Shown here one piece after another: positions 1 through 33,755 of a stretch of DNA of 33,755 nt (within the stretch, counting starts at the first letter, position 1; each line of letters starts with the position of its first letter). The stretch lies in NCBI GenBank assembly GCA_020437805.1, contig JAGQVV010000007.1:21485-55239 (forward strand), in the 5' to 3' direction. Source of the DNA: Flavobacteriales bacterium. Its GTDB lineage: Bacteria > Bacteroidota > Bacteroidia > Flavobacteriales_F > PHOS-HE28. The notes beneath the pieces were generated by a model that saw only the letters and a program-made list of their open reading frames with translations, searched no databases and had not been told where the DNA came from. The position numbers and the translations under genes were made by a program.

Positions 1-1049
1 GTGAAGGCATCCATCTGGTGCCCGCCGCCCACCAGGTGACTGAAGCGTACCCCGATCAGGCGAATGCGCTGGCGACGGTCGTAGAGCTTGGTGAAGAGCT
101 CGTGGATCATCGGCAGGATGATGTGGTCGCAGGCGGTGTAGGGAATGCGCAGTTGCCGCGTGTGCGTGTTGAAGTCGGCATAGCGGATCTTCACGGCAAT
201 GCAGCTGGTGAGCTTGCTGCCCTTGCGCAGTTGGAAGGCGAGGCTCTCGGCCATGGCGGTCAGCAGGCCCTTCAGCTTCACCACATCGATCGTATCACGG
301 CTGAAGGTGCGCTCGGTGCTGATGCTCTTGCGCTCGTGCCACGCGATCACCGGGCTGTTGTCGATACCGTTGGCCTTGCGCCAGAGCACGGGACCGTGCT
401 CGCCCAGCAGGCGTTGCAGCAGGTCCATCCGCAGCTCCTGCAAGGTGTGGATGCGCGCCACGCCCATGCTGCGCAGTAGGTGCGCCGTCTTGCCGCCCAC
501 GCCGGGGATGCGCTCAATGGGCATGGGGGCGAGGAAGGGTTTCTCGGTGCCGCGTTCCACATACCATTCGCCCGCGCCGTTCTTGGCCTCGCCGGTGGCC
601 ACCTTGCTCACCGTCTTGTTGATGCTCATGCCGAAGCTGTTGGGCAGCCCGCTCTCCTTGATGATCCGTTGCCGCAGTTCCACCGCCAGCTTGCGGCTTC
701 CGTGGAAGCGGTCCGTGCCGCTCAGGTCCACGTAGAACTCGTCCACACTGCTCTTCTCGAACAGCGGCACGTGCGCGCGGATGATCTCCGTCACCTCATC
801 GCTCTTGCGCAGGTAGGCCCCGCTGTCGCCGCGCAGGATGATCGCCTCCGGGCACAGCTGCTTGGCCATCTTCATGGGCATGGCACTGCGTACCCCGAAG
901 GTGCGAGCCTCGTAGCTGCAGCTGGCCACCACGCCGCGGTCGCTGTCGCTGCCGATCAGTACGGGCTTCCCGATCAGCTTCGGCTCACGCAGGCGTTCCA
1001 CGCTAACGAAGAAGGTGTTCAGGTCTAAATGCAGGATCGTTCGTTCCAT
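1..1049 (-). CDS. dinB: DNA polymerase IV (Y family), 3'-truncated by window edge
   Basis: Translesion DNA polymerase that copies damaged templates. The reverse strand is open from the ATG at 1049 to the window start, giving about 349 codons, so the C-terminus lies outside. Family hallmarks are visible: the N-terminal HLDLNTFFVSVE segment with catalytic Asp9 and an aromatic steric-gate residue (Phe14), and SSVDEFYVDL holding the Asp103-Glu104 metal ligands. A helix-hairpin-helix-like IPGVGGKTAHLL follows, then the start of the little-finger domain (KSISTERTF). The first metal site reads D-L-N where most DinB proteins have D-M-D; this variant should not remove the metal ligand. It is transcribed away from the ORF6N and S24-regulator genes, across a 244-bp gap containing short repeats. 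No gene is seen between the start and those repeats. The family is secure; the regulation is inferred. Confidence 0.95.
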   Translation of the reverse strand, partial: MERTILHLDLNTFFVSVERLREPKLIGKPVLIGSDSDRGVVASCSYEARTFGVRSAMPMKMAKQLCPEAIILRGDSGAYLRKSDEVTEIIRAHVPLFEKSSVDEFYVDLSGTDRFHGSRKLAVELRQRIIKESGLPNSFGMSINKTVSKVATGEAKNGAGEWYVERGTEKPFLAPMPIERIPGVGGKTAHLLRSMGVARIHTLQELRMDLLQRLLGEHGPVLWRKANGIDNSPVIAWHERKSISTERTFSRDTIDVVKLKGLLTAMAESLAFQLRKGSKLTSCIAVKIRYADFNTHTRQLRIPYTACDHIILPMIHELFTKLYDRRQRIRLIGVRFSHLVGGGHQMDAF

Positions 1050-1078
1050 TTGGGGTCAGGAGGCAGGAGCAGTAGGCT

Positions 1079-1123
1079 AGGGCAGTTGATCATTCTACAT
1101 TTTCCATTCCCGAAGGGCAGTTG
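1079..1123. repeat. Pair of direct 10-bp repeats upstream of dinB
   Basis: AGGGCAGTTG occurs exactly twice in the same orientation, at 1079-1088 and 1114-1123. The copies are 35 bp apart, and the nearer one begins 30 bp upstream of the dinB start. The placement fits a regulator-binding site, but no known operator is recognised. Confidence 0.45.
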
Positions 1124-1216
1124 GTCGCCTCCTCGCTGCACCCGTCCGCAGGCCCGTCCTGCTGCAAGCTGCCGCTCCCATCCTTGGCGGGAACCTCCAT
1201 TCCACCAACAATTTCG

Positions 1217-1227
1217 TATTGACAATA
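1217..1227. promoter_or_regulatory. Short AT-rich dyad in the dinB/ORF6N gap
   Basis: TATTG-A-CAATA is a perfect 5+1+5 palindrome. It overlaps TTGACA at 1219-1224, which resembles a -35 box facing the ORF6N gene, but no convincing -10 box follows at the usual distance. It could be an operator or chance in an AT-rich stretch. Confidence 0.3.
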
Positions 1228-1243
1228 TATTCGTCATGTTCGG

Positions 1244-1294
1244 GTCAGTAAATTAGTCATTACATTCGTCCCGTCAAGTAATCGGTCAACGAAA
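1244..1294 (+). repeat. Four GTCANNNAAT-like direct repeats before the ORF6N gene
   Basis: Four same-strand copies start at 1244 (GTCAGTAAAT), 1256 (GTCATTACAT), 1273 (GTCAAGTAAT) and 1285 (GTCAACGAAA, the last base being the A of the ATG at 1294). The starts are 12, 17 and 12 bp apart. A looser GTCA lies at 1233. Repeats of this kind abutting a start codon suggest cooperative binding by a regulator. This is a pattern seen by eye, without a database match. Confidence 0.4.
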
Positions 1295-1875
1295 TGTTGG
1301 GAACCCTGTCAGTGGATGCGTTGCTCATGGAGCCGCCTGCGCCCTACACGTCCGTAGCGCCTTCAGGTGCGTTGGTGACCGGTCGCATCCACCTGATCCG
1401 TGGCCAGAAGGTCATGCTGGACCGTGACCTTGCCGAACTCTATGGCGTGGAGACCAAGCAGCTCAAGCGGCAGGTGCGCAGGAATATCGGCCGTTTCCCG
1501 GAGGACTTCATGTTCGAACTCACCAAGGAGGAGTTCGATGAATGGAGGAGCCAGTTTGGCACCTCCAATTCTGGTGACCGTATGGGGCTGCGCTATGCCC
1601 CCATGGCATTCACCGAGCAAGGGGTGGCCATGCTGTCCAGCGTGCTGGGTAGCGAGCAGGCCATCCTGGTCAACATCCATATCATCCGTGTCTTCACTCG
1701 TATGCGGGAAGTGCTGCTTTCGCACCGGGAGACCCTTCAGAAACTGGAGCAGTTGGAAGGTCGCGTCACTGGTCACGACGAGGAGATCCAAGCCATCTTC
1801 GATCATCTCACGGAACTCGTGTCCCCGTCCCAACAAGCCCGCACTGCCATCGGCTTCAAACCTGGCAAAGCATGA
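1294..1875 (+). CDS. ORF6N domain-containing DNA-binding protein
   Basis: Residues 30-120 match the ORF6N domain, an N-terminal putative DNA-binding domain related to KilA-N-type phage proteins and common in Bacteroidota chromosomes. Recognisable pieces are the IRGQKVMLDRDLAELYGV start, the RNIGRFPEDFMFEL core and the YAPMAFTEQGVAMLSSVL end. A helical, probably coiled-coil tail (about 140-178) follows, and the protein closes with IGFKP, the kind of ending seen in this family. The length of 193 residues is normal. The start could be 1294 or the ATG at 1327; both precede the domain. It lies 53 bp upstream of the S24 regulator on the same strand, so the two may be cotranscribed. The biological role of these chromosomal copies is unknown. 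Confidence 0.88.
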   Translation: MLGTLSVDALLMEPPAPYTSVAPSGALVTGRIHLIRGQKVMLDRDLAELYGVETKQLKRQVRRNIGRFPEDFMFELTKEEFDEWRSQFGTSNSGDRMGLRYAPMAFTEQGVAMLSSVLGSEQAILVNIHIIRVFTRMREVLLSHRETLQKLEQLEGRVTGHDEEIQAIFDHLTELVSPSQQARTAIGFKPGKA

Positions 1876-1928
1876 GTGCCAGCGATCAACAACGGACAGT
1901 CCTTCAAACGTCATAAAGACAACATACC

Positions 1929-2759
1929 ATGTCAGCCAACCCCTACTTCGGCCCCAACATCAAGTTGCTGCGTACCCGCCGTGGTCGCTCCCAGGAAGAA
2001 ACCTCGGTAGCACTGGATGTGAAACGCAGCAGTTACAGCGGCTACGAGAACGGCACGGCCGAGCCCTCCTTCGATCTGCTGGTGCGCTTGAGCGAGTACT
2101 TCAAGATCAGCGTGGACAAGTTGCTCAAGGACGACCTCACCGCGCTCAGTGAAAGCCAGCTCGGTATCCTGGAACGCGGTGGCGACATCGACCTCAGCGG
2201 CAAGCGCCTGCGTGTGCTGGCCACCACGGTGGACAAGGAGGACCGAGAGAATGTGGAGTTGGTGCCGCACAAAGCCCAGGCCGGTTATGCTTTGGGCTAC
2301 GCCGATCCGGAGTACATCAGCATCCTGCCCACCTTCCAGATGCCCTTTCTTGCGAGGGACCGCAAGTACCGCACCTTCCAGATCAGTGGGGATAGCATGC
2401 CACCGGTGAGCGATGGTTCCTGGGTCACCGGGGAGTATGTACAGAACTGGCAGACCATCCGCGATGGGCAGCCCTACATCGTGATCACGAAGGATGATGG
2501 CATCGTGTTCAAGGTCTTGTACAACCAGCTCAAGGACAAAGGCAACCTCTTGTTGTGCAGTACCAACCCCTTGTACACGCCCTACGAGGTACCGGTGAAC
2601 AACGTGCTGGAGGTCTGGAAATTCGTGCACTTCATCAGCGCAGAGCTTCCGGAACCGAACATGAGCCGTGACGAACTAGCCCGCAGCGTAGTGGACCTTC
2701 GTAAAGAAGTGAGCCAACTGCGCATGGCGATGGAGCAGCAGGGGAGGTTATCCTTCTGA
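1929..2759 (+). CDS. XRE-family regulator with S24 (LexA-like) peptidase domain
   Basis: A 276-residue two-domain repressor. Residues 8-66 form an XRE helix-turn-helix (IKLLRTRRGRSQEE, SSYSGYENG). Residues 115-235 form a LexA/CI-type S24 domain with catalytic Ser156 in QISGDSMPP and the general-base Lys195 in GIVFKVLY. The segment HKAQAGYALGY places an Ala118-Gly119 bond 37 residues before the Ser, close to the spacing in LexA. Self-cleavage on DNA damage is therefore plausible. A charged helix (about 245-270) ends the protein and could add dimerisation. It lies near dinB with only the ORF6N gene between, which supports a damage-response role, although this is inferred. Its stop overlaps the convergent membrane-protein gene by 12 bp. 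The family is secure; its targets are unknown. Confidence 0.92.
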   Translation: MSANPYFGPNIKLLRTRRGRSQEETSVALDVKRSSYSGYENGTAEPSFDLLVRLSEYFKISVDKLLKDDLTALSESQLGILERGGDIDLSGKRLRVLATTVDKEDRENVELVPHKAQAGYALGYADPEYISILPTFQMPFLARDRKYRTFQISGDSMPPVSDGSWVTGEYVQNWQTIRDGQPYIVITKDDGIVFKVLYNQLKDKGNLLLCSTNPLYTPYEVPVNNVLEVWKFVHFISAELPEPNMSRDELARSVVDLRKEVSQLRMAMEQQGRLSF

Positions 2760-3986
2760 TCCTTCGTCTTGCTTCGGAATAGGCACGAGGAACAACGTGT
2801 TGAAGCAAGCGAAGAGCACCACTCCCCACTGGCGCGCGAGGACGTTCTCCGTAAAACAACAAAGAAGGATGAACAGCACGAATGCGAAGTGGATCGCATC
2901 GCGCCTTCGGAATGCTTCGGCCAGCGAATGACCAAAGAGTAGGACGAAGGCTGTCACACCAAGGACTCCGAAGGAGAGCCACCAATGCAATAGCTGGTTG
3001 TGCGTGCTATAGCTACCATCGGCCATGAAGGAATGCTGCTGGTCCGAGTAGCACTCATCCAGCGCAGATTGAACGGCGGGTTGCCCTGCGCCGAGGATCC
3101 AATGTTCCTCAAGCAATTCAAGACTGCATTGCAGGATCGGGGAACGCACACTCACGGAGTTGATGCCATTCGCCCCGGTCCTGGAATACAACGTGCTGAA
3201 CACCTCCATGGCACGGTCCCGTGAACCGGGCAGCGCGATGACCAGAATGCTCAGCGTAACGACTGTGCCGAAGATCCATCCAAGTGCTTTGCGCGTTTCG
3301 AAACGGAAGAACAGCAACGAAGCGAATGCGACCCCGAATGCGATGATGGGCATACGACTTCCGATCAGAATTCCGGCAATGGTCAAGGCTCCAGCCAACA
3401 GCGATCGCCATGGAGGGGTGTGCTTGTCCTGAAGTACATGGTGCATCTGGAACAGCGCTGCACAGAAGAACCAGTAAGCGGCGAACGGGGCATGAACACC
3501 GGTAACCATAGCAAAGGCGGTCCGGTAGAAATAGCTGAAAGCAACCGAAGCATCCACAGCTGAAGGCCAAGCCTCCGAGCGGATCAAGATCCCGCCATTC
3601 GCCCAGATCGCCAAGGTCAATGCGCTCCACGAGAAGAGGTCGATCATTCGATCCCGAAGCGTTGGTGCGCGCGATCGATCGATCATGGTGAACCCGATCG
3701 GGAACAGGAGTAGCACGGAGCTGGTCTCTGCTAGCTTCCATGCAGCGCTCCATTGCGAAGCACGCGCGCTATCCAGCAGCATCAGCAGGAATGGGGAGCC
3801 AAGAAGCAGCATCTCCTTCCAATTCCATGTCGGCGCACGTGTACCCGATATCAGGCTCGCGAACCCGAGCGCGGACCACATCAGGATCACGAGAACCATT
3901 GGTCGCATCCCAAGTACGGGCATAGCGGCCAACGCGATCGTAGCCCACCACCAAATTCGATAGATCGAACGAGGTTCACCGGCCAT
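2748..3986 (-). CDS. O-antigen ligase/polymerase-like polytopic membrane protein
   Basis: A 412-residue, highly hydrophobic protein with about ten or more membrane segments. It carries the large periplasmic loop and Wzy_C-type region seen in O-antigen ligase (WaaL) and Wzy proteins: the loop runs through ILGAGQPAVQSAL and SYSTHNQLLHWWLSFGVLG, the typical H-N-x-x-L near the end of the loop. Such proteins join or polymerise undecaprenyl-linked glycans at the periplasmic face of the inner membrane. I prefer the ATG at 3986, which overlaps the upstream glycosyltransferase by 11 bp; an in-frame ATG at 4091 would add 35 non-hydrophobic residues lying within that gene. Ligase and polymerase cannot be told apart here. 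With an ABC exporter next door, a ligase or a non-Wzx/Wzy role is as likely as a polymerase. Confidence 0.8.
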   Translation of the reverse strand: MAGEPRSIYRIWWWATIALAAMPVLGMRPMVLVILMWSALGFASLISGTRAPTWNWKEMLLLGSPFLLMLLDSARASQWSAAWKLAETSSVLLLFPIGFTMIDRSRAPTLRDRMIDLFSWSALTLAIWANGGILIRSEAWPSAVDASVAFSYFYRTAFAMVTGVHAPFAAYWFFCAALFQMHHVLQDKHTPPWRSLLAGALTIAGILIGSRMPIIAFGVAFASLLFFRFETRKALGWIFGTVVTLSILVIALPGSRDRAMEVFSTLYSRTGANGINSVSVRSPILQCSLELLEEHWILGAGQPAVQSALDECYSDQQHSFMADGSYSTHNQLLHWWLSFGVLGVTAFVLLFGHSLAEAFRRRDAIHFAFVLFILLCCFTENVLARQWGVVLFACFNTLFLVPIPKQDEGSEG

Positions 3987-5088
3987 GTTCCCGGATGGTT
4001 CGTTCCACGATCTCCACGAAGCGTTCACGGAATCGCGTTGCACTGTACTGTTCCATTCCAGTGCGAAGTTGGGTCGGTGATCCCGAAACACCTCGTTCTT
4101 CGAACTTCCTCACTGCGGCTGCGATCGATCCGGGTTCGCATGCATCGAAGAAGATCCCGTTGAAACCTTCCACAACCGTTTCCAAATATCCACCCCTGCG
4201 CAAGGCGATCACCGGTGTGCCACACGCATGTGCTTCAAGTGGTGTGAGGCCAAGGTCCTCATCCGCTGCTGTGATCACGGCTTTGGCGTGTTGAATATGG
4301 GCCACGAGTTCAGACTGCGGAACATGGCCCAGAAAGGTGACATTCGGTGGCGCAAGCGCGGCGAGGCGTTCGCGATCGGGTCCATCACCAAGCACCAGTA
4401 GCTGTTGCTCTGGTAGTTCCCGGAACGCTTCGATCACTCGGTCCACACGCTTGTAAGGCACCAGGCGCGAAGCGGAGAGGTAGTTGCTCCTTGTGCCTTC
4501 GAACACCATGAAGCGTTCCGTATCAACCGGCGGAAGAAGAACATCCGATCCGCGGCCATAGAAGCGCTTTACACGTTCTTGCACGTTCGCACTGTTGGCG
4601 ATGAAGTGGTCCACACCCGATGTGGTACGGAGGTCCCATGCACGAATACGTTCCAAGGTCTTCCGGATAAGCCAAGCTCTTGGACCACGCATATGGTGAT
4701 CCTTCAAATAATCTTCCTCGCGCAGCCACGCATAACGCATGGGTGTATGGATGTAACACACATGGACCTGCCCGGGACGTACACGAACCCCTTTCGCGAC
4801 GGCATAGGACGCGGAAATGATCAGGTCATAAGCACTTAGGTCCAACCGCTCTATGGCCGCAGGGAAGAAAGGGAGGTAGTAGCGATAGTACGATCGCGCA
4901 AAGGGAAGATGCTGAATGAAAGAGGTACGAGCGTGTTTCCCGTGCAGGATGTCCGCCCGGTCCGTTTCGTCCAAGAAGTCGATCAACGAGAAGACATCTG
5001 CGTCAAAGCACCTCAGGATCTCCCGGGTCACCTTTTCGGCACCACCGCTCACCACGAGCCAATCGTGTACGAAGGCGACCTTCAACAT
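3976..5088 (-). CDS. Glycosyltransferase family 4 (GT-B fold)
   Basis: A 370-residue cytoplasmic retaining glycosyltransferase that probably adds a sugar to the lipid-linked glycan. The N-terminal acceptor domain begins KVAFVHDWLVVSGGAEKV, typical of mannosyltransferase-like GT4 enzymes. The C-terminal donor domain starts at about 200 with YLSASRLVPYKRVDRVIEAF and carries the E-x7-E-type motif in DEDLGLTPLEAHACGTPVIA. The HTPMRYAWLREEDY region resembles WbaZ-like mannosyltransferases, but the sugar cannot be fixed from sequence. It overlaps the upstream glycosyltransferase by 7 bp and the downstream ligase-like gene by 11 bp, so the three genes form a tight operon. Confidence 0.92.
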   Translation of the reverse strand: MLKVAFVHDWLVVSGGAEKVTREILRCFDADVFSLIDFLDETDRADILHGKHARTSFIQHLPFARSYYRYYLPFFPAAIERLDLSAYDLIISASYAVAKGVRVRPGQVHVCYIHTPMRYAWLREEDYLKDHHMRGPRAWLIRKTLERIRAWDLRTTSGVDHFIANSANVQERVKRFYGRGSDVLLPPVDTERFMVFEGTRSNYLSASRLVPYKRVDRVIEAFRELPEQQLLVLGDGPDRERLAALAPPNVTFLGHVPQSELVAHIQHAKAVITAADEDLGLTPLEAHACGTPVIALRRGGYLETVVEGFNGIFFDACEPGSIAAAVRKFEERGVSGSPTQLRTGMEQYSATRFRERFVEIVERTIREHGR

Positions 5089-6119
5089 CCCAGTAAAGGA
5101 TCCAGCACGACATGGAGTTCTTCGGTCATGCGTGCCTCAGAGAAGTGTGTAGCGCGAATGCGGCCCGCACCGACCCGTTCTTCCCGCTGAGCTGGTTGCG
5201 AAAGCTCCTGGGTCGCTTCGTTCATTCGGGCATGATCGGTCGGATCCACGAAGATGGGTGCATCGCCGAAGAGTTCACGGAACACCTGCAGATCCGACGC
5301 GACCACTGGGCAACCGTGCTGCATGGCCTCGAGGATCGGTAGCCCGAATCCTTCGAATTGCGAAAGCTGGATCAATGCCAACGCCCCATGATATAATGCA
5401 GAGAGGTGTTCATCATTTACTTCATCAAGCCTGATCACTCCCGGCACCGGGGGAACAACATTGGATGCAAATGAAGTCGAAGTTCTTCCCACTTGGACGA
5501 GCTTGAATGCTGGACGGTCAAGGCTTGCATACCACGCCATGGCGCTATCGATACCCTTTCTGGGGTCCAAGCTGCCGACAATCAGATAATAAGGTGATCC
5601 AATGCCAGCATTCGTTACTACTCCCGGTTCGATCATGGAATACGGATGAACCACTGACGACTTTTCCAACGGAACTCCTAAAGTGCGTTGAATATCGGTC
5701 AGGCTGGTCTGCGAAACGCTGATGACACGGTCCACACGATGGACGAGCCGAGGCAATAGGAACCGGTACCACATTGCAAAGCGCCGGTCGAACCACTCCG
5801 GGTGATGGATCACAGCCAAGTCATGCACCACCACTGCTTGTCTCCTGACACGCAATGGGCCGGTGTTCGCTGGTGAAAGGAGAACGTCGTTCTTACTCAA
5901 GGCTTTGGGCAGAAGCACTTGTTCCCAAGCGTGCCCACCATTCCCAGGGATACGGATCACCTCGCACCCGAAGGCCTTCGTCGAGGTTTTCATGGATGAA
6001 GGAACAGCGATCTTGCAGTCGGGCCATTCCTTCGCCGCGATCGCTATCATCATACGGGCATATCGCTCCACTCCGGTCACGGGGCGTGCCAAGGATCGAC
6101 CGTTGATCACCAATGCCAT
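5082..6119 (-). CDS. Glycosyltransferase family 4, first gene of the minus-strand glycan operon
   Basis: A 345-residue GT-B enzyme. The start at 6119 gives MALVINGRSLARPVTGVERYARMM, a common N-terminus for this group. An upstream in-frame ATG at 6266 would run through the divergent promoter gap and is disfavoured. The donor-binding half begins with YYLIVGSLDPRKGID and contains QFEGFGLPILEAMQHGCPVVAS with both conserved glutamates. It acts in the cytoplasm on nucleotide-sugar donors, most likely in assembly of the same polysaccharide as its neighbours. It diverges from the ABC exporter genes across 55 bp holding a perfect inverted repeat. The family is secure; the specificity is unknown. Confidence 0.92.
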   Translation of the reverse strand: MALVINGRSLARPVTGVERYARMMIAIAAKEWPDCKIAVPSSMKTSTKAFGCEVIRIPGNGGHAWEQVLLPKALSKNDVLLSPANTGPLRVRRQAVVVHDLAVIHHPEWFDRRFAMWYRFLLPRLVHRVDRVISVSQTSLTDIQRTLGVPLEKSSVVHPYSMIEPGVVTNAGIGSPYYLIVGSLDPRKGIDSAMAWYASLDRPAFKLVQVGRTSTSFASNVVPPVPGVIRLDEVNDEHLSALYHGALALIQLSQFEGFGLPILEAMQHGCPVVASDLQVFRELFGDAPIFVDPTDHARMNEATQELSQPAQREERVGAGRIRATHFSEARMTEELHVVLDPLLGC

Positions 6120-6123
6120 CGTT

Positions 6124-6162
6124 GGCCAAGTTAACGGCCGGTTCAACTCCCCTAACTTGGCC
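6124..6162. promoter_or_regulatory. Perfect 10-bp inverted repeat in the divergent glycan promoter
   Basis: GGCCAAGTTA at 6124-6133 is exactly mirrored by TAACTTGGCC at 6153-6162, with 19 bp between. The arms are about three helical turns apart, centre to centre. Each arm also contains TAACTTGG reading outward toward its gene, one mismatch from the Bacteroidota -7 element TAnnTTTG. It may be an operator, a pair of symmetric promoters, or both. Confidence 0.6.
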
Positions 6163-6174
6163 GCTTTGAGCACA

Positions 6175-6975
6175 ATGGCCAAAGGATCATCCTTCTCCCG
6201 AACGGATTCGGGTCTCATGCTCGCACGAAGCCATTGGCCCATGGTGCGTGCGGTCGCATGGCGCAATGTGCGCTTACGCTACAAGAGTTCCTTCCTTGGC
6301 TTCTTCTGGACCCTCCTCAATCCGCTTCTGTTCCTGGTGATCTTCCTCTTGATCTTCAGTGAAGCCTTCCCGAACGTGGAGAACTACCCGGTCTTCGCAC
6401 TGAGCGGCCTCATTTTCTGGTCCTTTTTCGCCACCTCTAGTGCGCACATCATGGGGGCATTGGTGGAGAATGCGTCCGTCCTACGCTCATTATCCGTGCC
6501 ACCGATGGTGTTCCCGCTCGCTCAGTTGCTCGCTGGCTTGTTCAATCTCTTCATGTCCTTCATACCGTTCGCCATAATTCTGCATCTGTTCGGTAGGGAA
6601 CCGCACCTTACGGACCTGCTCGTGATACCTGTTGTCGCGTGTTTCGGTGCTTTCATCTTCGGTATTTCGCTTGCTCTCTCCGCGCTCAATGTTTTTTTCC
6701 GCGATATCGGCCTGCTCTGGAATGCATTGCTGCCGGCCTTCTTTTACATCACTCCTATCGCCTATCCGGCCGAATTGATCCCCGATCGGATGCGCTGGAT
6801 CATCGAGGTGAATCCGCTGTACCAATTCATCGGAGCATTCAGGGAGGTGCTGTACCACGGGCGGGTCCCGGGCCAAGAGCAGTGGCTCCTGCTGGTCGGT
6901 CTAGCGCTGCTCACATCGCTTGTTGGTGGTTATTCCTACAAATTGCTTCGACCGGGCTTCATCGCCAATTATTGA
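6175..6975 (+). CDS. wzm: ABC-2 type polysaccharide exporter permease (Wzm/TagG family)
   Basis: A 266-residue inner-membrane permease that, with the ATPase encoded next, moves a completed lipid-linked polysaccharide across the inner membrane. It begins with the typical cytoplasmic stretch WRNVRLRYKSSFLGFFWTLLNPLL leading into the first membrane segment. About six segments follow, including the conserved NVFFRDIGLLWNALLPAFFYITPI region and the closing EVNPLYQFIGAFREVLYHG. I chose the ATG at 6175; the ATG at 6217 is possible, and the longer reading from 5863 is ruled out by overlap with the divergent glycosyltransferase. The ATPase gene starts 2 bp after its stop. The family is secure; the substrate is inferred from context. 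Confidence 0.92.
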   Translation: MAKGSSFSRTDSGLMLARSHWPMVRAVAWRNVRLRYKSSFLGFFWTLLNPLLFLVIFLLIFSEAFPNVENYPVFALSGLIFWSFFATSSAHIMGALVENASVLRSLSVPPMVFPLAQLLAGLFNLFMSFIPFAIILHLFGREPHLTDLLVIPVVACFGAFIFGISLALSALNVFFRDIGLLWNALLPAFFYITPIAYPAELIPDRMRWIIEVNPLYQFIGAFREVLYHGRVPGQEQWLLLVGLALLTSLVGGYSYKLLRPGFIANY

Positions 6976-6977
6976 CC

Positions 6978-7730
6978 ATGGAGAGCGCTGGGCCGATGAT
7001 CGAATTGGAGAATGTTCAGGTGGACTACCTCGTGCAGCGCCATGGAATGCGCTCGATCAAAGCCTACTTGACCTCCTTGGGTTCCAAAAGACTCCTTGAG
7101 CGGAAACGGATCCTCCACGGCATCGATCTTCGAATAGAGCGAGGTGAATGCTTCGGCATCATCGGGAGGAACGGTTCCGGTAAGAGCACCTTGCTCCGTG
7201 TGCTCGCGGGGATCGTGGAGCCGACCGAAGGGAACATCACGGTTCGCGGGCATGTAGCGCCGATGCTGGCATTGGGTGTAGGCCTGGAGCCCGAATTGAA
7301 CGGATGGGAGAACGTGAGGCTTTGCCGGATGCTCATGGGTCATGCACCGATCGCGTTCGATAGTGTGCAGACGTACGTCCGGTCATTCTCCGGTCTTTCG
7401 GATGAGGATCTGGAGATGCAGGTGAAACGCTATTCCACGGGAATGATGGCACGGCTCGGTTTCGCCATCGCCACGGCCACGGATCCCGATATTCTGTTGA
7501 TCGACGAAGTATTGGCCGTAGGGGATGTCGCCTTTCAACAGAAGTGTTATGAGCGGATCAACGAGTTGAGATCCCGAGGATGTACCATCGTCTTTGTTAC
7601 ACACTTCCTCAGCGAGATCCAGCGCATCTGTGATCGTGCTGCGTGCATCGAGGATGGGCGGGTCGTGAAGGTTGGTAGCACGCACGAGGTCGGGGTCCAT
7701 TACCATGAACTCTTGGGTATTCCGGTATGA
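6978..7730 (+). CDS. wzt: ABC polysaccharide exporter ATPase (short Wzt/TagH)
   Basis: A 250-residue nucleotide-binding subunit. The Walker A motif is GRNGSGKST (63-71), the signature is the YSTGM variant typical of Wzt/TagH (152-156), Walker B is DILLIDE (171-177), and the switch His209 lies in VFVTHF. The N-terminal extension with RSIKAYLTSL is also characteristic of polysaccharide exporters. It stops right after the ATPase domain, so it lacks the C-terminal carbohydrate-binding domain that some Wzt proteins use to recognise a terminal cap. Export should then not depend on such recognition. It is packed between the permease gene (2 bp) and the large glycosyltransferase gene, with which it shares an ATGA overlap. 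Confidence 0.95.
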   Translation: MESAGPMIELENVQVDYLVQRHGMRSIKAYLTSLGSKRLLERKRILHGIDLRIERGECFGIIGRNGSGKSTLLRVLAGIVEPTEGNITVRGHVAPMLALGVGLEPELNGWENVRLCRMLMGHAPIAFDSVQTYVRSFSGLSDEDLEMQVKRYSTGMMARLGFAIATATDPDILLIDEVLAVGDVAFQQKCYERINELRSRGCTIVFVTHFLSEIQRICDRAACIEDGRVVKVGSTHEVGVHYHELLGIPV

Positions 7731-10700
7731 GCGCCACCAACGAAGCGGCTTTGGATGCGGTGGATATCATCATCCCTTGCTTCAATGATGGGGCATACCT
7801 GACAGAGGCCATTGAGAGCCTCGGCAGTGAGCGATCCACCGGCAAGGGCGTGATCGTGGTCAACGATGGCTCTACCGATCAAGGAACCATCACGGTCCTC
7901 GAAGGGCTTCGGGAACGGGGATTCCAGGTGATCGACACTGCGAACGAGGGTCTCGCCGCAGCACGGAATACAGGGGTCATGGCCAGTAAGGCGCCTTTCG
8001 TATTGTTCCTGGATTCGGATAATCGGATCGAGCCATCGTATCCGGAACGTGCGCTGGAGGTGTTCGTCTCCCATCCGTCCGTCGCGGTCGTGTTCAGCGA
8101 TAAACTTGAATTCGGACTCCGCACCGGTGTGGAGGAGCAGCGCGTCCCGACACTTGCGGAGGAATTGGTCGGGAACCGTGTGGATGCTTGTGCGGTAGTG
8201 CGAAGAAGCGCCTTGGACACGGTGGGTGGCTTCGATGTGGGGATGCGGGAAGGGTATGAGGATTGGGAGTTGTGGATCCGCTTGATGATCGGCGGACATC
8301 GCTTTCACCACATACCGGAACCCTTGTTCCACTACCGGGTACGTGCAGGATCCTTGCTTGGCAGAGCCTCCGATCCAGCCGTTCGTGAACGGATCCTGGA
8401 CCATATCGTCCGAAAGCATGCCGAGGTGTTCGCCGCGAACGTCGTTTCCATTGTTCCCGAACTGCATCGTATCCAGGCCAATGATCGTGCCCGGTGGGTC
8501 ACGTCCGAAGAATTGCGTGCCAAGCTCGCAGATGATCTGCTGACGTCGCAGCAGGCAACGGAGTCCATCCGGTCCCGACTGTCAAGCGTAGAGGCCGAAT
8601 TGGGCACGATCCAGGGACGGTTGGTGGATGTTGATGCCATGTATCAGCGGTCATTGGAGGCCTGGCGATCAGCAGAGCACGAGTTGAAGGAGCATTTGTC
8701 CACGCTCCGCGTCGAGGCTGAACAAAGCGAGGCGGAAAAGAGGGAGTTGGCCGGGGCCATCGAGCGGATCCGTGCGGAAGTGGAGCGCGCGGAGAAGGAG
8801 AAGGAGGCACTTTCCATCGAAGCGCATCGCTTGGTGGGTGAGACCGACAAGTTGATGCAGGCATTGTCGGCGCATCGGGAGCACACCAAGGCGCTTCAAG
8901 GCTTGATCGGCCAGTACGAAGAACGCATCAAGGCCATTGAGAGCAGTAAGCTGTTCCGTTTGAAGAAAGCCTACAACAAGATGCGGGCTTTGCTGCGCAC
9001 CTCAAGTGGTACTTCCAAGACCGGTTTCCGGTGGATGAAACGGATCACTTTCTTGATCTCCGAGAAGGGGCGACGCATCGTTCGGAGATTCCTGGCCAAG
9101 TTCTTCCGAGCCATGTATCTCATGACGGAGGATCAACCGGTACGGATCCTCCTGGGGAGCGAGCAGATGCGTTCCGCATTGGTCGCATCGGGAAGCCCGT
9201 ACGAGCAGTGGATGGCGAAGCATTTCGCACGCACCAGCGACCTGAATGATCATCGGGAACAGATCGAATTGTTCCGGGAGCGTCCTTTGGTCAGTGTGGT
9301 CATGCCCGTGTACGACCCACCTCTCGAGTTGCTCGATGCGGCCATTCGGTCGGTGGTGGATCAGGTCTATGGTGAATGGGAACTCTGCATAGCGGACGAT
9401 CTATCGCCGAACAAGGAGGTGAGAGAATGCCTCGAGCGATGGATGATCGCCGAACCGCGGGTTCGCGTTGTTTTCAGGAAGGAGAATGGTCATATCAGCA
9501 AAGCCAGTAACAGCGCATTGGATCTGGCTACTGGTGAGTACATGGCATTCATGGACCATGATGACCTGCTGGCGCCCGACGCGCTCTATCATGTGGTGAA
9601 GAGGATCAACCTGCGACCTGATACGGACATCGTGTATACGGATGAGGACAAGGTGGATGAAGAAGGCCGCCACAGCGATGCCCATTTCAAACCCCAGTGG
9701 TGCCCCGACCATCTGCTATCCCGCAACTACTTCGGACATCTCGTTGTGATGCGCTCCAGCTTGGTCCGGGAGATCGGTGGTTTCCGTGAAGGGTTCGAAG
9801 GGAGTCAGGACTACGATATCATCCTAAGGGCCACGGAGAAGGCCAAGCGCATCGAACACATTCCCAGGGTGCTCTACCATTGGAGGATACATGCTGCCAG
9901 TGCGGCACAAAGCGAAGAGGTGAAACCTTACGCCTATCAAGCAGCACGCAAGGCGTTGACCGAGGCCATGGATCGTAGGCAGGAACCGGCGGAGGTGTCC
10001 TTTCTTCATGGATACCGCGGGTATGGGATCCGCTTCACTTCGCCGTTGAAGGGAAAGGTCAGCGTGATCATTCCCACCAAGGACAAGACGGACGTGCTGG
10101 CGACCTGCGTCCACTCCTTGTTCAACCTCACCGACCATCCGGACTTCGAGGTGGTCGTGGTGAGCAACAACAGCAAAGAGCCGGCCTTTTTCGCCTTCAT
10201 GAAGGAGATGGAGCGTTTGCAGCCTGATCGATTCCGCTGGTACGAGCACAACATCCCGTTCAACTTCTCGGCGCTCATGGATTTCGGTGTTTCGAAGTCC
10301 ACGGGTGATCAGATCCTGTTCCTCAACAACGATACGGAGGTGATCCACGGCGATTGGATGCGGATCATGCACAGCTGGTCACAGCGTCCTTCGATCGGTG
10401 CGGTAGGGGTGAAGCTCCTGTACCATAACGATACGATCCAACATGCCGGTGTCATCATCGGTCTGGGTGGTGTGGCGGGTCACACATGGGTGGGCTACCA
10501 CAAGGATGGCCCAGGCTACTTCAATTACATCAACACGGTGAACAACAATAGTGCTGTCACTGCAGCGTGCATGATGGTGGAGCGCATCAAACTGGAACGT
10601 ATCGGTGGATGGGAAGAGGAATTCACCGTTGAATACAACGATGTCGACCTCTGTCTTCGCTTGCGTGAGGCCGGGTACAACAATGTCTATGTGCCGGACG

Positions 10701-10882
10701 TGTCGTTGTACCACTACGAGTCCCTTACTAGAGGGCATCCCCACATGACGAAGGAGAGCTACGAAAGACACCTCCGGGAAGTTGGCCTGTTCAAGGAGCG
10801 CTGGTCGGACTATGTGAAGGACGACCCATGCTATAACCCCAACCTTTCACGGGGCGTGCACGATTTCCAGATCGCCCTTTAA
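7727..10882 (+). CDS. Large glycosyltransferase with three GT2 domains and a coiled coil
   Basis: A 1051-residue protein. GT2 domain 1 (about 8-230) begins VDIIIPCFNDG and has a DSD motif near residue 95 plus the EGYEDWELW acceptor-side motif. A long charged coiled coil (about 260-410) and a basic linker follow. GT2 domain 2 (about 518-760) begins VSVVMPVYDPP and has MDHDD near 609. GT2 domain 3 (about 776-1045) begins VSVIIPTKDKTD and has LNNDTEV near 866, then VEYNDVDLCLRL. Domains 2 and 3 resemble the tandem pair of large rhamnosyl- or galactosyltransferase-type enzymes often found beside wzm/wzt. The coiled coil may set a distance or anchor the enzyme, as in chain-length-determining WbdD-type rulers, but that is speculative. 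Its ATGA start is coupled to wzt. Its TAA stop overlaps the convergent acyltransferase stop. Confidence 0.9.
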   Translation: MSATNEAALDAVDIIIPCFNDGAYLTEAIESLGSERSTGKGVIVVNDGSTDQGTITVLEGLRERGFQVIDTANEGLAAARNTGVMASKAPFVLFLDSDNRIEPSYPERALEVFVSHPSVAVVFSDKLEFGLRTGVEEQRVPTLAEELVGNRVDACAVVRRSALDTVGGFDVGMREGYEDWELWIRLMIGGHRFHHIPEPLFHYRVRAGSLLGRASDPAVRERILDHIVRKHAEVFAANVVSIVPELHRIQANDRARWVTSEELRAKLADDLLTSQQATESIRSRLSSVEAELGTIQGRLVDVDAMYQRSLEAWRSAEHELKEHLSTLRVEAEQSEAEKRELAGAIERIRAEVERAEKEKEALSIEAHRLVGETDKLMQALSAHREHTKALQGLIGQYEERIKAIESSKLFRLKKAYNKMRALLRTSSGTSKTGFRWMKRITFLISEKGRRIVRRFLAKFFRAMYLMTEDQPVRILLGSEQMRSALVASGSPYEQWMAKHFARTSDLNDHREQIELFRERPLVSVVMPVYDPPLELLDAAIRSVVDQVYGEWELCIADDLSPNKEVRECLERWMIAEPRVRVVFRKENGHISKASNSALDLATGEYMAFMDHDDLLAPDALYHVVKRINLRPDTDIVYTDEDKVDEEGRHSDAHFKPQWCPDHLLSRNYFGHLVVMRSSLVREIGGFREGFEGSQDYDIILRATEKAKRIEHIPRVLYHWRIHAASAAQSEEVKPYAYQAARKALTEAMDRRQEPAEVSFLHGYRGYGIRFTSPLKGKVSVIIPTKDKTDVLATCVHSLFNLTDHPDFEVVVVSNNSKEPAFFAFMKEMERLQPDRFRWYEHNIPFNFSALMDFGVSKSTGDQILFLNNDTEVIHGDWMRIMHSWSQRPSIGAVGVKLLYHNDTIQHAGVIIGLGGVAGHTWVGYHKDGPGYFNYINTVNNNSAVTAACMMVERIKLERIGGWEEEFTVEYNDVDLCLRLREAGYNNVYVPDVSLYHYESLTRGHPHMTKESYERHLREVGLFKERWSDYVKDDPCYNPNLSRGVHDFQIAL

Positions 10883-13266
10883 GGCGCGCTGGGCGGAAGG
10901 CTCAGGTCGTCCTGCAATAGGTCCGAGAGGTAGAGTTCCATCACTTCGTGCACTACGATGTCAGGCCGCTCTTCGATCACCACCTGTGGTATGAAGATCG
11001 GGGTCCACAGGTAGGTGCTGCGGCTGAAGTGCTCGCTGATGCTCGGTATCATGTATACCGAGAAGGAGTCGCGGAACACCAACAACCGGGGGGCCGTGCT
11101 GCCTGGAACCTCCTTGGTTATTGGAGTGTACTTGAAGAAGCCGCTATTCGCGAAGGAACCTACGGCCACATCCCTCGCGAGAAGGGAATCCTTGGGGACC
11201 ATGACCGGTGTGGTCCTGGTGAACACATCGTTCAGTCCGATCATCACGGCAAGATCGCCTTCCTCGTTCTCCTCAGGAAGGATAGTGAAATCAGAGAAGC
11301 GTTTCGGTGCCGCTATACAGCTATCGCCCGCATGGAGCACGCGCAGAAGTTCCTTGTAACCGTACCATGCTCCGATCGGGTTCCAGTGCGTATCCACGTC
11401 ATAGTACACGTCATGCTTTCGCCGGGCAGCGGTCAGCGTATCGCGGATATCCACCACTTCGAGTCGACCATGCGACTTGATGTACCCCAGCAGCTTGTCC
11501 AGGCAACTCGGTGTTCCGAATCGACGAAGGCGGTTCGGGAGTTTGTCGCTGTATACTGCGGATTTCTCCGGTGGAACCATCAATACATATCGGATGCCCC
11601 GTTCCGCGAGCCACTTTCTTCTTTCTTCCAGTCGGATGGCAACGGTCTCGAGGTCAGCGTCCGGAATGTCGCAGATCTCTTGGTACTTCTCCATGGTGCC
11701 CGGGCGCACGAAGAACATGAATCCATCCTTTCCGAACAATGTCCGTTCCGGCAGGGGGGAGGTATTCAGGACCAGCGCGTGGAAAAGCGAATTCCATCGG
11801 AAGAACACCTTTCGGAGACCGAAGTTCTCAGCGAAGTAGGTGGTGTATTCCGCAGGGAAGTCCATGGCACGGTGCAATTCGAATTCGGGACGCAGCGCGA
11901 GCAAGCGTTTCTCCGTGTTCTCCAGGACCGGTTCCGTTTCCGTGATCATCGTAAGCAACGGGGCTGAGATCACAACGGCGAATGCGATCGCTATGGGTAG
12001 CTGACGTCCAGGAACGTCCGGCCGTTGCACCCAGTTGTACAGGGTACGAGCGGAACCAAACAGGAAGAACAAGGTGGCAATGGCAGCGATCAAGTAAGGC
12101 GTCGGGCCGTTTCCGCTTTGTTTGTTGAGCCTCGTGAACACCGGTCCGACATCCTCCGTCACTCGGAAGAACGGATCATTGCCCATCGTAATGATCCGTA
12201 AGCGCTCATCGATGATGTCCACAGCGGCCACATGTTCGTTCGTCGCGAAGCGTTCCTTCAGATCCTCCGCGTCCCAGGTCACCGAGGCCCGCCCGACTGA
12301 GAACCGCAAACTGTCCAGCCATACGGTATCCTGTTCCATGCCCGGATCGAATCGGAGATGGCGGAGTTTGGTGCCGGATGAAAAGGTGATCCGCACGAGT
12401 TGAGGTGCGCGATTGGCGACCACGGAACGGCTCGCGTAATGGTACTTGTCGAAATTGTCCGGTCGGTCCCCATAGTAGATCTGTACTTCATCGGGGTGAT
12501 GCCAAGTACCCACAACGAGGATCTCCTGGTCATTGTCCAGGATACGGATCCCGTTCATGAACGAGAAGGTGATGAAGTACAAGACTGCCGCGGATAGCAG
12601 GACCAGGGAAAGGGCCGACAAGGACGATCGACCTTTCACCTTTGAGCGGGTCCGTCGCGGGATCCGTAGCGTCAACAACAGACCGGTCAATAAGCCAGCG
12701 ATCATGGCGGCCAGTGCTGCCTTCACGAACGCCAAAAGCACTGGTCGCAACGGCGAGAGCACCTTTGCGGTGGCAGTGGTGAAACCGACGCCAGTGGTCA
12801 TGAACGGGTCAGGACCGGTGCACGGTAACAACACCGCCCGTGCGAACGGGTCGAAGTGGATCGTGTCCATCTCGTGGAATACGGTGAAGTGCCGCAGGAT
12901 GTCCCTTGCGTCCCAGTTCACACTGCGGTATGGACCGTCAATGCGGATCGAGCGCAGCTCAAGCGTGATGCGGTCATTCCCCGGGTCGATCCGCAAGCCG
13001 TGCAGACTGTCCATTGGAGGCAGACTGAAGCTCACTTCCCGTGCTTGCGTACCGGCAACAAGCTTCGCTTGGGCCGAAGCTTTTTCGTGGAATCCATTAC
13101 CGCTGGGATCATAGAACAGCTCGATCACATTGCTCACATCGGACCGCATGGTGAGCGTGACCCGAATGTCCTGGCGCGCTTCCTTGGGAGCCTTGGTCCA
13201 ATCCCATACCTGACCGAAACACACAAGGCCAAGGATGAACGGTAGTATGCGCCGCAGCAGCTTCAT
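10879..13266 (-). CDS. AlgX/AlgJ-like SGNH acyltransferase with duplicated N-terminal domain
   Basis: A 795-residue envelope protein. The C-terminal part (about 470-795) matches the AlgX/AlgJ SGNH-hydrolase-like O-acetyltransferases. It holds the DTHWNP motif (Asp625, His627) and a Ser734 nucleophile in VFRDSFSVYM, giving a Ser-His-Asp triad. The N-terminal half is unusual. A first membrane segment (about 6-22) precedes module 1 (about 31-157). A pair of membrane helices (about 175-200 and 216-237) follows, then module 2 (about 246-369), then two more helices (about 390-408 and 422-442). The modules share LR-hydrophobic-DPG, WDA-D and DPF landmarks at nearly equal spacing and look like a duplicated beta-rich, possibly sugar-binding, domain. 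It starts 3 bp after the MBOAT stop, so the pair should move acetyl groups onto a periplasmic glycan. Confidence 0.85.
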   Translation of the reverse strand: MKLLRRILPFILGLVCFGQVWDWTKAPKEARQDIRVTLTMRSDVSNVIELFYDPSGNGFHEKASAQAKLVAGTQAREVSFSLPPMDSLHGLRIDPGNDRITLELRSIRIDGPYRSVNWDARDILRHFTVFHEMDTIHFDPFARAVLLPCTGPDPFMTTGVGFTTATAKVLSPLRPVLLAFVKAALAAMIAGLLTGLLLTLRIPRRTRSKVKGRSSLSALSLVLLSAAVLYFITFSFMNGIRILDNDQEILVVGTWHHPDEVQIYYGDRPDNFDKYHYASRSVVANRAPQLVRITFSSGTKLRHLRFDPGMEQDTVWLDSLRFSVGRASVTWDAEDLKERFATNEHVAAVDIIDERLRIITMGNDPFFRVTEDVGPVFTRLNKQSGNGPTPYLIAAIATLFFLFGSARTLYNWVQRPDVPGRQLPIAIAFAVVISAPLLTMITETEPVLENTEKRLLALRPEFELHRAMDFPAEYTTYFAENFGLRKVFFRWNSLFHALVLNTSPLPERTLFGKDGFMFFVRPGTMEKYQEICDIPDADLETVAIRLEERRKWLAERGIRYVLMVPPEKSAVYSDKLPNRLRRFGTPSCLDKLLGYIKSHGRLEVVDIRDTLTAARRKHDVYYDVDTHWNPIGAWYGYKELLRVLHAGDSCIAAPKRFSDFTILPEENEEGDLAVMIGLNDVFTRTTPVMVPKDSLLARDVAVGSFANSGFFKYTPITKEVPGSTAPRLLVFRDSFSVYMIPSISEHFSRSTYLWTPIFIPQVVIEERPDIVVHEVMELYLSDLLQDDLSLPPSAP

Positions 13267-13269
13267 CGG

Positions 13270-14724
13270 TCAGAACCGGAAATAGATGAAAGGTGCGTAT
13301 GTGTTGCTCGCCATGTGCATCACACAAAGCATCAGGATCGCCGAATGCACAAGTATGTCGCCGAACGAATAGGCGCCACGCGCAAAGGCCTGTGTACCAT
13401 TCGACCAACTTGAGGCATGAGCGCGCATGCGCTGGAGCACCGTCCGCAACAGCGGTGTGGAAGCCAATACGCCGATCGCCAATGTGGCGACCACGTCATT
13501 GCTCAAATAGAACGCTGGGTAATGAAGGCCTATACCATGCGGGTTCGTTGCGAACATGCTGCGCATGTAGTTCCACGCGCTCTCAATGTCGTTGGTATGG
13601 AAGAGTGCCCATGCCACGTTCAATACGAACATCATGTACGCAATGCCGAAGGGTGCCGGTAGTTTGTCCAAGACCTTCTGCCATCCCAAACGCTCGACCA
13701 CCAGGAACAGGCCATGGAAAAGGCCCCATATCACAAAGTTCCAGCTGGCGCCGTGCCAAAGACCGGTGAAGAAGAATATCGCCAGCAGGTTCCGGTATGT
13801 CATGAGCGTGGTGCCGCGGCTTCCACCCAAAGGGATATAGACGTAATCCCTGAACCAGGTGGTCAGTGATATGTGCCAGCGTTGCCAGAATTCGCGTACA
13901 CTGCGAGCGATGAACGGGAAGTTGAAATTCTCGAGGAACCGGAAGCCGAACATGCGACCCAGACCAATGGCCATGTCGCTGTACCCGCTGAAGTCGAAAT
14001 AGATCTGAATGCTATATGCGAAGGTGCCCAACCAAGCCACACTGGCCGGCATTGCAGCATCAGGGATGGCGAAGATGGCATCGGCCACACGAGCGGCCTG
14101 GTCGGCGATCAGCAGCTTCTTGCCAAGGCCGATGATGAATCGTCGAACACCGATCGTGAATCCTTCCAGGTCGATCCTCCGGTCATCGATCTGGGTCATC
14201 ACGTCCTGGTAACGCACGATCGGCCCGGCGATCAGCTGTGGGAACAGGGAGATGTACAATGCCAGATGGCCGATCCTCCGTTGCTCAGGGACTTCGCGCC
14301 GGTGCACGTCGATCACATAGCTAAGGCTCTGGAATGTGAAGAACGAAATCCCGATGGGCAATTGGACCGGCTCGAGGTCAGGGATCTCAAGGCCGAGATC
14401 ATGCAGGAGCACGCTCAGGTTCGCGAACAGGAAGTTGGCATACTTGAACCAGGCCAACAGGCCCAAATTGGACACGACGGCCACTGTGATCGCGATCTTG
14501 CGCGCTGTTGGGGCCGTTGCCGCTCCCAACCAAAGCCCCATGATGTAGTTCAGCAGGATGCTCCCCAGCATCACCATCACGTAGAGCGTTTCGCCCCAAG
14601 CGTAGAAGAACAGGCTTGCAATGGTGAGTATGGTGTTCCGTGCTTTCAAGGTCCCTGCGGAGAGGACCAACAGGAGCACCACCGGCAGAAAGAGGAAAAG
14701 GAAGACCGGCGAACTGAAGACCAT
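13270..14724 (-). CDS. MBOAT-family O-acyltransferase (AlgI-like)
   Basis: A 484-residue polytopic inner-membrane protein of the AlgI/DltB type, which passes acyl groups, usually acetyl, from the cytoplasm toward an envelope acceptor. Diagnostic stretches are FSSPVFLFLFLPVV at the start, FFYAWGE near 40, and REFWQRWHISLTTWFRDYVY with His284. FTGLWHGASWNF carries the expected catalytic His324, and the protein ends in APFIYFRF. Length and topology are normal for the family. It is the first gene of a two-gene operon with the AlgX-like protein. That pairing, beside a glycan export locus, argues for polysaccharide O-acetylation rather than teichoic-acid D-alanylation. The acceptor glycan is inferred from position only. 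Confidence 0.95.
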   Translation of the reverse strand: MVFSSPVFLFLFLPVVLLLVLSAGTLKARNTILTIASLFFYAWGETLYVMVMLGSILLNYIMGLWLGAATAPTARKIAITVAVVSNLGLLAWFKYANFLFANLSVLLHDLGLEIPDLEPVQLPIGISFFTFQSLSYVIDVHRREVPEQRRIGHLALYISLFPQLIAGPIVRYQDVMTQIDDRRIDLEGFTIGVRRFIIGLGKKLLIADQAARVADAIFAIPDAAMPASVAWLGTFAYSIQIYFDFSGYSDMAIGLGRMFGFRFLENFNFPFIARSVREFWQRWHISLTTWFRDYVYIPLGGSRGTTLMTYRNLLAIFFFTGLWHGASWNFVIWGLFHGLFLVVERLGWQKVLDKLPAPFGIAYMMFVLNVAWALFHTNDIESAWNYMRSMFATNPHGIGLHYPAFYLSNDVVATLAIGVLASTPLLRTVLQRMRAHASSWSNGTQAFARGAYSFGDILVHSAILMLCVMHMASNTYAPFIYFRF

Positions 14725-14768
14725 ATTGTACGCGGCTGGGCGTAGCGGCGAAAGTAGCCCGAGGGGGT

Positions 14769-14798
14769 GGATATGAACCGGTGATCGGTTGAATATCC
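14769..14798. promoter_or_regulatory. Imperfect palindrome/hairpin in the MBOAT-MORN divergent gap
   Basis: GGATAT-g-AACCG is matched by CGGTT-ga-ATATCC around a 5-base centre, giving eleven pairs with a small internal loop. It lies 45 bp upstream of the MBOAT start. It could act as an operator for the minus operon or fold in a leader RNA; no known site is matched. Confidence 0.45.
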
Positions 14799-14839
14799 AA
14801 TGTTAGATCCATGTTAAGCCAATGTGGATCCATTCTTAC
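14797..14839 (+). repeat. Two imperfect 21-22 bp tandem repeats in a promoter region
   Basis: Unit 1 (14797-14818) and unit 2 (14819-14839) share CCAATGT, GATCCAT and a TTA end. The unit length is two helical turns. Each unit is itself made of two half-copies that begin with CCA. They end inside the candidate -7 element of the MORN gene, so a bound protein would block or recruit polymerase. Confidence 0.5.
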
Positions 14840-14844
14840 CTTTG
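14837..14844 (+). promoter_or_regulatory. Candidate Bacteroidota -7 promoter element (TACCTTTG)
   Basis: TACCTTTG fits the TAnnTTTG element used by the primary sigma factor of Bacteroidota and lies 27 bp before the MORN-protein ATG at 14872. A transcript start near 14851 would leave a leader of about 20 bases. I found no good TTG-type -33 element at the expected spacing. Confidence 0.5.
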
Positions 14845-14871
14845 GTCGAGCAACTTGCTGAAGGTCACCTC

Positions 14872-15267
14872 ATGAAGCATCTTCTTTTCCTCCTGTTCCT
14901 CGCGCTGGGTCTGAATCTGAGCGCTCAGGAACTACTGGGCCAGGAGTTCTGGCCGAATGGTTCATTGCGCGCCACACGCTACGCTGAAGGAGATCGGGTG
15001 CACTTCATCACCTACCACGAGAATGGTAAGGTGAAGGAGGTGGGTTGCTTCCGGGACGGACATCGGGATGGCACGTGGAAGCAGTTCACGGACCAAGGCA
15101 CGCTCTTGGCGCAAGCCAGCTTCAAGAATGGGGAGCGGCAGGGCGTGTGGGAGTTCCGCAGCGAAGGTGACAAGCCCGTGGGAGAACTCACCTACCGCAA
15201 CGGCGTGTTGCTTCATGGCAAGCGGTTCGACGCCGATGGTTTGGTGGCCGCGAACAGGACCTACTGA
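14872..15267 (+). CDS. Secreted MORN-repeat protein
   Basis: A 131-residue protein with a clear signal peptide (KHLLFLLFLALGLNLSAQ, cleavage near residue 19) followed by repeated MORN-type units of about 22 residues. The units are recognisable from EFWPNGSLRATRYAEGD, YHENGKVKEVGCFRDGHRDGTWKQF and FKNGERQGVWEFRS. Proteins of this shape are annotated in many Bacteroidota as YwqK-like, but that toxin-antitoxin label has little support for exported forms. Function is unknown; a periplasmic or surface beta-sheet scaffold is the most that can be said. I chose the ATG at 14872 because it starts the signal peptide; the in-frame ATG at 14824 would prefix 16 residues and lie upstream of the candidate promoter element. 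It is a single-gene unit convergent with the mini-GldL genes. Confidence 0.85.
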   Translation: MKHLLFLLFLALGLNLSAQELLGQEFWPNGSLRATRYAEGDRVHFITYHENGKVKEVGCFRDGHRDGTWKQFTDQGTLLAQASFKNGERQGVWEFRSEGDKPVGELTYRNGVLLHGKRFDADGLVAANRTY

Positions 15268-15292
15268 TCCATTCGGAAGGGATGGAAGGTCC

Positions 15293-15490
15293 CTACTCGT
15301 CGAGCAATGTCCTGAGTGCGTGGGTCCGTGCCACTTTCACCGCAAGCACCAACAAGGCCGATGCCTGTACCACCGTTCCGAAGAGCAGTTGGATGTTGGC
15401 CGTGGGCCAGTGTAGCAGTTTGAAGATGCCTCCGATGGTGATCATTGCAGTACCGACCAACAGCAGGGAAAGTGCGATCCGGGTCTTCAT
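15293..15490 (-). CDS. 65-residue two-helix membrane protein resembling the GldL membrane domain (copy 1)
   Basis: Two hydrophobic helices (about 5-23 and 33-52) flank a short loop with FKLLHWP at 23-29. The F-K-x-x-H-x-P signature between two helices is what the N-terminal membrane domain of GldL shows. GldL is the inner-membrane motor subunit that, with GldM, powers T9SS secretion and gliding. The long cytoplasmic tail of GldL is absent, so this is not GldL itself. The copy aligns without gaps to its neighbour at 15550-15747, with about 25 of 65 positions identical by my count, so the two are tandem paralogs. It is the last gene of a three-gene minus-strand unit. Function is unknown; a link to energised membrane complexes is a guess based on likeness. 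Confidence 0.75.
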   Translation of the reverse strand: MKTRIALSLLLVGTAMITIGGIFKLLHWPTANIQLLFGTVVQASALLVLAVKVARTHALRTLLDE

Positions 15491-15549
15491 GGTTCCAAGG
15501 TTTTCATGATGAATGCATGACCAAGGGATGGGTAACGGTCTTGACCCGA

Positions 15550-15747
15550 TCAGCGGTCCAGGAAGTCCTTGAAGCCGGGGTATCGGGATACTTTCAATGC
15601 GAGAATGAACACGGCGACCGCCTGAATGGATGAAGCCGAGATCAGGATAGCTCCGGTATTGGGCCAGTGTTGGATCTTGAACAAGTTCCCGATGATCCCG
15701 ATACCAAGACCCAACAGCAGGAGTACGATCGCACCACGTGCGGTCAT
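15550..15747 (-). CDS. 65-residue two-helix membrane protein resembling the GldL membrane domain (copy 2)
   Basis: Same length and architecture as the downstream paralog: helix 1 at about 6-23, the FKIQHWP loop motif at 23-29, helix 2 at about 34-52, then a short basic-acidic tail ending FLDR (copy 1 ends LLDE). Its start overlaps the stop of the VOC gene by ATGA, which supports this start codon and translational coupling. A 59-bp gap separates it from copy 1. The His-Trp-Pro core is strictly kept in both copies, which suggests a functional rather than decaying duplication. No known family name can be assigned with confidence beyond the GldL-like membrane region. Confidence 0.75.
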   Translation of the reverse strand: MTARGAIVLLLLGLGIGIIGNLFKIQHWPNTGAILISASSIQAVAVFILALKVSRYPGFKDFLDR

Positions 15748-16160
15748 GCTTTTCGGAACAGGTCCTCGTCGTTCTCGAAGCACTTGAATTCGATGGCGTG
15801 GCCGTCGGGATCTTCGATGAACATGCTGCGTTGTTCACCGACCTGTCCTTTCATCACCACGCTCGGTTCGATGAAGAACTTGACACCCACTTTCTTGAAT
15901 TTGTCGCGCAGCTTTCGCCAATCGGCCAGAGAAAGCACCACGCCCCAATGGGAACTGGGAACGCTGCTTTTCGGATTGTATATCCGGGCGGTGTGGATCA
16001 ACATCGGTACTTCCTGGATAGTGAGTTGATGGCCGAAGAAATCGTAATCCACCCAGGTGTCCGCGCTGCGGCCCTCCTTACAACCCAGGAATTTGCCATA
16101 GAACGCCTTGATACGCTTGATATCCGTGGTCGCAAAGGCAAGATGGAAGGGGCCGGTCAT
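15744..16160 (-). CDS. VOC (vicinal oxygen chelate) family protein
   Basis: A 138-residue glyoxalase/bleomycin-resistance fold protein made of two beta-alpha-beta-beta-beta modules. The first opens FHLAFATTDIKRIKAFYGKFLG and the second SHWGVVLSLADWRKLRDKF. The usual metal-ligand positions appear filled: His6, His71 and Glu124 in DPDGHAIEF. The family spans glyoxalases, extradiol dioxygenases, epimerases and thiol-transfer resistance proteins, and nothing here picks one. A likely cytoplasmic single-domain metalloenzyme. It is the first gene of a unit with the two mini-GldL-like genes. A strong hairpin terminator lies just upstream, so this unit is probably transcribed on its own. Confidence 0.88.
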   Translation of the reverse strand: MTGPFHLAFATTDIKRIKAFYGKFLGCKEGRSADTWVDYDFFGHQLTIQEVPMLIHTARIYNPKSSVPSSHWGVVLSLADWRKLRDKFKKVGVKFFIEPSVVMKGQVGEQRSMFIEDPDGHAIEFKCFENDEDLFRKA

Positions 16161-16208
16161 CTGTGGTGTTCGCCGAACCTGGCTAGGGATTGATATGACC
16201 GAAATTTA

Positions 16209-16238
16209 CGAACGCCTCCCGGTGAGGAGAGGCGTTCG
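16209..16238 (-). terminator. Hairpin terminator after the polyamine-linked genes
   Basis: CGAACGCCTC at 16209-16218 pairs perfectly with GAGGCGTTCG at 16229-16238 around a 10-base loop. It lies about 22 bp past the stop of the Asp-rich protein gene. On the minus strand it is followed by TAAATTT, a weak U-tract. It probably ends the arginine decarboxylase/DHS-like transcript before the VOC unit. Confidence 0.75.
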
Positions 16239-16260
16239 AGAAAGTAGTTTTCAGCAAGGG

Positions 16261-16626
16261 TTATTCATCATCGTCATCACCGTCATCCGGGTCCGGTGCA
16301 TCATTGTCGGTGTCGTCGTCGTCGTCATCCGAGCCATCGTCGTCCACATCAGTGTCGTCGCCACTGGCGAGGTCATCGCCACCACCCATGTCATCATCAT
16401 CGGACCCTTCATCCAGGAACTGTTCGATCTCTTCCCGGCTTTCCGGGTTGATCTTGATCAGATATAACGCATCGGGTGTTTTCAGTTCGATCACTCGAAG
16501 TGTATCTCCCGCAGCGGTGGGGATGGTCTTGATGTGCGAACTGTCGATCCCGTCAGGGTATTGTTCCTGCAGGGTGTCCTTGAGCGCGTCGGTCAAGGTG
16601 TTGAAGGAGCGGATCAAGCGTTGCAT
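16261..16626 (-). CDS. Small protein with Asp-rich acidic tail
   Basis: A 121-residue protein not recognised as any family. Residues 1-70 look like a small folded domain with amphipathic helices (MQRLIRSFNTLTDALKDTLQ) and a beta-rich stretch (DTLRVIELKTPDALYLIKI). Residues 72-121 are an extreme acidic tail: 28 of the last 50 residues are Asp, with Gly and Ser spacers. No signal peptide or membrane segment is seen. It starts 7 bp after the stop of the deoxyhypusine-synthase-family gene, so the two are surely cotranscribed. An acidic tail could bind polyamines, metals or a basic partner, and the neighbours make polyamines tempting, but this is speculation. The underlying GAT/GAC run could slip during replication. 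Confidence 0.75.
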   Translation of the reverse strand: MQRLIRSFNTLTDALKDTLQEQYPDGIDSSHIKTIPTAAGDTLRVIELKTPDALYLIKINPESREEIEQFLDEGSDDDDMGGGDDLASGDDTDVDDDGSDDDDDDTDNDAPDPDDGDDDDE

Positions 16627-16633
16627 AGTGTGG

Positions 16634-17608
16634 TCACATATCGAGGACGTAAGCGAAGATGAGGGGCGCTACAATAGTAGCATCACTTTCTATGATGTAC
16701 TTCGGGGTATCGATGTCCAATTTACCCCAGGTGATCTTCTCGTTGGGCACAGCACCGCTGTAGCTGCCGTAGCTCGTGGTGCTGTCGCTTATCTGGCAGA
16801 AGTAGCTCCAGAATGGTGTTTCGCGCTGGAGGTCCTGCTGCAGCATGGGTACCACGCAGATGGGAAAGTCACCGGCGATACCACCACCGATCTGGAAGAA
16901 ACCGATACCTGCGTCCCCGCAGTTGGCCGTGTACCAATCCGCGAGGAACATCATGTATTCGATCCCGCTCTTCATCATGCCGGGCTTGCAATCGCCCACC
17001 ATGCAATGGCCCGCGAAGATGTTCCCCAAGGTGCTGTCCTCCCAACCGGGGCAAATGATCGGCAGGTTCTTTTCGGCCGCGGCCACCATCCAACTGTCCT
17101 TCGGGTCGATCTGGTAGTACTGTTCCAGCACGCCCGATCGGATCATCGCGTAGAAGTACTCGTGAGGAAATCGACGGTCGCCGCTTCTGTCATCCGCGGT
17201 CCAGAGGTCCACTACATGCTTCTCCAGGCGGCGGAAAGCCTCGTGTTCCGGGATACAGGTGTCCGTTACACGATTCATGCCACGGTCCAGAAGAGAACGC
17301 TCTTGCTCCGGTGTCAGGTCGCGATAGTTGGGGACACGTTCATAGTGGTCGTGAGCAACGAGGTTCATCACATCCTCTTCCAGGTTGGCACCGGTGCAAC
17401 TGATGATGTCCACCTTGCCTTGGCGGATCATTTCGGCCAGGATCTTCCCTAATTCCGCGGTGCTCATGGCTCCAGCCAGGGTGATCATCATCTTGCGGCC
17501 CTTGCCCAAATGGGTCTTGTAGCCCTGCGCGGCATCCACGAGAGCAGCTGCATTGAAATGCAGGTAATGCTTCTCCATGAAAGCCGATAACGGTCGTGTG
17601 TTGCTCAT
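16634..17608 (-). CDS. Deoxyhypusine-synthase-family protein
   Basis: A 324-residue NAD-dependent enzyme of the DHS superfamily. NAD-binding segments are seen at TLAGAMSTAELG (43-54) and SCTGANLEEDVMNL (70-83). IGFFQIGGGIAGDFPI lies near 235-250, and NEKITWGKLDID contains Lys296 at the position of the lysine that forms the imine intermediate in eukaryotic DHS. Bacteria lack eIF5A, so such homologs are thought to make homospermidine or a related polyamine by transferring an aminobutyl group rather than modifying a protein. The location just after arginine decarboxylase, whose product agmatine leads to putrescine, supports that. I chose the ATG at 17608; a longer reading from 17686 adds 26 residues unlike the family. 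The exact product is not known. Confidence 0.9.
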   Translation of the reverse strand: MSNTRPLSAFMEKHYLHFNAAALVDAAQGYKTHLGKGRKMMITLAGAMSTAELGKILAEMIRQGKVDIISCTGANLEEDVMNLVAHDHYERVPNYRDLTPEQERSLLDRGMNRVTDTCIPEHEAFRRLEKHVVDLWTADDRSGDRRFPHEYFYAMIRSGVLEQYYQIDPKDSWMVAAAEKNLPIICPGWEDSTLGNIFAGHCMVGDCKPGMMKSGIEYMMFLADWYTANCGDAGIGFFQIGGGIAGDFPICVVPMLQQDLQRETPFWSYFCQISDSTTSYGSYSGAVPNEKITWGKLDIDTPKYIIESDATIVAPLIFAYVLDM

Positions 17609-17674
17609 GTCTTGAGAGGTCGAATATAGAAGGACGGTGGAATATCCGTAGGAGGAGTTGGTTATCGATCGCAG

Positions 17675-17760
17675 GTTGTCAGGCAAGCGAGGTACAGGCG
17701 TCAGAGGTCAGTGGCAAGAGGCACAGGCAAGATGCCATCTACCGACCACCAACTGACAAC
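17675..17760. repeat. Low-complexity stretch bounded by 8-bp inverted repeats
   Basis: GTTGTCAG (17675-17682) and its inverse CTGACAAC (17753-17760) enclose a run of degenerate short words: GGCAAG three times, ACAGGC twice, and AGGTCAG/AGGTACAG variants. It fills the gap between the arginine decarboxylase stop and the DHS-like start. It resembles the drifting heptamer-type repeats found between genes in some bacteria. No coding potential is seen. Confidence 0.4.
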
Positions 17761-17765
17761 TGTCC

Positions 17766-19181
17766 TCACTTCTTCATGGGTTCCTCCATTGGCAAATAAC
17801 CCAGAAGTTGAAGCATGCGCTCCGCGCTTTGCTGTTCTGCGAACACGCGATCTGTGAGCGTGCCGTCCGGTTGACGGTCGATGAGCACGTGCTTCGGTTT
17901 CGGGATCAGGCAGTGCTGGATACCCCCGAAACCACCCAGCGTGTCTTGGTATGCGCCGGTGTTGAAATAGCCGATGTACTGCTTCCTGTCGTCCTGGTAC
18001 TTGGGCATGTAGATCGCATTGATATGCTGCTCACTGTTGTAGTAGTCGTCGCTATCACAGGTCATACCGCCCAGGAATACACGTTCGTACTCGTCGTTCC
18101 AATTGTTCACGGGTAGCATGATGAAGCGCTTGCTGATCGCCCATGTGTCCGGTAGGGTGGTCATGAAGCTCCCGTCGATCATGTTCCAGCGTTCCTTCTC
18201 GTTTTGCTTCTTCTGGTACACGAAACTGAAGAACGTGGCGCCGCTATCGCTCACGGTGAAGCTACCGAACTCACTGAAGATGTCCGGCTCGGCCACGTGG
18301 TTCTCCGCACAGATGTCCTTGATACGGCCCACGATCTCCCCGATCATGTATTCCACATCAAAGCTGAAGTTGAGGCTGTTCTTGATCGGTAGACCACCTC
18401 CGATATCCAAGGTATCCAGTGAAGGGCAGAGCTTCTTCAGGTCACAATAAACGTTCACGCATTTGCTCAATTCGTTCCAGTAGTAAGCCGTGTCAGTGAT
18501 CCCTGTGTTGATGAAGAAGTGCATCAATTTCAAGCGGAATTTCTTCTGCTTGCTCACATTGCGCATGTAGAACGGTATGATGTCCTTGTATCCGATACCC
18601 AGCCGGCTGGTGTAGAATTCGAACTTGGGTGCTTCTTCAGCGGCAATGCGGATCCCGATATCGCATGGCCCTTGTATCACCTCGTCCAACTGCTGGATCT
18701 CAGCCATGTTGTCGATGATCGGTACGATATTGAAACCCCGGTTGGCCAGTTTACCGATGCCGCTGATGTACCGCTCGTCCTTGAACCCGTTGCACAGGAT
18801 GGTGGCGTTCTTGGTGATGCGCCCTCGCTCGATCAGCAATTCGATCATCTCGAGGTCGTATGCACTGCTGGTTTCAAGGTTCACACCCTTGTCCAACACC
18901 TTATCGATAACATAACTGAAGTGGTTGCTCTTGGTGCAATAGAAATATTCGTAACGGCCTTTGTAATCGTGCGTCTTGAAGGCCTGGTCGAAGCACCTCC
19001 GGGCCAATTCGATCTTCTCACCGATCTTGGGCAGGTAGCTGATACGTAAAGGCGTGCCGTGTTTTTCCAGGATCTCGGTCAGTGGCAGGTCGTTCCATAC
19101 GAGACGGTCGTCGTCCAGCTTGAATTCGTCCTTGGGGAAGTCGAAGGTCTGCTCGATCAGGTCGATATAACGGGTCTTCAT
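17766..19181 (-). CDS. speA: Arginine decarboxylase (PLP, alanine-racemase fold)
   Basis: A 471-residue pyridoxal-phosphate enzyme that converts arginine to agmatine, the first step of polyamine synthesis. The N-terminal barrel carries the PLP-binding Lys84 in EYFYCTKSNHFSYV. The C-terminal beta domain holds the GGMTCDSDDYY segment with the active-site Cys-Asp-Ser, matching GxxCDS of fold-III decarboxylases. IGGGLPIKNS is the glycine-rich phosphate-binding loop. It is close to the short Bacteroidota arginine decarboxylases rather than the roughly 650-residue E. coli SpeA. I chose the ATG at 19181; an upstream in-frame ATG at 19289 adds 36 unrelated residues. No agmatinase gene is in the window. 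Diaminopimelate or ornithine decarboxylase activity is the main alternative. Confidence 0.88.
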   Translation of the reverse strand: MKTRYIDLIEQTFDFPKDEFKLDDDRLVWNDLPLTEILEKHGTPLRISYLPKIGEKIELARRCFDQAFKTHDYKGRYEYFYCTKSNHFSYVIDKVLDKGVNLETSSAYDLEMIELLIERGRITKNATILCNGFKDERYISGIGKLANRGFNIVPIIDNMAEIQQLDEVIQGPCDIGIRIAAEEAPKFEFYTSRLGIGYKDIIPFYMRNVSKQKKFRLKLMHFFINTGITDTAYYWNELSKCVNVYCDLKKLCPSLDTLDIGGGLPIKNSLNFSFDVEYMIGEIVGRIKDICAENHVAEPDIFSEFGSFTVSDSGATFFSFVYQKKQNEKERWNMIDGSFMTTLPDTWAISKRFIMLPVNNWNDEYERVFLGGMTCDSDDYYNSEQHINAIYMPKYQDDRKQYIGYFNTGAYQDTLGGFGGIQHCLIPKPKHVLIDRQPDGTLTDRVFAEQQSAERMLQLLGYLPMEEPMKK

Positions 19182-19207
19182 CGAACGGAAAGGGAAGGGT
19201 TGTGCAG

Positions 19208-19228
19208 CGGGTGAGGATAGGACACCCG
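19208..19228 (-). promoter_or_regulatory. Hairpin just upstream of the arginine decarboxylase start
   Basis: CGGGTG pairs with CACCCG around a 9-base loop, ending 27 bp before the ATG at 19181. A weaker GTGT/ACAC stem lies just upstream at 19232-19244. Such structures could affect ribosome access. There is no poly-U, so it is not a terminator. Confidence 0.35.
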
Positions 19229-19289
19229 AGCGTGTAGAGCACACAAGCCCGAATGCCTGAATGGGTGTGGTCCGGTTACGGCCCGGCAA

Positions 19290-19308
19290 ATACCAATGCC
19301 ATCGGTAT
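19290..19308. promoter_or_regulatory. 19-bp dyad upstream of arginine decarboxylase
   Basis: ATACCAATG-C-CATCGGTAT has two 9-bp arms with a single G-T mismatch. It lies about 110 bp before the start codon and downstream of the candidate promoter element. It could be a repressor operator or, in RNA, a stem with a G-U pair. Confidence 0.45.
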
Positions 19309-19430
19309 GGGCCGCGGCCACCGTCATCGGAATGGAGGCGGGACCATGGCCAGGATCCGAACCGTTGCGGAGCAAGGGGGCGTGGCGGATGTTCCTATTC
19401 TGCTCATCGGGCTTGATCGCATCGTCCGTA

Positions 19431-19438
19431 CAAAAGTA
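19431..19438 (-). promoter_or_regulatory. Candidate -7 promoter element for arginine decarboxylase (TACTTTTG)
   Basis: On the minus strand the bases read TACTTTTG, an exact fit to TAnnTTTG. Transcription would start near 19424 and leave a leader of about 240 bases. No clear -33 element is seen upstream. Confidence 0.45.
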
Positions 19439-19497
19439 GAGGGCTCTCTGATCCATCGGCATCAGGATCGGAAAATTGTTCCCGTCGCAGGTCGCGT

Positions 19498-20556
19498 TCA
19501 AAGCCAGCGCTTGTGCCTGAACCAAAAGAGCATGCCGAGGCACAGGGCCAGCATGAAGCCCACGACGCCATAGAACCCGAAAGGTGAGTGCAACCACGGC
19601 ATATGGTCGAAGTTCATGCCATAGATACCTACGATGAATGTCAGGGGAATGAAGATCGTGCTGATGATGGTGAGGAGCTTGATCACCTGTCCGCTGCGCA
19701 GGTTCACCATGGCGTGGTATGAATTCTCGAGGTTCGCGAGCATCTCCCGGAACGTGGCGATCGTTTCCGCGATGTACACGGTGTGGTCCTGCAGGTCGTT
19801 CATGTACCGCCGCGTCGAACGATCGATGAGGTCGCTGGGCAGGATGTTCAATCGGCCTGCCAATTCCCGCATTGGGGTGATGTGGCGCGACACCGCGATC
19901 AGTTGGCTGCGCAACTCCTGGATCGTGAACAGGTCCACATTGCCCGGCTTCAACATCACCTTGCGCTCAAGTTGCTCTATCCGTTCTCCCAGGCGTTCCA
20001 CGATCAGGAAGTAGTTGTCCACGATGACATCCAGCAAGGCATAGAGGAGATAATCGGCTCCGGCACGTCGCAGGCGACCGGTCCCGAGCCTGATCCGCTC
20101 ACGCACCGGGTCCAGAACATCACCCGGATGCTCTTGGAACGAGATGACGATATCCTGGCGAAGAACGAAACAGATCTGCTCCACCTGGATAACTTCAGTT
20201 TCCGGGTCGAGGCGCAGCATCTTGGCCACCACGAACAGGGTCTCCTGGTATTCCTCCACTTTTGGTCGATGGTCCGTGTTGAGCACATCCTCCAGAAGCA
20301 ACGGGTGCAGGTCGAAGCGCTGCCCGATCTGATGTAGGATCCGCTCCGTATCCAACCCGTCCATGTCCAACCAACGCCTTGCCCCTTCGGGTTGGTCCAC
20401 GTACAGATCGAGGTCGGTCAGGGTTTCTTCCGTGAAGGACACGGGATCGTAGGTGAACAGTCGTACGGTGGTGTTCCCGGCCGCCTTTCCGCCCACATGC
20501 ACCAAGGTGCCGGGTGGCATACCCTTCTTGGCCGAGCGTTTCTTGACCTTCTTCAT
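19498..20556 (-). CDS. corA: CorA-family magnesium/cobalt transporter
   Basis: A 352-residue inner-membrane channel for Mg2+ and related divalent ions, working as a pentamer. The large cytoplasmic N-terminal funnel is followed by two closely spaced membrane helices at the C-terminus. The signature GMN (313-315, in IYGMNFDHMP) sits at the end of the first helix and forms the selectivity filter. The N-terminus is rich in Lys and Arg (KKVKKRSAKK), with no signal peptide. The start at 20556 overlaps the stop of the MscS-type gene by ATGA, so both are made from one transcript. It is the last gene of the long minus-strand series. Assignment is secure; preference among Mg, Co, Ni or Zn is not readable. 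Confidence 0.95.
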   Translation of the reverse strand: MKKVKKRSAKKGMPPGTLVHVGGKAAGNTTVRLFTYDPVSFTEETLTDLDLYVDQPEGARRWLDMDGLDTERILHQIGQRFDLHPLLLEDVLNTDHRPKVEEYQETLFVVAKMLRLDPETEVIQVEQICFVLRQDIVISFQEHPGDVLDPVRERIRLGTGRLRRAGADYLLYALLDVIVDNYFLIVERLGERIEQLERKVMLKPGNVDLFTIQELRSQLIAVSRHITPMRELAGRLNILPSDLIDRSTRRYMNDLQDHTVYIAETIATFREMLANLENSYHAMVNLRSGQVIKLLTIISTIFIPLTFIVGIYGMNFDHMPWLHSPFGFYGVVGFMLALCLGMLFWFRHKRWL

Positions 20557-21482
20557 TTCGTGGGTTCGTCCTGAACAGGTCCCTTGATGGTCCATGGGGT
20601 CCCATCCTTGAACGAAATGGTGCGCTGCGGATATGGGATGACGATGTCCTCTCGATCGAAACGCAGTTTGATCGATCGGTTCAATTCATAGTGCATCACA
20701 CGGGCGTTCACTGGATCCGCCGCCCAAGCGTAGGCCCGTAACAGAAGGCTCGATTCCCCGATCCGGACCAGCCGAACGCTGACCTTGGGCTCGCCACGAT
20801 CCAGTTCCTCGGCCGTGCGTCGATCCATGCAAATTGGATGCGATTCCGCTTCCTGCTGCAGGATCATCATGGCCTTGTCCAGGTCGCTTTCATAGCTGAT
20901 GTCGATCTCCACGAATTCACACGTGGCCTCGTCCACCAGCGAACTGTTCACAATGGTCTCGTCGCTGATCACGGCGTTCGGGATGATCACACGCCTGTTC
21001 TCGAATGTTACCAGCACGGTATGTCGCAACGTGATGTCTTCCACCGTTCCGATGTGCAGATCACCGATCTTGATGAGGTCTCCGACGCGGAAGGGCTTGA
21101 ACGTTACGATGAAGATGCCGCTGATGATGTTGCTGAAAGCCCCTTGCGCCGCGAAGCCCAGAATGGCCACCAGTATCCCCGCACCAGCGAACAAGGTCAC
21201 GGCGATGTGTTTGAACGACGGGATCATGTAGATGATCGCTCCGAAAGCGCCAAGCCCCACAACGAAACGCAGGCCGTTGCGCAGGAATCTATAGCGAGTA
21301 GCGTCCTCACGTCCCTTGTCCGATCCGCGGTACGCCCTTCGAAGCAACATGAACAGTACCCGTTCCAGAAGGAAGGAGGCCAGAAGGACGAGGAAGACCT
21401 TGGCAAGCAGCACGAGGTTGAATCCCAACTTGTCCATCAGGAGTTCCAACTTGGCGGCCGACAGGTCCATGGGTATGTTCAT
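20553..21482 (-). CDS. MscS-family mechanosensitive ion channel
   Basis: A 309-residue small-conductance channel-type protein. Two N-terminal membrane helices lead into the pore helix region TLFAGAGILVAILGFAAQGAFSNIISGIFI, with the Gly/Ala-packed pattern of the family. The beta domain FRVGDLIKIGDLHIGTVEDITLRHTVLVTFENRRVIIPNA is very typical. A C-terminal alpha-beta domain completes it. Such channels release solutes on osmotic downshock. The ATG at 21482 or 21470 is likely; an in-frame ATG at 21563 lies inside the upstream pepE gene and would add a hydrophilic tail before the first helix. It is coupled to corA by ATGA overlap, an ion-homeostasis pair, and starts 43 bp after the pepE stop. Confidence 0.94.
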   Translation of the reverse strand: MNIPMDLSAAKLELLMDKLGFNLVLLAKVFLVLLASFLLERVLFMLLRRAYRGSDKGREDATRYRFLRNGLRFVVGLGAFGAIIYMIPSFKHIAVTLFAGAGILVAILGFAAQGAFSNIISGIFIVTFKPFRVGDLIKIGDLHIGTVEDITLRHTVLVTFENRRVIIPNAVISDETIVNSSLVDEATCEFVEIDISYESDLDKAMMILQQEAESHPICMDRRTAEELDRGEPKVSVRLVRIGESSLLLRAYAWAADPVNARVMHYELNRSIKLRFDREDIVIPYPQRTISFKDGTPWTIKGPVQDEPTK

Positions 21483-21525
21483 CGGCGTCGAAGTTAGCTG
21501 GCCCGACAGCTCATTGGCCGATGCC

Positions 21526-22233
21526 TCAGCTATCCGAGAGGTCTCTACGCAAGGTGGTTCCACCGGGTATCTCCGCCGGTTCTTGGCCGGAACGGAAGAC
21601 CTTCATACCCTTGCCATGTAGTTCCATTCTTGCTTGGGAAACGTGCAGTAGTGCCCCTTCCCGTAGACCAGCGACGACTATTTTCGGATGTTGTGCCAGG
21701 TACTCTTGGATGCGCTGGTCCCGGGATTCCCCTCCGTGGTCCGGAATGGTGGCTTCGGTGTAATGCGGGTTGATCTGGAACGGTACCAAGTGCAAGGCCT
21801 TGAATGAAGGCGGCTCCACAATGGGCATGTCATTGGTGGTCATGATCGTGGGGCACGCCACGTTAGCGCCCGCGCTCCAGCCCATATAGGGGAGGCCGTT
21901 CTTCACGCGGTCGCCGATGGCACGGATGAGCCCTGATCGGTACAAGGACCGGAGCAGAAGGAAGCTGTTCCCCCCACCAACGGCGATCACGTCCACCGCA
22001 TCAACGGCCTTCTGTGGGTCCCGCGCGTTGTGCAGCCCGATGGTTTCGCAACCCATCTCCGCGAAGATGGGTGCCACCTTGTCCAAATAGGTGTCGTGCT
22101 GTCCCTCGTGCAAAGCGAAGGGAACGAAGCCAACGCGCTTCTTGCCTTGAAGGAAGGTGGATACGTAGGCTCGAGGCCAGTGGAAGAATGCTTCACCTGG
22201 AAGCGTGGAGTTCGACAAGAGCAGGAGTTCCAT
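21526..22233 (-). CDS. pepE: Dipeptidase E (peptidase family S51)
   Basis: A 235-residue cytoplasmic peptidase that cleaves dipeptides with N-terminal aspartate. The catalytic residues sit at the same numbers as in the Salmonella enzyme: Ser120 in GWSAGANV, Asp135 in TNDMP and His157 in NPHYTE. The fold opening ELLLLSNST and the GGGNSF loop near 86-91 are also typical. Length is normal and no signal peptide is present. It begins 9 bp after the stop of the PorE-like gene, so it may ride on the T9SS transcript even though its role (peptide turnover) is unrelated. Confidence 0.95.
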   Translation of the reverse strand: MELLLLSNSTLPGEAFFHWPRAYVSTFLQGKKRVGFVPFALHEGQHDTYLDKVAPIFAEMGCETIGLHNARDPQKAVDAVDVIAVGGGNSFLLLRSLYRSGLIRAIGDRVKNGLPYMGWSAGANVACPTIMTTNDMPIVEPPSFKALHLVPFQINPHYTEATIPDHGGESRDQRIQEYLAQHPKIVVAGLREGALLHVSQARMELHGKGMKVFRSGQEPAEIPGGTTLRRDLSDS

Positions 22234-22242
22234 GGGCGATCT

Positions 22243-24462
22243 TCATTCCACCACGGTGCCGCGAATGTTCAAGATGATGCGTTCCGGGACACCGTCGGTG
22301 ATCACGATGATACGACGAAAGAGCGGACCGGGCTGGGCGCGACCCGTGAAAATGATCTCGGTATCGGCCGACCCGCCCGGAGGAACGGGACCTTCCGGCA
22401 CGCGCATGAAGGTGCAGTCGCACTCCGACCGGCTTCCCAAGATGTTCAGAGGAGTCGGGTTGGTGTTGAGGATCGGAAATGGATGGACCTTCTCCACGCT
22501 TTGCTGCAGCAAACCCAGATCAACATCGACATTGCGTTCCGGTGTAGTGAACAGGATGCGTTCCACTTCGATCCGACGTTCCCTTGCGGCACTTGCACTG
22601 TATACCGAGTTCTTCAGGTCGTTCAGGTCATCGCTTACACCGGAGGCCGACTCGTCCTCACCGAACGGCAGTTCCTTTAAACGGAGGACGCCACCTTCGG
22701 CTGCAGTACTGTCCATGAATGGTACGAACGCGCCGTTCATCGCAGTACGGAGATCGCTGCGGAGACTTCCGATCCGCCTCATGGAGAGGTTTTTGTTGTA
22801 TACGTTCTTCGCCAATGGGCTGGCGTGGCCGCGGACCTCCAAGGTCACGTGTTCGCCTTGTTGCAACAACGGAAGCAGCGCCTTTTCGAGTCTCTGCAGA
22901 TCCTCCAAGCCTTTGGCCACTTCACGTTCAAAGAACGAACGAATTGCCGTGGGATCGCTTTGTTGTGCGAAGTATTCGGGCCACAGCGCTTCGTACTTCC
23001 GGTACGTTGTCCTATAGCTCTGTCCGGTGCTGGTGGCCCACGAACGAGGTTCCGGTTCGTCGTTGTGGAAATAGAGCTTCAGCGGCGTTCCGGAGAGGAT
23101 GTCCTCCAGTGGCCCTGTGGTCGGGCCCTGTAAGGGTATGACCACGGCCGTATCCTTTGTGATGCCGGGGATCGGTTTCTTCCAATTGAGCCGGTATAGG
23201 TCGTTGCAGCAGGTTTCTCCTTTCGCCGCATAGGATCCCACGCGATTGCTCGTCAGCCAACCTTCGCCACGTTCCTCATCGATGCAGGGATATAGATCGT
23301 TAGCAGGGCTGTTGATCGGCCTTCCGGCATTCACGGGATCTCCAAAGCTTCCGTCCGATCGTAGATCAGCGTGGAAGATGTCATATCCACCATGGCCCGG
23401 ATGCCAGTCCGATGCGAACCACAACTTTCCTGTGCTATGGTCGAACCAAGGTCCCTGCTCGTTGCCCGGACTGTTCACTGGAGCGCCCACAGGGGCCACG
23501 TTCAATGCTTCACCTTCCCGAAGGTCGGCCTGCCAGATGTCCATGCCACCGCTACCTCCGGCCCGATCCGAAACGAAATAGAGCCGTTGACCACCCGCAT
23601 GTTCCACGATCATGGGCTGGGTGCTCATTTCATCACCCAATCCACTTTGTGGACCAGCACCCATCAGGTCATCGCCACTATGGAAACCTGCATGGATCCG
23701 GCAGCGCTCATCCGGCGGGCAGTAGGTGAAGAGCACCCACTTTCCTCCCACGGTCCAGGTCGTGTTGGCCAGTTCTCCGGGATGGGTCGATGCGACGATC
23801 GCTTTCGGTTCCGACCATCCCGAGGCATTCGGTCGCGCCACAAAGATCCGGGCGTGATAGTCGACCGTATCGATGACCTCACCATCCTCATTCAGTTCGC
23901 CTCTGAGACTCGTGAAGTACAGGGTGGAATCCGGACCGATCCGCGCACCGAATTCGCTGTCGTACGTATTCACCGGTCCCGGTAAATGCTCAAGTTCCAA
24001 GTTGTCCGTGGTGCGCATGGGGTCTTTCGCGATAGCACATCCGATGATGGCTTGCCTGGCCCGAATCGCATTCGGTGAACTCTGGTCCTTTTCCTTCTCC
24101 AACACCTTGAGCCATGTTCGTTCGGCATCATCATAGGCGCCGGTGCACAGCTGCATTTCCCCCAGCCAGCGCAATGCATTCTTATAGGTCCGCCCCATAT
24201 CCTTGCGATGGACCTTTTCGTAGAGTTCCGCGGCAAGAATGTATTGGTTGCTGAGCCGGGATGCCTCGGCCTGCTTCCATTGCAGGGACATGCGTCCGGG
24301 CTCGACCTGCAGTGCACCAGCATAGAATCTTGACGCACCGTAGTACTCTCCTTTGGTCATGGCGGCATCACCCCAATACGTCCATTGCTCCAAGCTCTGC
24401 CCGTTGACGTCGGTCATCGTTGTGGTGAGGAGCATGAATAGGAATGGTCCAGCGGCCTTCAT
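22243..24462 (-). CDS. PorE-like protein: TPR, PD40 propeller, OmpA-like and DUF1573-like domains
   Basis: A 739-residue exported protein. A signal peptide (about 1-22, ending VNGQ) is followed by TPR-like helices (about 25-145) and PD40/WD40-like propeller blades (about 160-430). The blades repeat phrases such as LYFVSDRAGGSGGMDIW and LWFASDWHPGHGGYDIF. An OmpA-like domain follows near 535-650 (VTLEVRGHASPLAKNVYN, then LSMRRI). The last 75 residues (CDCTFMRVPEGPVPPGGS) look like the DUF1573 Ig-like fold. TPR-PD40-OmpA is the layout of PorE, which ties the T9SS outer-membrane complex to peptidoglycan. The DUF1573-like ending is extra. It lies 6 bp after a PorP/SprF gene, which fits a T9SS accessory role. 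Whether it is the core PorE or a dedicated paralog is unclear. Confidence 0.85.
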   Translation of the reverse strand: MKAAGPFLFMLLTTTMTDVNGQSLEQWTYWGDAAMTKGEYYGASRFYAGALQVEPGRMSLQWKQAEASRLSNQYILAAELYEKVHRKDMGRTYKNALRWLGEMQLCTGAYDDAERTWLKVLEKEKDQSSPNAIRARQAIIGCAIAKDPMRTTDNLELEHLPGPVNTYDSEFGARIGPDSTLYFTSLRGELNEDGEVIDTVDYHARIFVARPNASGWSEPKAIVASTHPGELANTTWTVGGKWVLFTYCPPDERCRIHAGFHSGDDLMGAGPQSGLGDEMSTQPMIVEHAGGQRLYFVSDRAGGSGGMDIWQADLREGEALNVAPVGAPVNSPGNEQGPWFDHSTGKLWFASDWHPGHGGYDIFHADLRSDGSFGDPVNAGRPINSPANDLYPCIDEERGEGWLTSNRVGSYAAKGETCCNDLYRLNWKKPIPGITKDTAVVIPLQGPTTGPLEDILSGTPLKLYFHNDEPEPRSWATSTGQSYRTTYRKYEALWPEYFAQQSDPTAIRSFFEREVAKGLEDLQRLEKALLPLLQQGEHVTLEVRGHASPLAKNVYNKNLSMRRIGSLRSDLRTAMNGAFVPFMDSTAAEGGVLRLKELPFGEDESASGVSDDLNDLKNSVYSASAARERRIEVERILFTTPERNVDVDLGLLQQSVEKVHPFPILNTNPTPLNILGSRSECDCTFMRVPEGPVPPGGSADTEIIFTGRAQPGPLFRRIIVITDGVPERIILNIRGTVVE

Positions 24463-24468
24463 GAGCGC

Positions 24469-25509
24469 TCAAAGTTGATCGGGACAAGCCTTGAATCGTA
24501 CCGGAACGGCGGATCGGTCGCGAAAGATCCGGATGGCCGTGATCTCGAATCCACCGCGGTTGCGGCTTGCAGGAACAAGGCCGCTGGTATTGATATCGTA
24601 GCTCAATCCGAAGGTCCAATCATCGTGCTCGAAACCGGCGTAGAGGTAACCCGCATCAGCGGCCCGGTAGTGCGCGCCGGCCAGCACGGCTCGCCGCAGT
24701 CCATACCGATCCAACAGAAAGTATCGGAGGTTGGCACCGAGGTCCAGTTCGTTGTACCGACCCTGTACCATGTACTGCGCCATCGGAAGGAGATCGAGCA
24801 CTTCCGAGACCGGGAATGAGACCATGGCATGTACTGTACTGCGCAGGTCCAATGGTGTTCCGGGTCCGCCAAGAAAACCGATCTCCGGTGTGGTCAAGTT
24901 GAATATGCCAAGACCCACTTGGAATGAGGTTCGCTTCCTCGGTGCATAACGATACACCAGCCCGGCATGAAGGTCCGGGTGGACAAGCCCGTACCGATCG
25001 AACTGTTCACCGCTCGCCAACGCTGGGTCGTGGTAGAAGCCATTGTATTGTGCGTCGAAGGAAAGCGCGGAAGGGTCCAGGTTGATGGAAGTGAAACCGA
25101 ACTGCAGACCACCGGTAACGGACTGGTCCTTCGTCGCCCCGAAGCGCGTTGTCCAACTGGCGCCAAGGCTGAAATGGAACTGGTCCAAGCGACTATCACC
25201 GGCACGGTCGCTGAAGAGCCAGGCGCCCAGCCCAAGGCCTTTGATGCCTTTGATATTGGCGGCATCACCACCGAAAGCGAAGGTGCGATAGGGCACAGTG
25301 ACCGATCGCCATTGCTGGCGGAAGATCCCGTTGATACGGTAGTCACCGTCGAATGAGCCGATCGTACCCGGGCCGAGCGAAAGGGGAGCGTTGAAGTACT
25401 GTGAAAAGTGGATGTCCTGTGCGTCGATACGGCCGATGGCCGATAGCAACAATACGGTCAGCGCTCCGATCAGCTTCAGGATCCGAGCTGTGCACCGGTA
25501 TGCCCGCAT
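24469..25509 (-). CDS. PorP/SprF-family T9SS outer-membrane protein (module B)
   Basis: A 346-residue predicted beta-barrel. The signal peptide has a basic n-region and LIGALTVLLLSAIG core ending RIDAQ. The family opening QDIHFSQYFNAPLSLGPGTIG follows, then YRINGIFRQQW, and alternating barrel strands run to the end. SprF of Flavobacterium johnsoniae is needed to secrete the type B substrate SprB encoded beside it; this copy likely serves the adhesin encoded immediately upstream. I list the ATG at 25509 because it opens the signal peptide. An ATG at 25557 overlaps the adhesin stop by ATGA and would add 16 residues, so translational coupling from there is also possible. The final Cys-containing segment (FKACPDQL) is outside the usual barrel. 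Confidence 0.88.
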   Translation of the reverse strand: MRAYRCTARILKLIGALTVLLLSAIGRIDAQDIHFSQYFNAPLSLGPGTIGSFDGDYRINGIFRQQWRSVTVPYRTFAFGGDAANIKGIKGLGLGAWLFSDRAGDSRLDQFHFSLGASWTTRFGATKDQSVTGGLQFGFTSINLDPSALSFDAQYNGFYHDPALASGEQFDRYGLVHPDLHAGLVYRYAPRKRTSFQVGLGIFNLTTPEIGFLGGPGTPLDLRSTVHAMVSFPVSEVLDLLPMAQYMVQGRYNELDLGANLRYFLLDRYGLRRAVLAGAHYRAADAGYLYAGFEHDDWTFGLSYDINTSGLVPASRNRGGFEITAIRIFRDRSAVPVRFKACPDQL

Positions 25510-25553
25510 TTGGTCGGCCCCATGGTCCCACACCTGATGTGCAATGCCAGGCA

Positions 25554-28500
25554 TCATCGAACAACGGTCACATTCCCTTTGGTGAAGAAGTGCTGACCGT
25601 CCACACAATACACGGTCAGATGATACACGAATACGGCTGGATCGACGGGTATACCCTGAAACGTTCCGTCCCATCCGCGGCTTTGATCATAGGTCTCGAA
25701 CACCTTTTCGCCCCACCGGTCGAAGACCATGAATTCCAATTCACTTATCGACCGCCCACGGACCAGCAACACATCATTATTGCCGTCCCCGTTGGGTGTG
25801 AAGGTGTTGGGGACGAAGATGTCCGGATCCTCGCACAAGAGCTCGCGTACTTCCACGGTCACTGATGCTTCTCGGGTGCATATCCCATCACTCACCGTAA
25901 CCGTGAAGGTTGTTGTGCTATTCACCGTTGCGGTGGGTGTTCGTGATATCGGGTCGCTTACGGATCCGGCGGGGCTCCAGCCATAGTTGACGCCATCGGA
26001 GGGCCAAGCGGATAGCTGAACGGTCGTTCCCGGTGATACGATCCCTTGGTCCACCGTGGCATTCACTGTGGATCCGACCAAAGGTGACACCTCCACACCG
26101 ATGGTGGATGACCATGTGCATCCGGACTGGGAGACCACGTTGACTGCGTATACCGTTGATGCGTCCGGTGCGATGGTAGCGTTGGTGGTCCCTTGTCCGA
26201 TGAGGATCTCATCATTGGGCATCCAATCGATGGATGATCCAGGGTCTATGCCGAGCAAGAAGAGCTGTGCCGTGTCCTGTGCGCAGATCGTCGTATCGCC
26301 CTGCACGAGGGCATTGACCAACGAAGTGGAGATCACTACACTATCCGTAGCGGCGCATATCGATCCATTGGAAGCGCGAACGTGGTATGTTCCGGCAACG
26401 ATCGGGGAAAGCACGAAAGCACTATCGAGCTCTGGTGCGTTCAAGGTATCATTGAAGGTGTTCGAGGTGCTCCAGACATAGTTCGTTGCCGTTCCGAAAC
26501 CTTGCGCACCAACAATGAGCGCAATGTTTGGGCCACAGATCAACGTGTCGTTCATGGCGATGACGGCGGGTGCATCCGGTTCGATGACGATGGTCCGCAC
26601 TGCGATATCCTGACCATTGCAGCTATTGGGGTCCGAGCTTGTAAGCCGGACGACGTAGGTTCCCGGTTCCGAGTAGGTATGCGTGGGGGAAGTTGAAGTG
26701 GAGGTGCTTCCATCCCCGAACTCCCAGAAATGACCGGTGGCACCGCTGCTCAGGTTGGTGAATGAGACGGAAGCTCCGGCGCAAATGGGATCAGGCGCAG
26801 TGAATGCGGCGATCACGAGTGGTGCATCGAAATCGAATTTGAGTACGCCATTGTTGCATCCGGTGCTATTGTTGGTTGCGCTCCAAGCCCCTGGCGAGGT
26901 CGGGAAATCATCATTGTTCTGGCAACCGGCGCATACCGATTGGTATACACGACCTCGACGATCGAAGCGACTCGTACCGCCATCCACATGCTCGGGGCTC
27001 ACCGCACCGCCGTAGTATGTGGCGTAGGAGAGGCCGTTCATGTTGATGTCGAACACGGCGAGATAGAGGTCATGTCCATCGGTTGTGGACTGGTGTGCCG
27101 CGCTGGTGACCGGGAGACCAGCGGTGGTCAGTGTACCTCCAAGCCCACCAGCGCTACTACCCCAACCACTGGTGTAGATCTTGTCGCAAACATCCACAAG
27201 GAAGGCGGTAGGGGAGATGTCCGGTGTACCGTCGCCACTTCCGATGCGAGAGCTGATCAGAACGTTCGCGAGTTCATGGTCCAGTTTCGTGATGAACTGG
27301 CCACCGCTCGGAACGTTGTAGGGTGCGTTGCTGATAAGTTGTCCCGCCGGTGCCGAGGTTTGGCCGAAGAGATAAACGGATCCAGCGTCATCGAGTTCCA
27401 CGAAGTAGCTCTGGTCATATGCATCGGAGCCCCAGTAGCTCATTGCCTCGATCCCGATGCCCGGTACGACCCTTCCCACGAAGGCATCGGCCGCACCGCC
27501 ATTGAACGATGTGGATACTGCTGCTGATGTCGTCTGCAGATCCAGGCTGTTGGTACCGCCGGTTATGAAGAGCCTCCCGGCCTCATCCAATTCGCCCGCG
27601 TACAGTGCATCCGCTCCGCTTCCACCGATGTAGCTTGCATACTGCAACTGGGTCAAAGCCGGGTCAAGGCGGGCGACGTATCCGTCATGGGAACCTCCGG
27701 CGAATGAAGGCTGTGCCGCATCCCCGGTGGTGGACAGGTCCATGCTTTGGGAACAACTGACCACCCACACATTTCCTGCGGTATCCAGAAGCACCTCTCC
27801 CCGCACTTCATCAGCATAGTTGAACTTCAACGCTGGAGCGGAGTTAAGACCATCGTTGCCGGTGCCGCCGATGAAGGTTGATCCCAAGAGATCACTTCCA
27901 TCATTGCTCAAACGCGCAAGGATCATGTCGCTCCCGGCCGGATAGCTCAACCCTAGACCAGAAGGAGCGAAGCTCGAACCCCCTTCGAAGCTGCCATCAT
28001 AGGCTCCGCTGGTTACCGGGAAATCACTCGAGCCCGTTGTTCCGAGGACCAACACTTCACCGTTACCATCCACGATCAGGCTGTGAGGCATTTCGTCGGA
28101 TGCACCACCGAGATAGGTGCTCCAGATCAGGAATGAGCCGGTCGTGTCGTACTTGGTGATGGCGATATCCGTGCCGGGTATCGTACCCTGGCCCACGCCA
28201 CCTGCCCAAGAGGTCTGGTAGGCCCCCATGGTGACCGGGAAGGCCGTGCCGAAAGCGGTGCTACCAGCGTACAGGAAGCCTGCGTCATCGAACGTTGCAC
28301 TGTAACCGAAGTTGTTACTGAATGATCCTGAGTAAGTGGCGAAGGCAAGTGTGGGGTCGATGACGAGTGGAGATCGTGGGTCGTACTCGCCCGGTTCAAC
28401 ACCGATGATACCGTTCTTCAGGGTGTAGGTGCATGCAACGATGCGACGCCCACCGTCCACATCCTGATAGGCCAATGGGATCCGTTCGGTAAGTCGACCG

Positions 28501-29072
28501 AGCGATGTACTGACGATCAAGACCCCGTTCCGAAGTCGCAGTTCATCCGCACCATCATAGGTGAATCGGATCAAGGCCGGGTCTGCGCCTGGAGCAAGGG
28601 TCAGGTCGTACTTCAATCCGGAATGACCCATTCGGAAGCGTGCATCGCAACCTGGCGCTACTTCCACCAGATCGACCGTTGCGAACGCTCTGGCGTTACC
28701 TGCCCAACGAGAGCGATCGGAACCGATGAAATAGTTATGGTGCCCGGGTAGGGGAGGACCACCATTGATACGATTGCTCGAAGTGGCGCTCAGGAATCTT
28801 AGCCGAACGGCATGGTGCTGAAGCGGATCGGCATGGGCCGCGTCGAACCCCACATTCGCATGGGGTTCCGAGATCCGCTTTGCATCATAGAGGTCCAGCA
28901 CGACACCGTCCGCCTCACACCACACGGTCGCACCAGGGATCTCGGAACGAAAGAACACGTCTTTGGGCCACTGCCCCTTGTTCTCCACGAATCGTAGTCC
29001 GGGCTGCGCTCGGAAAGGAAGTCCTAGGAGCAGAAGTGCGGTGAAGATCAGATACCGTGGAGCGCGGAGCAT
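25554..29072 (-). CDS. T9SS type B secreted surface protein (SBBP-like repeats, PKD, CHU_C)
   Basis: A 1172-residue T9SS cargo. A signal peptide (about 1-23) is followed by an N-terminal domain opening FVENKGQWPKDVFF, common in large Bacteroidota surface proteins. From about 240 to 690 there are beta-propeller (SBBP-type) repeats recognisable as STYLGGASDE, STFIGGTGND, ASYIGGSGAD and ATYYGG. A PKD domain lies near 755-845 (FWEFGDGSTST). Ig-like modules follow (NDTLICGPN, QGDTTICAQD). The last 95 residues are the CHU_C type B sorting domain (NTFTPNGDGNND, FDRWGEKVFE, GWDGTFQG), which directs T9SS export and surface attachment. I chose the ATG at 29072. It heads module B, with PorP/SprF and PorE-like genes directly after. 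The ligand is unknown. Confidence 0.93.
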   Translation of the reverse strand: MLRAPRYLIFTALLLLGLPFRAQPGLRFVENKGQWPKDVFFRSEIPGATVWCEADGVVLDLYDAKRISEPHANVGFDAAHADPLQHHAVRLRFLSATSSNRINGGPPLPGHHNYFIGSDRSRWAGNARAFATVDLVEVAPGCDARFRMGHSGLKYDLTLAPGADPALIRFTYDGADELRLRNGVLIVSTSLGRLTERIPLAYQDVDGGRRIVACTYTLKNGIIGVEPGEYDPRSPLVIDPTLAFATYSGSFSNNFGYSATFDDAGFLYAGSTAFGTAFPVTMGAYQTSWAGGVGQGTIPGTDIAITKYDTTGSFLIWSTYLGGASDEMPHSLIVDGNGEVLVLGTTGSSDFPVTSGAYDGSFEGGSSFAPSGLGLSYPAGSDMILARLSNDGSDLLGSTFIGGTGNDGLNSAPALKFNYADEVRGEVLLDTAGNVWVVSCSQSMDLSTTGDAAQPSFAGGSHDGYVARLDPALTQLQYASYIGGSGADALYAGELDEAGRLFITGGTNSLDLQTTSAAVSTSFNGGAADAFVGRVVPGIGIEAMSYWGSDAYDQSYFVELDDAGSVYLFGQTSAPAGQLISNAPYNVPSGGQFITKLDHELANVLISSRIGSGDGTPDISPTAFLVDVCDKIYTSGWGSSAGGLGGTLTTAGLPVTSAAHQSTTDGHDLYLAVFDINMNGLSYATYYGGAVSPEHVDGGTSRFDRRGRVYQSVCAGCQNNDDFPTSPGAWSATNNSTGCNNGVLKFDFDAPLVIAAFTAPDPICAGASVSFTNLSSGATGHFWEFGDGSTSTSTSPTHTYSEPGTYVVRLTSSDPNSCNGQDIAVRTIVIEPDAPAVIAMNDTLICGPNIALIVGAQGFGTATNYVWSTSNTFNDTLNAPELDSAFVLSPIVAGTYHVRASNGSICAATDSVVISTSLVNALVQGDTTICAQDTAQLFLLGIDPGSSIDWMPNDEILIGQGTTNATIAPDASTVYAVNVVSQSGCTWSSTIGVEVSPLVGSTVNATVDQGIVSPGTTVQLSAWPSDGVNYGWSPAGSVSDPISRTPTATVNSTTTFTVTVSDGICTREASVTVEVRELLCEDPDIFVPNTFTPNGDGNNDVLLVRGRSISELEFMVFDRWGEKVFETYDQSRGWDGTFQGIPVDPAVFVYHLTVYCVDGQHFFTKGNVTVVR

Positions 29073-29123
29073 CACCCACGAAAGTACCGTAAGGATCACG
29101 CTCAACGTGCTCAATTCAGCAAC

Positions 29124-29151
29124 CAACCGTGGAAGCACATAGCTTCGGTTG
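29124..29151 (-). terminator. Hairpin between the two T9SS modules
   Basis: On the minus strand CAACC-GAAGC pairs with GCTTC-(CAC)-GGTTG around a 5-base loop, with a 3-base bulge on one side. It begins 26 bp after the OmpA-protein stop and precedes the module B start. No U-run follows, so it may be an attenuator or processing site rather than a full terminator. Confidence 0.4.
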
Positions 29152-29177
29152 CACGAGGAAGAAATCGAATGGAGCGC

Positions 29178-31367
29178 CTAGCGCGTCTTCTGGAAGGCAT
29201 GGTCTTCGCCTTTCACCGTCATGCGGAACTCCACACGTCGGTTCTCTTGGCGGCCTTCTTCGGTCCTGTTCGAGGCAATGGGTTGGTTCTTGCCATGACC
29301 GACCGGGACCAATCGATCCGCGGCGATCCCTTGTGCTTCCAGATATGCTTGCACTGAACCCGCGCGCTGCTCGGACAATTCGAAGTTGTAGGAACGACTG
29401 CCGATATCATCGGTGTGCGCTTCGATCACGAGTCGGACCTCGGGATGTTGACGCATCATATCCGTGATACGATCGAGCACCTCCTCCGATCCAGGCGCGA
29501 TATCCGCACTCTTGTATTCAAAGTGTATCGCGCTGGTCCGAAGCTTGGTATTGTTCAGTTCCTCCAGCGAACGAAGGTCGAGCTGACTGAGGTCCACAAG
29601 CTGTTCCAATTGGAGCTGGAACACCTCGGCGTCCAGGAACTGCAGTTCCTTCACCTTCTGGAATACCTTGTAGAGCTCCGCCATGTCGTTGGTCTCGCCG
29701 ACCGAGTATGTGTAGACAGCACGTACGGGATCGAAGCGCTCCACCACACGGTAGAGTTTGCGTACCTCCGCGAATTTCGGGTCATCAAGGCTCATTCGTT
29801 CCATGGACGCGAACAGTTCCACGGAGAAGGTCGCATCAGCGAAGTCATCCTCGGTCATGCCGAAGTGGTCGGGCGGTAGCTCTTGGTATTCGAAGGAGTG
29901 CGTCTTGCCGAGCGCATCTTGGTACGTCGCCACCACAGCCATGTCCTCTTGGTCCTTGAATTTGTCCAGCACGACAATGGTCCTTGTGTTGCATCGATTA
30001 CGGATGATCCCGTTCGCATCCGGGGTCGAAAGGACGTCCAGTTTGACCTCATACACACCCTGCTTGCGGAACGTGTGTTGGGCATGAAGGCCCACCTCAA
30101 GCATGCCATCGCCCATGTCCCAATGATACTCGTTCGCCACCATGCCTTGGAGCTGGCTGCGTGTCCCATCCAAGGCCAACGCGCGACCTGTTCGAACCGT
30201 ATCAGGTGAGCTGATCCAAGCTTGGAAATGGTCATCGATCGCGAGTTCATGTGCCTCGAGTTCGTGGAAGACCGATCCGGTCTTGCGGTCCACGAGCAAG
30301 GAGCGTACCTGGTAGTTTCCGGGTTCGGCAAAGCAGTGTTCGGCCACCAGGTCCTTGACCCGTGTCCCATCCCCAAGGTCCCAGACATGCTCCAGCGGCA
30401 GTGAGCGTGTCGCGGCGTGCGGCTTTGCATTGAAGGCGTAACAGTAGTTGTTCTTGATCTGCGCGGAACAATCCCGGAACTTCGGTACGGTCTTCTTGAA
30501 TGCGTAGATGCGATCCTTTCCGTCCCTGTCCGAACTGAACAACCCGGTCCTGGCACTTTCCCGGACGGTCATCCCGAGATCGTTCCCCGGCGAGTTGATC
30601 GGAGCCGGAAGATGAACGGGTGCTGTTCGTTCGGTGTTCGGCCAAGAACTTCGATAGATATCCAGTTTGCCCGAACCACCTGTCCGGTCACTGGAGAAAT
30701 ACATTGAACCGTCTGGCGCGATGTTCGGGAAGCCTTCGTTGTGTTCTGTGTTGATGGAAGCCCCCATGTTCTCAGGCACGCTCCATCCCATGGCTGTGCG
30801 TGTGCTGATGTACAGGTCCAATCCCCCGTATCCACCGGGCATGTCACTGGCGAATACCAGTGTGTTTCCGGAGGCATCGAAGGCCGGGTGCATGGTGGAG
30901 TACTTCGTTGTATTGTGCTCGAAGGAGACCGGCGGCCCCCATACATCGTTGGTCTTTTCAGAGAAGAAGATCCCGAGCTGGGAGTTCGCGGCCTTCATAT
31001 TGGCCAGCCTTTTGGGAAGGATCTGGTTCCGGGTGAACGCGATCATGTTGCCCTCATCGGAGAAGGAGGCAGGACCTTCGTTCACGGGTGTGGCCAAATT
31101 TGCACTGAACAGGATCGGCGTACCGGGAATGTCTCCGTTCAGCGGGACCCAATAAAGGTCCGCAAGTGGCTTTCCCGTATCGGCATCCTTGAACGCAATG
31201 GCAGTGCCGGTCTCTCGGATCGAGCACATCACGAACCCATCGCCAATAAGGACTGGGGCGTAGTCCTCTGTTAGTGGCCCAAGGTCCAGTTGTACCACCT
31301 CATGGATCTCCTGCGCTCGCGCGAGGAACGCCGTGAGAATGGATATGGTGATCAGCGCGATCCTCAT
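29178..31367 (-). CDS. OmpA-family protein with PD40 propeller, two PKD domains and SPOR-like segment (module A)
   Basis: A 729-residue exported protein. A signal peptide (1-18, ending ARAQ) is followed by PD40 blades at about 30-300 (TLVFASDMPGGYGGLDLY, SMYFSSDRTGGSGKLDIY). Two PKD-type domains lie near 300-385 (VWDLGDGT) and 390-475 (HWDMGDGM). A segment at about 510-590 with VELFASMERM and VYTYSVGETNDMAELYKVFQKVKE resembles SPOR-like repeats. A canonical OmpA domain closes the protein at about 612-725, with the peptidoglycan-binding Asp and Arg in EAHTDDIGSRSYNFELSEQRA. It likely spans from the cell wall to an outer-membrane T9SS partner. Its start overlaps the PorP/SprF stop by 1 bp (TGATG). 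It occupies the same place in module A as the PorE-like protein in module B but has different middle domains and no TPR. Confidence 0.9.
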   Translation of the reverse strand: MRIALITISILTAFLARAQEIHEVVQLDLGPLTEDYAPVLIGDGFVMCSIRETGTAIAFKDADTGKPLADLYWVPLNGDIPGTPILFSANLATPVNEGPASFSDEGNMIAFTRNQILPKRLANMKAANSQLGIFFSEKTNDVWGPPVSFEHNTTKYSTMHPAFDASGNTLVFASDMPGGYGGLDLYISTRTAMGWSVPENMGASINTEHNEGFPNIAPDGSMYFSSDRTGGSGKLDIYRSSWPNTERTAPVHLPAPINSPGNDLGMTVRESARTGLFSSDRDGKDRIYAFKKTVPKFRDCSAQIKNNYCYAFNAKPHAATRSLPLEHVWDLGDGTRVKDLVAEHCFAEPGNYQVRSLLVDRKTGSVFHELEAHELAIDDHFQAWISSPDTVRTGRALALDGTRSQLQGMVANEYHWDMGDGMLEVGLHAQHTFRKQGVYEVKLDVLSTPDANGIIRNRCNTRTIVVLDKFKDQEDMAVVATYQDALGKTHSFEYQELPPDHFGMTEDDFADATFSVELFASMERMSLDDPKFAEVRKLYRVVERFDPVRAVYTYSVGETNDMAELYKVFQKVKELQFLDAEVFQLQLEQLVDLSQLDLRSLEELNNTKLRTSAIHFEYKSADIAPGSEEVLDRITDMMRQHPEVRLVIEAHTDDIGSRSYNFELSEQRAGSVQAYLEAQGIAADRLVPVGHGKNQPIASNRTEEGRQENRRVEFRMTVKGEDHAFQKTR

Positions 31368-32290
31368 CAGAAGTAGCGTGGGTCCTTGACACGGATCCGG
31401 TATCCGAATTCGTATTGAAGCATCAGTTCATGTGATCCGGCGTGATACGGTGCCAGGTCGGATACACCCAGGTCATAGGCGTAGCCCAAACGCCATTGTG
31501 CGGTCGGCAATACCTCGAGCGAGGCCACGAACGCATCGCCGGTCCGGTAGGAAGCCCCAAGCCAGAGCCTATCCTTCAGGATCAGGTTCGTGCTCATGTC
31601 GGCTTGAATGCCTTCGGTGGCCTTGTATCGTAGCAAAGTGGACGGTTTCAACTTGGTGTCGGCATTGATACGGAAAACGTAGCCGCCGGTTACCATTGGC
31701 TGCAGGTCCGCGCTGTTGTCGGATAGGTTCCAGCCTTCGGAACCCGCGTCGTACCTATAGGAAAGGATGAAAGGAGAGGAGACCCCCACGAACCAGGTCT
31801 TCGTGTAGTAATAAGCGCCAGCACTGAAGTTCGGGCGCACTGCATTGCGGGTATCGGCCGCGAACGCCTGGTCGCTGCTTTGCTGGATGGACAGGCTGGT
31901 CCATTCACTTCGTAACATGGTCACCCCGGCGCCAAGGCCCAAGGACAACTTGCCGTTGTTGAGACGGACCCTATATGCGTAGTTGGTGAACAGTCCCGTT
32001 TCATTGCTCACGCCGATCTTATCGTTATAGAGCATCAGACCGAGACCTAACTTCCGGCGGCCCATTGGGGCGTGAACACTAAGCATCTGTGTGACCGGAG
32101 CTCCTTCGAAGCCTGCCCATTGGTGTCGGTAGGTCAAGTTCGCGGTCAATGCGTCCCGGCTCCCTGCATAGGCAGGATTGATGACAAGCCCATTGAACAG
32201 ATACTGGCTCGTCAGGGGCGTATGCTGTCCTAGACAATGCAAGGAGAGCAGGCTTGATAGTGCCCAAAGGACATTTCCCTTACCCCTCAT
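31367..32290 (-). CDS. PorP/SprF-family T9SS outer-membrane protein (module A)
   Basis: A 307-residue protein with a signal peptide (WALSSLLSLHCLGQ) and the strongly conserved family start PLTSQYLFNGLVINPAYAGSRDAL, then YRHQWAGFEGAPVTQMLSVHAP. Repeating amphipathic strands point to an outer-membrane barrel of normal length. It is more canonical than the module B copy: the NPAYAG motif is intact here but reads APLSLGPGTIG there. Its start overlaps the upstream adhesin stop by ATGA and its stop overlaps the OmpA-protein start, so all three are translationally linked. It most likely assists export or surface anchoring of the adhesin encoded just before it. Confidence 0.95.
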   Translation of the reverse strand: MRGKGNVLWALSSLLSLHCLGQHTPLTSQYLFNGLVINPAYAGSRDALTANLTYRHQWAGFEGAPVTQMLSVHAPMGRRKLGLGLMLYNDKIGVSNETGLFTNYAYRVRLNNGKLSLGLGAGVTMLRSEWTSLSIQQSSDQAFAADTRNAVRPNFSAGAYYYTKTWFVGVSSPFILSYRYDAGSEGWNLSDNSADLQPMVTGGYVFRINADTKLKPSTLLRYKATEGIQADMSTNLILKDRLWLGASYRTGDAFVASLEVLPTAQWRLGYAYDLGVSDLAPYHAGSHELMLQYEFGYRIRVKDPRYF

Positions 32291-33755
32291 CGTTTGATCA
32301 CCACGAAGCCGTTATACGAATGGTCGTCTGATAGGTTCAGGACGTAGAAGTACGTGTCGTCAGCCAGTTCCAGGCCGTTCCTTGATCGACCGTCCCAATC
32401 GTTGTTGTACGCGTTGTTCTCGTACACTTTCTTACCCCATCGATTGAAGATGATCAAAGTGCTTCCCGGGTATGCCGAAATGCCGGTGATCTCGAAGCGA
32501 TCATTGTCCCCGTCCTGGTTCGGGGAGAAACCTTCAGGGATGAACAGGTCCTTGAGGTGGACGTTCACCGTGTCGCGATCGCCGATGCAACCGCCCAATG
32601 ATACGGTGATCACGAACGTATTGAGCCCTGAGCTCAGTCCACTTACCTCGGTGTGCGCCTCGTTCGGTGAATGGACGGATCCGGATCCATTCAATAGCGA
32701 CCATTCGATCGTCGCTCCGGTCGAGGCTGTGGCCTCCAGGTACGTGGATGGAACAACTTCCAACACTTGGTCGGGACCGGCATCAACAACCAAGTGACTG
32801 CCGGGGTCAAGGAAGGTGATCCGCACGACGTCCGATGAGGAACAGGGACCGCTGGTGACCGTCCAAGTGAAGTCGTATGTTCCGGGGGCGGCATTCGTTA
32901 CCAATGCGGTAGTTGACCCGACCGGTACCAAGTCTATCGCGAAGGGTCCGGACCATGTCCCGGTTCCGAAGTCCTTGGACCCATGCAGCGTGTAAGTGTT
33001 ACCGCATACCGAATCATCGGGTCCGGCATCGGCGGATGGTGCGTTCCCTACATTGATCGATCCACTGGCAGAGGCGGAGCAGCCGTCCTGCTGCACGAGA
33101 TAGGTTACTTGGATGTCTCCTGACAGACCTGTCGGGTCGAACATGCCGTCGGACACGCCGTTTCCGGACCAGGTTCCGCCAGGGTCTCCGGTCACCGCAC
33201 TGTTCAGGTCGATCGGAGCACTGTTGTCACACAGACCTACCGGTACTGACCACCCTGCGCTGGGCGTGCCGAGGAAAGTGATGGATACGGTATCGGTGGC
33301 GGTGCAACCCGGGACGCTAACAGTCCAGATCAGGTCATATGTGCCCGGCACACTGCAGGTCGCAGTGGTGTTAGGATCGCTCAGGTCCGAGAGTGTTACG
33401 GTTCCAGGTACGCTCCAGGTTCCTACACCAGAAGCGTCGAGTTGAACGAGATCGTCACAGGTGCTTTGGTCCGGGCCTGCGTCACTGTCGCATATGATGA
33501 TGCTACCAGCGCATAGGCAATCGTTGCTCCATACATCCCCGATCGTGTTCGGGTCACCATCATCGCAGGTTGAGCCAGGCAATGCAGGTCCGTTCGGAAT
33601 ACCCGCACAATCAAGGCAGGACTCTTCCGTTTGGCCGCATCCACAGTTCCCCGGTTCGACCTTGTTGGGATCGTTCGGGCAACCGTCATTGCAGTCAGCG
33701 GTTCCATCGCTGTCGCTATCGGTATCCGCTGTTCCGCAACCGCAGATGCCGGGTG
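32287..33755 (-). CDS. T9SS type B secreted protein, 5' end beyond window (module A)
   Basis: The reverse strand is open from 33753 to the stop at 32287, so about 488 C-terminal residues are visible and the N-terminus is outside. The first part is Cys- and Asp-rich: CGCGTADTDSDSDGTADC and CPNDPNKVEPGNCGCG resemble thrombospondin type 3-like calcium-binding repeats. A CDDGDPNTIGDVW unit follows. Then come at least three Ig/PKD-like modules, each opening with a DAGPD phrase. The end is a CHU_C type B sorting domain (FIPEGFSPNQDGDNDRF, FNRWGKKVYENNAYNNDWDG). It is therefore a T9SS cargo displayed on the cell surface. Its stop overlaps the PorP/SprF start. A TTG at 33580-33582 could look like a start but sits within the repeat region. 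Confidence 0.92.
   Translation of the reverse strand, partial: PGICGCGTADTDSDSDGTADCNDGCPNDPNKVEPGNCGCGQTEESCLDCAGIPNGPALPGSTCDDGDPNTIGDVWSNDCLCAGSIIICDSDAGPDQSTCDDLVQLDASGVGTWSVPGTVTLSDLSDPNTTATCSVPGTYDLIWTVSVPGCTATDTVSITFLGTPSAGWSVPVGLCDNSAPIDLNSAVTGDPGGTWSGNGVSDGMFDPTGLSGDIQVTYLVQQDGCSASASGSINVGNAPSADAGPDDSVCGNTYTLHGSKDFGTGTWSGPFAIDLVPVGSTTALVTNAAPGTYDFTWTVTSGPCSSSDVVRITFLDPGSHLVVDAGPDQVLEVVPSTYLEATASTGATIEWSLLNGSGSVHSPNEAHTEVSGLSSGLNTFVITVSLGGCIGDRDTVNVHLKDLFIPEGFSPNQDGDNDRFEITGISAYPGSTLIIFNRWGKKVYENNAYNNDWDGRSRNGLELADDTYFYVLNLSDDHSYNGFVVIKR

Follow-up and report, generated by a model that had tools for sequence, protein, structure and literature searches.

Two adjacent gene triplets, here called modules A and B, each appear to encode a cassette for a type B adhesin of the type IX secretion system, and we put at roughly 60 per cent the probability of a reading in which the barrel of module B is disulfide-bonded to its own periplasmic partner, no such bond is formed in module A, and the wall binding of the module B partner is altered. 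The observations behind this reading are gene order, co-divergence of the encoded proteins, the loss of a residue in one partner and the covariation of cysteines; binding of CTD proteins to barrels and of PorE to PorP has been published for other species. In the proposed scheme the CTD protein would exit through SprA, be taken over by the PorP/SprF barrel of its module and remain attached to this barrel at the cell surface, and the third gene product would serve as the periplasmic partner of the barrel. The partner in module A would bind its barrel non-covalently and grip peptidoglycan with its OmpA domain, so that the adhesin would be static and anchored to the wall. In module B a disulfide would link the single Cys in the terminal part of the barrel's periplasmic tail to Cys419 of the partner's last blade. 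The donor pair would be Cys418-Cys419 (CxxC...C in other lineages), mirroring the twin Cys of SprF that is bonded to GldK, and the partner would act as a scaffold without the usual wall grip.

The window, that is, the whole stretch of DNA analysed, is the final 33.8 kb of the 55,239-base contig C233 (contig positions 21485-55239) in a Bacteroidota MAG of 3.21 Mb (356 contigs, 85.6% complete). Both triplets lie on the minus strand, and their six ORFs have the coordinates given in the initial annotation (Table 1). Pfam and NCBIfam domains agree with its description of two consecutive triplets in the same order, CTD protein, PorP/SprF barrel and PD40 protein. The tight spacing that it reported (overlaps of 1-4 bp or distances within tens of bp) was also found: neighbouring genes overlap by 4 bp and 1 bp in module A and are separated by gaps of ~45 bp and 6 bp in module B. 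The two modules are ~105 bp apart if the Met start of P0003 is taken at 29072. The gene of P0006 is severed at its 5' end by the end of the contig, and the N terminus of the protein is missing. CHU_C and TIGR04131 scored above cut-off in both CTD proteins, as did PF11751 and TIGR03519 in the barrels encoded directly downstream; PD40 was found in P0004 and P0001, the propeller protein being next in both operons. Module B is followed by a gene for a PepE-type dipeptidase and then by MscS and CorA.

Table 1. Genes and residues of modules A and B (positions in the window)
Feature	Position	Strand	Assignment and remarks
Module A gene 1, P0006	32287..33755	-	CHU_C 88.8 bits, TIGR04131; type B CTD adhesin-like protein
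Module A gene 2, P0005	31367..32290	-	PF11751 (PorP_SprF) 246 bits; tail RVKDPRYF, no Cys
Module A gene 3, P0004	29178..31367	-	PD40 propeller, PKD and OmpA (Pfam/NCBIfam); PorE-like
Module B gene 1, P0003	25554..29072	-	DUF7948, SBBP propeller repeats, PKD and CHU_C type B CTD (Pfam)
Module B gene 2, P0002	24469..25509	-	Divergent PorP/SprF barrel; PF11751 124 bits, TIGR03519 147 bits
Module B gene 3, P0001	22243..24462	-	TPR, PD40 propeller, divergent OmpA-like ('SPL') domain and DUF1573
Peptidoglycan-binding triad of P0004, Asp653, Asn661, Arg668	29364..29411	-	Codons checked; correspond to PorE D576, N584, R591
Tail Cys codon of P0002 (...RFKACPDQL)	24484..24486	-	Sole PorP column perfectly matching the partner Cys (phi 1.00)
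Vicinal Cys418-Cys419 codons of P0001, last blade (GETCCNDLY)	23206..23211	-	Present in 82/82 SPL anchors
Altered peptidoglycan-binding site of P0001, Ser548 (for Asp), Asn556, Arg563	22774..22821	-	Codons checked
DUF1573 C-terminal domain of P0001, residues 646-737	22249..22527	-	PF07610 48 bits

SprA (split over two contigs) and GldK (587 bits) are encoded in the genome, which shows that a type IX system is present. PF11751 was found in 13 genes of the source genome and in none of 14 control genomes. Of the 13 PorP genes, five belong to CTD, PorP, PD40 triplets, another four to CTD, PorP pairs and one to a set in the order CTD, PD40, PorP; the remaining three have neither neighbour, two of them lying beside gldK or a gldK fragment and one beside gldJ. 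The triplet is not rare elsewhere, as a census of PorP neighbours in relatives found it throughout the class. The co-divergence of the three families, which the initial annotation had proposed as a test, was assessed with 22 triplets from four congeneric genomes. Distances were strongly correlated (CTD-PorP r = 0.934, CTD-anchor 0.842, PorP-anchor 0.935), and when partners were shuffled 2000 times within genomes the observed values were never attained (shuffle maximum 0.83). For 20 of the 22 triplets the nearest module was the same in all three families. Judged by these distances, modules keep their partners, and the third gene is co-inherited with the adhesin and the barrel.

The matched third gene postulated for each adhesin is thus real, but the idea is not new (PMC12618676, PMC9143113). 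In Flavobacterium johnsoniae, five operons consist of a type B substrate, an SprF-like shuttle and a PorE homologue (PMC12618676); Fjoh_3952 - Fjoh_3951 - Fjoh_3950 and the four similar operons have the same kinds of genes in the same order as the modules described here, and static wall anchoring of Fjoh_3952 via Fjoh_3951 and Fjoh_3950 was proposed. The SPL/DUF1573 type of partner and the Cys state are not described in that paper. From Porphyromonas gingivalis a PorE-PorP-PG1035 complex was purified, and six porP-like genes adjoin porE-like genes (PMC9143113). The complex comprises the same three kinds of protein, although its genes were not reported as one triplet. The cassette itself is therefore already known from the F. 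johnsoniae operons and the P. gingivalis complex. PorE is composed of TPR, propeller, CRD and OmpA domains (PMC9143113), whereas P0004 has no TPR and contains a PKD domain, and P0001, which has the TPR, lacks the peptidoglycan-binding Asp and gave no CRD match. Over the propeller, the best NCBIfam matches of both partners were the CHU_0125-family OmpA-like protein (NF053607) and the PorE family (NF052230); both partners scored far under the curated cut-offs (231 and 144 bits with NF052230, for which PorE orthology requires 600).

Modules A and B were called two copies in the initial annotation. The shared gene order is correct, but the duplication that the word implies did not hold. Tandem duplication followed by divergence in place would be in keeping with the adjacency and identical order of the modules, yet their barrels are only ~26% identical, are separated by the deepest split in a tree of 143 PorPs and each have nearer relatives elsewhere, and other triplets of the genome are nearer to A than B is. 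This origin was ruled out on the PorP tree, and we regard it as highly improbable. The arrangement of module A immediately before module B recurs in nine further congeneric loci (L044-L051, L053); in L043 module B occurs without module A. Module B is found at about 50 loci in Bacteroidota, most of which include a CTD protein, with DUF7948 or of another kind. By their phylogenetic placement, modules A and B are neighbouring, anciently diverged cassettes and not the products of a recent duplication.

The two partner proteins differ in their C-terminal parts. The diaminopimelate-binding residues of PorE are Asp576, Asn584 and Arg591 (PMC7192894). The description of the third gene product as an OmpA/PD40 anchor fits module A, whose partner retains the equivalent Asp, Asn and Arg and which in this respect is ordinary as far as can be read from the residues. 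It does not fit module B as it stands, for P0001 had no OmpA match in Pfam and carries Ser548 at the Asp position. A more distant relationship was suggested by hhalign, in which the C-terminal region of the P0001 family aligned with OmpA (E 1.3e-6, 47 columns, probability 91%) across the ligand-binding motif. When modelled alone, the SPL domain gave a pLDDT of 91 and a beta-alpha-beta order, and the weak best Foldseek matches of this model were mostly OmpA/MotB/Pal domains, none below E 0.001. Ser, Asn and Arg lie within an invariant SPL motif in 85 of 86 members of the module B partner family, the change from Asp to Ser being invariant over many families. Among OmpA-type partners Asp, Asn and Arg were present in 27 of 31, and in the other four the motif was missing. 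Since the Asp that holds diaminopimelate is absent, the module B partner has probably lost the usual wall grip; as Asn and Arg are retained, some wall binding may remain.

The tails of the PorP barrels were inspected because C-tail cysteines of SprF and PorG form disulfides with GldK/PorK (PMC12635249); in the PorG-PorK disulfide of P. gingivalis a single C-tail Cys is enough (PMC12635249). In the genus of the window, the barrel tail ends in PRYF, without Cys, if the partner is of the OmpA type and in xCPxx if it is of the SPL type. In the last blade, SPL partners and a number of OmpA partners have the pattern CC-N-D-I-Y and others CxxC...C-x-x-I-Y, and no last-blade Cys was found in partners of PRYF barrels. 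When intact pairs with the PD40 gene downstream of PorP were scored with a strict Cys pattern, tail Cys and last-blade Cys were in all 203 either both present (123 pairs) or both absent (80 pairs). The rule had been framed on loci up to L269, and the 91 pairs from loci gathered afterwards, ~85 of them new, were likewise all concordant. In a scan of the whole-protein alignments, a phi of 1.00 was reached by a single partner column, Cys419 of P0001, and a single barrel column, the tail Cys (122/0/0/80); the next-best partner columns reached 0.86 and 0.77. Two apparent exceptions were set aside: the PorP of L329 is frameshifted and divided between two ORFs, and the partner ORF of L093 is interrupted ahead of the blade.

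On a tree of barrel sequences with the tail left out, tail Cys and blade Cys each underwent four independent changes, always together (4/4 concordant). A dependent model was strongly favoured over an independent one in Pagel's test (LR 41.3, p 2.4e-8), which can overstate clade-wide patterns and here draws on four independent changes; a sign test over the four co-changes gave a p of only 0.125. In one family the cysteines were lost jointly in close relatives (RVVPANRLF with NIGDDIF and PGNRLL with TRIDDIF, versus RIVPCNRLF with NCCDDIF), and these relatives keep a second Cys pair in that propeller. The specificity of the joint loss is the best evidence for a direct contact, which it suggests, between barrel tail and last blade. 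These data also bear on a reading in which both modules are static and wall-anchored, the cysteines are clade markers without an inter-protein bond, and SPL still binds peptidoglycan. The small number of independent changes, the fact that two deep PorP clades carry most of the Cys difference, and the Asn and Arg of the SPL domain would all fit, but simple clade markers would hardly account for joint loss on both sides in close relatives or for one perfect column per side, nor would continued peptidoglycan binding sit easily with the invariant Ser. We therefore consider this reading unlikely.

Tail Cys was at one stage thought to mark partners without wall binding (at first 52/52 versus 30/31), an idea that was broken by wider sampling and for which phylogenetic pairs gave only two contrasts. 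Twelve OmpA partners go with Cys-tailed barrels, ten of them with a clean Asp/Asn/Arg match. A further alternative is that the tail Cys of module B bonds GldK as in SprF, the adhesin being track-linked, possibly moving, and freed by the lost wall binding of the partner. SprB-SprF likewise consists of a CTD protein and its own PorP-family barrel, with a periplasmic C-tail Cys of SprF in an inter-protein disulfide. A GldK with the conserved Cys (QGCFLGNFKP) is encoded in this genome, the barrel beside gldJ has a two-Cys tail, and SPL partners pair with Cys-tailed barrels in 70 of 70 cases. However, SprF bonds GldK through a CxC motif, whereas module B has one tail Cys and its twin Cys is on the PD40 partner; neither barrel tail of the window (RVKDPRYF, RFKACPDQL) contains the Cys-x-Cys of an SprF-type track-linked carrier. 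Such carriers have no adjacent PorE-like gene, as is the case for the mobile adhesins in PMC12618676, but both barrels studied here have one. Moreover, since outside the genus OmpA partners with Asp/Asn/Arg also pair with Cys-tailed barrels, tail Cys is not tied to loss of wall binding but to the blade Cys of the partner. A bond to GldK in module B thus seems doubtful, somewhat more so than the clade-marker reading.

Although covarying cysteines can also reflect separate disulfides or metal binding, we infer from the covariation that barrel and partner are disulfide-bonded in module B but not in module A. Several observations lie outside the rule. Sets in the order CTD, PD40 (without OmpA), PorP carry the tail Cys and no blade Cys (L009, L103, L113 and L123, in four congeneric genomes). 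A PD40 gene is missing next to many Cys-tailed PorPs, some of which may use GldK or an unlinked partner.

To our knowledge, hardly any permanent disulfides between proteins of the periplasm are on record. In gliding and type IX secretion the earliest examples, SprF-GldK and PorG-PorK, were reported in 2025, and the bond proposed for module B would, if true, put load-bearing inter-protein disulfides to a second use in type IX secretion. Module B can be regarded as a widespread variant of the known cassette, the new elements being the covarying Cys pair and the predicted barrel-partner disulfide; a PorP-PorE disulfide was not mentioned in the open-access journal literature searched. The covarying pair, with its two residues named, suggests that the disulfide trick may be used, on a different protein, by many of the adhesin carriers that have a PorE-like partner. 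A more general reading, for and against which we are evenly divided, is that a large class of Bacteroidota adhesin cassettes has a disulfide bolting the outer-membrane barrel to the periplasmic propeller protein of the same cassette, the scaffold rather than the barrel providing the twin-Cys donor, and that the SPL branch is in addition devoid of canonical peptidoglycan binding. Adhesin cassettes that look alike would then split into two chemically distinct kinds, which bears on the prediction of wall-fixed surface proteins.

Structure predictions and searches added a few further details. The AlphaFold2 model of P0001 had low confidence just before the CC loop, and a structure search with the full model returned unrelated propellers only. 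Among solved structures no PorP/SprF relative was found with P0005 and no propeller relative with the partner profile. A search for oxidases, confined to the VKOR family, found none in seven genomes. The DUF1573 domain of P0001 is limited to the genus and a few other families and is absent from most relatives.

The cysteine-pair rule, by which a cysteine in the PorP C-terminal tail co-occurs with one in the partner's last propeller blade, was violated by the TPR-PD40 and PorP sets of loci L009, L103, L113 and L123. Gene order is altered there, a TPR-PD40 protein (without OmpA) being followed by a PorP with the tail VPCAKF, and in L009 a CTD protein is encoded upstream of the set.

The SPL partner, the third protein of module B type, is common to two adhesin-barrel pairs in L065, L068, L082 and L090. 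These double cassettes have the order DUF7948-CTD, PorP, CTD, PorP, SPL partner. The SPL partner carries a fused DUF1573 domain in the genus of the window and in a small number of further families; most others lack the domain. In many congeners, module B has close behind it an ORF (about 235-240 aa) similar in length to the PepE gene found there in the window.

Further features in the window
Feature	Position	Remark
181-aa ORF	15293-15838	GldL N-terminal match, weak, sub-threshold; no gldK on this contig
Deoxyhypusine-synthase-like gene adjoining arginine-decarboxylase-like gene	16634-19289	polyamine-type pair, bacterial genome
Dipeptidase PepE gene	21526-22233	9 bp past module B
DUF1573 domain	22249-22527	fused to SPL partner

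A two-cysteine tail (e.g. CKPKKRRFRVVACPTF) was observed on the gldJ-adjacent PorP of the window's own genome (contig C101, L007) and its orthologues L102, L112, L124, L127, L146, L152 and L158, and at none of these loci was a CTD or PD40 neighbour found. This PorP is a candidate for the gliding-track carrier. In the same genome, contigs C182 and C124 each hold one gldK-adjacent PorP copy, gldK on C124 being only a fragment; a mixture of strains in the MAG may account for the two copies.
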